From contig WFQC01000034.1 in NCBI GenBank assembly GCA_015487235.1, positions 1 to 62,295 on the forward strand: a stretch of 62,295 bases of DNA, given 5' to 3'. The notes below the pieces were generated by a model. It did no database searches and was not told the DNA's origin. It worked only from the letters and a program-made list of their open reading frames with translations. The number at the start of each line of letters is the position of its first letter. The stretch's first letter is position 1. Below, piece after piece: positions 1 to 62,295 of the stretch. A program made the position numbers and the translations under genes. This DNA comes from Alteromonadaceae bacterium. Its GTDB lineage: Bacteria > Pseudomonadota > Gammaproteobacteria > Enterobacterales > Alteromonadaceae.

Positions 1-614
1 CTAAAGGTGATGCTAATTACACATTGGTACAAGTCTCGGTTAATGACATTATTATGATTTTTGCTTTTGCCCCTATAAGCGCCTTTTTATTGGGAGTTAA
101 CGACATTCAAGTACCATGGCAAACCTTATTGTTGTCGGTATTATTGTATGTGATATTACCGCTAGTTTTTGGAGTGTATACACGAAAAAAACTTGAAGAT
201 AAACAGCACTACAATAAGCAAGCTATTAGCTTATTTTTAGCTAAAGTTAAACCGTGGTCTATTATCGGCTTGCTAGGCACTGTTATTTTATTATTTGCTT
301 TTCAGGCTGAAACAATTATTAAACAACCGCAAACAATTGTACTGATTGCCATTCCATTATTAATTCAAACCTATGGTATTTTTGCTATAGCTTATTTAGT
401 GGCAAAGTGGTTAAAACTAAAGCATAACATTGCAGCACCAGCCTGCATGATTGCAACCTCTAATTTTTTTGAGTTAGCGGTTGCGGTTGCTATTTCATTA
501 TTTGGCCTACATTCTGGTGCTGCGCTCGCTACAGTTGTTGGTGTTCTAGTTGAAGTTCCGGTTATGTTATCACTGGTTTATTTTGCAAATAAAACCCGCC
601 ACTGGTTTGAATAA
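1..614 (+). CDS. acr3: ACR3-family arsenite efflux permease, C-terminal part (5' end outside window)
   Basis: The open frame runs in from the left edge without a start codon (first full codon at 3), so the N-terminal part is missing. About 200 residues remain, roughly the C-terminal 60% of a normal ~350-residue ACR3 protein. Several hydrophobic segments are visible. The stretch around [11 protein letters not shown], with a conserved Glu in the membrane, and the N-terminal VSVNDIIM are typical of ACR3. Known family role: arsenite extrusion across the inner membrane, driven by the proton motive force. It is followed after 12 bp by a permease and then by thioredoxin-like, GAPDH and arsJ genes on the same strand, which fits an ars operon. 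An arsR regulator is expected upstream but cannot be seen. Confidence 0.9.
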
Positions 615-626
615 TAAGGAATAATT

Positions 627-1637
627 ATGTTTAAAGTCTTTACTGATTTTGCCGATTGGCTTGTGTTTGGTGTATTTAATTTATCTGCACAAACTAAATT
701 GGGCGATGCTCTACATTTTTTTGTTGAAGATGTCAGTAAAATTTTTGTGTTATTGGTGGTGATGATTTACGTTATTGCTTTGTTACGCGCCTCTCTGAAT
801 ATTGAAGCTGTACGAGATTATTTGGCAGGTAAGCATAGAGGTATTGGCTATGTATTAGGCTCTAGCTTCGGTGTTATTACACCATTTTGTTCATGTTCTA
901 GTATTCCGGTGTTTTTAGGATTTACTTCTGCAGGTATTCCTGTTGGGATCACAATGGCGTTTTTGATCACATCACCCTTAATTAATGAAGTAGCTATCTT
1001 GTTATTAATGAGCTTACTTGGATGGAAATTCACACTTATTTATATTTTTATTGGTATGACTATTGGTATTTTAGGTGGCTTTTTTCTTGATTCTATTAAA
1101 GCAGAACGTTGGCTGAAATCGTTTGCTGCAAAGGCACTACAACAAGGGCAGCAGGCACAGAATGATAATAAAAATAGTAAGCATAAAAAGGATGTATCAT
1201 TACAAAAATTAACGATGAAAGAACGCCATCAATTTGCTAAAAATGAAGCAAAAGATATTTTTTTACGCGTGTGGAAATGGGTGTTTATTGGCGTGGGGTT
1301 AGGTGCTGCACTGCATGGTTTTGTGCCAGATGGTTGGTTGCAACAGCATTTAGGAGCTGGTCAATGGTGGTCAGTACCAGCAGCTGTATTGCTGGGAATT
1401 CCTTTATATTCGAATGCGACAGGCGTTATTCCTGTTATGGAAAGCTTATTAAATAATGGCTTACCTATAGGTACAACATTGGCGTTTTGTATGAGTACTG
1501 TAGCAGCAAGTTTTCCTGAATTTATTTTATTAAAACAAGTTATGCAATGGCGATTACTCGCTGTGTTTTTTGTGATGTTGCTAGTTGCTTTTACGCTAGT
1601 CGGTTGGGTGTTTAACTTTTTAACACCTTATCTTTAA
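627..1637 (+). CDS. ArsP-like permease (DUF318/UPF0718 family)
   Basis: A 336-residue multi-spanning membrane protein. It has two halves of helices separated by a hydrophilic, Lys-rich loop at about residues 165-205. The family hallmark FCSCSS lies at about 87-92, in a run reading TPFCSCSSIPVF. Family knowledge: PF03773 proteins include ArsP, which exports trivalent organoarsenicals, and related permeases proposed to export other metals. The start is supported by AAGGAA 5-10 bp upstream. Its place between acr3 and the GAPDH/arsJ pair suggests an arsenic-related substrate, but the sequence alone does not say whether that is arsenite, methylarsenite or a thiol adduct. It is paired with the next gene, a small CxxC protein. 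Confidence 0.8.
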   Translation: MFKVFTDFADWLVFGVFNLSAQTKLGDALHFFVEDVSKIFVLLVVMIYVIALLRASLNIEAVRDYLAGKHRGIGYVLGSSFGVITPFCSCSSIPVFLGFTSAGIPVGITMAFLITSPLINEVAILLLMSLLGWKFTLIYIFIGMTIGILGGFFLDSIKAERWLKSFAAKALQQGQQAQNDNKNSKHKKDVSLQKLTMKERHQFAKNEAKDIFLRVWKWVFIGVGLGAALHGFVPDGWLQQHLGAGQWWSVPAAVLLGIPLYSNATGVIPVMESLLNNGLPIGTTLAFCMSTVAASFPEFILLKQVMQWRLLAVFFVMLLVAFTLVGWVFNFLTPYL

Positions 1638-1681
1638 CTTAATGATAATTAAAGTAATTACACTCAATAAAGGTGGATAAA

Positions 1682-1912
1682 ATGAAAGAGATCAAAGTAT
1701 TAGGTACAGGTTGTACTAAATGTAAAAATACAGTTGCAGTGATTGAAAAAGTAGCCGCAGAAAAGAATATCGCTATTAATTTAGAGAAAGTTGAAGATCC
1801 TGCTCAAATTATGACTTATGCCGTAATGAGTACGCCAGCGGTCGTTGTTGATGGAGAGGTTGTACATAAAGGGAGTGTGCCTTCAACAGATGATGTTGCC
1901 GCTTTTCTTTAG
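1682..1912 (+). CDS. Thioredoxin-like small redox protein (CxxC)
   Basis: A 76-residue protein with a thioredoxin fold pattern: a first beta strand (KEIKVLGTG), a redox motif C11-T-K-C14, and a cis-Pro-type TPAV motif near residue 53. It matches the family of small redox-active disulfide proteins often encoded beside DUF318 permeases. The ATG at 1682 is preferred over an in-frame GTG at 1673, because the Shine-Dalgarno sequence AGGTGG (1671-1676) overlaps that GTG and sits 5 bp before the ATG. There is no signal peptide, so it is cytoplasmic. I infer that it may reduce arsenic species or the permease cysteines; this is not shown by the sequence. Confidence 0.85.
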   Translation: MKEIKVLGTGCTKCKNTVAVIEKVAAEKNIAINLEKVEDPAQIMTYAVMSTPAVVVDGEVVHKGSVPSTDDVAAFL

Positions 1913-1958
1913 TCTTATATATAGATTAATTAAACTAACCTTATAGGAATAGGAAATA

Positions 1959-2987
1959 ATGAAAATTAAAGTAGGTATTAACGGTTTCGGGCGCATGGGG
2001 CGTTTGTCTATGCGGGTATTGTTTGACTTTGAAAATATTGACATTATTCAAATTAATGACCCAGCAGGTGATGCCACTACACATGCGCATTTGCTTAATT
2101 TTGATTCAGTACATGGCCGTTGGCAATATGAAGCTCAAGCAGATGAAAACAATATTATCATTAACCATGCAAAAACAGGTGAGCATAAAATAGCAGTTAC
2201 TCACAATAAAGCGATTGATGATACCGATTGGTCACAATGCGATATTGTTATTGAAGCTTCGGGCAAAATGAAAAGCAAGGCGTTGTTGCAATCGTATTTA
2301 GATCAAGGTGTAAAACGCGTGGTTATTACCGCACCAGTAAAAGAAGAAGGTGTGTTAAATATTGTGATGGGAGTTAATGATCACTTATACGATGCGACTA
2401 AACACACAATTGTAACGGCAGCTTCTTGTACTACCAACTGTTTAGCCCCTGTAGTGAAAGTGATCCATGAAAAAATTGGTATAAAACATGGCAGCATGAC
2501 AACCATTCATGATATTACCAATACACAAACTATTATTGATGCACCTCATAAAGACTTGCGTAGAGCACGCTCATGTGGCACTAGCTTAATTCCTACCACA
2601 ACAGGGTCGGCAACAGCTATTACGCATATTTTTCCAGAGCTTAAAGGTAAGCTTAATGGTCACGCGGTACGAGTACCTTTAACTAATGCGTCTATTACTG
2701 ATTGTGTATTTGAATTAAACCGCGCAACGACTGTTGAAGAAGCCAATCAGTTATTATCTGATGCTGCTCAAAGTGAATTAAAAAACATTTTAGGCTTTGA
2801 AACTCGCCCGTTAGTGTCTATTGATTATAAAACTGACCCGCGTTCAGCTATTGTTGATGCTTTATCAACTATGGTCATTAACGATACTCAACTTAAATTA
2901 TACGTTTGGTATGACAATGAATGGGGCTATGCAAATCGTGTTGCTGAACTCGTTGCTAAAGTAGGCTCTCAAGATAAGTTACAGTAA
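1959..2987 (+). CDS. ArsJ-associated glyceraldehyde-3-phosphate dehydrogenase
   Basis: A type I GAPDH of 342 residues. The N-terminal NAD-binding motif [10 protein letters not shown] is at 6-15. The catalytic Cys157 lies in ASCTTNC and the catalytic His184 in [10 protein letters not shown]. The last motif differs from the HAYTNDQ of glycolytic enzymes and is typical of the arsenic-linked subfamily. Known role: it uses arsenate in place of phosphate to form 1-arseno-3-phosphoglycerate, which ArsJ expels. AGGAA precedes the ATG. The stop codon lies one base before the arsJ start, so the two genes are tightly coupled. This gene is probably a resistance paralogue and not the main glycolytic GAPDH. 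Confidence 0.93.
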
Positions 2988-2988
2988 T

Positions 2989-4227
2989 ATGCCATTTTCA
3001 GCATTATCTACACAAATAAAACAATACCTTGTTATTACGGGTAACTATTGGGCATTTACCTTAACTGATGGCGCTTTGCGTATGTTAGTGGTGCTGTATT
3101 TTAATCAGCTTGGTTACAGCCCATTAAGTATTGCTATGTTATTTTTGTTCTATGAAATCTTTGGCGTGGTAACTAACTTAGTTGGCGGCTGGTTAGGAGC
3201 GCGTTTAGGGTTAAATAAAACCATGAATATTGGTTTAGCCATGCAAGTAGTTGCCTTGTTAATGTTAACTGTGCCGAGTGAGTATTTAACTGTTGTATTT
3301 GTTATGGCAGCACAAGCGTTGTCGGGTATTGCTAAAGACTTAAATAAAATGAGTGCTAAAAGTGCCATTAAGCTATTAGTTCCTAAAACAGGGCAAGTTA
3401 ATGAAAGTGAACAAAAACTTTATCAGTGGGTTGCCTTATTAACTGGCTCTAAAAATGCGCTAAAAGGTATTGGCTTTTTCTTAGGAGGCTTATTGCTGAC
3501 GTTATTAGGGTTTAAAGGTGCTTTAATGTTAATGGCCGCTGTACTTTTTGTTGTATGGATCATGAGCTTATGGCTACTCAAACAAGACTTAGGCAAAACA
3601 AAAAATAAAGCTAAATTTAGTGAACTGTTTTCAAAAAGCCCTGCAATTAATATTTTATCGGCAGCGCGCATGTTTTTGTTTGGCTCGCGCGATGTTTGGT
3701 TTGTGGTTGCTTTGCCCGTGTATCTGGCGGTAAATTTTAATTGGGGTGATTGGCGTGTCGGTGCTTTTATGGCAACGTGGGTTATTGGTTATGGCATTAT
3801 TCAAGCTATTGCGCCACGTATTACCGGTAAAAATAAAGCACAAGCTTCGCAGCAAACACCTGATGGTAGAGCCGCACTAAAGTGGGCAATGTTATTAAGT
3901 ATTACTCCGTTGATTATTATTGCTGGCTTACATTTTGATTTTTACCCTAAGCAATTCTTAATTATAGGTTTACTCATTTTTGGTGCTGTATTTGCTGTTA
4001 ATTCATCGCTGCACAGCTATTTAATCGTGAGTTATGCTGACAGTGAGGGTGTGTCTATGGATGTTGGCTTTTATTATATGGCTAATGCTATGGGGCGACT
4101 TATAGGTACGGTATTGTCAGGCTTTGTTTATCAAGCTTACGGCCTTGAAGCCTGTTTATGGATATCAACCTTATTTATTGTTTTAACGGTATTTATTTCG
4201 TTAAAGCTACCCCATAAAGCGAGATAA
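2989..4227 (+). CDS. arsJ: ArsJ, organoarsenical (1-arseno-3-phosphoglycerate) efflux MFS transporter
   Basis: A 412-residue protein of the major facilitator type with about twelve hydrophobic helices. The conserved segment FYYMANAMGRLIGT near residue 360 and the N-terminal NYWAFTLTDGALRMLVVLYF are characteristic of ArsJ. Known function: export of the unstable product of the GAPDH encoded immediately upstream; the product decays outside the cell to arsenate, giving arsenate resistance. The start codon follows the GAPDH stop after one base with only a weak ribosome site, so translational coupling is likely. It ends the arsenic operon and faces the convergent CDF gene across 35 bp with no clear terminator. 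Confidence 0.93.
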   Translation: MPFSALSTQIKQYLVITGNYWAFTLTDGALRMLVVLYFNQLGYSPLSIAMLFLFYEIFGVVTNLVGGWLGARLGLNKTMNIGLAMQVVALLMLTVPSEYLTVVFVMAAQALSGIAKDLNKMSAKSAIKLLVPKTGQVNESEQKLYQWVALLTGSKNALKGIGFFLGGLLLTLLGFKGALMLMAAVLFVVWIMSLWLLKQDLGKTKNKAKFSELFSKSPAINILSAARMFLFGSRDVWFVVALPVYLAVNFNWGDWRVGAFMATWVIGYGIIQAIAPRITGKNKAQASQQTPDGRAALKWAMLLSITPLIIIAGLHFDFYPKQFLIIGLLIFGAVFAVNSSLHSYLIVSYADSEGVSMDVGFYYMANAMGRLIGTVLSGFVYQAYGLEACLWISTLFIVLTVFISLKLPHKAR

Positions 4228-4262
4228 CGCAGCTAGTTATTATTTATTCGGGGGGCTACAGG

Positions 4263-5231
4263 CTATTTATCTCGACAAACTTCATCAGCAAATTCAAATT
4301 CTATGGTGGTATGAGCAAGGTTATAAGGTTTAAGCTTATCGGCTATCTCTGCTTTTAGCTTGGTTAATTGCTCTGCTAATTGCGTTTGTTCAAGTGTATC
4401 TGATAACACTAAATGTACGGTAAGTACGTGCTGTTCGCCATCAAGAGACCATAAATGTAAATGATGAATATCGTTAACACTGCTAAGTTCTGCTAATGAT
4501 TGTTGAATATTTTCTCGAATAGTGGCATCGGGAGTTGCTTGTAAAAATAAGCGAATAGCCGTTTTTAAATTTTTTAAAACATTAAATAAAATAAATAAGG
4601 TAAAACCAATCGAAAGTAGTGGGTCAAGAATAGGCAAGTCAACAAACATTAAGGTGATGGCAACAATCAATACCGCTAGCCAACCTAAAACGTCTTCTAA
4701 TAAATGCCAGTTAAGTACGCGCTCATTAAGTGTTTTACCTGCGCTTAGCTTATAAGCGGCATAACCATTAACTACTACGCCTAATATAGCAAGCCATAAC
4801 ATGCCTTGTACGTGTGGCATTTCGGGAGCAAGTAAACGCGGAAAAGATTCAGTCAGTACCCAAATAGAGCCAGCAATTAACACCATACCATTGATGAAAG
4901 CACCTAATAAAGAAAAACGTTGATAGCCATAACTGAAAGTATTGTTTGCTTGCTTTAAGCTGAGTTTACTTAAAATCCACGCTAAACCAATAGATAAACT
5001 ATCCCCAAGGTCATGTACAGCATCAGCCATAATAGCCGTTGAGTTAGTTAAATAGCCACCAATAAATTCGATAATAGTAAAACAAACATTCAGTAAAAAA
5101 GCCCAGCCAATGCGATTTGAAGACATGTCTTTAGGAATATGGCTGTGGGTATGACCATGTGCATGACTATGATTATGATCAGCATGTTGATGAGACGGTA
5201 CTTTAGTGGCTTGAGATGGCTCTGGTTGCAT
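4263..5231 (-). CDS. Cation diffusion facilitator (CzcD/DmeF-type) metal exporter
   Basis: A 322-residue CDF transporter. Residues about 14-34 form a His-rich tail (HADHNHSHAHGH and more) that probably binds metal. About six transmembrane helices follow, with the HxxxD-type metal site in DAVHDLGDS, and then a cytoplasmic C-terminal ferredoxin-like domain ending near residue 320. Family role: export of Zn(II), Co(II), Cd(II) or similar divalent ions from the cytoplasm in exchange for protons. It is transcribed in the same direction as the multicopper oxidase and RND efflux genes, 91 bp after the oxidase, so it belongs to the metal-resistance block. The exact metal cannot be fixed from sequence. 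Confidence 0.9.
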   Translation of the reverse strand: MQPEPSQATKVPSHQHADHNHSHAHGHTHSHIPKDMSSNRIGWAFLLNVCFTIIEFIGGYLTNSTAIMADAVHDLGDSLSIGLAWILSKLSLKQANNTFSYGYQRFSLLGAFINGMVLIAGSIWVLTESFPRLLAPEMPHVQGMLWLAILGVVVNGYAAYKLSAGKTLNERVLNWHLLEDVLGWLAVLIVAITLMFVDLPILDPLLSIGFTLFILFNVLKNLKTAIRLFLQATPDATIRENIQQSLAELSSVNDIHHLHLWSLDGEQHVLTVHLVLSDTLEQTQLAEQLTKLKAEIADKLKPYNLAHTTIEFEFADEVCRDK

Positions 5232-5322
5232 TCGCTTATAATACCTTGCAAAATAATCTTAGCTTTACAAGGTATCATAAAGGATGCTTATTAAAGCAAC
5301 AAGGCATTATTTTAGTGCTTAT

Positions 5323-6804
5323 TTATACTACAACAAATTGCCCCATCATGCCTGCATCTTCATGTTCAAGAAAATGACAGTGATACATATATTTACCATT
5401 GGCATCGGCATAATCAGTCATGGTAACTAAAAAACGCACAGTTTCGCCTGCAGGAATAAAGACCGTATCTTTGTAGCCTTTTTCATTATCAGCTACTTGT
5501 GCGGTTGAACCATTGCGATCAATTACTTGAAAATGAGTGGCATGAATATGAAAGTTATGAGGCATATTCATGGTATTGGTTATTTCCCAAATCTCTGTTT
5601 GATCTAACGGTACTGTTTCATTAATAACCGTCATATCCATCGCTTGATTGTTAATGGTTAATACTGGGTTACCCATATTTCCCATGCCTTCTAAGGTGAA
5701 GGTGCGGGTATTGCTTGCTTGGCTTGGGTCAACAGCGGCTAAGGTGGTTAAACTTGTTGGTAATGAGGTTACGGGTGCTGTTTCATTATTTACCGTAATA
5801 GTTAGCGCTGTTGCACTGCGTTGATCTATTGACTCTAGTACATTAAGTACAACGCTATTACTGGCATCGTTGGCGAGATCAACAACAATTTCAGCACGTT
5901 CACCGGGGCTTAAACGCACCGAAGTCAGTGTTACCGGTTGTTCTAACAGGGAATTATCGGTAGCAATTTGTTGAAATTGACGATTATCAGCAAAGCTAAA
6001 ATGATACACTCCAGCATTACTACCATTTAATAAACGTAAACGTAACAGCCCCGCTTTGGCATTAAATACTGGAGCCACTTGACCATTCGTTATAAAGTTC
6101 TCTCCGCGGTAACCTTGCATAATTTGCTGATTAGTGGGCGTATAGCTAAATTGACCTGCATTATCAAAAACTCTGTCTTGAACCACTAATGGAATATCAT
6201 CAACGCCATAAGTTTTTGGTAAATCAAGTGCTTGGCTTTCTTCATCTTCAATAATGATCAAACCCGCTAAACCTTGGTAAACATGCTCGGCTGTTTTTCC
6301 CATTTCGTGAGGATGATACCAATTAGTGCAGGCTTTTTGATTAACGGTATATTGTGCTTGCCAAGTTTCACCAACGCCAATAAGCTGATGAGGGCCGCCA
6401 TCCATTACAGCAGGTAAATGCATACCATGACCGTGCATGGTTGTGGTTTCTGCTAAATTATTGGTGAAGTTAATGCTAACTTGCTCGCCTTGTCTTAATA
6501 ATAAGGTTGGGCCTAAATAAGTTGCATTAATACCAAAAGTGTTAGTATCAAATTCATAATAAAATTTATGGGTAGCCTCTTCAATAGCCAAATCAAATTG
6601 CTTAACACCATTGACAGGTGTTGGGTCTAATAGTGTTGGAATAGCAAGCGCTTCACCTGTGATCAAGCCAGTAGAGGGCGTTGTTGGTGGTGGGCTTGGC
6701 GGTGGTGTGGTGTTGTTAGTATTATCATTACTGCTGCCGCCGCAACCGGTTAATAGTAAAAAAGAAGTAGCGGCACTATAAGTTAAAAAGTCACGTCTGC
6801 GCAT
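5323..6804 (-). CDS. Multicopper oxidase with Tat-type lipoprotein signal
   Basis: A 493-residue multicopper oxidase of the CueO/CopA kind. The N-terminus has a twin-arginine start (MRRRDFL), a hydrophobic core and a lipobox LLTGC at 18-22, then a Ser/Pro/Thr-rich linker to residue 45. Copper ligands are all visible: HGHGMH at 124-129, WYHPH at 162-166, HNFHIHATHF around 415-425, and the C-terminal HCHFLEHEDAGMM around 475-487, which includes the type 1 Cys476. The likely role is periplasmic oxidation of Cu(I), with electrons passed to O2. Its own promoter must lie in the 368-bp gap upstream, which holds a terminator and a MITE-like element. Oxidation of other substrates is possible. Confidence 0.92.
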   Translation of the reverse strand: MRRRDFLTYSAATSFLLLTGCGGSSNDNTNNTTPPPSPPPTTPSTGLITGEALAIPTLLDPTPVNGVKQFDLAIEEATHKFYYEFDTNTFGINATYLGPTLLLRQGEQVSINFTNNLAETTTMHGHGMHLPAVMDGGPHQLIGVGETWQAQYTVNQKACTNWYHPHEMGKTAEHVYQGLAGLIIIEDEESQALDLPKTYGVDDIPLVVQDRVFDNAGQFSYTPTNQQIMQGYRGENFITNGQVAPVFNAKAGLLRLRLLNGSNAGVYHFSFADNRQFQQIATDNSLLEQPVTLTSVRLSPGERAEIVVDLANDASNSVVLNVLESIDQRSATALTITVNNETAPVTSLPTSLTTLAAVDPSQASNTRTFTLEGMGNMGNPVLTINNQAMDMTVINETVPLDQTEIWEITNTMNMPHNFHIHATHFQVIDRNGSTAQVADNEKGYKDTVFIPAGETVRFLVTMTDYADANGKYMYHCHFLEHEDAGMMGQFVVV

Positions 6805-6899
6805 AGTTTTTCCTTTTGTTAGTCCTGATAATAGTTATAACGCAAAATACAATATTAGCAAGTTCTTTATTAGGTTGTTGAGTATTTGTCATGATATTT

Positions 6900-7095
6900 A
6901 ACCCTCAACTCGGGATAAGAAGTTGGCTAAGGTATTGATATATCACTATTTTATATGGATTATTATTTTGGCTAGGTGTTTTTTCTTAGAACAAGACAAA
7001 TTTGCCAAGTAATAGCAAGCTATTGCGAGCAAATTTAACGCTGTTATCAGTAAAAACAACAGCTAAAAAGCAAGTTGTTATCCCGAGCTGAGGTT
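6900..7095. mobile_element. MITE-like element with ~26-bp imperfect terminal inverted repeats
   Basis: The left arm (6900-6927) reads AACCCTCAACTCGGGATAAG and onwards. The right arm (7070-7095) on the opposite strand reads AACCTCAGCTCGGGATAACA and onwards. The arms share the core CTCGGGATAA and about 22 of 26 positions, with one indel. The ~140 bp between them has no open frame and contains short internal palindromes (for example AATAGCAAGCTATT at 7011-7024). This architecture fits a non-autonomous miniature element. No transposase gene is in the window, and no clear target duplication was identified. Confidence 0.55.
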
Positions 7096-7112
7096 ATTTA
7101 GCAAAGATAAAT

Positions 7113-7149
7113 AAAAAAGCGCGTTAGTAGTAAACTAACACGCTTTTTT
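7113..7149 (-). terminator. Rho-independent terminator of the RND efflux operon
   Basis: The arms AAAAAAGCGCGTTAG (7113-7127) and CTAACACGCTTTTTT (7135-7149) pair with one mismatch around a 7-base loop. Poly-A and poly-T flanks make it usable on both strands. It lies 24 bp past the stop of the RND permease gene. Confidence 0.85.
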
Positions 7150-7172
7150 AAGATGGCAATATTTAGTTGCTT

Positions 7173-10100
7173 TTAACGTTGCATTTCTATGATTTTTTCT
7201 TTTGAAAACCAAGTGTAAAGCACAGGCAATACAAACAAGGTTAAGAAGGTAGCAGTGATCAAACCACCTACAATAACAGTTGCTAGAGGGCGTTGAATTT
7301 CAGAACCAACGCCTGTTGATAATATCATTGGAATTAACCCTAATGCGGCAATAATGGCTGTCATTAATACTGGGCGTAATCGTGAAATAGCACCTTCAAA
7401 AACGGCATTAGCAATACCCTTTGCATCAGTTATTTTTGAGCTTTCTATGCGTAAGTTAATAGCTTCAACCATTACTACGCCATTAAGCACCGCTACACCA
7501 AAGAGTGTGATAAAACCTATTGAGCTAGGTACTGATAAATATTGCCCTGAAATATATAAAGCAACAATACCACCAATCATGGCTAAAGGCAGGTTTATAA
7601 GTATTAACATGGCTTGGCCAACACTATGAAACGCAAAATAGAGTAATAGGGCGATCATCGCAATAGATAAAGGCACTACAATCATCAAACGTTGCTGTGC
7701 ACGCTGTTGATTTTCGAATTGCCCACCAATATCAACTGAATAGCCTGTAGGTAATTTAACCTTGTCAGTTATTGCTTGGCGAATGTCTTTTACAACGCTC
7801 CCCATATCTCTATCTTGTACATTGGCTTGAATAACCACACGGCGTTGCACATCATCTCGACGTACCTGTGGAGGCCCTGATTCAATCGCAATATCGGCGA
7901 CATCACCTAAACGCACCCAAGCACCATTAGGGGCTTGTAAACGTAAATCAGCAATGGCTTGGCTATCTTGTCTAAAGGTTTTGGCTAAGCGTAAATAAAT
8001 ATCGTAACGTTCGTTACCATTAATGACTTGACCGACTTCACGCCCGCCAATGCCATCGCGAACAAGCTCCATAACATCGCCAACAGAAAGACCAAAGCGT
8101 GAGAGTTGACGGCGATCAGGCTTGATCACTAACTGTGATTCACCCGCAATTTGTTCCATGGCTACATCGCGAGCCCCTTCAATATTTTGTACCGCCTTAA
8201 CAATCGCTTGTCCTTGCTCGGCAAGTACATCAAGATCAGGGCCAAATAATTTAATCGCTAATTGGGCTTTAACCCCTGATAATAATTCATCGACACGGGT
8301 CGCAATAGGTTGTGAAAAGTTAAGCAATAATCCTGGAAATTGCTCAAGCTTTTCTTCCATAAGGCTTTGTAGTTCTTGGCGAGTATCAGCAGTTGTCCAT
8401 TGCTCGTGAGGTTTTAAACCGATATAAATTTCAATATTACTCACCGGCTCAGGATCACCACCTACTTCTGCACGACCAATACGACTTGCAGCATAAGTAA
8501 CCTCTGGAAATTCTAGTAAGAGTTTTTCTAACTTAGGGGCAACACTTAATGCTGTTTCAAGACTGGTTGATGGAGCCATTGTTGCACGTAAATTTATAGT
8601 GCCTTCTTCTAACTCAGGAACAAACTCTGTACCTAAATGTGGTACTAAAAATAGCGCACTAACTAATAACGCTGCCGCGCCAAGCAAGACAATTTTTTTC
8701 GCTTGCATTGCCTTTGTTAATGCGTTGCGATAAGCTTTTTCTAAAACGCGTACGATTGGGCTTACTCTTGCACCTTTTTTCGGTGATAAACCGCGCTTAA
8801 ATAAGAAGCTTGCTAAAGCAGGAACAACAATCAGTGAAACTGCAAGCGATGCTGCCATGGCAATCATGATACTAATGGCCATAGGTTGAAATAATTTACC
8901 TTCAACGCCCTCTAAGCTAAAGAGTGGTGCAAATACTACCATGATAATAGTCACCGCAAAAAAGACGGGTTTAGCCACTTCTTTAGCGGCTTCTTGAATA
9001 CGAAGACCAACATTAGTATCATCTTCAGGTTTGAAATCGTGACCTTGCTCATGGCGTTCATCAGGATGGCTTAAATGCTTAAAAATATTTTCCATCATAA
9101 CAACCGCTCCATCAACCATCATCCCAATAGCAACAGCTAAGCCGCCTAATGACATTAAATTAGCTGATAAACCATGATAAGCCATAACGGTTAGCGCCAT
9201 ACCTACCGAGAGTGGAATTGAAATCAGTACCAAAAGTACTGCACGAATATTAAGTAAAAAAAGTATAAGTACGATAACTATAAATACAAAGGCTTCGAGT
9301 AAGGCTTTTACAACGGTATCTACGGCTTTTTCTATAAGATCTGCTTGATCATAGATGGCTTCAAAACGCACGCCTTCAGGTAAGGCTTGTTGAATTAATG
9401 GTATTCTATCTTTTATACCGTCAATGGTGACTTTGGTGTTAGCCCCCATACGTTTAAGTACAATGCCTGAGACTACCTCACCTAAAAATTCACTGTTATT
9501 TTCACCGACACGTTTGGTCATGGTAACCGCGCCTTGGCGAATTTCACTACCAAATTCTATGGTTGCAACATCAGATAAATACACAACAGTGCCATTAATC
9601 GTTTTTACCGGTATTTGCGCTAACTCTTTTAGCCCTTGTTCACCTGAACTTAACCAACCAACACCACGAATAATTAGTTGCTCTTGCCCTCTATCCATAT
9701 ACCAACCACCCGCGTTGTTATTATTATTTTCAAGTGCATTGGCAACATCTTCTTGAGTAATTTGATAGGCTAGTAAACGCGAAGGGTTAATATTAACTTG
9801 GTATTGTTTTACTTCACCCCCAAAGGCAAGTACATCAGTTACGCCGTCAACAGGCATAAGTAATAGTTTTACTACCCAATCATTAAGGCTGCGTAATGAC
9901 ATTTTGTCATAGCCAGAGTCTTTATCAGCTAATAATAAATATTGATAAACTTGACCTAAACCTGAAGTATTTGGCCCTATTTCGGGTGTACCAACACCGT
10001 CAGGGATCATTTCTTTTGCTGATTGCAAGCGTTCAAATACCAGTTGACGGGCAAAATAAATATCAGTGCCTTCTTTAAAAACAACAGTAATACCTGATAA

Positions 10101-10367
10101 CCCTGTTTTAGAGATAGAGCGTACTTCTTCTACATCAGGTAATGCGTACATTACTGCTTCGATAGGGAAAGTTATTAATTGCTCTACTTCTTCTGCAGCT
10201 AACCCTGGGGCTTCAGTGTTAATAGCAACTTGCACATTAGTAACATCAGGAAAAGCATCTAAATTTAGGCGAGGAATAGTAAAAATAGCCATAGCGGTAA
10301 ATGCTATTAAGGCAATAATCACTAATAATCGATTTGTTACAGACCAATCAATTAAACGATTTAACAT
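7173..10367 (-). CDS. Heavy-metal efflux RND permease (CusA/CzcA family)
   Basis: A 1064-residue inner-membrane RND pump with the usual twelve helices and two large periplasmic loops. The start MLNRLIDWSVTNRLLV and the helix-4 signature GMMVDGAVVMMEN identify the HME (heavy-metal) branch. Six residues before the key Asp there is Ala, where CzcA has a second Asp; this is seen in the CusA branch. However, the periplasmic positions where CusA carries copper-binding Met (for example RIDML) read RVDEL here. The metal is therefore uncertain: Cu/Ag or a divalent ion. AGGAGA precedes the ATG and overlaps the stop of the adaptor gene 9 bp upstream, so the two are translationally linked. Confidence 0.95.
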   Translation of the reverse strand: MLNRLIDWSVTNRLLVIIALIAFTAMAIFTIPRLNLDAFPDVTNVQVAINTEAPGLAAEEVEQLITFPIEAVMYALPDVEEVRSISKTGLSGITVVFKEGTDIYFARQLVFERLQSAKEMIPDGVGTPEIGPNTSGLGQVYQYLLLADKDSGYDKMSLRSLNDWVVKLLLMPVDGVTDVLAFGGEVKQYQVNINPSRLLAYQITQEDVANALENNNNNAGGWYMDRGQEQLIIRGVGWLSSGEQGLKELAQIPVKTINGTVVYLSDVATIEFGSEIRQGAVTMTKRVGENNSEFLGEVVSGIVLKRMGANTKVTIDGIKDRIPLIQQALPEGVRFEAIYDQADLIEKAVDTVVKALLEAFVFIVIVLILFLLNIRAVLLVLISIPLSVGMALTVMAYHGLSANLMSLGGLAVAIGMMVDGAVVMMENIFKHLSHPDERHEQGHDFKPEDDTNVGLRIQEAAKEVAKPVFFAVTIIMVVFAPLFSLEGVEGKLFQPMAISIMIAMAASLAVSLIVVPALASFLFKRGLSPKKGARVSPIVRVLEKAYRNALTKAMQAKKIVLLGAAALLVSALFLVPHLGTEFVPELEEGTINLRATMAPSTSLETALSVAPKLEKLLLEFPEVTYAASRIGRAEVGGDPEPVSNIEIYIGLKPHEQWTTADTRQELQSLMEEKLEQFPGLLLNFSQPIATRVDELLSGVKAQLAIKLFGPDLDVLAEQGQAIVKAVQNIEGARDVAMEQIAGESQLVIKPDRRQLSRFGLSVGDVMELVRDGIGGREVGQVINGNERYDIYLRLAKTFRQDSQAIADLRLQAPNGAWVRLGDVADIAIESGPPQVRRDDVQRRVVIQANVQDRDMGSVVKDIRQAITDKVKLPTGYSVDIGGQFENQQRAQQRLMIVVPLSIAMIALLLYFAFHSVGQAMLILINLPLAMIGGIVALYISGQYLSVPSSIGFITLFGVAVLNGVVMVEAINLRIESSKITDAKGIANAVFEGAISRLRPVLMTAIIAALGLIPMILSTGVGSEIQRPLATVIVGGLITATFLTLFVLPVLYTWFSKEKIIEMQR

Positions 10368-10376
10368 AAAATTCTC

Positions 10377-11537
10377 CTAGTGATTATGCACATCAAAACC
10401 GCTTTTAGCGATTTCGGCAGCCACATAAAAGGCACCTTGGGTTACGACTTTACTACCTGCAGGAATGCCCGTAATTTCACGCCATTTTTGTGTATGCGTA
10501 CCAAATTGTTGACCTAATTCAACTTCAACACCTTGAAATTTACCCTCGTGTTCAATAAACACTTGCCAATCACCATCGCTACTGCGCATTAACGCTGCTT
10601 CTGGCACGGCAAGTACGGCTTTATCACTTTTAAATAAAAAATAAACATCGGCAAATAAGCCTGAATGTAACTGGTGATCGTCATTTTCAACTAATAAGCG
10701 TACAGTGCGAGTACGAGTTTGCGGATCTATGGTATGTGCTTTTTGAATAACACGAGCCTTATAGGTTTTATTAGCTACAACAACTTCCGCCTCAGAGCCA
10801 ACAGGCAAGTTTAGTTGCATTGTTGGCGCTAATCGAGCTTCAACCCATAAGGTATGCTCATTAGCTAATTCGATCAAAGTATCGCCTGCATTAAGACGTT
10901 GACCTTGACGAAAATTATCAGAAAGTACCGCGCCAGTAGCTTTAGCATTAAGTGTATATTGACCAAGATTATTCGAGTTTACTTTGAGATCTTTAATGGC
11001 ATTTTCTGACAAACCAAAAGCTAATAAGCGACCTAAATCAGCTTGATAGTCGGTTTTAGCTTCAATGTAGCGTTTATCGCCTACTGTTTTTCGTCCTAAT
11101 TTTTGTACTCGTTGCCATTCTGCTTGCGCTACTTGAAAGCTGGCTTGAGCTTGTGCAACTGATTCGCTAAATAAGGTGACTAAAGGTTGATCTTTTTCAA
11201 CATGATCACCGAGTGTTACGTGGCGTTTAAGTACAATGGAGTCAACGCGTGGCGATACTAAATAACTGGTGTAGTCATTGGCTTTTATTTCTGCGGGTGC
11301 GTAAATAGTATAATCAATTACTTTTGGGCTTAGTGTGCTTACTTTGACATTGGCTAAGCTAAGCTGTGCTGACGATAAAGCCGTTCCTTGTTCTTCACTT
11401 TGCTGTTCGTTATGTGTTTCTTGTTGTTGATGATTGTGTTCATCTGCTTTTTCGCTTCCCGCAAAGGAAGACGCTGATATGGTGGTTAAACTTACAAATA
11501 AGCTTGAAAGTGCAAATTGTTTTATTAATTTATTCAT
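10377..11537 (-). CDS. RND efflux periplasmic adaptor (CusB/CzcB type)
   Basis: A 386-residue membrane-fusion protein. It starts with a signal peptide (to about residue 26, SSFAGS), then a His/Glu/Gln-rich stretch at 30-50 (EHNHQQQETHNEQQ) that could bind metal. Barrel-sandwich, alpha-hairpin and beta-barrel domains follow, with the lipoyl-like motif SPRVDSIVLKRHVTLGDHVEKDQPL near 90-115. Known role: links the inner-membrane RND pump to the outer-membrane channel, and in CusB also hands metal to the pump. It lies between the outer-membrane factor and the permease in one minus-strand operon. The His-rich N-terminus suggests soft or divalent metal binding but does not name the ion. Confidence 0.93.
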   Translation of the reverse strand: MNKLIKQFALSSLFVSLTTISASSFAGSEKADEHNHQQQETHNEQQSEEQGTALSSAQLSLANVKVSTLSPKVIDYTIYAPAEIKANDYTSYLVSPRVDSIVLKRHVTLGDHVEKDQPLVTLFSESVAQAQASFQVAQAEWQRVQKLGRKTVGDKRYIEAKTDYQADLGRLLAFGLSENAIKDLKVNSNNLGQYTLNAKATGAVLSDNFRQGQRLNAGDTLIELANEHTLWVEARLAPTMQLNLPVGSEAEVVVANKTYKARVIQKAHTIDPQTRTRTVRLLVENDDHQLHSGLFADVYFLFKSDKAVLAVPEAALMRSSDGDWQVFIEHEGKFQGVEVELGQQFGTHTQKWREITGIPAGSKVVTQGAFYVAAEIAKSGFDVHNH

Positions 11538-11565
11538 CTGTCTTTATTTCCAAAAAATAGGTTGT

Positions 11566-12819
11566 CTAGTGCTTTAATTGCTTGAGTGCGGTGTTAATTT
11601 GGCCAAGCTGTAGTAGCCACTCGATTTGACTTAACTTAAATTGCATTTCTAGTTCGATACCTGCATAAAGCCCTTCTGCGCGTTGACTCAGTGCCAATAA
11701 ATACTCTGGCGTACTAATATCACCACTTTGCCATTGTTTAGTTAGCAGGGTTTCACTGCGCTTATCTCTACCCTGCATCAATTTTTGCCAACGCAAATAA
11801 CTTTGCTGATAGGTTTTTACGGTGGCTGAACTGGCTTGAATAGCAAATTTTTGCTGACGCAAAACAGCTTGTAAATTTGCTTCTAATGACAAGGCTTGTT
11901 GGTTAGCTGCATTAATTTGTGTTGAATAATTATTGCGAATATTTAAAGGCATTGAAAATGAAAGACCAATGGTTGTTTCGCGATCAGTTTCACCAACACT
12001 AACACCAACAGTTGGGTCAGCTTTAGCATTTAAGGCTGCTAGTTGAGCATCACTTTGACTATTTTGCCATTGTGCTTTTGCTGCTAATACTAGCGGGTGT
12101 TGATTTAGATATTGTTGGCGCAGTGTGGGTGATAATTCATAATTATCAATAGCAAAACCCTGTTGAGGTAATATTTTTAAGTTAGGTTGCCAGTTGGGTA
12201 ATAAGGCTTTTACTTGTGCTTGTGCCTGTTCTAAAGCAACTTGTGCTTGCGCTGTTTGATTTAAACGTTGTGATAATGACAAAAAGGTTAATTCTGCATC
12301 TATTTCACCTAAATCACCAGTTTTTTGGCGTTGCTTTATTACGTCAAGTAATGTACCTAATTGTTGCTCTTGTGCTAGCGCAATATCGGCTTGTTTTTTA
12401 GCTGATCGCCATACTATTAAGGCTTGTAATGCTTGTGCAACTTTTGTTTGCCATAAATAATGAAAGTTTTGCTTAGCTTGCGCAATCATAAAGTTAGCTT
12501 GTTCGGTACGTGCATCTTGTTTATCCCACCAATCAAGGGTTTGATTAATGCCTACCGCATAGTTGTTAGCAGAACCTTCTCGTTCATACCCGGTTTCTAA
12601 TTCAGGGTTATAAATAGGCAACTTTTGCCCTTTAGCATTTGTCACTAAAGACTGCATTGCCGCTTTTGCGGCGATTATTTCAGGATGTTGATTAATTTGC
12701 TGACTTAACCAAATAGTCGTTTTTTCACTTACTGAGCTTTCTGGCGATTGAGCCATTACTGAATAAGATAAACTCAGGCATAATAATGCCCCAGTTGTTT
12801 TTCGGGTTATAAATTTCAT
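11566..12819 (-). CDS. TolC-family outer-membrane efflux protein (CzcC/CusC type)
   Basis: A 417-residue outer-membrane factor with a signal peptide (cleavage near VMAQSPES, about residue 23). Two repeated long alpha-helical hairpin segments, rich in Gln and Ala, are typical of TolC-like trimers. It is expected to form the outer-membrane exit duct for the adaptor and RND permease encoded just downstream. It is the first structural efflux gene after the small secreted protein at 12965-13315, 145 bp away. No strong ribosome site is seen before the ATG. Confidence 0.92.
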   Translation of the reverse strand: MKFITRKTTGALLCLSLSYSVMAQSPESSVSEKTTIWLSQQINQHPEIIAAKAAMQSLVTNAKGQKLPIYNPELETGYEREGSANNYAVGINQTLDWWDKQDARTEQANFMIAQAKQNFHYLWQTKVAQALQALIVWRSAKKQADIALAQEQQLGTLLDVIKQRQKTGDLGEIDAELTFLSLSQRLNQTAQAQVALEQAQAQVKALLPNWQPNLKILPQQGFAIDNYELSPTLRQQYLNQHPLVLAAKAQWQNSQSDAQLAALNAKADPTVGVSVGETDRETTIGLSFSMPLNIRNNYSTQINAANQQALSLEANLQAVLRQQKFAIQASSATVKTYQQSYLRWQKLMQGRDKRSETLLTKQWQSGDISTPEYLLALSQRAEGLYAGIELEMQFKLSQIEWLLQLGQINTALKQLKH

Positions 12820-12964
12820 TCTTTGAACTCATTGATCAAATTTAATGTTAACCGACGGTCGTACTATGCAGATAATAAATAGCTGCTAAGAGGAAACCGT
12901 TAGTGATTTTTTAAATAGATATTCATCGAAAGCCTAAAGTTAAGGCTATTACAGATGAAGGGAG

Positions 12965-13315
12965 TTAAACAATCGGTGGTCGTAAATCAGGAGTGATTAA
13001 ATAAGAATTGTAGATAACGTGATAATTAATAAGTTGATCGCTTGTATTTATTGCGAAAAAGCCTAGCGAAGTATCAATAAAAAGTGCACTACTGATACCA
13101 TGACAATAACAACAATGATCATTAATTTTATTATTGATATTTTGTGAATTGTCATTCGTTACAGTATTGGTATCTGCTACAGTGTTGAGTGGGTAATAAT
13201 CAGTTTCTGTATAGCTCGTATTAGGTTGATGAAATTTTATTGCATCAGCAACTGCATCGACTGACTGTAAAGTCAGTAATGAAATTAACATAAACAATAA
13301 AATACGTTGCATCAT
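12965..13315 (-). CDS. Small secreted protein with Cys/His cluster, head of the metal-efflux operon
   Basis: About 116 residues. A signal peptide (MQRILLFMLISLLTLQSVDAVADA) is followed by a polar, Asn/Thr-rich region and a compact HCCYCHG cluster near residue 68-74, then a short hydrophobic segment. I do not recognise a named family with certainty; it resembles small periplasmic proteins (DUF2946-like) found ahead of RND metal-efflux genes. Two adjacent ATG codons (13315, 13312) and a TTG at 13318 could start it; AAGGAT lies upstream. It is the first gene after the MerR-type promoter, so it is expected to be metal-induced with the efflux genes. A role as periplasmic metal binder is inference from the Cys/His cluster. 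Confidence 0.7.
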   Translation of the reverse strand: MMQRILLFMLISLLTLQSVDAVADAIKFHQPNTSYTETDYYPLNTVADTNTVTNDNSQNINNKINDHCCYCHGISSALFIDTSLGFFAINTSDQLINYHVIYNSYLITPDLRPPIV

Positions 13316-13446
13316 CAAATGTTTTATCCTTGGCTAGTAGGCGGTTAGATTATCAAAATTAGCGTCTAATTAAAAATAAAATACTGTAACTTTTTGTATG
13401 ATATACCCAAACATCTTACAGTTGCTCAGCTATCTTGTTAAACAAG

Positions 13447-13478
13447 ATATTACAAGCTGTACTTGGGTACAGAGTCAA
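13447..13478 (-). promoter_or_regulatory. MerR-type operator-promoter with 20-bp spacer
   Basis: On the minus strand a -35 box TTGACT (13478-13473) and a -10 box TAATAT (13452-13447) are separated by 20 bp, longer than the optimal 17. The spacer contains the perfect palindrome CTGTAC-N4-GTACAG (13457-13472). Overlong spacers with a central dyad are the mark of promoters activated by MerR-family proteins such as ZntR, CadR and PbrR. The site lies 26 bp past the merR-like gene and drives the small secreted protein and RND operon. Confidence 0.85.
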
Positions 13479-13503
13479 GGGTGAGATTAAATATTTTTGT
13501 GCT

Positions 13504-13926
13504 TTAAGTCATCGGTTGTAAAAAACCTTGTTTTGACAGGGCGCTAATAAGGCGGCAATCGTCAGTATCATTATTGTTGTCGCACTGATTGATCATGTCA
13601 TTAAGTACACTATTTATCTGTTGTAATGACTTTATTTGTTGCTCAATTTTATCGCGTTTAGCTTTGGCAAGTTGTTGTACGTCTTGGCAGTTTTTTTCTC
13701 CTAATAACAATAGTTGCTTAATTTCTTTGAGTGAAAAACCTAATTGTTGAGCGCGTTTTATAAACAATAAACGTTCAATGGTTGAAGCAGGGTAGTGACG
13801 AAAGCCATTGAGTGGTTTTTGAGGTTCTATAATTAACCCTTGCTTTTGATAATAGCGTATCGTTTCTTTATTTACATTTGCTTGCTTAGCTAATGCTCCA
13901 ATAGTTAATGGTTTTAGTGTGTTCAT
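13504..13926 (-). CDS. MerR-family metal-responsive regulator (MerR/CadR/PbrR type)
   Basis: A 140-residue regulator. The N-terminal winged helix-turn-helix is at 8-45 (LTIGALAKQANVNKETIRYY), then a dimerisation helix and a C-terminal metal-binding loop. Cys80, Cys115 and Cys124 match the three metal-ligand cysteines of MerR (82, 117, 126) and of CadR/PbrR. CueR and ZntR have different patterns, so Hg, Cd, Pb or a similar soft divalent ion is the likely inducer. It is encoded upstream of and in the same direction as its presumed target operon; classical mer operons are divergent. The promoter lies in the gap just after its stop. Confidence 0.9.
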   Translation of the reverse strand: MNTLKPLTIGALAKQANVNKETIRYYQKQGLIIEPQKPLNGFRHYPASTIERLLFIKRAQQLGFSLKEIKQLLLLGEKNCQDVQQLAKAKRDKIEQQIKSLQQINSVLNDMINQCDNNNDTDDCRLISALSKQGFLQPMT

Positions 13927-14141
13927 AACGATGGCTGTAAAAACCTATGGTGTTTTTTGTTAAGGCTGATTTTCTGAAGATTTAGCGGTTGAGTCAACAA
14001 TTGTTTAAAAATAATACAATATTGTTTTAGTTCAAAAAAAACAACTAGCAAAGCAATATTTTTAAAGGAAAATGTCTTTAATTGTGCTATATAAGTAGTA
14101 AGATAAGTTTAAAAATAACAATGAAATAAAAGGAAGATCTT

Positions 14142-14984
14142 ATGGCGACCGAAAATGCTCTTTATATGATCCTTGAAGAAAAAATCAAACAAGAAGCTTT
14201 AGTGTTACCCACCTTACCCGAAATTGCTTTAAAAGTTCGTCAAGCCGCTGATGATCCTGAGGTTAATCTTCATAAAATGGCTGAAGTAATTGCGCAAGAT
14301 CCTGCTTTATCATTAGGTATGTTAAAAGTTGCCAATAGTGCAGTATTTGGTCGTAGTGTAAAAGTTGAAACGGTAAATCAAGCTGTCACGCGTATTGGTT
14401 TACGTCAAATTAAGACTATTGCTACAGCAATGGCACTAGAGCAAGTCTTTAAATCAGACAATGAATTTATTGCTGAGTATTTGAAAAAATCATGGAATAA
14501 AACTGTTGATGTTGCTTCGGTTGCTATTGCCTTGATGACGGTTTATTTACAAAAACATAAACATGCACCATTAACGTTAGATACGTTAACCTTAGCGGCA
14601 TTGGTACATAATGTTGGTGTATTACCTATTTTAACGGAAGCAGAGCATCATCAAGATATTTTTGCTAACCCAACGTTCTTACAACAAGCTATTGTTAAAC
14701 TCTCAAGTAAAATAGGTGCTAAAATTTCAGAAGCTTGGGGTTTTTCTGATGAGTTAACTGCTGTTATTGCTGATTGGAGTAACTTAACGGTATTGCCTAA
14801 AGAAGTGAGTTATCTTGATTTTGTGCGCGCGGGGGCGATTTATCACGAGATATTTAAAAATGAGGCAACACGAGCGGCATTAATTAAAAGCTATGTAGAT
14901 AAAGAAGTGTTACCTGCTGAAGATTATATGGAAAGTGATGAATTTAAAGAACTGGTTGCTGATGTAAAAGCTATGTTTAACTAG
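14142..14984 (+). CDS. HDOD-domain protein
   Basis: A 280-residue cytoplasmic protein formed almost entirely by an HDOD domain. The conserved start LPTLPEIALKVRQAADDP is near residue 21 and AQDPALSLGMLKVANSAVFG near 50-69. HDOD domains look like HD phosphohydrolases but usually lack the metal ligands. They act in signalling, often tied to chemotaxis, c-di-GMP or stress control. A clear ribosome site AAGGAAG precedes the ATG. It is monocistronic, with a shared terminator towards convergent rdgC. The specific partner cannot be read from the sequence. Confidence 0.88.
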   Translation: MATENALYMILEEKIKQEALVLPTLPEIALKVRQAADDPEVNLHKMAEVIAQDPALSLGMLKVANSAVFGRSVKVETVNQAVTRIGLRQIKTIATAMALEQVFKSDNEFIAEYLKKSWNKTVDVASVAIALMTVYLQKHKHAPLTLDTLTLAALVHNVGVLPILTEAEHHQDIFANPTFLQQAIVKLSSKIGAKISEAWGFSDELTAVIADWSNLTVLPKEVSYLDFVRAGAIYHEIFKNEATRAALIKSYVDKEVLPAEDYMESDEFKELVADVKAMFN

Positions 14985-15013
14985 AGCGTTTAACGACCTG
15001 TGTAGATATTCTC

Positions 15014-15047
15014 AATAATAAAGGAGCGTTACTGCTCCTTTATTATT
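15014..15047. terminator. Bidirectional terminator between HDOD gene and rdgC
   Basis: A perfect 14-bp inverted repeat, AATAATAAAGGAGC (15014-15027) and its complement (15034-15047), flanks a 6-base loop. It lies between two convergent genes and can serve both. Confidence 0.85.
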
Positions 15048-15071
15048 TGTGTTTTTAATTCTTTTTTCGCC

Positions 15072-15992
15072 CTAATCTTCTAAGTAACTATCTGTTTTTA
15101 ATGAAAACTCAGCAAGTAGTGCCGCAATAAATCGATTTAGTTCGCCAGCCATTAGTGCAAAATCGGCATCTAATTTTGCAACAATATCATCACTGTCAAT
15201 ATCATCATTTTGTTCATAAATTACATCAAAAAATTTCAAGCGTTTAATCGCTAAATCATCACAGAGAATGAACGACAGTGACTCGTCCCATTCTAACGCC
15301 AGTTTTACTACATATTTTTCAGCATCGAGGTGATGCTTTATTTCATCACTGGTTAGATCTTGATTTTTCACCCGAATAATAGCGCCGTCGTCTCCTAAGG
15401 CGTTTAACTCTGCTTCCATACCCAATCGGAAGTTACCGATAAAGTTTTTTCCGGTTAACCAATCGGTCATTATTTCATCGGGTGCCGTATCAGGTGAAAA
15501 ACTGGTAACAGGTAAAGTGCCTAATGACTTTCTCAGCAGGGCTAAAAAGTCTTCAGCTTTCCCTCTACTACTTGCATTGATCACAATAATATTTTGCTCG
15601 GGGCTAATATAGCCGTGTGTGTCAGTAAAACGAGAAAAAGCACGAGGAAGCAATTCAAAAATAATGTCTTCTTTAAATTGTTCTTTTTCTTTTTTAGTGG
15701 CAGAACGACCATGCTCATGTTCAAGTTGGGCTATTTTTTCTTCTAATTGATCTTTAATAACGGGGGCAGGTAGAATTTTTTCTTCTTTGCGCGCGCAAAG
15801 TAAAATATTATTATTGGCAATATGAGCAATACTATTGCCGTGTTTACCCAATGCGGTTGTCCAACCAAAATGTGATAATTCGGTTGATGCACAAGGCGTA
15901 AAAGTATTTTCAGATAATTGTTTTTCTAACTCTTCGAAAGACCATTTAAACGGTCGTGTAAAAGCAAAAATATATAGGTTTTTAAACCACAT
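15072..15992 (-). CDS. rdgC: Recombination-associated protein RdgC
   Basis: A 306-residue protein of the usual RdgC length (E. coli about 303). The N-terminus MWFKNLYIFAFTRPF and the downstream FTPCASTELSHFGW are family hallmarks. RdgC forms a ring-shaped dimer that encircles double-stranded DNA and restrains RecA-mediated strand exchange; it acts on the nucleoid. It is a single gene, convergent with the HDOD gene and sharing its terminator. Nothing unusual in length or composition. Confidence 0.95.
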   Translation of the reverse strand: MWFKNLYIFAFTRPFKWSFEELEKQLSENTFTPCASTELSHFGWTTALGKHGNSIAHIANNNILLCARKEEKILPAPVIKDQLEEKIAQLEHEHGRSATKKEKEQFKEDIIFELLPRAFSRFTDTHGYISPEQNIIVINASSRGKAEDFLALLRKSLGTLPVTSFSPDTAPDEIMTDWLTGKNFIGNFRLGMEAELNALGDDGAIIRVKNQDLTSDEIKHHLDAEKYVVKLALEWDESLSFILCDDLAIKRLKFFDVIYEQNDDIDSDDIVAKLDADFALMAGELNRFIAALLAEFSLKTDSYLED

Positions 15993-16106
15993 TTAAAAGC
16001 CCTCTGTTCTATTGAACGGATAAATAATTAAAGAGGGCAATCATAACGAAAATAACTTAGGGCTGCATTATAATTTGCAAGTAGAAATACGAAAGTACCT
16101 CAGTGC

Positions 16107-17858
16107 CTAATCATCAGCCATATCTAAAAAGATTATTTCATAACGTAAACCGTTGCCTAACTCGCTTTCAGCTTTTATGCTCCCATTTAATGTATCGGTG
16201 ACTAAATTATGAATAATATGTGTACCTAAGCCTGTACCACCCATTGATGCTTTTGTTGTGTAAAAGGGTTCAAATAAGTGTTTAAGTTGCTCAGGTGTAA
16301 GCCCTTTACCGTTGTCACTATAGTGAATATGAATGTTATGGTTGTCTCTATAGGCTTTAATAAAAATGTCACCTTGTTCAATATTTTCAAAACCATGTAT
16401 CAGCGAATTAACAATTAAATTCGTTATAATTTGAGATATAGCACCAGCGTGTGTATAAATTGTTAAATCATCTGGACAGTCTATATGAATTTTATGTTTA
16501 GTTTTCTTTAACTTAGGCATTAAAGATTGAATAATTTCATTTAAGTATTGTGATAAATTAATCCTGCGTAATTTATCGCTGGTTTGATCGGCGGCAACTT
16601 GTTTAAAGCTGGCAATAAGGTCTGAGGCTCTTTGTAAATTGGCTAATAATAAATTAATACTTTGTTGGGCATTATGAGTAAAGTCAGTTAGTGCGCGCTT
16701 TGATAACTTACCCGAGGCAATACTGTTTATTAAATTCTCTAATAAGTCAGCCAAGTAACTTGTTGAGGTAATACTAACACCAACAGGCGTGTTGATTTCA
16801 TGAGAAACTTCTGCAGATAAATTACCTAAACTTGCCATTTTTTCTGTTGTAAGTAGCATTTCTTGTGCTTTTTTTAGCTCTAATACTGAATTTTTAAGAT
16901 CTTTATTGGTTTGTAGTAAGGTCTCTTCGGTATGACGACGGCGGTTGTTTTCGTCTTTTAATTTTACTTGTTGTTGTAAAAGTTCTTGTTTTTGTTTCTG
17001 TAATTCAAGCATAGAGCTACTGAGTGAAGAAGTTTTTTTCGCGACTTCTTGCTCTAGTAATAGGTTGTGTTCATCGAGCTGTTGATTAGTTTTAACTATT
17101 TCTTGTTGCGCTTTATCTAAGCGCTCTTTATAGAGCACTAACTCATCAATAAGGTTGTTATAGGCTTCTTCTAAAATGGTTAATTCATTGCGCTCATACT
17201 GCATGGTATTTAGTTTTGATGACTCAGGGTCGTCAATATCAAAGCGTTTAATTTGTTCGCTCATTTCTTCAAGAGGACGAGTGAGTAATTGATTAAAAGC
17301 TAATGTAAATAAAAATACTAAAAAAGCTGTTTTTATCATGGCATTACCAATTAAAAAATAAATGCCTACTTCAATGCGATCAAAAATAACCTCATTACTT
17401 GAAAGTAATTCAACCGTGCCAACACGTGTTGTTCGGCCTGAAAATTCAAAGATTAAAGGAAAAGAATGACCAAACAACCCGCCTTTGGTTGAGCTGATTA
17501 TTTGATGGCCATTGCTTGAATCGTTATCGTTTATGTACTCTAAATCTTCTTGGTTCGTTGCTCTGCCAAGTTGAGTAATAATGTCACCATTTTCATCAGT
17601 TACGGTGATCCCTTGGATCATTGGAATAGCGATTAATCCTTCAGCAATGTCTATTGCTTGTTGAGTATTTAGCTCCCACACGGCGCGTGTAAGGCTGCCA
17701 GTAAAGGTTTTTTCTAAGGTGAGTAGCTCGTTAGTAATGTGACTTTTAGTGTTATAATATTCGGCAACTATTTGGCCACAGGTTACGATAAATGTCAGTA
17801 TAAAATAAACTGATAATACGCGGCTGAGCAGTTTTCGAGACAAGCTAGTTGTTTTCAT
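16107..17858 (-). CDS. Membrane sensor histidine kinase
   Basis: About 583 residues from the preferred ATG at 17858; a GTG at 17915 would add 19 residues without hydrophobic character. A first transmembrane helix (LLSRVLSVYFILTFIVTCGQ) and a second (about residues 180-205) enclose a periplasmic sensor domain. A HAMP-like segment and a long coiled coil follow (about 220-330). The phosphoacceptor motif EVSHEINTP is near residue 350, then an ATPase domain with NLIVNSLIHGF, DNGKGL and GGTGLG. It lacks a receiver domain and no response-regulator gene is adjacent, so the partner is unknown. The ligand of the sensor domain is also unknown. Confidence 0.88.
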   Translation of the reverse strand: MKTTSLSRKLLSRVLSVYFILTFIVTCGQIVAEYYNTKSHITNELLTLEKTFTGSLTRAVWELNTQQAIDIAEGLIAIPMIQGITVTDENGDIITQLGRATNQEDLEYINDNDSSNGHQIISSTKGGLFGHSFPLIFEFSGRTTRVGTVELLSSNEVIFDRIEVGIYFLIGNAMIKTAFLVFLFTLAFNQLLTRPLEEMSEQIKRFDIDDPESSKLNTMQYERNELTILEEAYNNLIDELVLYKERLDKAQQEIVKTNQQLDEHNLLLEQEVAKKTSSLSSSMLELQKQKQELLQQQVKLKDENNRRRHTEETLLQTNKDLKNSVLELKKAQEMLLTTEKMASLGNLSAEVSHEINTPVGVSITSTSYLADLLENLINSIASGKLSKRALTDFTHNAQQSINLLLANLQRASDLIASFKQVAADQTSDKLRRINLSQYLNEIIQSLMPKLKKTKHKIHIDCPDDLTIYTHAGAISQIITNLIVNSLIHGFENIEQGDIFIKAYRDNHNIHIHYSDNGKGLTPEQLKHLFEPFYTTKASMGGTGLGTHIIHNLVTDTLNGSIKAESELGNGLRYEIIFLDMADD

Positions 17859-18060
17859 ATTATACTTTTTTAGGTGGTTTTCACTGTCAATATTAGGGCT
17901 TATGGGCTCACACACTTTAAGTTTAACGTAAATTAAAACTTATTGAGCTACATTATTTATGACAAAAATAATCTCGAAAGATCAATAGCCTTTAATAGTA
18001 TTCTAGTCAGAATTACAATTTATGCCTTAGATTACAATAAATTCTTGTTTTTTTCTTGCT

Positions 18061-18094
18061 TTGTAACAAAACTGTCATAGTTGCATGTCACAAT
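18061..18094 (+). promoter_or_regulatory. Pho box and -10 of the porin gene
   Basis: Heptamers TTGTAAC (18061-18067) and CTGTCAT (18072-18078) lie 11 bp apart, the PhoB direct-repeat pattern. A weak -10 CACAAT (18089-18094) follows 10 bp later, the spacing used when PhoB replaces the -35 contact. The first heptamer is imperfect. Confidence 0.7.
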
Positions 18095-18201
18095 GTCGCC
18101 ATCAAACAGTGATGACAAGGTATTCTCATTGTCATTACCAGATAACAAACGTTATTTTGTGATAACAACTTTAGCTTAACTAACGATTAAACAGGTCTAA
18201 C

Positions 18202-19368
18202 ATGAAATTATTTAAAAATGCTATTACGCTTGCGCTTTGTTCTGCTCTTACCTTACCAGCACTAGCAGATGATTTAAAAGTAAAAATGTCTAATGGTGGT
18301 TTAAAAATTAGCCAAGGTGATAGCTCAATTCAATTTGGCGGTCGCTTTATGCTTGATTATGATAACTTTGATGGTGTAAATAATTTAGCAAACGCAGGGA
18401 AAACGGGTAGCGATTCTGAAATTAGACGTGGTCGAATTTATATTAAAAGTAAATTCAATAAAGACTGGGAAGCTAAGTTACAAATCAATATTGATGATAA
18501 AAGCAGTGGCGATAAATTTGAAGATGCTTATTTAAAATACAAAGGGTTATCAATTGGTAGTATTACCATAGGTAAGCATAAAGAAGCGTTTGGTTTAGAA
18601 GAGTTAACTAGCTCTAAATATATTTCTACAATTGAGCGTTCTATGATGACTAATGCTTTTTCTCCTGCACGTAACTATGGTGTTTCATTAGCAGGAAAAA
18701 GCGGTGATTTTACTTATGCAGGTGGTGTATTTGCCATTAACCAAGACGAAGCCGACAAAGAAAGCTATGCAGTTACAGGGCGTGTTACTTATACACCAAT
18801 AAAAACTAAAACTAATGTTATTCATTTTGGTTTAGCGGCATCATCGCGTGATTATGCGAATAACGGCTACCAAATAAAAGAACGTGCAGAAGTACATAAA
18901 GCAAATGACAAACCTGCTTTTAGTGCCCTAACTGCTGCTGATAGCGTTAATCTTATTGGCTTAGAAGCCGCTGGTGTATGGGGTGCTTTTTCATTACAAA
19001 CCGAATATCAACAAGCGTCAGTGAATGCCGTTGCAGGTGCATTAGATGCTGATTATTCGGGTTACTATGTAATGGGTAGCTACTTTTTAACGGGTGAATC
19101 TCGCCCTTACAAAAAAGGGGCTTTTGGCAAAGTTAAACCACAAAGTGCAAGCGGTGCGTGGGAATTAGTAGCTCGCTTTAGTGCATTAGATGCGGTTGAT
19201 AATAATGAAGGTACTAAAACTGAAAATATGACCTTTGGTGTTAACTATTACGCTAACTCAAATGTTAGATTTATGGTTAATTACATCAAAACTGATGTCT
19301 CAGGCCCAAGTGTTGCAGCGATCACTGATGGTGATGCGTTATCATTACGTGCGCAATATATTTTCTAA
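18202..19368 (+). CDS. Phosphate-selective-type porin (OprP/OprO-like)
   Basis: A 388-residue outer-membrane protein with a signal peptide (cleaved near LPALADD, residue 22) and alternating beta-strand character to a C-terminal Phe (LRAQYIF), as expected for a barrel. The segment SSIQFGGRFMLDYDNFDG followed by SEIRRGRIYIKSKFNKDWEAKLQI is typical of the Porin_O_P family. Known members pass phosphate or polyphosphate across the outer membrane under phosphate limitation. A Pho box lies about 125 bp upstream and phoBR-pstS are nearby, which supports phosphate control. Selectivity for phosphate is inferred from family and context, not from a visible binding ladder. Confidence 0.85.
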   Translation: MKLFKNAITLALCSALTLPALADDLKVKMSNGGLKISQGDSSIQFGGRFMLDYDNFDGVNNLANAGKTGSDSEIRRGRIYIKSKFNKDWEAKLQINIDDKSSGDKFEDAYLKYKGLSIGSITIGKHKEAFGLEELTSSKYISTIERSMMTNAFSPARNYGVSLAGKSGDFTYAGGVFAINQDEADKESYAVTGRVTYTPIKTKTNVIHFGLAASSRDYANNGYQIKERAEVHKANDKPAFSALTAADSVNLIGLEAAGVWGAFSLQTEYQQASVNAVAGALDADYSGYYVMGSYFLTGESRPYKKGAFGKVKPQSASGAWELVARFSALDAVDNNEGTKTENMTFGVNYYANSNVRFMVNYIKTDVSGPSVAAITDGDALSLRAQYIF

Positions 19369-19415
19369 TAATTACTTTATTGGCCATAAGCTAAGCGCCT
19401 AAGTTTGGCTTAAAT

Positions 19416-19447
19416 AAAAAACCTGCTATTTGTTAGCAGGTTTTTTT
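19416..19447. terminator. Bidirectional terminator after the porin
   Basis: ACCTGCTA (19421-19428) pairs with TAGCAGGT (19434-19441) around a 5-base loop, flanked by A-run and T-run. The convergent gene at 19555 may use it as well. Confidence 0.85.
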
Positions 19448-19464
19448 ATGGTTAAATGCAGGCT

Positions 19465-19488
19465 AGAGCGTGTTGACCTTTTGAGTGT
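19465..19488. repeat. Degenerate end of the AGGGCGTGT repeat family
   Basis: The bases AGAGCGTGTTGACCTTTTGA (19465-19484) and four more match about 20 of 24 positions of the right end of the element at 51332-51597. No second arm is visible, so it may be a decayed remnant or chance similarity. Confidence 0.35.
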
Positions 19489-19554
19489 ACTACCACCTTT
19501 AAATAAAATGACCAACCAAGCACTGTAACAACAAGTTTAAATAGTCAATAGTCT

Positions 19555-20736
19555 CTAACGTAAGAAAGCCGCTATTGATAAAATAAAGCCTTGGTAATTG
19601 TCTTTATCTTCAATAATATTGTCATTATATTCTGCTTTTAACACGATATTAGGTGTTACATGGTAGTTTACAAAATAGTTATGTTTTTTATGGTCAACAG
19701 CACTAGCTCTGTCTTTATCATAAAAGTCATAACGATAACCAAAAGAAAAATCTTTATAGTCATACACACCTTGCACATAATAACCTAACATGTCTTGTGT
19801 AAATGCTGAATTACCTGATAGTTCGCCTTTGGCGTATTCTGTTTGAACAGTAAAGTTATCAAAATTAAATTTACCATGAGCACCATAAACTTGCTTGTCA
19901 ATTCCCGTGTTTAACGTGTCTTGGTAGTAATCTAAACCAACGATAGAATTCTTCAAAGCAGGTAATATAAGTTGAGTTCTTAGACCAACCGACTTACTTG
20001 AATTTTGATCGCCTCGACCATTGTTACCTTCACCATTGCCCGAATAAAATGTGTAATTAATAAAGTTATTGCTAACTTCATATTGCCCAAAAGCTGAAAC
20101 ACCATCAATAACTTGTGGGAATATTTTTCGTATAAATAAAGGTCTATCTTGTGTTGGCACATAAGGTGGGTAGTGAAACTCAGACCATATACCAGAAGGT
20201 GTGAAAAAACGGCCAGCACGTAATTTAAGCTGTGAATTTACACGCCAAGTTAAGTTAATAGCTTCAACAAAAATTTTACCGTCATTGGTGTCAGTGCCTT
20301 CAAACTTAGGGGCATCTTCATATTCAGTTTCAGAGAAAAACTTTAAGTCAGGGGTTAATTGTTTTTCTAAAAAGATTGAAAAATGATGTAATCTTACCCC
20401 TTCTTTAGCGCCAACTTTAGAGGTTTGAATATACTCTAAGTCAGTATAACTGCTTATTTTAAAAGAATTATCTAAATTTTCTTGGGTTTCGCTTAAATTA
20501 TCTTCTATTTCGTCAATACGTTCAGTCGTTTCTTCATTGTTTTCTTGTTGAGCTTTTAGTTGCTGTTTTAAATCAGCTAATTGCTTTTCTATGGCGGCTA
20601 TTTTTTTCTCAACAAGAGTGGTATTTTCTTGTGCTAACACTGCATTTGAGCATAATGCTAAACCTAATAAAGGGATGAGCTTTTTATAAGTAAAAGGAAT
20701 ATTGTTCATAGTTAAAGACCGTAAATTATAAGTCAT
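19555..20736 (-). CDS. Outer-membrane beta-barrel (porin-like) protein with N-terminal coiled coil
   Basis: A 393-residue protein. A signal peptide ending near SNAVLAQ (about 36) is followed by a coiled coil of Glu/Lys/Gln heptads (about 40-90, KKIAAIEKQLADLKQQLKAQ and onwards), then a barrel-like region to a C-terminal FLR. The coiled coil plus barrel layout resembles phosphate-regulated or trimeric porins with a periplasmic stalk. GGAGA 6 bp before the ATG supports the start. It lies 41 bp after the small PBP-like gene on the same strand, so the two form a likely operon that diverges from phoB. Transport of phosphate or another oxyanion is inferred from context only. Confidence 0.75.
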   Translation of the reverse strand: MTYNLRSLTMNNIPFTYKKLIPLLGLALCSNAVLAQENTTLVEKKIAAIEKQLADLKQQLKAQQENNEETTERIDEIEDNLSETQENLDNSFKISSYTDLEYIQTSKVGAKEGVRLHHFSIFLEKQLTPDLKFFSETEYEDAPKFEGTDTNDGKIFVEAINLTWRVNSQLKLRAGRFFTPSGIWSEFHYPPYVPTQDRPLFIRKIFPQVIDGVSAFGQYEVSNNFINYTFYSGNGEGNNGRGDQNSSKSVGLRTQLILPALKNSIVGLDYYQDTLNTGIDKQVYGAHGKFNFDNFTVQTEYAKGELSGNSAFTQDMLGYYVQGVYDYKDFSFGYRYDFYDKDRASAVDHKKHNYFVNYHVTPNIVLKAEYNDNIIEDKDNYQGFILSIAAFLR

Positions 20737-20777
20737 GGTCTATCTCCGTTAAATAAATTAAATTTGCGCGTAGTGTA

Positions 20778-21218
20778 TTAGTTTGTGTAAACAACTCGAA
20801 TATTGGGGTTATCTTTGATGATATCGGGTGAAACATAACCGAGAGCGTTAGGATGTTTAGCCACCATTTTTAGAATAATTTTATCGCGTAAGTATTTAGG
20901 CATCTTATTATTCAAGGTATTGGTAATTTTCTTGTTTTCCCAATTCATGGCGTCTTGTTTCGCACTAATACCTAATACATCTAAGGTAAAACTACGTCTA
21001 GTGACTGATTTTACTCGTGGAAAATAGAGCTTGATTGGTTCACCATTCTCCCAGTTGGCAATAATGTCGGAAGCAATATTTTTAATGAGCTTTTTATCAA
21101 TTTTTTGAGTGTTTTTTGCGTTAACGATAACCGCAAAGTTTTGGTGATCATTAGCGAGAGCAGGAAAAGCTAAAAATAAAAACAAGAACCACAGACTAAT
21201 GTGTAGATTTTGTCGCAT
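20778..21218 (-). CDS. Small periplasmic phosphate-binding-like protein (PBP_like family)
   Basis: A 146-residue protein with a signal peptide (cleaved after PALAND, about 23). The mature part resembles the short family annotated as phosphate ABC transporter substrate-binding protein: KLIKNIASDIIANWENGEPI, FTLDVLGI and a C-terminal MVAKHPNALGYVSPDII. It is less than half the length of PstS and would cover only part of the two-lobed fold. It lies upstream of the barrel protein and diverges from phoB across 176 bp. I infer a role in phosphate-starvation physiology; no Pho box oriented towards it is obvious, so regulation is unclear. Confidence 0.75.
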   Translation of the reverse strand: MRQNLHISLWFLFLFLAFPALANDHQNFAVIVNAKNTQKIDKKLIKNIASDIIANWENGEPIKLYFPRVKSVTRRSFTLDVLGISAKQDAMNWENKKITNTLNNKMPKYLRDKIILKMVAKHPNALGYVSPDIIKDNPNIRVVYTN

Positions 21219-21341
21219 AAAAGAGTTACCTCGTAAGTGTTTGTTTTGTAGGTTTTATATAACTTTTTATAAAAAATTATATAGGTTAATTTTAACGCTT
21301 ATATATGAAGTTTCAAATAAATAAGTTACTTTTAGTTACGA

Positions 21342-21359
21342 TTGTCATAAAACTGTCAT
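21342..21359 (+). promoter_or_regulatory. Pho box of phoB
   Basis: TTGTCAT (21342-21348) and CTGTCAT (21353-21359) are separated by AAAA, an almost perfect PhoB direct repeat of 7+4+7. The site is 35 bp before the phoB ATG and indicates autoregulation. The -10 downstream (CAAACT near 21370) is poor. Confidence 0.88.
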
Positions 21360-21394
21360 TTAAGTTGTGCAAACTATTCACATAGAGTTTTATC

Positions 21395-22102
21395 ATGGAT
21401 AAGAAAATGAATAGACAAATACTCGTTGTAGAAGATGAAGCGCCCATACGAGAAATGATTTCTTTTGTATTAGATCAAAACGGCTATAACAGTGTAGAAG
21501 CAAAAGATTATGATCATGCTTTTTCATTACTAAAAGAGCCTTATCCTGATTTAATACTACTTGATTGGATGCTACCAGGTGGCACTGGCGTGAAGTTGGC
21601 TAAAGAATTAAAGCGTAATGAATACACGCGTAATATTCCTATTATTATGTTAACGGCACGCAGTGATGAAGAGGATAAAGTAAAAGGCTTTGACGCAGGT
21701 ATTGATGATTATGTGACGAAACCTTTTTCTCCTAAAGAGTTAATTGCGCGTATTAAGGCAGTAATTCGCCGTGTTTCTCCTACCTCATTAGAAGAAGTGA
21801 TTGAGTTTCAAGGCTTGTCACTCGATCCGGTTTCACATCGCGTGAGTATTCACGGAAAACCGCTTGATTTAGGGCCAACAGAGTTTCGTTTATTACATTT
21901 TTTTATGACCCACCCAGAAAGAGTATATTCTCGAGAACAATTGTTAGATAATGTTTGGGGCATGAATGTTTACGTTGAAGACAGAACCGTAGATGTTCAT
22001 ATAAGACGATTACGAAAAGCGATCAGTGGCGCAGGCCATGAAAATTTTGTGCAAACAGTACGAGGCTCTGGCTATCGTTTTTCTTGTCGAATGACAACTT
22101 AA
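21395..22102 (+). CDS. phoB: Phosphate response regulator PhoB
   Basis: A 235-residue OmpR-family response regulator. The receiver has the acidic pair VVEDE (11-15), phosphoacceptor Asp57 in LLDWMLPGG, and Lys in VTKPF. The C-terminal winged helix ends in [10 protein letters not shown] second in-frame ATG at 21407 would give the usual E. coli-like N-terminus ([11 protein letters not shown]); either start is possible. Known role: phosphorylated by PhoR, binds Pho boxes and activates phosphate-scavenging genes. phoR follows after 25 bp and pstS after that, and several Pho boxes in the window are its expected targets. Confidence 0.96.
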
Positions 22103-22127
22103 TTTTTACCAGTAGATAAATTGCTTT

Positions 22128-23432
22128 ATGCATGTTCAAGAATCACCGTATCAAATTTTTTTTAAACTGTTTATTGTTTTTGTTATCGGCTTTTTATTGG
22201 GGTATTGGTTAGATTATATTTGGCCAATACTTTTTTTTATCAGCCTTGTTTTTATTGGTTGGCATTATAAGCAATTGCACAGCCTTGCTAACTGGCTTTG
22301 GCACAGTAAAACCATTTCGCCCCCTGAAAGTTTGGGTCTTTGGGGGCGAATTTTTGATGGTTTAAATAAAAAAATACGTAAACTGCGTAAACGACAAAAA
22401 AAATTAACAGAGCAAATAAGACAATACCGTGATGGTGCAGAAGCCTTACCTGATGGTGCGGTTATTCTATCGAGTGATTTAGTGATCATATGGGCTAACA
22501 GTAAGGCCCTTAATTTAATTGGTATTCGTTATCCGAGTGATGTGGGGCAGCGAATTGATAATTTAATACGTTATCCTGCATTTGTTGATTATCTACTCAA
22601 AGGTGATTATCAAGAGCCTTGCACCATTCCATCAACCATTGACAGTAATATTCAACTTGAAATGCGTTTAATGCCGTATGGCAGTGAGCAATTTCTTTTA
22701 TTGGCTCGCGATATTAGCCAAATATATCGTATGGAAACCATGCGACGAGACTTTGTTGCTAACGTATCTCATGAATTAAAAACCCCTTTAACGGTTGTTA
22801 GGGGCTATATTGAAATGTTTGAAATGTCTTCTGATGAGTTAAATTCAATGTGGAAAAAAGCCTTTACGACAATGGAAGGGCAAATTACCCGAATGGATAA
22901 TTTAGTTGAACAACTGTTACAGCTTTCTCATGTTGAGTCTACCCAACAAAACTCAGCGCTACAAACGATTATGATGCCAATGCTTTTAGCCAGTTTAATT
23001 GATGATGCACAATGGTTAAATAAAAATAAACAACATCATATCACCAGTCATATAGACGAAACGTTAGCTATTTTAGGTAATGAATCTGAAATAAAAAGTG
23101 CGTGTACTAATTTAATTGCTAATGCTATTCATTATACTCCTAAAGCAGGAAAAATAGCGATCACATGGCAGAAAATTGCAGGTAATGCGGTTTTTTCAGT
23201 AGCCGATAATGGTGTTGGCATAAAAGCAGAGCACTTGCACCGTTTAACAGAGCGATTTTATCGTGTCGACACTTCTCGATCTCGTGATACTGGCGGCTCA
23301 GGTTTAGGCTTAGCGATAGTTAAACACGTATTACAACGCCATAACGCTACCTTAGATATTAGCAGTGAATGGGGAAAAGGCAGTACCTTCACTATAACTT
23401 TTAAGCAACCACCTATCATTCTGTCAGAGTAA
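22128..23432 (+). CDS. phoR: Phosphate regulon sensor kinase PhoR
   Basis: A 434-residue membrane kinase matching E. coli PhoR in length and layout. Two N-terminal hydrophobic helices (about 8-45) have almost no periplasmic loop. A basic stretch (KKIRKLRKRQKKL), a PAS domain (about 95-195), the H-box MRRDFVANVSHELKTPLT near 200-217 and an ATPase domain with NLIANAIHYTP, ADNGVGI and GGSGLGL follow. It is thought to read phosphate status through PstSCAB and PhoU, not by direct ligand binding. The start has no clear ribosome site, consistent with coupling to phoB. The stop is about 100 bp before pstS, with a Pho box in that gap. Confidence 0.96.
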   Translation: MHVQESPYQIFFKLFIVFVIGFLLGYWLDYIWPILFFISLVFIGWHYKQLHSLANWLWHSKTISPPESLGLWGRIFDGLNKKIRKLRKRQKKLTEQIRQYRDGAEALPDGAVILSSDLVIIWANSKALNLIGIRYPSDVGQRIDNLIRYPAFVDYLLKGDYQEPCTIPSTIDSNIQLEMRLMPYGSEQFLLLARDISQIYRMETMRRDFVANVSHELKTPLTVVRGYIEMFEMSSDELNSMWKKAFTTMEGQITRMDNLVEQLLQLSHVESTQQNSALQTIMMPMLLASLIDDAQWLNKNKQHHITSHIDETLAILGNESEIKSACTNLIANAIHYTPKAGKIAITWQKIAGNAVFSVADNGVGIKAEHLHRLTERFYRVDTSRSRDTGGSGLGLAIVKHVLQRHNATLDISSEWGKGSTFTITFKQPPIILSE

Positions 23433-23440
23433 AAGTGCTT

Positions 23441-23474
23441 TTGTCATATAACTGTCATATTAGTTAAATATAAT
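23441..23474 (+). promoter_or_regulatory. Pho box and -10 of pstS
   Basis: TTGTCAT (23441-23447), ATAA, CTGTCAT (23452-23458) form a near-consensus Pho box. A perfect -10 TATAAT (23469-23474) follows exactly 10 bp later. This is the classical PhoB-activated promoter geometry. Confidence 0.92.
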
Positions 23475-23535
23475 TGTCATAAGTTTTTTAGATACTAGTT
23501 GTGACAATTTAAATAAATGCTCACTGGAGATAGTA

Positions 23536-24516
23536 ATGAGTTTAAAGCCAAGTTTAAAACGCCTTGTAGGTGTAATGAGTTTAACCGTAGCAAGTGTTTT
23601 TGCACTGCCAAGTGTTGCCATGGATAAAGATTTACCTGAATATCACAAAGTTAGTGGTGTTTCAGGTAATTTGTCTTCGGTAGGATCAGATACCTTAGCC
23701 AATATGATGACTTTTTGGGCTGAAGAATTTAAGCGTAACTACCCAAATGTGAATGTACAAATTCAAGCGGCTGGTTCATCTACTGCGCCACCAGCATTAA
23801 CTGAAGCAACATCAAATTTAGGCCCTATGAGCCGTAAAATGAAGTCTCGTGAAATTGCTGCTTTTGAAAAGCGTCATGGTTATAAACCTACAGCGGTACG
23901 TGTTGCAATTGATGCTTTAGCTGTTTTTGTTAATAAAGACAATCCACTAAAAGGTTTACGTATCGATCAAGTTGATGCTATTTTTTCAAGTAACCGTAAA
24001 TGTGGTGCACCAAAATCAATTGATCGTTGGGGTGATTTAGGCTTAACCGGTGAATGGGTTGGTAAAGATATTCAACTTTATGGCCGTAACTCTGTTTCAG
24101 GTACTTATGGCTACTTTAAGAAAAAAGCCCTATGTAAAGGTGATTTTAAAAATACCGTTAATGAACAACCTGGTTCTGCGTCTGTTGTACAGTCAGTTTC
24201 TGCATCATTAAATGGTATTGGTTATTCAGGTATTGGTTATAAAACCTCAGGTGTTCGAGCTTTAGCATTAAGTAAGAAAGGAGATAATTACGTAGAGGCA
24301 AGCATGGAAAATGCCTTAACAGGTAAGTACCCACTTTCTCGTTATCTTTATGTTTACGTTAACAAACACCCAAATAAGCCGTTAGCTCCAATGGAAGCTG
24401 AATTCTTGAAAATGGTATTATCAAAGTCAGGCCAAAAAATTGTAGAAAAAGACGGTTATATTCCATTACCTAAAAAAGTTGTTGATAAAGAATTGAAAAA
24501 ATTAGGATTGTTATAA
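23536..24516 (+). CDS. pstS: Phosphate ABC transporter substrate-binding protein PstS
   Basis: A 326-residue periplasmic protein with a signal peptide (cleaved near PSVAMDKD, about 29). The phosphate-binding loops are visible: [40 protein letters not shown] and [15 protein letters not shown]. The form belongs to the PstS type common in marine gammaproteobacteria and is shorter than the E. coli 346-residue protein. TGGAGA precedes the ATG. It is transcribed from its own Pho-box promoter and followed by a terminator. The permease and ATPase genes pstC, pstA and pstB are about 15 kb away in the same direction. Confidence 0.95.
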
Positions 24517-24548
24517 TTTTAGAATAAATAGCTTTAACATTAAAAGGT

Positions 24549-24573
24549 CAAGCTGATGAGCTTGGCTTTTTTT
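24549..24573 (+). terminator. Terminator after pstS
   Basis: CAAGCT (24549-24554), loop GATG, AGCTTG (24559-24564), then GCTTTTTTT. This ends the pstS unit, separating it from the PEP-CTERM gene. Confidence 0.85.
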
Positions 24574-24768
24574 ATATGCGCTTAAAAAAGTTGTCAGTAT
24601 TTTTTACAAATTTAAGTGCTGCTTTTAAGTCTCTATTTTAACTCATTGAAAATATTGTGTTTATATTAGTGGTATATATGTTGCTGTAAATATTATTATA
24701 TGATTAATTAGTGTTTACTCATGTAAATTTTAATATATTTTAATAAATACAAATTAGGGATGAAAAAA

Positions 24769-25440
24769 ATGAGACTTATTAGTAATGTGGTTAGATTTTA
24801 TAAAACAATAATGCTTACCGTTATGCCTACATTATTCTTATCAGCTACCGTATCTGCAACGATAATCGCACCACCGCCACCAAGTGAAGGGGGGATTATT
24901 TATGGTATTAATGGCGTTGTTAATGTAACTGAAAATGTGTTTGTAGGTGAATTAGGTAATGACGTAGAGTACATGTTAGATATACTTGATGAATCGTCAA
25001 CATTGAGCATTACACTTTTTGCGGTATCAACGAATATGGCGGAAGAATTTGAAGGCGATGTATATGCTGAGCGCTTAGGTTGGTCTGGTATGCAGTTATC
25101 GGCATCGGCATGGGATACTAATATGGCGGCTTTAAATAATGGTGGAAGCCAAATATTACCTTTTTCACTTGGTGATTTTAGTGAACTTTTTGGTGCCGAT
25201 CTTTATGTAAATATTTTTGCATGGGATGGGGTATCAGGTAGTGCTATCACCGCTGATTCAGATGAATCCTTTGAATTTTTTCAAATGAATTCTGTTGCTT
25301 TTTCGAACTTTATTGCGTTAAATGCCAATGGAGGAATTGTCGCGAGAAGTTTGGCACCAACAAGTGTTCCTGAGCCTTCTACGGTCGCTATTTTCGCTTT
25401 AGCTCTATTGGGCTTTGCGGCGCGTAAATACCAAAATTAA
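24769..25440 (+). CDS. PEP-CTERM sorting-domain protein
   Basis: About 223 residues: an N-terminal signal peptide (to about residue 33, SATVSAT), a proline run (APPPPSEGG), a beta-rich domain low in Cys, and a C-terminal tripartite signal VPEPST - hydrophobic helix - RKYQN. This is the PEP-CTERM tag recognised by exosortase, used for surface or exopolysaccharide-linked proteins. The ATG at 24769 is preferred over 24760, because TTAGGGA (24754-24760) overlaps the first ATG and sits 8 bp before the second. No exosortase or polysaccharide genes are in the window. The function of the central domain is unknown to me. Confidence 0.85.
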   Translation: MRLISNVVRFYKTIMLTVMPTLFLSATVSATIIAPPPPSEGGIIYGINGVVNVTENVFVGELGNDVEYMLDILDESSTLSITLFAVSTNMAEEFEGDVYAERLGWSGMQLSASAWDTNMAALNNGGSQILPFSLGDFSELFGADLYVNIFAWDGVSGSAITADSDESFEFFQMNSVAFSNFIALNANGGIVARSLAPTSVPEPSTVAIFALALLGFAARKYQN

Positions 25441-25510
25441 TTTAATACTATACCCATACAGCATTTCCAACTGGAATGAGTATATAATAAAAAATGGGTT
25501 ACTTTTATTA

Positions 25511-25538
25511 AGGCTTGCTATTTGGGCAAGCCTTTTTT
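25511..25538 (+). terminator. Terminator after the PEP-CTERM gene
   Basis: AGGCTTGC (25511-25518) pairs with GCAAGCCT (25526-25533) around a 7-base loop, with a T-run to 25538. Confidence 0.85.
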
Positions 25539-25570
25539 GATCATTTACTTAATAGAATCGCTATTAATGG

Positions 25571-25667
25571 TATTTTCTTTAAAAGGGAGCAACAAGAAGC
25601 AGGACGCTTTTCGGTGAACCCAAACAAAATGTTGCAAAAATATACTCCAAAGATAAACACGCCTTAA
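25571..25667 (-). repeat. Internally deleted copy of the AGGGCGTGT MITE
   Basis: Read on the minus strand it begins AAGGCGTGTTTATCTTTGGA, matching the left end of the element at 51332. It continues through GTTGCAAC-like sequence, then jumps to the internal block (GGGTTCACCGAAAAGCGTCC and onwards) found at about 51468-51510. About 110 bp present in the full copy are missing, and the far end has decayed. Confidence 0.65.
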
Positions 25668-25739
25668 TTCAATCGTCAAAAAGTAGCGCAACAATGGCTG
25701 AAATATGTTGAACGTGAAAAAGCTATCAGCAACGCATAG
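25668..25739 (+). pseudogene. Short coding-like remnant (C-terminal tail of an unknown gene)
   Basis: The frame reads FNRQKVAQQWLKYVEREKAI then SNA and a stop at 25737-25739. The amino-acid pattern looks protein-like (amphipathic, Trp and Tyr) in an otherwise non-coding gap directly after a repeat copy, which would fit a gene cut by the element. The family is not recognised, and a chance open frame is quite possible at this length. Confidence 0.25.
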
Positions 25740-25876
25740 CTCTGGGTGTATAAGGTTTCATTTTTAAACAATGGCCATAAATAATATGAAAAAAGCATTA
25801 ACCATTATTATATTATGGTGATAGAATGTGCGCCTTATTATCATATTACTAATAACCTTGTGGCGGCTGTGTCGTT

Positions 25877-27118
25877 ATGATCACTTCAGTTATTCTTGCC
25901 TTGGTAATAATCAGTTTTATTATGATTATTACCGAAGATATTATTCATATTAATAAAGCGAAAAGTACGCTGTTTTTTGGCACCTTGTGTTGGATTTTAG
26001 ACTTTATTTTTCCTATTCATCCGGTCAGTTCTTCTGGAACCAACCATCAACTCAATGAAAACCTGTTAGAAATAGCCACATTATGGTTATTTTTGATGTC
26101 AGCAATGACTTTTGTTGCTTATTTGAACAGCAAGGGGTTTATTTCCGCACTCGTGCAACGTATCTTGCCAAAAGCTATTTCAGAGCGGGGTTTGATGTTT
26201 GTTATTGCGATTTTTGCATTTATTTTTTCCTCTTTTGCTGATAACGTCACCGCGACTTTAGTGTCTATAGCCGTGGTAGTGAATTTACAGCTTGATGTAA
26301 AAAAACGCTTAAAATATGCAACCTTAATTATTTTTGCGGTAAATAGTGGTGGGGTGTCATTGATTACTGGTGATGTAACAACCTTGATGATTTTCTTAGA
26401 AGACAAGGTTACCATTGCTAACTTATTAATATTGGTTTTGCCTTCATTACTTGGTGTACTCACATTGGCAACCTTATTGTCTTTAAAGCTATCTGGCAAA
26501 GTAGAGCTTACTCAAACACGTATTAAAATTGCAAAAAATGATATTTTGATCGCAGTGATCTTTTTATGCACCATTTTAGGCACATTACTTGCCAATGTAT
26601 TTTTTCAAATTCCTCCGGTACTAAGCTTTTTGTTTGGCTTATCAGTAATGTTTTTAGTCGCAAACTTTACCCAAAGTCATAATAAAGATGTTTTAAACTA
26701 TATTCGAGAAGTGGAATACGACGCCCTATTATTTTTCTTAGGGGTGTTATTACTGGTAGGTATTTTAAAAGAAACCGGTGTTTTAAGTGGCTTTACGGTA
26801 CTTTATGACTACTTACCTGCGATTGAAGTTAACTATCTTGTTGGTTTTATGTCGTCAGTGATCGATAACGTGCCTTTAACTGCAGCTTTGCTTAAAGCTG
26901 ATGTTGAAATGAAAGTTACCGAGTGGCTAATGCTAACCTATGCAACAGGCGTTGGTGGTTCTATTTTAGTGATAGGTTCTGCTGCAGGTATTATTGCCAT
27001 GAGTAAGGTAAAAGAGTTAAATTTTATGAGTTACATGCGTAACTTCTTCTATTTAACTATTGCATACAGTGTGGGTTATATTAGTGTTTATTTTGCCGCT
27101 AATTGGGTGTTAAATTAG
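25877..27118 (+). CDS. nhaD: Na+/H+ antiporter NhaD
   Basis: A 413-residue inner-membrane protein of the NhaD/ArsB (ion transporter) superfamily with about twelve hydrophobic helices. Family motifs include FIFSSFADNVTATLVSIAVV (about 113-132), AVNSGGVSLITGDVTTLMIF (about 155-175) and SVIDNVPLTAALLKA (about 328-342). It exchanges cytoplasmic Na+ or Li+ for protons, important in marine bacteria with a sodium cycle. It is monocistronic, preceded by the repeat-bearing gap and followed by a long nested hairpin. No strong ribosome site precedes the ATG; the reading frame upstream is closed by a stop, so an earlier start is excluded. Confidence 0.92.
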   Translation: MITSVILALVIISFIMIITEDIIHINKAKSTLFFGTLCWILDFIFPIHPVSSSGTNHQLNENLLEIATLWLFLMSAMTFVAYLNSKGFISALVQRILPKAISERGLMFVIAIFAFIFSSFADNVTATLVSIAVVVNLQLDVKKRLKYATLIIFAVNSGGVSLITGDVTTLMIFLEDKVTIANLLILVLPSLLGVLTLATLLSLKLSGKVELTQTRIKIAKNDILIAVIFLCTILGTLLANVFFQIPPVLSFLFGLSVMFLVANFTQSHNKDVLNYIREVEYDALLFFLGVLLLVGILKETGVLSGFTVLYDYLPAIEVNYLVGFMSSVIDNVPLTAALLKADVEMKVTEWLMLTYATGVGGSILVIGSAAGIIAMSKVKELNFMSYMRNFFYLTIAYSVGYISVYFAANWVLN

Positions 27119-27141
27119 AAAATATAAGGTTTGCTAGGATG

Positions 27142-27210
27142 AAAGCGTTTTTATCTTTATTGAGTCGTGTTTGTTGAGATATACACGACTTGTTATGATT
27201 AAAACGCTTT
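27142..27210. terminator. Nested hairpin between convergent nhaD and the GcvR-like gene
   Basis: Two pairs of arms are nested: AAAGCGTTTT (27142-27151) with AAAACGCTTT (27201-27210), and inside them AGTCGTGT (27163-27170) with ACACGACT (27183-27190). The 10-11 bp joints between the arms are unpaired. The most economical reading is a bidirectional terminator; a small structured RNA or a mini-element is possible. Confidence 0.5.
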
Positions 27211-27254
27211 TAAATGAATTGAAAGAGCACTCTATGTTGGTTATTTCTAGTGTG

Positions 27255-27752
27255 TTAACGGCTAATATCAACCATTAAGTCATCGGCTAAATTTTCTAAT
27301 GCTTCGATTAAAGGCTCAATATTGTTTTCTGGTACGGCAATTGTCGCTTTGGCTTTAAACATTAATTGTCCTGAATGCGCAGCATTGTCTTGTTTGCTCA
27401 CTAATTTTATTAAATTACCATTTTGATGATGAATTACCGCTGAAATATCTTGAATAATGCCCGCTCTGTCATTTGCGGTTAATTCTAATACAATGGTTGC
27501 TTGCGGTGTGGTTTCAGGTGGGTTGGTTATAACAACCTGGGTTTGCATCTCTTCAATGGCACTAATTTCTTTTATTAGGGCATCAGTGTGTTGATCTTCC
27601 ACAGCAATTTCTATTACCCCAGCGAAAAATCCTGACAAATTATGCATGCTGCTTGATTGCCAGTTGCCTTGATATTGTTTAACAATGCTTGAAAGTGTGT
27701 TGACTAAACCTGAGCGATCAGGGCAAATAAATGAAATAATGAGATGCTTCAT
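27255..27752 (-). CDS. GcvR-like ACT-domain protein (glycine cleavage system repressor family)
   Basis: A 165-residue protein with two tandem ACT domains: 1-75 (MKHLIISFICPDRSGLVNTLSSIV) and about 87-160 (IVLELTANDRAGIIQDISAVIH). This matches GcvR, which binds GcvA and glycine to repress the glycine cleavage operon. The AGGATCACG sequence before the ATG supports the start. It lies 48 bp after the PilZ gene on the same strand, possibly co-transcribed, but gcv genes are not present in the window. Other ACT-only regulators have the same layout, so the exact role is less sure than the fold. Confidence 0.82.
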   Translation of the reverse strand: MKHLIISFICPDRSGLVNTLSSIVKQYQGNWQSSSMHNLSGFFAGVIEIAVEDQHTDALIKEISAIEEMQTQVVITNPPETTPQATIVLELTANDRAGIIQDISAVIHHQNGNLIKLVSKQDNAAHSGQLMFKAKATIAVPENNIEPLIEALENLADDLMVDISR

Positions 27753-27800
27753 CGTGATCCTACCTACTGAAGTAAAAATTGAGCTAACCCTTTCTGCTAG

Positions 27801-28163
27801 TTAACTATTACGTGTTAGTTGTGATAATTCCTTATTAAGTTGGCTATCATCACCTAAATTGAGCTCTACCAAGCGTCTTAAATGGGTTATGCTGTCAATA
27901 TCAATAGCATTGCATTGCAACCCTGTTTCTTCTTTATCTTGGTGAACAACGGCAATGTGCATGAGCACTTCTGATTCATGATCATCAAGTGTAAAACTTA
28001 ATGTGCCGAGTTTGCCTTTTAACACTTCTTCAACTTTGGGCGTAGTAACTAAGGCTCCATTGAGTGAAATGTCATGTATGGCTACAGGGTAATCACGCTC
28101 TTCTACCGTAAGCGTTGCTTTTATTGAAAACAGTATTCGGGTAAATTGACGACGATTTTCCAT
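27801..28163 (-). CDS. PilZ-domain protein
   Basis: A 120-residue single-domain protein. The c-di-GMP motif starts with RRQFTR (4-9) and continues with DISLNGALV (about 31-39), matching RxxxR and D/NxSxxG. Known role: PilZ domains bind cyclic di-GMP and change partner activity in motility, adhesion or secretion. A diguanylate cyclase and an Aer-like receptor are encoded a few kb away, but no direct link is visible. It sits between ettA (terminator in between) and the GcvR-like gene. Confidence 0.88.
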   Translation of the reverse strand: MENRRQFTRILFSIKATLTVEERDYPVAIHDISLNGALVTTPKVEEVLKGKLGTLSFTLDDHESEVLMHIAVVHQDKEETGLQCNAIDIDSITHLRRLVELNLGDDSQLNKELSQLTRNS

Positions 28164-28212
28164 TGTTTGACTTATTATTCGATTGATTACTTATATTTAG
28201 CATAGTATTAGT

Positions 28213-28248
28213 TGAAAAAAAAGCACCCTAAGGTGCTTAATTTTTTAT
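28213..28248 (-). terminator. Terminator after ettA
   Basis: AAGCACC (28221-28227) pairs with GGTGCTT (28232-28238). On the minus strand the stem is followed by an eight-base T-run (28220-28213). Confidence 0.85.
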
Positions 28249-28260
28249 GACTTGTTGCAA

Positions 28261-29937
28261 TTATTTTTGAATTCGTTTGTATTTTATACGATGAGGTTCA
28301 ACTGCTTGTGCACCATAGGTTTTTTTTAGCCATTCATCATATTCAGTAAAATTACCTTCAAAGAAGTTGACTTGCCCTTCATCTCGGTAATCAAGAATAT
28401 GGGTGGCAATACGATCTAAAAACCAACGGTCATGTGAAATCACCATAGCGCAGCCAGGAAACTCTAACAAGGCTTCTTCAAGTGCACGTAATGTTTCAAT
28501 ATCTAAATCATTGGTTGGTTCATCAAGTAGTAATAAGTTACCGCCTACTTTAACTAATTTGGCTAAATGGACACGATTGCGTTCACCACCTGATAAGTCT
28601 TTGATAAATTTTTGTTGATCTGTGCCTTTAAAATTAAAACGACTTACATAAGCACGACTGGGGATCTGATAGTTGCCAATTTCAATAATATCGTGTCCTT
28701 CAGATATTTCTTGATAGACAGTATTATTACCTTCCATATTATCGCGAAATTGGTCGACACTGGCCAGTTTTACCGTTTCACCAAGTTCAATTGAGCCTGA
28801 GTCGGGCTGTTCTGTGCCTGAAATCATTTTAAATAATGTTGATTTACCTGCACCGTTAGCACCAATAATACCTACTATGGCGCCTTTAGGTAGGCTAAAG
28901 CTTAAATTATCAATTAACACTCGATCGCCATAAGATTTTGTTAAGTTATTGACATCTAGAACTTTATCACCTAAACGAGGCCCTGGTGGAATGTATAATT
29001 CATTGGTTTCGTTACGTTTTTGGTGTTCTTGATTTGTTAACTCTTCAAAACGTGCCATACGTGCTTTACTTTTTGCTTGGCGACCTTTAGGGTTTGAGCG
29101 CACCCATTCTAATTCATGCTTAATGGTTTTTTGTAACGCACTTTCTGCGCGGCTTTCTTGCTCTAAACGCTTATCTTTTTGTTCTAACCAAGAAGAATAG
29201 TTACCTTCCCAGGGAATACCATGACCGCGATCAAGCTCTAAAATCCAACCCGCAACATTATCTAAGAAATATCTATCATGGGTAATAGCAACCACAGTGC
29301 CTGAGTAATCGTGTAAGAAACGTTCTAACCAAGCAACAGACTCTGCATCTAAATGGTTGGTAGGCTCATCAAGTAGCAGCATGTCGGGCTTTTGTAATAA
29401 TAACCGGCATAAAGCAACACGACGACGCTCACCACCACTTAATACACTTATTTTTTGTTCCCATTCGGGTAAACGTAGGGCATCGGCGGCACGCTCTAGT
29501 ACATTGTCAATATTGTGACCGTCTTGGCTTGCAATAATGGCTTCTAATTCACCTTGTTCTTTTGCAAGTGCATCAAAATCAGCATCTTCTTCTGCATAAG
29601 CGGCATAAACAGCGTCTAAGCGAGCTAAGGCATCTTTGACTTCAGCAACCGCTTCTTCAACAATTTCACGCACTGTTTTGCTTTCATCTAGTTGAGGTTC
29701 TTGCGGTAAATAGCCTATTTTGGTACCCGAAAGTGCTTTTGCTTCACCTTCAAATTCGGTATCAATACCTGCCATAATACGCAGTAATGTTGATTTACCT
29801 GCACCATTTAAACCTAAAACACCAATTTTAGCCCCAGGAAAAAAAGAAAGAGAAATATCTTTTAAAATTGTTCTTTTAGGAGGAACAACTTTACTAACAC
29901 GGTGCATTGAATAAATAAATTTGTCTGGCAATGCCAT
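28261..29937 (-). CDS. ettA: Energy-dependent translational throttle protein EttA (ABC-F)
   Basis: A 558-residue ABC-F protein without membrane segments. It holds two ATPase cassettes: Walker A GLNGAGKST (about 42-50) and GANGAGKST (about 360), signature motifs LSGGERRRVAL and LSGGERNRVHL, and Walker B LLLDEPTNHLDAES and LLLDEPTNDLDIE. The arm domain is inserted in the first cassette and a linker of charged residues joins the two. The N-terminus FIYSMHRVSKVVPPKRTIL is diagnostic of EttA. It binds the ribosomal E site and gates the first translocation step according to the ATP/ADP ratio. It is monocistronic with its own terminator. Confidence 0.96.
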   Translation of the reverse strand: MALPDKFIYSMHRVSKVVPPKRTILKDISLSFFPGAKIGVLGLNGAGKSTLLRIMAGIDTEFEGEAKALSGTKIGYLPQEPQLDESKTVREIVEEAVAEVKDALARLDAVYAAYAEEDADFDALAKEQGELEAIIASQDGHNIDNVLERAADALRLPEWEQKISVLSGGERRRVALCRLLLQKPDMLLLDEPTNHLDAESVAWLERFLHDYSGTVVAITHDRYFLDNVAGWILELDRGHGIPWEGNYSSWLEQKDKRLEQESRAESALQKTIKHELEWVRSNPKGRQAKSKARMARFEELTNQEHQKRNETNELYIPPGPRLGDKVLDVNNLTKSYGDRVLIDNLSFSLPKGAIVGIIGANGAGKSTLFKMISGTEQPDSGSIELGETVKLASVDQFRDNMEGNNTVYQEISEGHDIIEIGNYQIPSRAYVSRFNFKGTDQQKFIKDLSGGERNRVHLAKLVKVGGNLLLLDEPTNDLDIETLRALEEALLEFPGCAMVISHDRWFLDRIATHILDYRDEGQVNFFEGNFTEYDEWLKKTYGAQAVEPHRIKYKRIQK

Positions 29938-30103
29938 AAAAAAACCTTTTTGTTTATTACCAATAAATATAAAGCGTATTTTAGGTTAAATAGGCACTGA
30001 TAAGCAACTGAGTCACAGGTTAAATTTAGAGAGTGTTGTACTTTTAAGAATAGCTTTGTGCACACTTGAAAATACAACACCCCTAAAGATCAATAGGTGG
30101 GTA

Positions 30104-31666
30104 CTAACTTCTAAATTGTTTGATTAAAGCTTGTTGATCGTCGAGTTGTTTCAATAACTCCGCTGATGATGAGGTTGCTTCAACACTACTTTGCTCACAA
30201 TCAATGGTTAATTCATTAATACGCACTACGTTTTGGCTTACTTGTTCGGTAACCATTGACTGTTCATCAATGGCTGTAGCAATTTGCGCAGCAGAATCTG
30301 AAATAAGTGATACTTCATCATGTATTTGCACCAATGCCTCGCCGGTTTGTTGTGAAAGTGACACGCAATTTTCTGATAATTTATTGCCTTTTATCATAGC
30401 GTTGACGGCATTATCAGAATTTGCCTTTAACTCTTGTAACTGATCTTTTATTTCTTCTGTTGATTGTTGGGTACGCATGGCTAATGCACGTACTTCTTCA
30501 GCTACTACTGCAAAGCCTCGGCCTTGTTCACCTGCGCGTGCTGCTTCAATGGCGGCATTTAGTGCAAGTAAGTTGGTTTGGTCGGCAATACTGCTGATCT
30601 CAGTTAAAATAGTGGTAATAGCATTACTGCCTTGAGCGAGGCGAGTGATCATACTATCAACTTCTGCAAGTTGTGTTGATAATTCATTAATCGCATTTAC
30701 GGTGGTTTTAACAACTTGCTGGCCTTGCTCGGTTAATTCTCTACCATGCTCTGTAGCTTTAGCGGTTTCTGCCACAGTTCGAGCTAAATCATGTACTGTA
30801 GCTGACATTTGATTGATGGCGGTAGCGACTTGTTCAGATTCACTTTTTTGCTGGTTTAAGCGTTCTGCCACTTGCGTACTTTTTATTGAGGTGTCTTTAG
30901 CATTTTCACTAACGTGTATTGAAACGTCGGTAACACGCCCAACAACAGCATTAATTTCAGCTTTACGCATTGCTAAAGAAAGCTCTATTGCACCTAAAAC
31001 GTCGTTGCGCCCTGAATACATGTAGCTCATTAACGGGTTGTCAAAAACCTCTAAAGCTTGTTGTTTTACTTTCATAAAACGTGTACGCCACTTCATATAC
31101 ATAATTGTGGTGAATAAGCTGATCAGTAGCATAGGTAAAGTCGCAAATAAGCTCATCGTTGAAAATAGTGTTGCGGCTAGGGTGGCAATAAAAAATAAGA
31201 TAAAAGTGGCTTGAAACCAGAATGATTGGTCTATCTTATATTTTAAGGCAAAAGGTTGTTCACCACGATTTAATTGCTGGTAAAGCTTTTCAGCACGTTG
31301 TTTTACATGGTCGTCTAATTTGGTTCTGACAGATTGGTATTCTATATTTTTACCTGAGGCATCTTTAATTGGGGTTACATAAGCATTTACCCAATAATAG
31401 TCACCATTTTTACAACGGTTTTTTACGGGCCCCATCCAAGATTTACCTTGCTGAATAAATGTCCATAAATCTTTAAATGCCGCCTTAGGCATATCAGGGT
31501 GGCGAACAATATTGTGTGGGCTACCTTGTAATTCTTCTAAAGAAAACCCTGCAATTTGACAAAATTCAGGATTAGCATATTTTATACGGCTATCGAGATC
31601 GGTGATTGAAAGTAAAATGTCATTTGGATTAAATAATTGCTCTTTACCTGAACTTCTTGTACTCAT
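30104..31666 (-). CDS. PAS-domain methyl-accepting chemotaxis protein (Aer-like)
   Basis: A 520-residue chemoreceptor. An N-terminal PAS domain (about 10-125, with [20 protein letters not shown] and [14 protein letters not shown]) faces the cytoplasm. Two adjacent hydrophobic helices (about 148-188) follow, then the methyl-accepting helical hairpin with the conserved tip [17 protein letters not shown]. The arrangement matches the aerotaxis receptor Aer, which senses redox through PAS-bound FAD. GGGGAAAG precedes the ATG. No other chemotaxis genes lie nearby, as usual for stand-alone receptors. Confidence 0.9.
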
Positions 31667-32009
31667 ATAACTTTCCCCAAAGTTTTATTGTTGATGAGAT
31701 AAAGCTATCTCTGTTTTTAGGCGTGTTTATCTTTCGAGTTTGAATTTTGTTCAACCTAAACACGCCCTATTATAACGCTCCCTGTTTTTTAAGTTTAATA
31801 TAACTATTTCTATAGCAGCTTTTTTATTGACTTTTATGTTGAAATTTCACAATAAGTTGTAATAAATCATTACCTGCTAATTTTCTTGATATTGAAAGTG
31901 AGCAAAGCGAAAATAGGTAATGTATCACTCACATATTTATTTTATTAACTGTAGCACTTTGTCAATTAGTTGCTAGTTGATATAAATCAATTTTTTATAT
32001 TTTTACTGC
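31667..32009. other. Intergenic region upstream of the Aer-like gene, with a mini-repeat
   Basis: This 343-bp gap lies between the diguanylate cyclase stop and the MCP start, both on the minus strand. It holds the MCP promoter region, a 50-bp member of the AGGGCGTGT repeat family (31719-31768), and A+T-rich sequence with no open frame. A loose inverted repeat around 31871-31921 (ATTACCTG and AGGTAAT arms) may form a weak terminator for the cyclase gene. Confidence 0.5.
31719..31768. repeat. 50-bp mini-copy of the AGGGCGTGT repeat, hairpin-forming
   Basis: The ends GGCGTGTTTA (31720-31729) and TAAACACGCC (31757-31766) are a perfect 10-bp inverted repeat. The interior TCTTTCGAGTTTGAATTTTG (31730-31749) is identical to the inner part of the right end of the 51332-51597 element. 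It therefore looks like two termini of that element fused after a large internal deletion. Confidence 0.65.
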
Positions 32010-33173
32010 TTAAGTGGCTTGGTAAATACAAACTTTATTACGACCAAGTGCTTTGGCTTTATATAGTGCATCATCTGATGCTTTTAAACCTTCATCAAAA
32101 TAGTCTTTTTGGTTAATTGCCGCGATACCAAAACTGGCGGTAAATTTTATTTTTTTTTGATCTGTTAAAATCGTCATCTTTTCTGTTTCACTACGCATTC
32201 TTTCAGCAAGAATAGCGGCACCCTGTATAGGTGTTTGTGGTAATAAAATAGCAAATTCTTCACCACCGTAGCGACTCAGCGTATCAGTTTCTCTTATGAT
32301 TGTGGTTAATAGCTTACTAAAATTCTGTAAAACTTTGTCACCCACATTATGACCATAACGATCATTGATTTTTTTGAAATGATCTATATCACACATAATT
32401 AGTGAAATAGGAAAGTCATGGCGTTGTGCACTTTTGAGTATTTTGTTGGCTTGCTCAATAAAAAAGCGTCGGTTATATAAACCAGTTAATTGATCAGTAA
32501 TTGAATTCTTATAATGTAATTCATTGATGTCTGATAATAATAATGTTTGAAATGCACCAAGAAAAAACAGAGCCGTAATGCCTTGTACTATCATTAAAGA
32601 GGTTTGGTAAATAAACATATCAAGTTCAAATAAATGTATAAATAGCGCACTTGCCAGTAATAAAGCGGAAATGATGATGGCAGAAATAGCGACTTTTTCT
32701 CCATAGCTAAGGGTTAAATTATTTTTAGGAATAACAGGTAAACAAGCAATTAAAATCGCAATATAGTTAAATAACCCAAAAATAATACGATGATTAAGGT
32801 TGTCATCAACAAGATGGAAGAAATATGTTTGAATGAAAACAAAAATACAGGCATGAGCATAGAAAAATTTATCTTGATAAAGGTGCTTTTTAAAGCCTTT
32901 ACGCCATAAAAAGGCATAACGAATACTGTAAAAGCCCGTGATAAATAATAGGTTAGCAGTAATAATAGAGAAAACTCTACTAGACCATATCTCACCGAGA
33001 AAAACCAAATAAGCAACGGCTGTTGCAGCAAACAACACCATAAAATACTGAATTGTTACCGATAAGTTTTGTTGCTTTTTTACCGGATTAAAGTAAAAAA
33101 ATAGTGCGGCACAAGTACAGTTTAAAATAATTGTTATTGCATACGACAGTGTTGCAATCTGCAATGGATCCAT
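32010..33173 (-). CDS. Membrane diguanylate cyclase (GGDEF domain)
   Basis: A 387-residue protein with about seven hydrophobic helices in residues 1-215 and a C-terminal GGDEF domain (about 220-387). The active-site motif is GGEEF near 302-306, preceded five residues earlier by RETD, an intact RxxD inhibitory site. It should make cyclic di-GMP and be inhibited by its product. The N-terminal membrane sensor has no family I can name. TAGGG precedes the ATG. Neighbouring PilZ and Aer-like genes are not in the same operon. Confidence 0.9.
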   Translation of the reverse strand: MDPLQIATLSYAITIILNCTCAALFFYFNPVKKQQNLSVTIQYFMVLFAATAVAYLVFLGEIWSSRVFSIITANLLFITGFYSIRYAFLWRKGFKKHLYQDKFFYAHACIFVFIQTYFFHLVDDNLNHRIIFGLFNYIAILIACLPVIPKNNLTLSYGEKVAISAIIISALLLASALFIHLFELDMFIYQTSLMIVQGITALFFLGAFQTLLLSDINELHYKNSITDQLTGLYNRRFFIEQANKILKSAQRHDFPISLIMCDIDHFKKINDRYGHNVGDKVLQNFSKLLTTIIRETDTLSRYGGEEFAILLPQTPIQGAAILAERMRSETEKMTILTDQKKIKFTASFGIAAINQKDYFDEGLKASDDALYKAKALGRNKVCIYQAT

Positions 33174-33243
33174 AAAACCCTAAGATTTTTGTTACGTTAT
33201 TACTGTAAGTCTAGCCTAGTTTGCAGGTTTGGGTTAGCTAGCA

Positions 33244-33275
33244 TAAAAAAACCAGCAAAATTATGCTGGCTTTTT
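33244..33275 (-). terminator. Terminator after the HAE-RND operon
   Basis: CCAGCA (33252-33257) pairs with TGCTGG (33264-33269), flanked by a seven-base A-run on the plus strand that gives a T-run for minus-strand transcripts. It separates the RND operon from the diguanylate cyclase gene. Confidence 0.8.
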
Positions 33276-33302
33276 GACGTGTTAGAATAGCGCAGTAGTT
33301 GG

Positions 33303-36300
33303 TTAATGGAGCTGGTGTTTGCGTCGTACTACTGAGTAATACAATAACGGTATTACCACTAAAGTTAGTAGTGTTGAAACAAAAACCCCTGAAATTAAGC
33401 TAACAGCAAGCCCATTAAAAATAGGATCATCTAGAATAAATATCGCATCAAGTATTGCGGCGATGGCTGTTAATATTATAGGACGAGCTCGGGTTGCTGC
33501 AGCATCAACTACTGCGTCTCTTAAATCAGCACCTTCGGCTAAGCGAATGTTAATAAAATCAACCAATAATATTGAGTTACGAACAATAATACCAGCCAAA
33601 GCAATCATGCCGATCATTGAGGTTGCGGTAAATTGCGCACTAAATACAGCATGTCCGGGCATAATACCAATTAGCGTCATGGGGATAGGTGCCATAATAA
33701 CAAGAGGCATAATGTATGAGCGAAATTGACCAACAATCAGCAAAAAGATCACAATCAAACCAACACCATAAGCAATACCCATATCGCGGAATGTTTCGTA
33801 GGTTACTTGCCATTCACCATCCCATTTTATGCTATTAACATAAGGGTTATCTGGTTGACTAGTTAATGCTTGCTCTAAATCAGGATAGCTATCACTTAAA
33901 TTACCCATAATTGAGAACATGCCGTAAAGTGGGCTGTCAGTTTCGCCAGCACCATCGGCGGTTACATAAACAACAGGAAGTAAATCTTTGTGATAACGGG
34001 TTTTTTCTTGTGTGGTTTCTTGTACATGTACTAAGTCTCGAATAGGTACTAGTTCACCTGACATGCTTCTAACTTTTAGTTGTAAAAATTGCTCAGCTGA
34101 GGCTTTGTCGTTATTACTAAAGCGTAAGCGAACAGGAATAGGGTAACGTGCTGTATCGCTATGTAAATAACTCGCATCTTCTCCAGCAAGTGCTGTTGTC
34201 ATTGCCGCAACAATAGCGGCTTGTGAAACGCCCAAACGAGCCGCTTTTTGACGATCAACGTGCACAATAAAACGGGTTGTTGCCGCTTCAATACTGTCGT
34301 CTATGTCAACAATGGCATCAACCTGCTCAAATTGTTTTCTAATTTCTTTGGCGAAGGCTATTTGCTCATCGTAATTTTGTCCATACACTTCAGCAACAAC
34401 GGGCGCAAGTACAGGAGGCCCCGGTGGTACTTCAACTATTTTGATATTGGCATGATATTTCTCACCAATTTTTTGTAATGGTTCTCGTACTGATAATGCA
34501 ATATCATGACTATTACGATCTCGCTCACTGTGGTGTTTTAAATTAACCTGTAAATCACCCATATGGGGCATTGAACGTAAATAATATTGACGTACTAAAC
34601 CATTAAAGTTAATGGGTGCCGCTGTACCCGCATAGGTTTCAATATCGACAATTTCTTCAATAGATTGTAAATAAATAGCCAACTCATCAAGTACACGGTT
34701 TGTGGTTTCAAGTGGTGTTCCTTCAGGCATATCAACAACAACCTGAAATTCTGATTTGTTGTCGAAGGGTAACATTTTCAAAATCACATGCTGGCTAACA
34801 ACAAGAGCCATAGAGCCGCCAATAAGTACGACCATTGAAAGGTATAATAAACGACGTTTTAGTGATGTTTTTTCACCATATAAAAAGGGATGCATAATAA
34901 AGCAAACTACGCGATAAAATCGGCTTTCTGTGGCTTTTTCTTCTTGCTCATCATCAACAGAATGATGGTTTGCTTTATTTTTTAAGATTTTATAAGTTAA
35001 CCAAGGAGTAAAAATAAACGCAATTAACAGCGATAAAAACATACCGGCACTGGCATTAATTGGAATAGGGCTCATGTATGGCCCCATTAAGCCACTAACA
35101 AATGCCATAGGTAGCAATGCCGCAATTACGGTAAAGGTTGCTAAAATGGTTGGCCCACCAACTTCATCAACCGCGTAAGGAATTGCTTCTTTTAATGATC
35201 TTTTGCCTAATTTCATATGGCGGTGAATATTTTCAACAACCACAATGGCATCATCAACAAGAATACCAATAGAAAAGATCAAGGCAAACAGTGAAACACG
35301 GTTGATGGTAAACCCAAATGCCCAAGAGGTAAATAAAGTGGCCATGAGCGTTACAATAACCGCTGCACCAACTACAATAGCTTCATATTTACCTAATGAT
35401 GCCCAGACTAATAAAATAACGACAAAGGTTACGAGAAAAAGCTTTTTAATTAAGCTGTTGGCTTTATCTGTTGCGGTTTGTCCGTAATCGCGTGTAATAG
35501 TTATATCGATATTTTCAGGAATATAAGTGCTGTGCAGTTGTTCTAAGCGTTGGTTTACTGCATCAACTACATCGGCAGCATTAACGCCTGCTTTTTTAGC
35601 TATTGCCAGTGTTACCGCAGGTAATGCTAGGGTGTTTTGATCTACATTAGCGCTACTATTACCGTGATAAATTTGTACAATATTGGTAGGGGTATCACCT
35701 GTTCTTTTAATGGTTGCAACATCTTTTAAAAAGACAGGAGCACCTTGGTTCATGCCTATAACAAGATTAGCTAATTCACCAGTACTTGAAAGGTAAGCAC
35801 CTGCTTGTACCAATACATAGCGATCTCCTGCCACAGTACTGGCTGAGTTTGCGGTAACATTAGTAGCATTTAATGCTGAACGTAGATCATTAAAACCAAT
35901 ATTAAGCGCAGACATTCGTTGAGGGTCTAATTCAACTTGTACTACATCATCAGGGGCTCCAATGGTGTAAACGTCGTTAGTTCCCGGAATTCGTTTTATT
36001 TCTGCCTCGATGGCATGAGCAACTTTAGCAAGCGCAGTGCGATCAACAAAGCTGTTCTTACCACTGAGTGTTAAGGTCATAATTGGCACATTATCAATAC
36101 CTTTTGGCTTAACAATCGGTGGCATAACGCCAAGGTTGCGTGGTAACCAATCTTGGTTTGAGTACAATTTATTGTATAAACGTACTAGTGCGTCAGTACG
36201 GGGCTCTCCGACTTTAAATTGCACCGATAAAATTGCCATACCCGGCATAGAGGCAGAATAAATATGTTCTAAACCACTAATTTCAGAGAGCACGCTTTCA

Positions 36301-36557
36301 GCGGGTGAGGCCACCAAAGACTCAACTTCTTGTGCTGATGCACCAGGATAAGCAATAAAAACATTTGCAAAAGTTACATCTATTTGTGGATCTTCTTCTT
36401 TTGGCGTAATTATAGTGGCAAAAATTCCCATTAAAATTGCGACGAGTGCCAATAATGGGGTTATTTCAGCAGTAAAAAACATTTGGGCTATTCGCCCTGA
36501 AATGCCTAATTTTTCATCATCAGGCGTCGCGTTATTCGGCTTATTTGAATGGCTCAC
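33303..36557 (-). CDS. RND efflux permease (AcrB/HAE-like superfamily)
   Basis: A 1084-residue inner-membrane RND pump. The first helix is preceded by a long hydrophilic N-terminus. Helix 4 carries the proton-relay Asp pair in GILVDDAIVVVENIHRHM, typical of drug and lipid pumps and not of metal pumps. An unusual acidic insert (about 525-545, HHSVDDEQEEKATESRF) lies in the middle loop. A GTG start at 36557 shares its first base with the adaptor stop codon, with GAGGTG just upstream, so the two are tightly coupled. No outer-membrane factor is encoded here, so it probably uses a separate TolC. The substrate is unknown; multidrug or detergent-type compounds are possible. Confidence 0.93.
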   Translation of the reverse strand: MSHSNKPNNATPDDEKLGISGRIAQMFFTAEITPLLALVAILMGIFATIITPKEEDPQIDVTFANVFIAYPGASAQEVESLVASPAESVLSEISGLEHIYSASMPGMAILSVQFKVGEPRTDALVRLYNKLYSNQDWLPRNLGVMPPIVKPKGIDNVPIMTLTLSGKNSFVDRTALAKVAHAIEAEIKRIPGTNDVYTIGAPDDVVQVELDPQRMSALNIGFNDLRSALNATNVTANSASTVAGDRYVLVQAGAYLSSTGELANLVIGMNQGAPVFLKDVATIKRTGDTPTNIVQIYHGNSSANVDQNTLALPAVTLAIAKKAGVNAADVVDAVNQRLEQLHSTYIPENIDITITRDYGQTATDKANSLIKKLFLVTFVVILLVWASLGKYEAIVVGAAVIVTLMATLFTSWAFGFTINRVSLFALIFSIGILVDDAIVVVENIHRHMKLGKRSLKEAIPYAVDEVGGPTILATFTVIAALLPMAFVSGLMGPYMSPIPINASAGMFLSLLIAFIFTPWLTYKILKNKANHHSVDDEQEEKATESRFYRVVCFIMHPFLYGEKTSLKRRLLYLSMVVLIGGSMALVVSQHVILKMLPFDNKSEFQVVVDMPEGTPLETTNRVLDELAIYLQSIEEIVDIETYAGTAAPINFNGLVRQYYLRSMPHMGDLQVNLKHHSERDRNSHDIALSVREPLQKIGEKYHANIKIVEVPPGPPVLAPVVAEVYGQNYDEQIAFAKEIRKQFEQVDAIVDIDDSIEAATTRFIVHVDRQKAARLGVSQAAIVAAMTTALAGEDASYLHSDTARYPIPVRLRFSNNDKASAEQFLQLKVRSMSGELVPIRDLVHVQETTQEKTRYHKDLLPVVYVTADGAGETDSPLYGMFSIMGNLSDSYPDLEQALTSQPDNPYVNSIKWDGEWQVTYETFRDMGIAYGVGLIVIFLLIVGQFRSYIMPLVIMAPIPMTLIGIMPGHAVFSAQFTATSMIGMIALAGIIVRNSILLVDFINIRLAEGADLRDAVVDAAATRARPIILTAIAAILDAIFILDDPIFNGLAVSLISGVFVSTLLTLVVIPLLYYSVVRRKHQLH

Positions 36558-37618
36558 TATTTCACCTCATTATTTGAACTAGCAGCGGTTTTTGTTAGCA
36601 TGCGAATAGCTGATAATGGGTTAGTTACAACCTTTTCTTCGGTTGATAACCCTGCCAATACTTCGGTCATATTATCGTTGATTTCATTACCGACTCTAAT
36701 TTGACGTAAGTGCAACTTACCTTGCTTGTCTTGTATGTAAACGGCACGCAACTCAGAACGAGCAACAATTGCTGAACTAGGCACAAGCAAAGCTTCTCTT
36801 GTACCTGTTTTAAAATGAGACTTTAAATACATGCCTGGGTATAAGCCTTTAATGCTTTCAGGTAATGCGGTTCTTACTTTAAAGGTTGAACTTTGCGGTG
36901 ATGCATAAGCATAAAATTTAAGCGCTTTACCTTGTTGCTTAAATTTTTCACCATTAGGTAAGTCAATAACAACTTCTGAATGATGGCGAATTTTTTCGAT
37001 ATCATTTTGGGGTATTTGGGTTACAACACGTAATTGATTAAGAGATGTACCCGTAAATAGTGGTGTACCAGGAGCGACAACTTCACCTAAATTAACATGA
37101 CGCTCTAACACAATACCCGCGTAAGGGGCTTTTACTACGGTATAGTTGAGTTGTTCTTGTGCACTATCTAAACGTGCTTTTGCACCTTCATAATTGGCTT
37201 TAGCAATGTTATAACGCGCCTTTGCGTCGTCCAATGATTGTACAGAGGTTAATTTACGTGCAAATAAACCTTCAATACGCTTTAAGGTGTTTGTGGCATC
37301 GTCAAGGTCTGCTTTGCTTGCTTTTAAGGCTGCTTGAGCCGCATTAAAGGCAGAGCGTTGGTTCTCATCTTTAAGTTTAAGTAATACCTCGCCTGCGGCA
37401 ACAATATCACCTGCATCAAAATAAATATCGGTAATTTGTCCTGATGTTTGTGCAGCAAGGGCGGTTTGATTAATGGCTTCAACTTGAGAATCGAGCACTA
37501 TAGTTTGGTCAACAGTGACAAGTTGAGCTTGTGATGTTTCAACATTCGCGTAAGCGAGTTGACTAATACCAGCAGCTATAAAAAATGTAGCTTGTATAAC
37601 CTTAGTGAATGGGTGCAT
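36557..37618 (-). CDS. RND efflux periplasmic adaptor
   Basis: A 353-residue membrane-fusion protein with a signal peptide (cleaved near QLAYANVE, about 25). The lipoyl-type motif QTSGQITDIYFDAGDIVAAGEVLLKL is at about 57-82, with a helical hairpin of Ala/Asp/Lys-rich repeats (about 90-150). The beta-barrel half ends in ALLVPSSAIV and a membrane-proximal domain. It links the downstream RND permease to an outer-membrane channel. AAGGAAA precedes the ATG. The gap upstream contains a palindrome that could be an operator, but no local regulator gene is present. Confidence 0.93.
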   Translation of the reverse strand: MHPFTKVIQATFFIAAGISQLAYANVETSQAQLVTVDQTIVLDSQVEAINQTALAAQTSGQITDIYFDAGDIVAAGEVLLKLKDENQRSAFNAAQAALKASKADLDDATNTLKRIEGLFARKLTSVQSLDDAKARYNIAKANYEGAKARLDSAQEQLNYTVVKAPYAGIVLERHVNLGEVVAPGTPLFTGTSLNQLRVVTQIPQNDIEKIRHHSEVVIDLPNGEKFKQQGKALKFYAYASPQSSTFKVRTALPESIKGLYPGMYLKSHFKTGTREALLVPSSAIVARSELRAVYIQDKQGKLHLRQIRVGNEINDNMTEVLAGLSTEEKVVTNPLSAIRMLTKTAASSNNEVK

Positions 37619-37663
37619 TTTATTTCCTTTTCGATCCAGTTGAAACGAGTTTTATTATTTGTA

Positions 37664-37694
37664 TATTAGTATTCTAATACAGTTTATTCTAATA
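37664..37694. promoter_or_regulatory. Candidate operator upstream of the RND adaptor
   Basis: TATTAG-TATT-CTAATA (37664-37679) is a perfect 6-4-6 palindrome. The half CTAATA with its flank, TATTCTAATA, is repeated 15 bp later (37685-37694). Sites of this form bind TetR- or MarR-like repressors; this is inference and A+T-rich sequence raises the chance of coincidence. Confidence 0.4.
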
Positions 37695-37741
37695 TATTGA
37701 TTAGCATTTTATAATTCAATGTTCAGTTTAGCAAGACTTTG

Positions 37742-38167
37742 TTACTTTTTAGCCTTTTGTCGATATTGTTTTGCTAATATTGCCAATATGTCACGCCAAG
37801 TAATAATGCCGATAGGGATATTTTTTTCATCGACAATAGGTAAACAGGAAATATGATGGTCATGAAACTTCAAAATAGCTTCATATATACCCATCGTAGG
37901 AGAAGCCGTAATGGGTTTTTTTGACATGATTTGATGAGCTCTTTGTCTTAACAGTGCGGCATCGGCATGGGTTTCTTTTCGTGTGCCAATATTAGGGCTT
38001 AGGTGCATATAAAGATCACGATCGGTAATAATACCCACTAGTGCTTTGTTTTCAGTAACTAATAAATGGTGAATGGGGTGTTTATTAAAAAGTGCTTTGA
38101 CTTTGGTTAACTCATCATCCATATCGACACTAATTAACTTTTTCGAAATGAAATTTTTTAATGTCAT
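37742..38167 (-). CDS. CBS-pair domain protein
   Basis: A 141-residue cytoplasmic protein with two CBS motifs: about 8-62 (KKLISVDMDDELTKVKALF ... LVGIITDRDL) and about 82-138 (KPITASPTMGIYEAILKFHDHHISCLPIVDE). CBS pairs bind adenine nucleotides and sense energy state. The ATG at 38167 with GGAG 8 bp upstream is preferred; an upstream start at 38269 would add 34 residues that are Lys-rich and not conserved-looking. It is a single gene diverging from the aldehyde dehydrogenase gene. The partner protein is unknown. Confidence 0.85.
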   Translation of the reverse strand: MTLKNFISKKLISVDMDDELTKVKALFNKHPIHHLLVTENKALVGIITDRDLYMHLSPNIGTRKETHADAALLRQRAHQIMSKKPITASPTMGIYEAILKFHDHHISCLPIVDEKNIPIGIITWRDILAILAKQYRQKAKK

Positions 38168-38370
38168 TTTAACTCCAATAACTAGAAGGCTTATTTTAAA
38201 AAGCGTTTTTTTCTTAGTTTTTTTCTTATATAGTGCTTTGAACCTATACCTATTTAATAAATTAATCAAATAGGTACAAGTATACTCTTTTCTTTTTAAA
38301 ATAGAGTGAATGTATAAACTTACATGAATGTATGAACTAGTAAAGTGCTATTACCAAAGTGGAGAAGATA

Positions 38371-39813
38371 ATGGCTGAAAATATGTATTCTCAAGGTTAC
38401 GATGAACAGCAAATATCGCAGTTAGCCCCTGTTTTTAATAAACAAAAGCAAGCTTATCAACAACAGCCTTACCCTTCACTCGATGAGCGTATAAATGATT
38501 TGTTAGCACTAAAAAAAGCGTTACTTTCTTATGAACAACGCATAATAGAAGCGATTAGTGATGATTTTGGTCAACGCAGTGCTGATGACACCAAACTCGG
38601 TGATATTTTACCAACAGTTTTGGCGATAAATTATACATTAAAGCAGTTAAAAAAATGGCTAAAACCGTCTAAGCGTCATGTGGGCTTATTATTTCAACCA
38701 GCAAAAGCATTCGTAATGTATCAGCCTTTGGGGGTTGTTGGTATTATAACCCCATGGAATTATCCAATATTTCTTTCTATAGGGCCTTTAATTACGGCAT
38801 TAGCTGCGGGTAATCGTGTCATGATTAAAATGTCAGAATTTACACCTGCGGTGAATAAAGTTATCAATGAAATGTTATCAAATACTTTTAACGCCAATAA
38901 GGTGAATGTTTTTGATGGTGGCGCGAGCGTTGCGGCTCAGTTTACCCAATTGGCTTTTGATCACCTGTTATTTACGGGCTCTACACGTGTAGGCAAAATG
39001 GTTATGAGTGCGGCGGCGAAAAATTTAACCCCTGTTACTTTAGAATTAGGCGGAAAATCTCCTACATTAATTGCAGAGGATATTGCCATTGATGATGCTG
39101 TATCTCGTTTTATTTTAGCGAAAACCTTAAATGCAGGGCAAACCTGTGTTGCGCCCGATTATATCTTATGCCCAGCAAGCAAAATTGAAGAACTTGTCGC
39201 TGCTTGTAAAAAGCAATTTACAGCAATGTACCCCAATTTTGCAGAGAATAATGATTATGGTGGTATTATTAATAACCAACAATATCAGCGTTTGCAAGCA
39301 TGGTTAAGTGAGGCACAAGAAAAAGGGGCGAGTGTGATCCCCTTAGTTGACAGTCTCAAAACTGATATAACAGCACGCAAAATGCCATTAACCTTAGTGA
39401 CAAACGTTAATGATGATATGACCTTAATGCAAGATGAAATTTTTGGCCCTGTGCTACCTATTGTTCCTTATGTTTCATTGGCCGAAGCGATTGACTATAT
39501 TAACGATAGACCAAGACCTTTAGCGCTTTATTTATGTAGCTATGATGAAACTATTCAGCAAACAGTCTTAACACAAACCCATGCTGGCGGTGTTTGTATT
39601 AATGATGCTGCGGTGCAAGTTGCACAAGATGATATGCCTTTTGGCGGTATTGGCCCATCAGGTATGGGGCATTACCATGGTTATGAAGGTTTTTTAACGT
39701 TTTCAAAAGCAAAATCGGTGTTGGTTAAAGGTAAATTAAATACCTCTAAAATGGCGTTTCCTCCTTATGGAAAATTAATTCATAAATTGATTTATAAATT
39801 TTTCTTACGTTAG
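38371..39813 (+). CDS. calB: Coniferyl-aldehyde dehydrogenase-like NAD(P)-dependent dehydrogenase
   Basis: A 480-residue aldehyde dehydrogenase. The oxyanion and cofactor motif TPWNYPIF (about 129-136), catalytic Glu in ELGGKSP (about 228) and catalytic Cys in NAGQTCVAPDY (about 252) are all present. The C-terminal extension (KFFLR) and overall sequence resemble coniferyl-aldehyde dehydrogenase CalB and the related YwdH/ALDH3 class. ATG at 38371 with GGAGA (38361-38365) is preferred over the GTG at 38359. It probably oxidises aromatic or medium-chain aldehydes. No aromatic pathway genes adjoin, so the physiological substrate is uncertain. Confidence 0.85.
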   Translation: MAENMYSQGYDEQQISQLAPVFNKQKQAYQQQPYPSLDERINDLLALKKALLSYEQRIIEAISDDFGQRSADDTKLGDILPTVLAINYTLKQLKKWLKPSKRHVGLLFQPAKAFVMYQPLGVVGIITPWNYPIFLSIGPLITALAAGNRVMIKMSEFTPAVNKVINEMLSNTFNANKVNVFDGGASVAAQFTQLAFDHLLFTGSTRVGKMVMSAAAKNLTPVTLELGGKSPTLIAEDIAIDDAVSRFILAKTLNAGQTCVAPDYILCPASKIEELVAACKKQFTAMYPNFAENNDYGGIINNQQYQRLQAWLSEAQEKGASVIPLVDSLKTDITARKMPLTLVTNVNDDMTLMQDEIFGPVLPIVPYVSLAEAIDYINDRPRPLALYLCSYDETIQQTVLTQTHAGGVCINDAAVQVAQDDMPFGGIGPSGMGHYHGYEGFLTFSKAKSVLVKGKLNTSKMAFPPYGKLIHKLIYKFFLR

Positions 39814-39870
39814 AACGTGTTGAGCTATTTAAGCATAACTAATAAACGATAATGATCAGATCATTTCTGA

Positions 39871-39904
39871 TTGTCACAAAACTGTCACATAACTGTCTTA
39901 TAAT
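39871..39904 (+). promoter_or_regulatory. Triple Pho box and -10 of the pstCAB-phoU operon
   Basis: Three heptamers at 11-bp steps: TTGTCAC (39871-39877), CTGTCAC (39882-39888) and CTGTCTT (39893-39899). The -10 TATAAT (39899-39904) begins 10 bp after the second heptamer. This is the classical PhoB activation geometry with one extra repeat overlapping the -10, which could add binding strength or repression at high PhoB-P. Confidence 0.92.
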
Positions 39905-39935
39905 GCTTTTATCAGTATTATAGGTGGTATTTTTT

Positions 39936-42164
39936 GTGAGTTTACATTCAAATTCTAACCGTTCAAGACAGCTTAAAAATTCTGTTGCTCGCTGGGGAAT
40001 TACACTTGGCGGTATCAGTGTGTTATTTACATTAGTACTTATTTTTATGTACTTGTTGTATGTGATCAAACCCATATTTGAGTCGGCTAAAATTGAACCG
40101 ATAGCAACTATTGAGTTAACCGATACAACAAAGGTTTTAACGACAGGTGTTGATGAATTAAAAGAAATTGTTTATCAAATTGATGAACAAGGTATTTTTA
40201 GCTTTTTTCATTTAACTGCTAATGATCACCGTAAAATGTTCGCTGAAAAAGTGATTGCAGACGAGCGTAAATTAGTGGCAGTGAGCGATGCAGAAGGGCA
40301 AAGCACTAACCGTAAAAAAATCTTGCTTGATAACCAAGGTGAGGTAAAAGTCGTTGAAGCGGCTTTTCATGCCTCTTACATCGGTGATGATAAAACTATT
40401 TCGGCTAGCGTTATTTACCCGTTAGGTGAAGACGTTTTACCACTTGATGAGCAAGAACAAGCGATTAAAAAAGTAGCAATGGCAATGGACAGCGAACGTG
40501 CTATTTTTGTGGCATTAACACAAGATAATCGCTTAATTAAAACCACGCTCACTGCAGAAGATGATTTTAATGATGATCCTGAATTTGAAGCAAGTTATCA
40601 AGAAATTGAATTTAATCAAGTTGTTGATAATATTTTAGTTTCACCTGATTTGATGATGGCTTTTATTCAAAGCGGTGATGACATTTTTGTCTTTGATCTT
40701 GATGATGAATTTCAGGTTGATTTAAAAGAACGTTTTACACCTTTTGCCAACAGCAGTAAAAAAATTACCACGTTATCTTTATTGTCAGGTGGTAGTTCCT
40801 TATTAATTGGAGATAGCCAAGGTGAAGTGAGTCAATGGTTTGAGGTAACAGGTGAACATGGGCGTCACTTTCAATTAATTCGCACTTTTAATGTTAGTAA
40901 TAATGAAGCCATTAGTGCTATTTACCCTGAGCAATTTCGTAAAAGCTTCTTTACCTTAACTCAAGCAGGTGAAATAGGTTTATTTTATACAACAAGTGAA
41001 GCAGAGCTATGGAAAGGTAAACTTGAAAATATTGTACCAACCACGTTGGCAATTTCTCCTCGCTCAGACGGTTTAGTAGTTACTGATAATCATTCGTTAC
41101 AGCTATTTTATGTCCACAATGAGCACCCCGAAGTAACGTGGAAAGCGTTATGGCAAGAAGTTTGGTATGAAGGTTATCCTGAACCTGCTTACGTGTGGCA
41201 ATCTACTTCAGGCTCAGATGACTTTGAAGCGAAATTTTCATTAGTACCTATTGCGTTTGGTACTATTAAAGCAGCTTTTTATGCGATGTTATTTGCTGTG
41301 CCTATCGCATTATTTGCAGCGGTTTATACGGCATATTTTATGACTCCTGCATTACGTAAAAAAGTAAAGCCAACCATTGAAATGATGGAAGCATTACCTA
41401 CGGTTATATTAGGTTTTTTAGCTGGTTTGTGGTTAGCACCACTTATTGAACAATATTTACCCGCTTTCTTTTTACTGTTGATCTTTTTACCTTTAGCAAC
41501 CTTCTTAACCGCGTTTGCTTGGTATAAATTACCTAAAGAAATTAAGTTAAAACTACCCGAAACCCTTGCCCCTATTTTATTGATCCCGGTATTAATTTTT
41601 GCAGGCTATTTGGCGATGTATTTATCACCTATCATTGAAAATCATTTATTTGGTGGTGATGTTCGTCAATTTTTAACCAATGATTTAGGGATTGATTTTG
41701 ACCAACGTAATGCCTTAGTGGTTGGTATTGCGATGGGCTTTGCTGTAATACCTACCATTTTTTCTATGGCCGAAGATGCTATTTTTAGTGTACCTAAACA
41801 CTTAACGAGTGGCTCTCTCGCTTTAGGCGCTACCCCTTGGCAAACCCTGATAAAAGTTGTGTTACTGACGGCTAGCCCTGGTATTTTTTCAGCGATAATG
41901 ATGGGCTTAGGTCGCGCAGTAGGTGAAACCATGATTGTATTAATGGCTACAGGTAACACTCCTATTTTAGATTGGAACATTTTTGAAGGTATGCGCACTT
42001 TATCAGCCAATATTGCGGTAGAAATGCCAGAGTCAGAAGTAGGTAGTTCCCATTATCGTATCCTTTTCTTGGCTGCCTTTGTGTTGTTTATTTTTACTTT
42101 TGTCTTTAATACCTTGGCAGAATTTGTGCGCCAACGTCTTAGAGAAAAATACAGTTCACTATAG
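39936..42164 (+). CDS. pstC: Phosphate ABC transporter permease PstC (long form)
   Basis: A 742-residue permease, more than twice the E. coli length (319). A first helix (about 22-48) is followed by a periplasmic region of about 380 residues, rich in beta strands, with propeller-like segments such as SSLLIGDSQGEVSQWFEV and SFFTLTQAGEIGLFYTT. The six-helix permease core begins near 432 (FGTIKAAFYAMLFAVPIALF) and carries the EAA-type loop SLALGATPWQTLIKVVL. GTG at 39936 with AGGTGG (39922-39927) upstream is preferred over GTG at 39924, which overlaps that ribosome site. It imports phosphate with PstS, PstA and PstB under PhoB control. Confidence 0.93.
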   Translation: MSLHSNSNRSRQLKNSVARWGITLGGISVLFTLVLIFMYLLYVIKPIFESAKIEPIATIELTDTTKVLTTGVDELKEIVYQIDEQGIFSFFHLTANDHRKMFAEKVIADERKLVAVSDAEGQSTNRKKILLDNQGEVKVVEAAFHASYIGDDKTISASVIYPLGEDVLPLDEQEQAIKKVAMAMDSERAIFVALTQDNRLIKTTLTAEDDFNDDPEFEASYQEIEFNQVVDNILVSPDLMMAFIQSGDDIFVFDLDDEFQVDLKERFTPFANSSKKITTLSLLSGGSSLLIGDSQGEVSQWFEVTGEHGRHFQLIRTFNVSNNEAISAIYPEQFRKSFFTLTQAGEIGLFYTTSEAELWKGKLENIVPTTLAISPRSDGLVVTDNHSLQLFYVHNEHPEVTWKALWQEVWYEGYPEPAYVWQSTSGSDDFEAKFSLVPIAFGTIKAAFYAMLFAVPIALFAAVYTAYFMTPALRKKVKPTIEMMEALPTVILGFLAGLWLAPLIEQYLPAFFLLLIFLPLATFLTAFAWYKLPKEIKLKLPETLAPILLIPVLIFAGYLAMYLSPIIENHLFGGDVRQFLTNDLGIDFDQRNALVVGIAMGFAVIPTIFSMAEDAIFSVPKHLTSGSLALGATPWQTLIKVVLLTASPGIFSAIMMGLGRAVGETMIVLMATGNTPILDWNIFEGMRTLSANIAVEMPESEVGSSHYRILFLAAFVLFIFTFVFNTLAEFVRQRLREKYSSL

Positions 42165-42180
42165 TGCTTAAATTAAATTG

Positions 42181-43875
42181 ATGATTAATATGAAATTAAC
42201 AAATAACTCTGTGTCGAGTACTAAAGAGAAAAGTACCATGAATAAGTGGTTTAAATCAGGCTCTCCTTGGGTGTGGTTGTCTGCAGGAGGCGTGAGCTTA
42301 AGCCTCATTTCTGTGTTAGGTTTACTTTGGCTTATTGCCAGTCGTGGTTTGTCGTATTTTTGGCCTGCTGACATTTACCAGTTTGAAGTACAAGAAAAAG
42401 TAGGTCAGCCTTATACTGTTATTGGTGAAATTTATGAACGAGAATCAATACCGGTTGCTCAGCTTATACATACTAAAATTAAATTTGATAAAGATGCTGA
42501 AACAGTCGAACGTATTTTAGTTAAAACCGGTAACCGAGAATTAGTGAGTTTAGATTTTCGTTGGTTACTAATGCCACAAATCACTACAATGACCTTACCG
42601 AAAGATGTTGTGGTGATTGAACGTCGCACCAATGGTAACTTTTATGGCTTTATTGATAAGGTTATTTTATCGGGCAAAGAAGTTGATAAAAGCGAGTTAC
42701 CGACGTTAGTTGAGCGTGTTGAAAAATTTCAAAGTCAAATTGATGCGCTACAGAAAAAAGACATTGGCGCTATTAACTACCAACTTGAACGTTTACGCTT
42801 AAAAGAGAAAAAATATCGTTTAGATAATGAGTTAACCATACAGCGACAAGCTGAGATTGAAAAAGAAACTCAAGCATTAAAAGCTGAATATCAAACTTTA
42901 GAGAAAAAGTTATTAGCACTGCGTACACAAGTTGCTCGTGACAAGTTACTTGTGCATGCTATGGATGGTCAACAAGTTGAAATTGGTTTAGAAAATGTTC
43001 TTGATGTTAGCTTTGCTAATCAATTAACTTTTTTTGATAAAGTTGTGGTTTTTCTTAGCAAAGTTAGTGACTTTGTTAGTGATGATCCGCGTGAAGCCAA
43101 TACCGAAGGTGGTGTATACCCAGCTATTTTTGGTACTGTACTTATGGTGCTTTTAATGACTATTATTGTTTCACCTTTTGGCGTTATTGCTGCTATTTAT
43201 CTTCATGAATATGCGGGCAATAATTCATTAACTAAAATTTTGCGTATTGCGGTGATTAACTTAGCAGGTGTTCCTTCTATTGTTTATGGTATTTTTGGTT
43301 TGGGCTTTTTTGTTTATGTATTAGGGGGCTCAATTGATCAGCTCTTTTACCCTGAAACACTACCTAGCCCCACCTTTGGTACACCGGGAGTCTTGTGGTC
43401 GGCTATTACGCTAGCCATACTAACATTACCGGTAGTCATTGTTTCAACAGAAGAAGGTTTAGCGCGCATTCCCGCTTCGATGCGCCATGGTAGTTTAGCC
43501 TTAGGGGCAACTAAAGTAGAAACCCTATGGCGTATTATTTTACCTATTGCCAGCCCTGCTATTATGACTGGTATTATTTTAGCTATTGCGCGTGCTGCAG
43601 GTGAGGTAGCGCCTTTAATGTTAGTGGGCGTGGTAAAAATGGCGCCCACATTACCGTTAGATGGTAATTTTCCTTTTTTACATTTAGAACGTAAATTTAT
43701 GCATTTAGGCTTTCATATTTATGATGTTGGTTTTCAAAGCCCAAATGTTGAAGCAGCGCGACCTTTAGTTTATGCAACGGCCTTGTTACTGGTAACAATT
43801 ATTGTTGCTTTAAATATGACCGCCGTTTCAATTCGTAACCGTTTACGTGAAAAATATCGTTCATTAGAACACTAA
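42181..43875 (+). CDS. pstA: Phosphate ABC transporter permease PstA (long form)
   Basis: A 564-residue permease; E. coli PstA has 296. After one N-terminal helix (about 34-56) there is a long periplasmic insert to about 285, including a charged coiled coil near 165-260 (RLRLKEKKYRLDNELTIQRQ and onwards). The core permease starts near 311 (IFGTVLMVLLMTIIVSPFG) with the coupling loop SLALGATKVETLWRIIL. The start is uncertain: ATG codons at 42181, 42190 and 42238 are all possible, none with a strong ribosome site. It follows pstC by 16 bp. The long inserts in PstC and PstA probably pack together in the periplasm (inference). Confidence 0.92.
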   Translation: MINMKLTNNSVSSTKEKSTMNKWFKSGSPWVWLSAGGVSLSLISVLGLLWLIASRGLSYFWPADIYQFEVQEKVGQPYTVIGEIYERESIPVAQLIHTKIKFDKDAETVERILVKTGNRELVSLDFRWLLMPQITTMTLPKDVVVIERRTNGNFYGFIDKVILSGKEVDKSELPTLVERVEKFQSQIDALQKKDIGAINYQLERLRLKEKKYRLDNELTIQRQAEIEKETQALKAEYQTLEKKLLALRTQVARDKLLVHAMDGQQVEIGLENVLDVSFANQLTFFDKVVVFLSKVSDFVSDDPREANTEGGVYPAIFGTVLMVLLMTIIVSPFGVIAAIYLHEYAGNNSLTKILRIAVINLAGVPSIVYGIFGLGFFVYVLGGSIDQLFYPETLPSPTFGTPGVLWSAITLAILTLPVVIVSTEEGLARIPASMRHGSLALGATKVETLWRIILPIASPAIMTGIILAIARAAGEVAPLMLVGVVKMAPTLPLDGNFPFLHLERKFMHLGFHIYDVGFQSPNVEAARPLVYATALLLVTIIVALNMTAVSIRNRLREKYRSLEH

Positions 43876-43908
43876 TTTATAACACTTTATTTAGAGTATG
43901 AAACCTAT

Positions 43909-44733
43909 ATGATTTCAGTAACCCCTAAACCATTAACGAGCCAACAACAGGTTCAAGACTTAACTAATTTGCCTGAAGAGCAAGTGGCTTTAAAAATTAG
44001 TGATTTAAATTTATTTTATGGTGACAAACAAGCCTTGCATAATATTTCTATGCTGATCCCTAAAGGGCAAGTAACAGCCTTTATTGGGCCCAGTGGTTGT
44101 GGTAAATCAACCTTATTACGTTGCATTAATCGCATGAATGACTTAGTTGATAGTTGCCGTATTAGTGGTGAAATTATTCTACATAACGAAAATATATACG
44201 GTAAGCATGTTGATGTAGCAATGCTACGGCGCAAAGTGGGTATGGTATTTCAGCGTCCAAACCCTTTCCCTAAAAGCATTTATGAGAATGTGATATACGG
44301 TTTACGCTTAATGGGTGAAAAAAATCGTCGAGTGTTAGATGAAGCCGTTGAAACGTCATTAAAAAGTGCCGCTTTGTGGAATGAAGTTAAAGACAGGTTA
44401 CACGACAGTGCGTTAGGCTTATCTGGTGGTCAACAACAGCGTTTAGTTATTGCGCGTGCTATTGCTGTGCAGCCTGAAGTTTTATTACTCGATGAACCTA
44501 CTTCAGCGCTTGATCCGATTTCGACTTTAACCATTGAAGAGTTAATTAGTGATTTGAAAAAACAATTTACTGTCGTTATTGTAACTCATAATATGCAACA
44601 AGCTGCACGCGTATCAGATCAAACGGCTTTCATGTATATGGGTGAGTTGATTGAATATAGCGACACTAACACCTTGTTTACGACGCCAGCTAAAAAGAAA
44701 ACTGAAGACTATATAACGGGCCGTTATGGTTAA
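43909..44733 (+). CDS. pstB: Phosphate ABC transporter ATP-binding protein PstB
   Basis: A 274-residue ATPase. Walker A is GPSGCGKST (about 63-71), signature [16 protein letters not shown] (about 174-189), Walker [13 protein letters not shown] (about 194-205), and switch His in [15 protein letters not shown]. It has a slightly longer N-terminus (about 30 residues before the core [11 protein letters not shown]) than E. coli. It powers phosphate import with PstA and PstC, and through PhoU takes part in PhoR signalling. It is 33 bp after pstA in the same operon. Confidence 0.97.
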
Positions 44734-44808
44734 TTTTATTATTGGCTATAATCATCAACCCTAACTTGAGTTAGGATTTAAGCAATAACGCGAATTAAAG
44801 AGAATGCA

Positions 44809-45510
44809 ATGGATAATTTAAATTTAGGCCGCCATATTTCAGGGCAATTTAATGAAGATATTGAAGCAATTATTAACCATGTTATGCAAATGGGAGGGTT
44901 AATTGAGCAGCAATTATCAGATGCCTTAACAGCAGTAAATGATACTGATGCCGATTTGGTAAAAAAAGTTATCGCCACTGATCATAAAATCAACCAATAT
45001 GAAGTTGATATCGATGATGAGTGCACCCGTATTATTGCTAAACGTCAACCTGCTGCGGGCGATTTACGCTTAATTATGTCGATCAGTAAAAGTGTTGCTG
45101 ATCTAGAACGCATTGGTGATGATGCTGAAAAAATAGCTAAAGTGGCTTTGGAAAATTTTTCAAGTAAACAACAAGATTTATTGCTTAATTTAGATAATTT
45201 AGGACGTCACGTTTTGGCAACATTGCAAACCACACTCGATGCTTTTGCCCGTATGGATGTTGAAACAGCATTAATTACGCATAAAAATGATGAAAAAATT
45301 GACCGAGCCTATGAAGCTTTAATGCGTCAATTAATGACGTACATGATGGAAGATCCTCGTTCTATTCCTCAAATTATGACCGTTATATGGTCAGCTCGAG
45401 CTCTAGAGCGCATTGGAGATCGCTGTAAAAATGTTTGTGAAAATATCATTTACTATGTGAAGGGGAAAATAGCGCGTCATCTTTCTATTGATGAAATGAA
45501 TGATTTATAA
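44809..45510 (+). CDS. phoU: Phosphate-signalling protein PhoU
   Basis: A 233-residue helical protein with two PhoU repeats, each bearing the ExxxD-type metal-binding motif (for example SVADLERIGDDAEKIA at about 100-115 and ARALERIGDRCKNVCE at about 200-215). Known role: connects PstB and PhoR and keeps PhoR in phosphatase mode when phosphate is plentiful. AAAGAGAA precedes the ATG. It is the last gene of the Pho-box operon, 75 bp after pstB, before a 142-bp gap to the DUF47 gene. Confidence 0.96.
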   Translation: MDNLNLGRHISGQFNEDIEAIINHVMQMGGLIEQQLSDALTAVNDTDADLVKKVIATDHKINQYEVDIDDECTRIIAKRQPAAGDLRLIMSISKSVADLERIGDDAEKIAKVALENFSSKQQDLLLNLDNLGRHVLATLQTTLDAFARMDVETALITHKNDEKIDRAYEALMRQLMTYMMEDPRSIPQIMTVIWSARALERIGDRCKNVCENIIYYVKGKIARHLSIDEMNDL

Positions 45511-45652
45511 GCTACACTACCACAATTACATAAAATAACAGAATAGTTGAGTATTCGCGATAAAAAGCGTTTTCATCTGTGTATAAATCGGGTAATATCC
45601 GCGCGAAAATTAAAATTGACCTAAAGACTCATAAAGTCTGGGAATAATAATT

Positions 45653-46330
45653 ATGGCTGGAAATTCTATTCTTGGTATTTTTGCAAAATCACCAATAAAA
45701 CCATTAGAAACACACATGCGTTTAGTCACTAAATGCTGTAAAAAACTCACTCCTTTCTTTGTGGCTTGTTTCGAAAATAATTGGGAAGAAGCAACTAAAG
45801 TTCGTAAAGCTATTTCGTTAGCAGAGCAAGAAGCTGATACACTTAAACGTAAATTACGTTTAGAGTTGCCAGGCGGTTTATTTATGCCTGTTGATCGTGC
45901 TGATGTTTTAGAGCTTTTAACGCAACAAGATAAAATAGCGAATAAAACCAAAGACATTGCTGGACGAATTTTAGGGCGTCAGTTACAGATCCCTGAAACG
46001 TTAAGAGAAAATTTTACGCTCTATGTTGAACGTTGTATTGATGCAACAGAAAAAGCTGCTGATGCAATTAATGAATTAGATGACTTGCTCGAAACGGGCT
46101 TTAGAGGACGTGAAGTTCAACTTGTTGAAAAAATAATTAATCAACTTGATGAAATTGAAAATGATACAGATACCATGCAAATTGCCTTACGTCGTGATTT
46201 GTTAGCTATTGAGAAGGATCTTAATCCAGTTGATGTTATCTTCATATATCAAATTATTGAATGGGTTGGTGATCTTGCCGATCTAGCTGAACGTGTAGGT
46301 GCACGTTTAGAAATCATGTTGGCTAGATAA
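45653..46330 (+). CDS. DUF47 (TIGR00153, PhoU-like) protein
   Basis: A 225-residue helical cytoplasmic protein of the DUF47/YkaA family, distantly related to PhoU. The N-terminus FAKSPIKPLETHMRLVTKC and the C-terminal EWVGDLADLAERVGARLEIML are characteristic. Genes of this family nearly always sit in front of a Pit transporter, as here, and are thought to control it. The ribosome site is weak (GGGA). No Pho box is visible in the 142-bp gap upstream, so this pair may be expressed independently of PhoB. Confidence 0.9.
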   Translation: MAGNSILGIFAKSPIKPLETHMRLVTKCCKKLTPFFVACFENNWEEATKVRKAISLAEQEADTLKRKLRLELPGGLFMPVDRADVLELLTQQDKIANKTKDIAGRILGRQLQIPETLRENFTLYVERCIDATEKAADAINELDDLLETGFRGREVQLVEKIINQLDEIENDTDTMQIALRRDLLAIEKDLNPVDVIFIYQIIEWVGDLADLAERVGARLEIMLAR

Positions 46331-46345
46331 TTAAAGGGCTTCTTG

Positions 46346-47611
46346 ATGGAAATTTTATCTTCTTACGGTACTATTTTAGTACTACTTGCCGCTGCCGTCG
46401 GCTTTTTTATGGCTTGGGGTATTGGGGCAAATGATGTTGCCAATGCTATGGGAACTTCAGTTGGTTCTAAAGCCTTAACAATTAAACAAGCGATTATTAT
46501 CGCGATGATCTTTGAATTTGCTGGTGCTTACTTAGCCGGTGGTGAAGTAACTTCAACGATTCGTAAAGGTATTATTGACGCGGCTTATTTTGTTGATACG
46601 CCAGAATTGCTTGTATTTGGTATGATCTCTGCGCTATTAGCCGCAGCTACTTGGTTATTAATTGCCTCTGCTTTAGGTTGGCCTGTTTCTACGACACATT
46701 CTATTGTTGGTGCCATTGTTGGTTTTGCTGCTATTGGGGTGGGCGTTGAAGCGGTAGAATGGGGTAAGGTTATCGGTATTGTTGGTAGCTGGATAATCAC
46801 GCCACTCATTTCGGGTGTTATTGCATTTATTATTTTTAATAGTGCCCAAAAACTTATTTTTGATCGCAGTGAACCTTTAAAACAAGCACGTCGTTGGGTG
46901 CCGTTATATATGGCATTAGCGGGCTTTGTTTTATCACTAGTTACTATCAAAAAAGGTCTTAAGCATGTTGGCCTACATATAGAATCTGCTGATGGCTTTT
47001 ACTACTCTATTGCTATTGCAATTGCTGTTGCTGTTATTGGGAAAATTTTTATTAATCGTATCAACTTCGATGATAAAGCCGATAAAACTACGCATTATGC
47101 CAATGTTGAGAAAGTGTTTGCGGTATTAATGGTGGTTACTGCATGTGCTATGGCATTTGCACATGGTTCAAATGATGTTGCCAATGCTATAGGGCCATTG
47201 GCTGCGGTAGTCAGCATTGTTTCTCATGATGGTGAAATTGCGGCTAAAGCAGCACTAGCCTGGTGGATTTTACCGTTAGGTGGCTTTGGTATTGTATTAG
47301 GTTTAGCTATATTCGGTCATAAAGTGATTAAAACTATTGGTCAAGGTATTACCCATTTAACACCAAGCCGTGGTTTTGCCGCAGAACTTGCTGCTGCAAG
47401 TACAGTAGTTATTGCTTCGGGTACTGGTTTACCTATTTCTACAACGCAAACCCTAGTAGGCGCTGTATTGGGTGTCGGTATGGCGCGTGGTATTGCTGCA
47501 ATTAACTTAGGCGTAGTGCGAAATATTGTGGTTTCTTGGGTGATCACACTGCCTGTTGGTGCTGGTTTATCTATTATTATCTTCTGGGCACTACAAGCGA
47601 TATTTAGCTAA
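46346..47611 (+). CDS. pit: Inorganic phosphate transporter, Pit family
   Basis: A 421-residue inner-membrane transporter with about ten helices and the duplicated signature GIGANDVANAMGTSVGSKAL (about 26-45) and HGSNDVANAIGPLAAV (about 270-285). Pit proteins take up divalent metal-phosphate complexes with protons at lower affinity than Pst. The ATG at 46346 is preferred to the TTG at 46343; AAGGG lies upstream. The gene follows the DUF47 protein by 15 bp. Placing Pst and Pit systems side by side gives both high- and low-affinity uptake in one locus. Confidence 0.94.
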   Translation: MEILSSYGTILVLLAAAVGFFMAWGIGANDVANAMGTSVGSKALTIKQAIIIAMIFEFAGAYLAGGEVTSTIRKGIIDAAYFVDTPELLVFGMISALLAAATWLLIASALGWPVSTTHSIVGAIVGFAAIGVGVEAVEWGKVIGIVGSWIITPLISGVIAFIIFNSAQKLIFDRSEPLKQARRWVPLYMALAGFVLSLVTIKKGLKHVGLHIESADGFYYSIAIAIAVAVIGKIFINRINFDDKADKTTHYANVEKVFAVLMVVTACAMAFAHGSNDVANAIGPLAAVVSIVSHDGEIAAKAALAWWILPLGGFGIVLGLAIFGHKVIKTIGQGITHLTPSRGFAAELAAASTVVIASGTGLPISTTQTLVGAVLGVGMARGIAAINLGVVRNIVVSWVITLPVGAGLSIIIFWALQAIFS

Positions 47612-47635
47612 ATAGATAGCTCATTTACATCCTAT

Positions 47636-47673
47636 AAAAAAGTCAGGCTTGTTATCTATAAGCCTGACTTTTT
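47636..47673. terminator. Terminator after pit
   Basis: AGTCAGGCTT (47641-47650) pairs perfectly with AAGCCTGACT (47660-47669), flanked by AAAAA and TTTTT, usable on both strands. Confidence 0.9.
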
Positions 47674-47708
47674 CTTTCATAAGCTTGCTAAGGTTTTAAA
47701 TAACTTTT

Positions 47709-48467
47709 ATGAATGCTGTTCAACGTCTTTATCGTTATCGTAAAAGTCTAAGTACCAAAAAATTTTCAGCTCGCGGCTGGCGAGTTGAGCGTTGTGAGCA
47801 ATGTCGAGTTTCAATTAAACATTGTATTTGCTCACTCAAACCGCAAACAACCAGTAAGGTTGGTTTTGTTTTGTTGATGTATGACACAGAAATCTTAAAA
47901 CCGAGTAATACAGGGCGGTTAATCGCTGATATTATTCCTGACACTTATGCTTTTTTGTGGTCGCGTACTGAGGTTTCAGCCGAGCTATTAACTTTACTTC
48001 GAGATGAAAGTTGGCAACCTTATGTGGTTTTTCCTAGCCAATATGCTCAAGCGCAGCAAGTGGTATATCAAGATAGTTTTCCACAATGTACAGCTAAAAA
48101 ACCTTTGTTTATTATGCTTGATGGCAGTTGGCGAGAAGCTAAAAAAATGTTTAGAAAAAGTCCCTATTTAGCTGATTTCCCAATACTTTCTTTTACGCCT
48201 GATAATGTTGATCTTGAAAACCTGTCTAATAATATATCGTCACGTTATCAAATTAGAAAAGCCGCTGTAAATAATCAGTTGGCTACAGCCGAAGTTGCAG
48301 CAAAAGTTTTAGCTATGGCTAATGAACCGTACAATGCTCAGTTATTAGATTTATGGTTTGATGTATTTAACTACCGTTATCAACAAAGTGTTTGTCAAAA
48401 TAACCAAGGTAATGCACAAGCCGTTAGCGCATTACATGATTTCATACAGACCTTGCAATCATTCTAA
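47709..48467 (+). CDS. DTW-domain protein, tRNA-uridine aminocarboxypropyltransferase (TapT-like)
   Basis: A 252-residue protein. The N-terminal Cys motif RCEQCRVSIKHCIC (about 28-41) suggests metal binding. The DTW-type signature DGSWREAKKMFRKSPYL is near 138-154, and SRYQIRKA near 178. Members of this family (E. coli YfiP/TapT) add the 3-amino-3-carboxypropyl group to uridine 47 of some tRNAs, using S-adenosylmethionine. No ribosome site is seen before the ATG. Its 3' end overlaps the convergent fisR gene by 4 bp. Confidence 0.85.
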   Translation: MNAVQRLYRYRKSLSTKKFSARGWRVERCEQCRVSIKHCICSLKPQTTSKVGFVLLMYDTEILKPSNTGRLIADIIPDTYAFLWSRTEVSAELLTLLRDESWQPYVVFPSQYAQAQQVVYQDSFPQCTAKKPLFIMLDGSWREAKKMFRKSPYLADFPILSFTPDNVDLENLSNNISSRYQIRKAAVNNQLATAEVAAKVLAMANEPYNAQLLDLWFDVFNYRYQQSVCQNNQGNAQAVSALHDFIQTLQSF

Positions 48468-49762
48468 CTGATTTCACGTAAACTGATATTGTATTGCTTT
48501 AGTTTGCGATAAAATGTGCGCTTACTAATACCCAATAGTGTGGCAATTTCTTGTGCGCTTTTGCCTTTTTGATGTTGACAAATTTGTTGTAAATAAGTTT
48601 GCTCTAGTGCTTTTAAAGTAAGGTTTTCACCGTTTTCATACGCAGAATTAAAGTGAGGTAAGCCTAAGCTTGCCAACGTTATAATATTGTCATCTCCCAT
48701 TAAGACCGCTCGATTAATAATATTTTTTAATTCACGAATATTACCAGGGAAAGGGTAAAGCATTAACGCTGATAGTGCTGATGCACTGAAACTTTTTTCA
48801 TTATTAGAATAATACGCTAAATAATGTTCGGCCAATAAAGGAATATCTTCTTGGCGTTGTGCCAGTGAAGGTAAGTAGATTGGAAAAGCGGCTAAACGAT
48901 AATAGAGATCATGACGAAAAGTGCCTTGTGCTACCATGTCGGTTAAGTTTTTATGGCTGGCGCAAATTAATCTAAAGTCAGCTTGTTTTGTAACCATGCC
49001 ACCTACCGAGCGATAAGTACCTGTTTCAAGTAAACGTAGTAACTTTACCTGTAAACTTAGTGGTATATCGCCAACTTCATCTAAAAAAAGTGTGCCGCCT
49101 TTAACAAGATCAATTAAGCCTTTTTTATGGGTGTTAGCCCCCGTAAAAGCGCCTTTTTCATGACCAAATAATTCGCTTTCAAATAGAGATTCTGAAAGGC
49201 CTGTACATTCCACCACAATAAAAGGTTGGTCTTTACGCTCACTTGCTTGATGTATAGCATTGGCAACTAGCTCTTTGCCGGTACCTGTATCGCCGTGTAA
49301 TAACACACTAATGTCACTTTTGGCACAGCGGTTGATCATGGCTAGCATTTTTCGAAATGCTGGTGAAGCGCCAATAAGTTTATCGTTTTCAGAACGATGA
49401 CTGGCGTAGCTTACCTTATCTAAAATTTCTAAAAAACCAATGGTAATACCATCATCATTAACAATGGGGCGCATTAAAATATCGCAGTATTCTTTGTTGT
49501 CGCCATTTTTATGAATGTGAAGCACTCGATGGCTTTTTCCCGACGCTTTACAATGCAATAACGGGCAATCTTCACCGTGTTGATCACAAGGATTACTGGC
49601 TTGATGTGAAATTTGATAACAGTGACTTACCCCAACCTTAATCGCTGTTTTGTAGTGCTCGCTATAAGCCTGATTGGTCGCTTTAATAATGTAATGGTGG
49701 TCAATAAAAATGGCAGGTTTTTCTATTGCGTTAATAAGTGATTGGATCATTGAGATATTCAT
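48464..49762 (-). CDS. fisR: Sigma-54-dependent activator, FisR-type (sulfide/persulfide sensor)
   Basis: A 432-residue three-domain regulator. The N-terminal PAS-like sensor (1-115) carries Cys48, Cys59, Cys66 and Cys71. The AAA+ domain holds Walker A GDTGTGKE (157-164) and the sigma-54 contact motif GAFTGA (204-209). A Fis-type helix-turn-helix ends the protein (IATLLGISKRTFYRKLKQY). The Cys spacing 48-59-66 (11 and 7) equals that I recall for C53, C64, C71 of Cupriavidus FisR, which senses persulfides and activates sqr and pdo genes. It diverges from an sqr gene, with a palindrome next to its start and a sigma-54-like promoter before sqr. This supports assignment to FisR strongly, but by memory and not by alignment. 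Confidence 0.85.
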   Translation of the reverse strand: MNISMIQSLINAIEKPAIFIDHHYIIKATNQAYSEHYKTAIKVGVSHCYQISHQASNPCDQHGEDCPLLHCKASGKSHRVLHIHKNGDNKEYCDILMRPIVNDDGITIGFLEILDKVSYASHRSENDKLIGASPAFRKMLAMINRCAKSDISVLLHGDTGTGKELVANAIHQASERKDQPFIVVECTGLSESLFESELFGHEKGAFTGANTHKKGLIDLVKGGTLFLDEVGDIPLSLQVKLLRLLETGTYRSVGGMVTKQADFRLICASHKNLTDMVAQGTFRHDLYYRLAAFPIYLPSLAQRQEDIPLLAEHYLAYYSNNEKSFSASALSALMLYPFPGNIRELKNIINRAVLMGDDNIITLASLGLPHFNSAYENGENLTLKALEQTYLQQICQHQKGKSAQEIATLLGISKRTFYRKLKQYNISLREIS

Positions 49763-49763
49763 A

Positions 49764-49814
49764 TTGTGCCATTTTGATCTTTTATTACTGTGATAATTGT
49801 CAAATATGGCACAA
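49764..49814. promoter_or_regulatory. Palindromic upstream activator site, fisR/sqr
   Basis: TTGTGCCATTTTGA (49764-49777) is mirrored on the other strand by TCAAATATGGCACAA (49800-49814), with one extra base in the second arm. It lies immediately before the fisR ATG and about 75-125 bp upstream of the sqr sigma-54-like promoter, the normal position for an activator binding site. FisR is the obvious candidate to bind here and may control both genes. Confidence 0.6.
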
Positions 49815-49887
49815 AGGGTTAGCTATTGTAAATAATAATCAAGGTGTTCTTTAACTAATATGTTGATATTTATTGTGTTTTTAAATT

Positions 49888-49903
49888 TGGCATAAGAGTT
49901 GAT
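49888..49903 (+). promoter_or_regulatory. Sigma-54-like (-24/-12) promoter of sqr
   Basis: TGGCATAAGAGTTGAT matches the sigma-54 consensus TGGCAC-N5-TTGCW in register: TGGCA and TTG are present, while the usual C of the -12 GC is A. It lies about 75 bp before the sqr ATG. The match is good but not perfect. Confidence 0.65.
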
Positions 49904-49978
49904 ATGACTTGATATGATTAAAATATCAACTACGCTTAGTAATAGTCGAAAAAGATAACAATAAAAGAGGAAATATTT

Positions 49979-51253
49979 ATGGCGAAGATTGTCGTGATGG
50001 GCGCAGGCACAGGTGGAATGCCTGCGGCTTATGAAATTAAAGAAATGCTAGGAAAAGATCATCAAGTTGTGGTGATTAATGAAAGACCCGATTTTCGTTT
50101 TGTACCTTCAAACCCGTGGGTTGCTGTTGGTTGGCGAGAACCTGCGGCTATTTCGTTTCCCATTGAAAAATATTTAAATAAAAAGAATATTGATTTTATT
50201 TGCGCGCGAGTAACAGAAATCAAAGCTAATGATAATCAATTAGTCACAGAAGATGGTCAAGTCGTTGATTATGATTTTCTAGTGATTGCTACAGGACCAA
50301 AACTTGCTTTTGAGAATGTTCCTGGTTCAGGTCCAGAAGGTTTTACTCAGTCAGTTTGTACGTTAGACCATGCCAGTAAGTGTTTTGAAAGTTTTGAAGA
50401 ATTAGTTGAAAATCCAGGCCCTGCTGTGGTGGGCTCTTTTCAAGGAGCAAGCTGTTTTGGCCCTGCTTATGAATATGCTTTCATTCTTGATAAGGCACTT
50501 AGAGACGAGAAAAAGCGTGATAAAATTCCACTCACTTTTGTGACGTCAGAACCCTACATTGGTCAACTTGGTTTAGGTGGTGTAGGCGACTCAAAATCAA
50601 TGTTAGAGTCAGAGCTTCGCCAACGAGACATCAAGTGGATTTGTAATGCGCGAGTTGACAAAATTGAAGATGGAAAAATGTATGTGAGTGAACTCAATCG
50701 TAAAGGTGAGGTTGAATTTGAGCATGAGTTACCTTTTAAACATTCTATGTTTATTCCTCCTTTTGCTGGTGTCGATGCGGTAGCGAATGTTGAAGGGCTT
50801 TGTAACCCAAAAGGCTTTGTTATCACTGATGAACACCAACGTTCACCGAAATATCCTAATATATTTTCAGGTGGTGTTTGTGTTGCGCTACCTCCTGTTG
50901 AAGATACTCCTGTACCAACAGGAACGCCTAAAACAGGCTATATGATCGAAACGATGATGACGGCCATTGCTCATAATATTAAAGCGTGTTTAGCTGGTGA
51001 AGAGCCAACAGCGAAAGGTACTTATCATGCTATTTGTTTAGCTGATATGGGTGATACTGGCGCGGCTTTTGTTGCAATGCCACAAATTCCACCAAGAAAT
51101 GTTGCTTGGTTTAAACAAGGTAAGTGGGTGCATTTAGCCAAAATTGCCTTTGAGAAGTATTTTATGCGCAAAATGAAAACGGGTAATAGTGAGCCTGTTT
51201 TCGAAAAATATGTACTTAAAGCTTTAGGTATTGAACGTTTAGATAAAGACTAA
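49979..51253 (+). CDS. sqr: Sulfide:quinone oxidoreductase (type I, Acidithiobacillus-like)
   Basis: A 424-residue FAD-linked membrane-associated flavoprotein. The FAD motif GAGTGGMPAAYE is at 8-19 and ATGPKLAFENVPG at 104-116. Cys127 (SVCTLDHA), Cys159 (GASCFGPAYEY) and Cys353 (AICLADMG) correspond to the three redox cysteines 128, 160 and 356 of Acidithiobacillus SQR. The C-terminal amphipathic helices (HLAKIAFEKYFMRKMKTG) fit membrane attachment. It oxidises sulfide to polysulfide or persulfide and reduces the quinone pool. AGAGGAAA precedes the ATG. It diverges from fisR; no persulfide dioxygenase gene is next to it. Confidence 0.93.
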   Translation: MAKIVVMGAGTGGMPAAYEIKEMLGKDHQVVVINERPDFRFVPSNPWVAVGWREPAAISFPIEKYLNKKNIDFICARVTEIKANDNQLVTEDGQVVDYDFLVIATGPKLAFENVPGSGPEGFTQSVCTLDHASKCFESFEELVENPGPAVVGSFQGASCFGPAYEYAFILDKALRDEKKRDKIPLTFVTSEPYIGQLGLGGVGDSKSMLESELRQRDIKWICNARVDKIEDGKMYVSELNRKGEVEFEHELPFKHSMFIPPFAGVDAVANVEGLCNPKGFVITDEHQRSPKYPNIFSGGVCVALPPVEDTPVPTGTPKTGYMIETMMTAIAHNIKACLAGEEPTAKGTYHAICLADMGDTGAAFVAMPQIPPRNVAWFKQGKWVHLAKIAFEKYFMRKMKTGNSEPVFEKYVLKALGIERLDKD

Positions 51254-51331
51254 TACCAAGCCTATTAAGTAAATGATCTAAAATTTGCGCAGGAAAAATA
51301 ATGCTCGCAAGTCTAAATTGCCCATAGTTTT

Positions 51332-51597
51332 AGGGCGTGTCTATCTTTGGAGTATGTTTTTGCAACAGTTTGTTTGGTATTTATACAAGGCGGAGTCTGT
51401 GTGGTGTGGTTATTCCACACGAGTAGGCGACAACGTAGTAGAGATGACAAACAAACGTTGCCCTTCGGGTTCACCGAAAAGCGTCCTGCTTCTTGTTGCT
51501 CCTTTTTTTAAGGGAATAACCCTTAATACAAAGAAGCGCCGCGATCAGAACGCTTTTAGATTGAACAAAATTCAAACTCGAAAGATCAACACGCCCT
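51332..51597. mobile_element. MITE-like element, 266 bp, AGGGCGTGT terminal inverted repeats
   Basis: The left end (51332 onward) reads AGGGCGTGTCTATCTTTGGA. The right end on the opposite strand reads AGGGCGTGTTGATCTTTCGA. The arms stay alike over about 30 bp (further GTnTG and TTTTGnnC). A deleted inverted copy is at 25571-25667, and a 50-bp fused-ends copy at 31719-31768. There is no transposase coding; internal palindromes are present (GTGTGGT-TATT-CCACAC near 51401-51420). Repetition at three loci with variable internal deletion is typical of non-autonomous elements. Confidence 0.8.
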
Positions 51598-51617
51598 ATG
51601 ATTATGGGCGTTTTTTT
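51591..51617 (+). terminator. Terminator formed at the right end of the MITE
   Basis: ACGCCC (51591-51596), the last bases of the element, pairs with GGGCGT (51606-51611) in the flanking DNA, followed by a T-run to 51618. It could end the sqr transcript if transcription passes through the element. Confidence 0.6.
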
Positions 51618-51684
51618 TACTTTATTTGCAAAGCTAAAAATTTCTCAGTAGGATGGTGCAGGTCTTATTCCAAGAGAAATTTAC

Positions 51685-52578
51685 ATGGAAGTTAAAAAGT
51701 TAACCCTTTCTTCCCATCGTTTGCGCAATATATTTCAACTGCAGAAAGTTATTACACTTAATCATTTAATTTACGCTTTGGTTTGTATTGTACTTGTATC
51801 TGCTTATTGGTTTTATATTGCTCACGCTAAACATGAAATGGATCAGCATAGTGAACAGTATATTTACACGCCTCAAGTAGGTGATTTTTATTTTTTAGAT
51901 TTTCAGTTAATAACCGAGAATTTACGCCCGAATGAGAAATTTCGTTTAGCTAAAGTTGTTGATGTAACGGGCGATATTGTTACCTTGCTTTATAGTGACT
52001 TTTTTTATTCACAAAAAGTGCAAATAGAAAGAGCCATTAAATACGGGCATCTGCGCTATCATGACTATTTTCAGGGAAAACGTTATGATTTTTCCAAACA
52101 AACGCTGGTAACCATGTATAACGATAAGGTTATTTATAGGGTAGAGCGAGCTGTTAATCAGAAATTGTTTGGTTACCTTATTAGCCCTGAAAATATTGAG
52201 TTTCGTCGAGAGCCCTTGTTTGTGCTTGGTAAGAAAGAATACTTAGCGGGTATTGATTTGCTGCGTAATCGTTACCTTGAAGTGAACTTATCGCAGGCTT
52301 TTGAGCAACTTTTGGCTTCAGCTACCTTGGGCTACCCTCAAGGACAGGTTGCTCTTGCAGAGCTTTATCTTAATAATGATTTTATCGATAAAAACCTTGA
52401 ACAGAGCTTATACTGGTTATTACAAGCGTCTTTACAAAGTCATAAGCCCGCGATATTAAAATATATTATTGTTTGTAAGCAAGTAGCTAATTGTCACGAA
52501 TACGACTTTTATCAAACCTTATTAACGGCTGGTGTTAATCTAAAAGTTAAGCATGTCGATGTGAAGTTAAGGCATTAA
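51685..52578 (+). CDS. Membrane-anchored hypothetical protein with Sel1/TPR-like C-terminus
   Basis: A 297-residue protein not assigned to a named family. Residues about 27-47 form one hydrophobic helix (LIYALVCIVLVSAYWFYIAHA). A mixed alpha/beta region follows (about 58-195), beginning YIYTPQVGDFYFLDF, which reads like a small beta-rich domain. A helical stretch about 206-262 (AFEQLLASATLGYPQGQVAL and ALAELYLNNDFIDKNLEQSL) resembles a Sel1 or TPR repeat pair used in protein contacts. AAGAGAAA precedes the ATG. It stands alone between the MITE and the convergent lysR gene. Confidence 0.75.
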   Translation: MEVKKLTLSSHRLRNIFQLQKVITLNHLIYALVCIVLVSAYWFYIAHAKHEMDQHSEQYIYTPQVGDFYFLDFQLITENLRPNEKFRLAKVVDVTGDIVTLLYSDFFYSQKVQIERAIKYGHLRYHDYFQGKRYDFSKQTLVTMYNDKVIYRVERAVNQKLFGYLISPENIEFRREPLFVLGKKEYLAGIDLLRNRYLEVNLSQAFEQLLASATLGYPQGQVALAELYLNNDFIDKNLEQSLYWLLQASLQSHKPAILKYIIVCKQVANCHEYDFYQTLLTAGVNLKVKHVDVKLRH

Positions 52579-52590
52579 CATACCACGAGC

Positions 52591-53502
52591 TTAGTCGTTT
52601 TCAGCCATTAATAACGCTGCTTTAGCTTGCGTTATTTTTTTTAAATAATTCCAAACGGTTGACACGTGCGATAAGCGTTTACTTTCAGGGTGAGTAACCA
52701 AGTAAAAACTGCGAATAATACTGATATCATGAGCGCAAAGTTTTACTAGGCTTTTATCTTGCTCGGCCAAAAAACAAGGCAATATGCCAATACCTAAGCC
52801 GCTTTTTATCGCATTATACTGCCCTATAATACTCGTACTTCTAAAAACGGGCGTAATGGGTTGGCTAACTTGGGTAGCAAAAACTTCTTTTAAATAAGCG
52901 AGTTGCTCTGTGAATAATAAATTATCGACATAACTTACCCAAGGGTGTTCATTCAGTTGAGCTAGTGCTATGGGGTGTGCAAATTGTTGACAATAATCTT
53001 TTTGGGCATATAGCTGTAGCTTATAATCACATAATTTAGTAACAATCATTGACGTGCCTTTAGGTTTTTCAACAGCAATAGCAATATCGGCTTCATTTCT
53101 GCTGATTTTTACAAACCGTGAAAAAGGCAGTAGATCTATTTGAATTAGTGGAAATTCTTGTTGTAGTTTACGTAAATTAGGGGCAATAAAAAAATTACCA
53201 AAAGCTTCTGTAACCCCAATACGAACGCAACCTGCGTTATCTCGGTTATGGCTTTTTATCACCTCAAACGCATTTTGTGCATTTTGCTCCATTTGACTTG
53301 CAAAATTTAGCAGCCGTTTACCATCTTTAGTTAAAATATGGCCTTCAACTGTGCGTTCAAACAGTTTTGTTGATAAGCTTTCTTCTAACTTGTGAAGACG
53401 TCGAGAAATGGTTGAAGCATCAACACTCAGGCGTTTAGCCGCCTCAGACAAACGCTCTGTGCGAACAACTTCTAGAAAAATTTTAATATCATCCCAATTC
53501 AT
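52591..53502 (-). CDS. LysR-family transcriptional regulator
   Basis: A 303-residue LysR regulator. The N-terminal helix-turn-helix (1-60, LSEAAKRLSVDASTISRRLHKLEESL) is followed by a two-lobed effector domain (about 90-295). The effector part resembles the group with short KLCDYKLQLYAQKDY segments. It diverges from mmsA across 138 bp, a normal layout for LysR and its target. An imperfect palindrome in the gap may be its site. It may control valine or beta-alanine-type catabolism through mmsA; the inducer is unknown. Confidence 0.92.
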   Translation of the reverse strand: MNWDDIKIFLEVVRTERLSEAAKRLSVDASTISRRLHKLEESLSTKLFERTVEGHILTKDGKRLLNFASQMEQNAQNAFEVIKSHNRDNAGCVRIGVTEAFGNFFIAPNLRKLQQEFPLIQIDLLPFSRFVKISRNEADIAIAVEKPKGTSMIVTKLCDYKLQLYAQKDYCQQFAHPIALAQLNEHPWVSYVDNLLFTEQLAYLKEVFATQVSQPITPVFRSTSIIGQYNAIKSGLGIGILPCFLAEQDKSLVKLCAHDISIIRSFYLVTHPESKRLSHVSTVWNYLKKITQAKAALLMAEND

Positions 53503-53544
53503 TAGGGTAATTTAACAGCTCTTTTGTTGATTGTCTTGTAAAAA

Positions 53545-53560
53545 TACAATGTATATTGCA
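53545..53560. promoter_or_regulatory. Possible LysR-type operator between lysR and mmsA
   Basis: TACAAT-GTAT-ATTGCA is an imperfect dyad (one mismatch in the arms, 6-4-6) embedded in an ATAC...GCAT context that fits the T-N11-A LysR pattern. It is 42 bp before the lysR start. A+T-rich sequence makes this only a candidate. Confidence 0.4.
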
Positions 53561-53640
53561 TTTTTGCCTATTGTTCTTCATAGCGTTAACGCCTACTTTA
53601 TTGGCAATAGTTTTTTATTTATGGGGAAGGGGAATTACAA

Positions 53641-55143
53641 ATGACAATTCGTGAAATTCCATTAATTATTGATGGGAAAAAAGTACAGTCTAAATCAACA
53701 CAATGGCTAGATGTTTTAAACCCAGCAACACAAGAAGTGGTTGCACGTGTGCCAATGGCAACGAAAGAAGAAGTGGCAGCGGCAGTCGCTTCGGCGCAAA
53801 AAGCGTTTAAAACATGGTCAAAGGTATCATTAACTAATCGCATGCGTATTATGTTTAACTTACAAGCATTAATTCGTGAACATACGCAAGAGCTGGCTGA
53901 ATTAGTGACTTTAGAACATGGTAAAACTTTACCTGATGCAGAAGGTGAAGTAGGGCGTGCATTAGAAGCCATTGAGAATGCCTGCGCGATCACGCGCTTA
54001 CAATTAGGTGAAATGGCAAATAATGCGGCAACGGGAGTTGATGTTTATACCCTGAATAAACCTTTAGGTGTTGGCGTTGGGATCACCGCATTTAACTTTC
54101 CATTAATGCTTGCCGCTTTTATGTTTCCTCCTGCAATTGCTTGTGGTAATACTTTTGTATTAAAACCGTCAGAGCAAGATCCTTCTTCGACTATTCGCAT
54201 GGTTGAATTGGCGCTTGAAGCAGGGGTTCCTGCTGGTGTACTTAATGTTGTGCATGGTGGCCCTGATGTGGTTAACCAACTTATTGAAGCAGAAGAAGTA
54301 AAAGCGGTTTCATTTATAGGTTCTACGCCTGTTGGTACGCATATTTATAATCATGCAGCTAAACATGGTAAACGTGCACAGTGTATGATGGGGGCAAAAA
54401 ACCACATGGTTATTATGCCTGATGCGAATAAAGATAGAGCCATTAATGATTTATTAGGTTCTGCATTTGGTGCAGCGGGTCAACGTTGTATGGCAAACCC
54501 TGTTACTATTTTAGTGGGTGAAGCACGTAACTGGTTGCCAGAGATCGCAGAAAGAGCTAAAAAGTTAAAAGTTGGGCCTGGTATTCAACGTGATGCTGAT
54601 TTAGGCCCTGTCGTTTCACCACAAGCTAAAGCGCGCATTATTAAGCTACTTGATTCAGGCGTTGAGCAAGGGGCAACGTTACTTGTTGACGGTCGTCACT
54701 GTAAAGTAGAAGGTTATCCAAACGGTAATTTTGTTGGTCCTACTATGTTCAGCAATGTAACTACCGATATGGATATTTATAAGCAAGAAATTTTTGGCCC
54801 AGCTTTATGTGTACTTGAAGCTGAAACACTCGAAGAAGCTATTGATATTATTAATGCTAACCCTAATGGCAATGGTACTTCTATTTTTACTTCATCGGGT
54901 TGGGTGGCACGTAAATTTGAAAATGAAATAGATGTGGGGCAAATCGGTATTAATGTTCCTATTCCTGTACCGGTGGCTTTCTTTAGCTTTACGGGCTCAA
55001 GAGCTTCAAAGTTAGGTGATTTAGGACCAAATGGTAAGCAAGTGATTAGCTTCTGGACACAAACAAAGAGTGTTACAGCGCGATGGTTTGAACCTGATCA
55101 TCAAGATGGACAAGCGGTACATACCACGATTAGCTTAAAGTAA
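53641..55143 (+). CDS. mmsA: Methylmalonate-semialdehyde dehydrogenase (CoA-acylating)
   Basis: A 500-residue enzyme of the ALDH6 class. The NAD-binding segment [20 protein letters not shown] is at about 141-160 and the catalytic Cys in [14 protein letters not shown] near 280. The conserved [13 protein letters not shown] (about 251-263) marks the CoA-dependent subfamily, which lacks the usual general-base Glu. It converts methylmalonate or malonate semialdehyde, CoA and NAD+ to propionyl- or acetyl-CoA, CO2 and NADH in valine, inositol and beta-alanine breakdown. GGGGAA precedes the ATG. It stands alone with a divergent LysR regulator and its own terminator. Confidence 0.95.
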
Positions 55144-55210
55144 TAATAGCGTTATCTGATAACATTTAATTTGAAGAACTAACGCGTTATACTCATCATA
55201 AGTTTTATAT

Positions 55211-55235
55211 AAAAGGCTGTTTTTACAGCCTTTTT
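55211..55235 (+). terminator. Terminator after mmsA
   Basis: AAAAGGCTGT (55211-55220) pairs with ACAGCCTTTT (55225-55234) around TTTT, followed by more T. Confidence 0.85.
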
Positions 55236-55348
55236 ATCTTTTTATGCTATTCTGTTTTTATTTGTTTTGCTAAGAGTTGCCAAAAAAAATAGTGATTTAA
55301 TAACCATTCTGGTAGAATGCGCGCCACTAATCAATGAGTTAATTTTTT

Positions 55349-55834
55349 ATGATTTGGATAGATTACGCCATTTTGGCGGTTATTGGCATATCAACACTGA
55401 TCAGCTTGATCCGCGGTTTTGTTAAAGAAGCTATTTCACTCGTGATCTGGGTTGGTGCTTTTTTCGTTGCTAGTACTTTCTACACCAATCTGGCCAGTTT
55501 ACTTACCAACATTTCTGATCCTTTTTTACGTAATGCCGCAGCCGTTGCTATTCTCTTTATTTCCACCCTTATTATTGGTGCCATGGTAAATTACCTTATT
55601 GCACAATTAGTTACCAAAACAGGGCTCTCAGGTACCGATAGAGTGATCGGTTTAGCCTTTGGTGCATTACGAGGCGTTTTAGTTGTGAGTGCCATTTTAT
55701 TCTTTTTAGATGCTTTTACGCCTGCGGCCGACAGCCAATGGTGGCAAGCCTCTAAATTAATTCCTGAATTTACAATCGTGATTGAATGGTTTTTTGAATA
55801 CTTAAAACAATCATCAAGTTTTTTAAACCAATAA
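55349..55834 (+). CDS. cvpA: CvpA family membrane protein
   Basis: A 161-residue protein with four hydrophobic helices (about 4-20, 28-50, 62-85, 100-125). The motif [24 protein letters not shown] at the N-terminus and VNYLIAQLV in the middle are characteristic of CvpA. CvpA is linked to colicin V export in E. coli and more generally to envelope integrity. Its position 22 bp before purF is the usual gammaproteobacterial arrangement. No clear PurR box precedes the pair. Confidence 0.93.
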
Positions 55835-55856
55835 GCGTAAGCGGAGACAAGATTAT

Positions 55857-57374
55857 ATGTGTGGTATTGTTGGTATTGTTGGAACGTCGCCAGTGGGACA
55901 AGCCTTATATGACGGCTTAACTGTGCTACAACACCGCGGGCAAGATGCCGCGGGTATTGTAACCATAGAAGACAACAAGTTTCGTTTACGTAAAGCTAAT
56001 GGCTTAGTTAAAGATGTTTTTCATACACGCCACATGCTACGTTTGCAAGGAAATATTGGTATAGGGCATGTGCGTTATCCAACAGCAGGAACCTCAAGTT
56101 CGTCAGAAGCACAACCCTTTTATGCTAACTCACCTTTTGGTATTTCATTAGCACACAATGGCAACTTAACCAATGCTGAAGAATTAGGGCAGTGGTTATT
56201 TAAAAAAGCGCGTCGTCATGTCAATACCACATCAGATTCTGAGTTATTGCTTAATATTCTGGCGTATGAATTACAAGAAATAGACAGTTTATCATTAACG
56301 CCTGATAATATTTTTGACGCTATCACCAAAGTACATCAACGTGTTCGAGGTGCTTATGCTACGGTAGCTTTAGTGATTGGCCACGGTCTGATCGCTTTTC
56401 GTGACCCTAATGGTATTCGTCCAATGGTGTTTGGTAAACGAGAGACCGCAAGCGGTGTTGAATATATGGTTGCTTCAGAGTCTGTTGCTTTAGATGCCTG
56501 TGACTTTGAATTTGTGCGTGATGTGGCTCCAGGAGAGGCTATTTATTTTAGTGAAGACGGTCAACTTTATAGTCGTCAATGTTCAGATAATCCTCATTAT
56601 AGCCCTTGTATTTTTGAGTATGTTTACTTTGCTCGCCCAGATTCTACTATTGATAAGATTTCGGTTTACGCTTCTCGGGTTGAAATGGGTAAAAAATTAG
56701 GCGCTAAAATAGCAAAAGAGTGGGAAGATTTAGATATTGACGTGGTGATCCCGATTCCTGAAACCTCGTGTGATATAGCTTTACAAATTGCTAAACATTT
56801 AGACTTACCTTATCGTCAAGGTTTTGTTAAAAATCGCTATATTGGTCGTACTTTTATTATGCCGGGGCAGGCAGAACGTAAAAAATCAGTACGCCGAAAA
56901 CTGAATGCCATTAATACTGAATTTTATGGTAAAAATGTACTTTTAGTTGATGATTCTATCGTGCGTGGTACTACGTCTGAACAAATTATTGATATGGCTC
57001 GCAGTGCTGGCGCTAAAAAAGTTTATTTTGCCTCTGCGGCACCAGAAATTAGGTTTCCAAATGTTTATGGTATTGATATGCCAAGTGCGAATGAATTAAT
57101 TGCTCATGGACGAGAGCTTGATGATATTTGTGATTTAATTGGTGCAGATAAATTAATTTATCAAACCATTGATGATTTAGTTGCGGCTGTAGGTGAAGGT
57201 AATCATGATATCAAGGCCTTTGAAACCTCAGTATTTGACGGTAACTATATAACTAATGATATCGATCAGCACTATTTAGAAAAGCTTGATGCATCACGCA
57301 GTGATAATATTAAAGATAAGTCTGATGCTAATGCAGATTCTAATATTGATTTACATAATGATGATGCGGAATAG
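55857..57374 (+). CDS. purF: Amidophosphoribosyltransferase PurF
   Basis: A 505-residue glutamine amidotransferase. Cys2 of [10 protein letters not shown] is the nucleophile, exposed after Met removal. The glutaminase domain covers about 1-240. The phosphoribosyltransferase part carries the PRPP motif [17 protein letters not shown] (about 361-377). It makes 5-phosphoribosylamine, the first committed step of purine synthesis. GGAGA precedes the ATG. It is transcribed with cvpA and followed by a hairpin terminator. The C-terminal 25 residues are Asp/Asn-rich and probably flexible. Confidence 0.97.
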
Positions 57375-57407
57375 CATTACCATTACATAACCTCTCATAT
57401 AAATGAT

Positions 57408-57436
57408 AAAGGCACTGTTATAGTGCCTTTATTGCT
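57408..57436. terminator. Terminator after purF
   Basis: AAAGGCACT (57408-57416) pairs with AGTGCCTTT (57422-57430) around a 5-base loop. The following T-run is interrupted (ATTGCTTTT). Confidence 0.75.
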
Positions 57437-57501
57437 TTTATTCGTTGGTACTTTTGTGCTGTTGGTCTATTAGTTTTGGTCTGTTAATTGTGTATTAGGG
57501 T

Positions 57502-58098
57502 TCACAGATGCTCAGGCGCAAACCCCATAGTCCAAAACATCGCGGTAGCTGCAAGAATCACTACTATTAAGATCAATCCACAAGTGACTACTGAGCTTGA
57601 ATAGATAAAGCCCTTATCTTCAGGAATATTCATCATAATGGGTACACCTGAATACAAGAGATAAATGGAGTAACAAATTGCGATGATCCCGGCAACTGCT
57701 ACAAACCACAATACTGGATACAGTACGGTAATACCAACCATTAATACCGGTGTAGACGCATAGGCAGCTAGCTCTAATGATTGGGTAAAACTTGGTGTTG
57801 AGTCAAATGTTATCGCCATCCAATGAATTAAATAAGCTAGTGCAAAAACGCCAATAATCAGTGCAAAATACATCGCTACCGCCATCATCATAGCACTTGA
57901 TTGATTCAATAAAATGGGCTCTCCTGAACCAATTGTCCAACCAATGTGTGCAGCGGCATAATAACCACATATTGCGGGTATTAATGCAATAGTTAAAATA
58001 TGCACTAAGCTATAGACCATGCTTTCATGGCGCTTTTCAATCGACTGCCACTCTTCTTTTGGATGAGCGTATAAGCCCCAGATATGATTTAGTATCAT
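57502..58098 (-). CDS. Yip1-domain membrane protein
   Basis: A 198-residue inner-membrane protein with about five helices. The N-terminal HIWGLYAHPKEEWQSIEKRHES before the first helix, and the overall pattern, match the Yip1 domain family. Bacterial members have no established function. AGGAGA a few bases before the ATG supports the start. It is convergent with purF and separated from the next minus-strand gene by 213 bp that show no gene. Confidence 0.85.
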   Translation of the reverse strand: MILNHIWGLYAHPKEEWQSIEKRHESMVYSLVHILTIALIPAICGYYAAAHIGWTIGSGEPILLNQSSAMMMAVAMYFALIIGVFALAYLIHWMAITFDSTPSFTQSLELAAYASTPVLMVGITVLYPVLWFVAVAGIIAICYSIYLLYSGVPIMMNIPEDKGFIYSSSVVTCGLILIVVILAATAMFWTMGFAPEHL

Positions 58099-58311
58099 TT
58101 TGTTTCTCCTGCGATCCCCGCATAAAATTATTATCGTTTTTTTACTTTTTATTGATCTAGATCGACTTTACTGCTTTTAGCCAATAGTATATTTATGTTG
58201 GATGATTGCGTTTTCGTCAAGCTTTGTTTAAGAAATAGGTTAAAAAACCTTCGTTTGATGTGTTTTTATAGTTTAATATTAGGTTGTTTGATGTTTTTAT
58301 ATTAAAATCGT

Positions 58312-58593
58312 CTAGTTAACTTTGATACGCACAATCTTCATTATTTCCATATCAAAACCAGCGATCGATTCTGTTTCAGGATAATAAGTAACATTAACAC
58401 GCTGACCATTTAATGACTTATAAAGTTTTTTTCGCTTATATTTAAAAGGTACATCAATATTTTCCAGCATAATCGTATTGATATACCAGTCATCTTCTTC
58501 GCGTTGTACATGAGAAACCACTTTAACGTTTTCTGTATGTACTAATTGCTGATGCTCATCGAGTAACTTATTTAATGCAGATTTTTTTGCCAT
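58312..58593 (-). CDS. Conserved-looking small protein of unknown function
   Basis: A 93-residue soluble protein, Lys-rich at the N-terminus, with a beta-rich middle (DWYINTIMLENIDVPFKYKR) and YYPETESIAGFDMEIMKIV near the end. No signal peptide, membrane helix or cysteine. I do not recognise a family. AGAGAAAAG precedes the ATG. It lies 27 bp after the SUI1-type gene on the same strand and is probably co-transcribed with it, which suggests but does not show a role related to translation or RNA. Confidence 0.75.
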   Translation of the reverse strand: MAKKSALNKLLDEHQQLVHTENVKVVSHVQREEDDWYINTIMLENIDVPFKYKRKKLYKSLNGQRVNVTYYPETESIAGFDMEIMKIVRIKVN

Positions 58594-58620
58594 GTCTTTT
58601 CTCTGTTGAACTCGGAGGTA

Positions 58621-59031
58621 TTAGCCGCCAACAAATTTAACTTTGAAGCCTTCCTTTTCTAAAACTTGTTTAATTAGTTCGCGCTTGTCTCCTTGTATTT
58701 CTATTGTTTGCTCTACAACACTACCACCACTGCCACAAGTTTTCTTTAATTTACTGGCTAATTTTTTTAATTTATCAGCGGGTAGTCCTAAACCTGATAT
58801 AGTAATAACCCCTTTGCCTTTTCTGCCTTTGGTTTCTCTACGTACTCTCGCATAACCATCTGAAGGGGTTACAGCGGGGGTTGATGTTGTTTTAATTCGC
58901 CCTTTGTCGGTAGAATAAACTAATGAATCATTACTATTTGACGCTGTAGTTGGTGTCATATCAGCCTGAACATCAGTATTTTTACCCAAAGCACTGGCAA
59001 GATCGCTTAAACTTGAAAAGTTTTTTTTCAT
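58621..59031 (-). CDS. SUI1/eIF1-family translation factor (YciH-like)
   Basis: A 136-residue protein. A variable N-terminal tail (1-65) is followed by the SUI1 domain (about 68-133): RRETKGRKGKGVITISGLGL, LKKLASKLKKTCGSGGSVVE and IEIQGDKRELIKQVLEKEGF. E. coli YciH acts in stress to modulate translation initiation. The ATG has no clear ribosome site. The 27-bp gap to the small downstream gene suggests an operon. A terminator of etfA lies just upstream. Confidence 0.92.
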   Translation of the reverse strand: MKKNFSSLSDLASALGKNTDVQADMTPTTASNSNDSLVYSTDKGRIKTTSTPAVTPSDGYARVRRETKGRKGKGVITISGLGLPADKLKKLASKLKKTCGSGGSVVEQTIEIQGDKRELIKQVLEKEGFKVKFVGG

Positions 59032-59046
59032 TCACATACCCAAAAA

Positions 59047-59076
59047 AATAAAGCCACTGTTAACAGTGGCTTTATT
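59047..59076. terminator. Terminator after etfA
   Basis: AATAAAGCCACTGTT (59047-59061) is followed directly by its reverse complement (59062-59076), a 30-bp perfect palindrome. It lies 24 bp past the etfA stop, read on the minus strand. Confidence 0.85.
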
Positions 59077-59100
59077 ATACAAAGGATCACTCGGTTATTA

Positions 59101-60027
59101 CTATAGTTTGCTTTCTAATTCAGGTAAAGCATCGAATAAGTCAGCTACAATACCATAGTCGGCTACTTGGAAAATAGGCGCTTCTGGATCTTTGTTAATC
59201 GCTACAATCACTTTAGAGTCTTTCATACCCGCTAAATGTTGAATTGCACCACTAATACCAACAGCGATGTATAAGTCAGGTGCTACAATTTTACCTGTTT
59301 GACCCACTTGCATATCGTTCGGTACAAAGCCTGCGTCAACTGCGGCACGAGAAGCACCGATAGCTGCACCTAGTTTGTCAGCAATACCTTCAAGTAATTT
59401 AAAGTTATCGCCATTTTGCATACCACGACCACCTGAAATAACTACACGAGCGGCACCTAAGTCAGGACGTTCTGATTCAGTTAATTCATCACAAACATGT
59501 GTTGAAATACCCGCATCTTTTACAATATCAATGGCTTCAATTGTGGCATTACCATCTGTTGCAACTGCATCGAAACCTGTTGCACGCACGGTAACAACTT
59601 TTTTCTCATCTAAACTTTGTACTGTTGCAATGGCATTACCTGCGTAAATAGGACGAACAAAAGTGTCGCTACTTTCTACAGCAATAATGTCAGAAATTTG
59701 AGCAACATCTAATAATGCTGCAACGCGAGGCATAAAGTTTTTGCCTATTGATAAGGCTGTTGCAACGATATGATCATAATTGCTTGCTAATTCAACTACC
59801 AACAAGCTAACATTTTCAGCTAATTGATGCTCGTAAGCTGCATTGTCGGCAACTAATACTTTAGTTACGCCATTTACTTTAGCGGCTTCTTCAGCAACCG
59901 CTTGGCACTGATGACCTGCAACTAATAGCGTAATATCACCACCCATTGCTTGAGCGGCGGCAACGGTTTTTAAAGTTTCAGCTTTTAAACTTTTATTATC
60001 GTGTTCGGCATAGACTAAAACGCTCAT
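59101..60027 (-). CDS. etfA: Electron transfer flavoprotein alpha subunit
   Basis: A 308-residue ETF alpha subunit. The C-terminal FAD domain shows [20 protein letters not shown] (about 192-211), [23 protein letters not shown] (about 228-250) and [17 protein letters not shown], all standard. With the beta subunit it carries electrons from acyl-CoA and other dehydrogenases to ETF-ubiquinone oxidoreductase, whose gene begins at 61137. AAGGTGAT precedes the ATG, which overlaps the etfB stop by 4 bp. Confidence 0.97.
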
Positions 60028-60776
60028 GAGATCACCTTCGCTTCATTTTTTAACTTTTCAACTAATTCATCTATTGTTTCTACAATGATACCGGCTTGAC
60101 GTTCTGCTGGTGGTGTAACCTTGATGAGTTTAGTACGAGGACGTAAATCAATACCGAAATCAGCTGCATTTTTTACGGCTAATGGCTTACGTTTAGCTTT
60201 CATAATGTTAGGCAGTGATGCATAACGAGGCTCATTCAAGCGTAAATCAGTAGTTACTACGGCAGGCATATCAAGTAAAAGTGTTTGTAAGCCACCGTCA
60301 ATTTCACGAGTAACTTTCACTTTATTGTCTTCAACTTTTACTTCTGAAGCAAAGGTACCTTGAGGCATATTGGTTAATGCAGCAAGCATTTGACCAGTTT
60401 GGTTGTTGTCGCTGTCTATTGACTGCTTACCTAAAATAACAAGTTGAGGCGCTTCTTCTTCAACTACCTTTTGTAAAAGCTTAGCAATATTTAATGCATC
60501 AAGTGTTTCTGATGTATCAATTTGAATAGCGCGATCTGCACCTAAAGCAAGTGCAGTACGTAATTGTTCTTGGCAAGATTTATCACCAATTGAAACGGCT
60601 ACGACTTCTGTTGCAATACCCGCTTCTTTTAAGCGAACAGCTTCTTCAACAGCGATTTCACAAAATGGGTTGATAGCCATTTTTACGTTAGCTAAATCAA
60701 CGTCTGAATTATCTGGTTTAACACGAACTTTGACGTTATAGTCAATAACTCGTTTTATCGGGACTAATACTTTCAT
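60024..60776 (-). CDS. etfB: Electron transfer flavoprotein beta subunit
   Basis: A 250-residue ETF beta subunit. The N-terminus [20 protein letters not shown] and the segment [22 protein letters not shown] (about 118-139) bind AMP and shape the dimer. ATG at 60776 is chosen: AGAGG lies 5 bp upstream and the length then equals that of known subunits. A start at 60800 would add eight unrelated residues. It is transcribed before etfA with ATGA overlap and diverges from the ETF-QO gene. Confidence 0.97.
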
Positions 60777-61136
60777 CATCGCCTCTATTTGGTTGTGCAT
60801 GTTTGTAGTAAAATTCAGCTTAGCACTTGTTTATAAAGACTTAAATTAAGGCTAATTGAATTTTAACAGTTATATTATTCGAGTAATAGCTCGAAATCCT
60901 ACTCATTGTTTACGTAAAGGTCAATCTGAAGTTGAGCAAATTTCAGTAAAAATAATTTTCTTTTGGCCTTTATCAAAAAAGCAAAATAGCAAAAAACAAA
61001 TCAATGCTATGCTAATGATAGTATTGTTTTATGCTTTTTAATTTATATAATAACTGATAATATCAAACAAGTGTTTGAATTCATATCTTAGATGCGTTAA
61101 AACTGCGCTAAGTCAAATTTTTTAAGGGGGAATAAC
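60777..61136. other. Divergent intergenic region etfB / ETF-QO
   Basis: This 360-bp gap must carry promoters for etfBA (minus) and the ETF-QO gene (plus). For the latter, TTGTTT (61024-61029) and TATAAT (61046-61051) are 16 bp apart and a PsrA-like palindrome follows. A TTTACGTAAA palindrome is at 60909-60918. A 61-codon open frame in the region shows no protein-like character. Confidence 0.55.
61063..61078. promoter_or_regulatory. PsrA-like operator before ETF-QO
   Basis: TCAAACA-AG-TGTTTGA is a perfect 7-2-7 palindrome. It contains CAAAC-N4-GTTTG, the published PsrA pattern (G/C)AAAC-N2-4-GTTT(G/C). It starts 12 bp after the -10 TATAAT, where a bound repressor would block transcription. 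PsrA controls fatty-acid degradation and ETF genes in related bacteria and is released by acyl-CoA or fatty acid. Confidence 0.65.
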
Positions 61137-62295
61137 ATGGAACGAGAATCAATGGAGTTTGATGTAGTCATCGTTGGTGCTGGTCCATCAGGTCTTGCGA
61201 GTGCTTGTCGATTAATGCAATTAGCTCAAGAGAATAATCAAGAGTTAATGGTCTGTGTTGTCGAAAAAGGCTCAGAAGTAGGAGCTCATATACTATCAGG
61301 CGCAGTTTTTGAGCCAAGAGCATTAAATGAGTTATTCCCTGATTGGAAAGAAAAAGGTGCGCCACTAAATACGCCTGTTGTTGGTGATGATATTTATTTA
61401 CTTAATAATGAGCATAAAGGGCTTAAATTACCTGGTTTTGGTGTACCTAAAACAATGCACAATGAAGGTAATTACATTGTTAGTATGGGAAATATTTGCC
61501 GTTGGTTAGCTGAACAAGCTGAACAAATGGGCGTAGAGATATTTCCGGGCTTTCCTGCTCAAGAAGTTATTTATAATGAAGATGGTAGTGTTGGCGGTAT
61601 TATTACTGGCGACATGGGCTTAGATGCCAATGGTCAGCCCAAAGACTCGTTTATGCCTGGCATGGAGTTAAAAGCAAAATATACGATTTTTGCTGAAGGT
61701 TGCCGAGGGCATTTAGGTAAAGAATTAATCAAACATTTTAATTTAGATGATGATAAGTCACCGCAACATTATGGTATTGGTTTTAAAGAAATTTGGGATA
61801 TTGACCCGGCTAAACATCAAGAAGGCTTGGTTGTACATACTGCGGGGTGGCCGTTAGACAAACATACAGGTGGTGGTGGTTATTTATACCATGCTGAGAA
61901 TAACCAAGTATTTGTTGGCTTAATTGTTGATTTAAATTATAGCAACCCACATTTAAGCCCTTTTGATGAATTTCAGCGTTACAAGCATCATCCGACCATT
62001 AGCCAATACCTTGAAGGCGGTAAACGTGTAGCTTATGGTGCAAGAGCCATGGCAAAAGGTGGCTTTAACTCATTACCTAAAATGACAATGCCAGGAGCTT
62101 TGTTAGTTGGTTGTGATGCGGGCACTATTAACTTTGCTAAAATTAAAGGCAATCATACTGCGATGAAATCAGGCATGTTAGCTGCTGAAACTATTGCTAA
62201 AGCATTAGCTAATGGTGATGAAGGGGGCAAAGAACTTACTGAATTTACCGAAAGCTATAAAAATTCATGGTTATATGAAGAATTATATAACACCC
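61137..62295 (+). CDS. Electron transfer flavoprotein-ubiquinone oxidoreductase, N-terminal part (cut by window end)
   Basis: The first 386 codons of a protein that normally has about 550 residues; it runs off the right edge. The FAD motif VVIVGAGPSGLASACRLM is at about 10-27, followed by EKGSEVGAHILSGAVFEPRAL and GCRGHLGKELI. The C-terminal 4Fe-4S cluster domain lies outside. Known role: takes electrons from reduced ETF (etfBA, divergent next door) to ubiquinone in the inner membrane. AAGGGGG precedes the ATG. A PsrA-like palindrome near the promoter suggests induction during fatty-acid use. Confidence 0.96.
   Translation, partial: MERESMEFDVVIVGAGPSGLASACRLMQLAQENNQELMVCVVEKGSEVGAHILSGAVFEPRALNELFPDWKEKGAPLNTPVVGDDIYLLNNEHKGLKLPGFGVPKTMHNEGNYIVSMGNICRWLAEQAEQMGVEIFPGFPAQEVIYNEDGSVGGIITGDMGLDANGQPKDSFMPGMELKAKYTIFAEGCRGHLGKELIKHFNLDDDKSPQHYGIGFKEIWDIDPAKHQEGLVVHTAGWPLDKHTGGGGYLYHAENNQVFVGLIVDLNYSNPHLSPFDEFQRYKHHPTISQYLEGGKRVAYGARAMAKGGFNSLPKMTMPGALLVGCDAGTINFAKIKGNHTAMKSGMLAAETIAKALANGDEGGKELTEFTESYKNSWLYEELYNT

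Follow-up and report, generated by a model that had tools for sequence, protein, structure and literature searches.

Two inverted hairpin arms form the interior of a small mobile element, probably an IS5-family MITE, in Alteromonadaceae and related bacteria

The interiors of bacterial MITEs are often regarded as what is left of a transposase gene, and the consensus of ERIC, one of the small bacterial repeats, is 127 bp long. In PMC2229807, ERIC, NEMIS/Correia and RUP are described as small palindromic elements bordered by TA. Judged by that description, the element reported here resembles them in its size range (100-300 bp), its TA termini and its ability to fold, and differs from them, from ERIC by description, in having two separate inverted arms with a common core; RUP is linked there to IS630, whereas the present element is linked to IS5 (PMC2229807). 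The CIR repeats of Caulobacter and Brucella, likewise compared by description, also consist of two arms and a linker, but the same source gives them without terminal inverted repeats (PMC2229807). REP/REPIN elements with RAYT share the two inverted hairpins, but the present element differs from them in its TA duplication, its IS5 ends and the lack of a Y1 gene in three genomes that bear copies. Insertion sequences (IS) of the ISSod6/ISSpu10 group have the same type of ends, TAGGGnnTGTTGATCTTT, with the variants GGGCGTG, GGGTCTG and GGGCCTG found in both, and are also bordered by TA, but they measure about 880 bp with a transposase, whereas the element has 264 bp and none. We did not meet the element in the literature searched, including the available parts of PMC3189936, PMC4853749, PMC10969869 and PMC2229807, but it may have been described before; the ends of MITEPsy2, as given in the available part of PMC3189936, differ from its ends. 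A MITE with IS5-family ends is the ordinary part of this locus, whereas a bilateral hairpin interior that is kept by compensatory change is not ordinary. The shape of this interior survives sequence change across a class, and the direction of that change speaks for a single-stranded form. Should spread depend on the arms, they would add to IS5 MITEs a second layer of recognition that can be tested; if they act in RNA, they would be a widespread structure at the 3' ends of genes, and one that is absent from Rfam 15.

The window, a stretch of 62,295 nucleotides of an Alteromonadaceae bacterium (contig WFQC01000034.1), was originally predicted to hold one full copy of a repeat, one inverted copy with an internal deletion, one copy with fused ends and one decayed end. 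All four are present (Table 1), with some corrections. The full copy, which has terminal inverted repeats of 16 bp each, measures 264 bp and not 266 bp, since the predicted span (51332-51597) takes in one base of each flanking TA. The inverted copy, placed at 25571-25667 and thought to lack about 110 bp, is more damaged, with about 87 bp of arm A and the final 70 bp missing relative to the query. The fused copy (predicted at 31719-31768) shows similarity to the right end plus the tip of the left end, and the decayed end (predicted at 19465-19488) is a lone end. Within the window, the end pattern had 7 matches at up to three mismatches against 2.3 expected, and 2 of 100 shuffles reached 7; the window by itself is weak evidence for a repeat family. 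A chance origin of the matches is ruled out by the genome-wide counts, since in the source genome (a 3.07 Mb draft) a similarity search with the 270-bp query gave 55 matches, and the end pattern, with up to three mismatches allowed, occurred 65 times, against 3 times for a reversed control pattern. Searching with the ends, as had been suggested, thus revealed further copies, and a genome-wide family exists; the very high abundance that had been proposed was not found, with 14 matches of the arm model R1 and 65 end matches. Identity is 94-98% across at least 177 bp in the best eight of the other copies, and many further copies are one-ended or internally deleted. Short copies (the fused copy of the window, L053, L055 and L058) have retained both ends, of which one is 2 bases short in L055, and have lost the arms. 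The predicted progressive internal deletion is therefore borne out in the sense that deletions take away the hairpin arms. The deleted and fused copies appear to have arisen through loss of arms and, to judge from the few junctions read, probably no longer multiply. In the region 51320-51620, the full-length element lies in the loop of an apparent intrinsic terminator of the upstream gene, with GCCCATA ahead of it and, on the far side, TATGGGC and then a run of T; as the element folds on itself, the two terminator halves may still meet.

Table 1. Positions of the element, its parts and its further copies in the window.
Feature	Position	Strand	Remarks
Full-length element, 264 bp	51333..51596	+	TA at 51331-51332 and 51597-51598
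Left terminal inverted repeat GGGCGTGTCTATCTTT	51333..51348	+	alignable with IS5-family left ends
Arm A hairpin, core CAAGGC ... GTTATTC ... AACG	51363..51460	+	R1 match 51359-51473, E 9.2e-34
Small CCCTTCGGG hairpin between the arms	51461..51469	.	consensus columns 133-142
Arm B, same kind of core, own stem	51476..51558	-	consensus structure
Right terminal inverted repeat GGGCGTGTTGATCTTT	51581..51596	-	alignable with IS5-family right ends
Deleted copy	25562..25666	-	query 1-47 fused to 134-198; right end gone
48-bp fused copy, both ends, no arms	31720..31767	+	TA at 31718-31719 and 31768-31769
Lone end GAGCGTGTTGACCTTTTGAGT, preceded by TA	19466..19486	+	1 mismatch to the 21-base end pattern

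The mode of insertion could be read from the chromids of Pseudoalteromonas sp. NC201 and P. piscicida 2515, which are similar and differ in their insertions. Among eight comparisons of occupied and empty sites on these two chromids, five two-arm cases (L235, L245, L258, L260 and L262) show TA duplicated around the element. The pair L260/L255 is perfect, with tttctat-TA-[GGGCCTG...CAGGCCC]-TA-ggcgat in the occupied and tttctat-TA-ggcgat in the empty site, while the four other cases have TA on both sides and in the empty site, and one to about five flanking bases that differ. Of the remaining comparisons, L240 has the borders AA and TG, no clean junction could be read for L332/L362, and the single-arm pair L323/L362 is consistent with TA, with one base ambiguous. 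Where P. shioyasakiensis SDCH90 has an element, strain CF6-2 has an end stub of 18 bases, and no TA borders were seen at this locus (L066). Insertion at TA with duplication of TA is thus shown on relatives of the window element. Many of the 102 elements found in relatives (L067-L184) start within a few bases of an upstream stop codon. As TA followed by GGG recreates TAG, an insertion at a stop codon can, as far as the letters tell, leave the protein unchanged.

An insertion sequence with the same ends, which the original prediction had named as a possible supplier of transposase, does exist in relatives, where it carries a transposase of the IS5 family. In genome G431, a fragment of a DDE_Tnp_1 transposase lies directly behind TAGGGCGTGTTGATCTTT. 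The 126-aa transposase fragment matched NCBIfam transpos_IS5_3 at 105.9 bits, under the whole-protein cut-off of 110, and its plasmid relatives are annotated as IS5 family in the 40 of 1989 records that were listed, ISSod6 and ISSpu10 being among them. Six plasmid IS loci have paired ends of the element's type that lie about 880 bp from each other. Of 30 IS loci in species genomes, which come from 11 genomes and include many identical copies, 26 agree with the 18-base end consensus in at least 14 positions at each end; in the remaining four, one end falls under this cut, in one case by a single position. The IS loci are bordered by TA, which refers to the borders only, the duplication relative to an empty site having been seen for the element. 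Both the IS and arm-bearing elements occur on the HL-AS1 chromid. By alignment, the ends of the element are shown to be of the type found in autonomous IS5 elements of the ISSod6/ISSpu10 group, and a transposase of this group would move the element in trans. The element itself occurs in several interspersed copies and has no transposase gene inside, as is expected of a MITE. Most of its carriers are now without a close copy of the IS, since a search at E 1e-50 or better detected one in only 11 of 147 family genomes, compared to arms in 104 of the 147. At the same threshold the source genome gave no close IS copy, none of its six DDE_Tnp_1 loci has such an end, and genome G199, with its 42 exact ends, gave no match to DDE_Tnp_1. 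The arm model had no match in the six IS loci searched, which speaks against an origin of the element by simple internal deletion of the IS and leaves its mobilisation by the IS unaffected. Four end pairs 500-6000 bp apart were present in the loci searched, two of them in the source genome; by reading, no transposase was seen in the two pairs with listed ORFs, and one pair turned out to be two separate elements. A recurrent neighbouring gene as mobiliser was rejected, as only small clusters were obtained (the largest of 6).

The consensus of 28 aligned full-length elements consists of an outer stem formed from the ends, arm A, a CCCnnnGGG hairpin and arm B. The arms share their core in opposite orientation, and model R1, which was built on arm A, detects arm B on the opposite strand in relatives. 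Compensatory change on both sides was found in 50 of 89 pairs, compared to 13-19 when the structure was slid. Likewise, 96.1% of the paired cells were able to pair, against 36.5-44.1% after sliding by 1-3 columns, and the covariation score was 0.334, against 0.052-0.086 for slid and 0.137 for shuffled alignments. None of 500 shuffles attained the observed pairing values. Relatedness of the sequences may inflate the shuffle control, and a structure derived from the consensus may inflate the slide control, but the size of the difference makes it unlikely that such inflation fully explains the covariation. Compensatory changes have thus preserved the pairing in the arms. Parts of the core, among them CAAGGC and AACGC, are nearly constant. 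The element has a strong RNA fold (z -8.2) and a DNA fold with z -6.9. Rfam 15 had no match in the window at gathering scores, and the sole match in seven loci (E 0.54, to a human lncRNA family) lies outside the element. The interior of the element is not transposase debris but two hairpin arms.

The strand on which the arms are kept was approached through G.T and A.C mismatches, counted at the 62 Watson-Crick pairs predicted on both strands in 48 of 75 sequences (less than 96% identity). On the + strand, the ratio of G.T to A.C was 30 to 9 in arm A and 5 to 34 in arm B; as arm B has its core on the minus strand, wobble is favoured in each arm on the strand that bears the core. When counted by pairs, the contrast is modest (11 vs 5 in arm A, 2 vs 8 in arm B). 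The outer stem had 3 G.T and 4 A.C, and six short-range pairs had 0 and 2. The class-level arms (92 of 103, in a symmetric alignment of the lower stem and read in core orientation) had 71 G.T and 37 A.C mismatches, with 20 genomes favouring the G.T excess, 5 against it and 5 tied, while 32 class-level outer stems had 22 and 16. A model-fitted alignment of 58 of the 103 class-level arms, from which those more than 85% alike were removed and which leans towards RNA pairing, gave 80 G.T and 15 A.C. The single-arm family described below had 58 G.T and 69 A.C, along with many other mismatches. The direction of the wobble mismatches suggests that the arms are kept as single-stranded structures. Altogether, we consider it probable that the element is a non-autonomous IS5-family transposon (a MITE) that is moved in trans and whose interior is an inverted pair of hairpin arms kept single-stranded. 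In the most likely reading, the arms would form hairpins in DNA whenever replication or transposition exposes a strand, and this folding would help the element to multiply or to be tolerated. The next most likely reading is that the arms would fold in transcripts.

The position of the elements relative to gene ends bears on both readings. In relatives, elements are located at gene 3' ends, and none of 102 elements in 118 loci lies inside an ORF of at least 80 aa. Their neighbours are convergent in 31 cases, co-directional in 42 and divergent in 8, and one neighbour is missing in 21. The strand of the two-arm elements relative to co-directional genes shows no preference (22 vs 20). Weaker arm matches in chromids are mostly elements of about 165 bp that have the ends ATACCAATT and hold a single arm, whose core is the same (for example L243, L249 and L323-L358); these represent a second mobile element, probably with a TA target. 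In the single-arm sample (43 of 48 matches read, including two-arm remnants and orthologues in two strains), the neighbours relative to the arm were antisense in 16 cases, convergent in 14, sense in 9, divergent in 3 and incomplete in 1; with 9 sense and 16 antisense among the co-directional neighbours, no sense requirement of single arms is seen. One might tentatively regard the arm as a free-standing mobile hairpin module, bound as a single strand by a putative factor of the host or the element, which MITEs with unrelated ends (GGGC in the two-arm and ATACC in the single-arm element) would have taken up in Gammaproteobacteria as well as in one or more further classes of the phylum, and which would confer success on a non-autonomous element in either orientation.

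An action in RNA, in which the first arm met would fold and protect or process the 3' end of the mRNA, or bind a protein, is a possibility that we rate somewhat below even chances. The wobble tolerance in core orientation and the strong RNA fold are in its favour, as is the presence, on the - strand of the element, of two terminator-like sites, against 0.7 expected in the stretch; moreover, the arms face outward, so that a transcript coming from either side would first encounter an arm in the correct orientation. The location at gene 3' ends, with 31 convergent against 8 divergent cases, also fits, but the same is expected from selection against hits in genes and promoters. In addition, the element folds as DNA too, the single-arm sample is without sense bias, and no promoter-like site was found in 51200-51750, though only 0.9 are expected there. 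As regards the transcript hairpins of the original prediction, the wobble pattern does suggest hairpins of a single strand, but neither a strand preference nor a sense bias accompanies it. This absence of orientation bias (22 vs 20; 9 vs 16) makes a role at the DNA level at least as likely as one in mRNA.

Template switching is known to correct quasi-palindromes, and the complementarity of the arms could be maintained by switching between the arms of a palindrome rather than by selection, the interior being a hitch-hiker in an ordinary MITE. The outer stem, which is without wobble bias (3:4 and 22:16), would agree with this. However, such a process predicts equal numbers of G.T and A.C, whereas the arms deviate in opposite directions (30:9 and 5:34), 20 of the 25 untied genomes lean the same way, and the CAAGGC and AACGC positions of the core are nearly constant, and we regard this explanation as unlikely. 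A MITE of an IS630/Tc1-mariner element of the RUP type, as the TA duplication might suggest, is rejected as very improbable and largely refuted by the matching IS5 ends, because DDE_3 was found in 9 of 59 family genomes but not in the source genome or in genome G001 with its 23 arm matches, and the end motif was present at none of 15 DDE_3 loci. Equally improbable, and rejected as well, is a REPIN-like element whose hairpin arms are recognised by a Y1 (RAYT) transposase: the two inverted hairpins resemble a REP doublet, the single-strand signature would fit and Y1_Tnp occurs in 11 of 14 genomes searched, but it was not found in the source genome, G431 and G475, all of which hold copies, none of 20 Y1 loci had an arm match, and the TA duplication and IS5 ends are against it.

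As for the distribution of the IS5-type MITE, blastn found the element at 67-77% identity in 13 chromid and plasmid records (7 of Pseudoalteromonas, 4 of Vibrio and 2 of Catenovulum), 11 of which cover at least 80% of the query, and had no match in phage records. A pattern scan of species genomes yielded at least 118 stretches carrying the element. The 80 stretches listed belong to Pseudoalteromonas, Vibrio, Shewanella, Colwellia, Thalassotalea, Litorilituus, Rheinheimera, Motilimonas and Catenovulum, as well as to unplaced Alteromonadaceae and Vibrionales genomes and a record labelled Endozoicomonas. At E 0.001, in samples that overlap near the source genome and with stricter filters that lose weak matches, R1 matched in 104 of 147 genomes of the family, 142 of 394 of the order, 47 of 369 of the class (44 of the 47 outside the order) and 60 of 398 of the phylum (24 outside the class, of which 23 are in one family). 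R1 matches occupied both strands in 18 of 20 class-level loci, and in 16 of the 18 the match on each strand reached E 1e-9 or better. The class-level elements have the ends TAGGGCCTGTTAACAC, and in L200-L202 the arms are present without GGGC ends. In L193 and L290, the arm core is largely kept although the sequence of the stem is wholly different and GC-rich.

In the 80 listed loci, a script delimited 81 elements, 62 of which have a recognisable right end. The lengths of the latter are 266-270 bp (37 elements), 314-317 bp (14), 362-363 bp (3) and 409 bp (1), the other 7 being within 191-283 bp, so that the clusters are separated by steps of about 47 bp. Inserts of about 47 bp (L067, L069, L116, L124, L141 and others) are located at the AAC bulge of the arm core, and their orientation to the core is identical in arm A and arm B. 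They contain two small hairpins, and their opposite strand resembles ACATGGATGT and GCAGGA; we do not claim that they are CsrA decoys, as the GGA loops lie opposite the strand of the arm core. In genome G431, 125 exact matches to the end pattern were present, many of them about 58-77 bases from contig starts, and its assembly seems to break at the repeat. The record labelled Endozoicomonas sp. G2_1 has several copies (L076, L079, L083 and L118) that resemble Alteromonadales forms, and this label may deserve a check.
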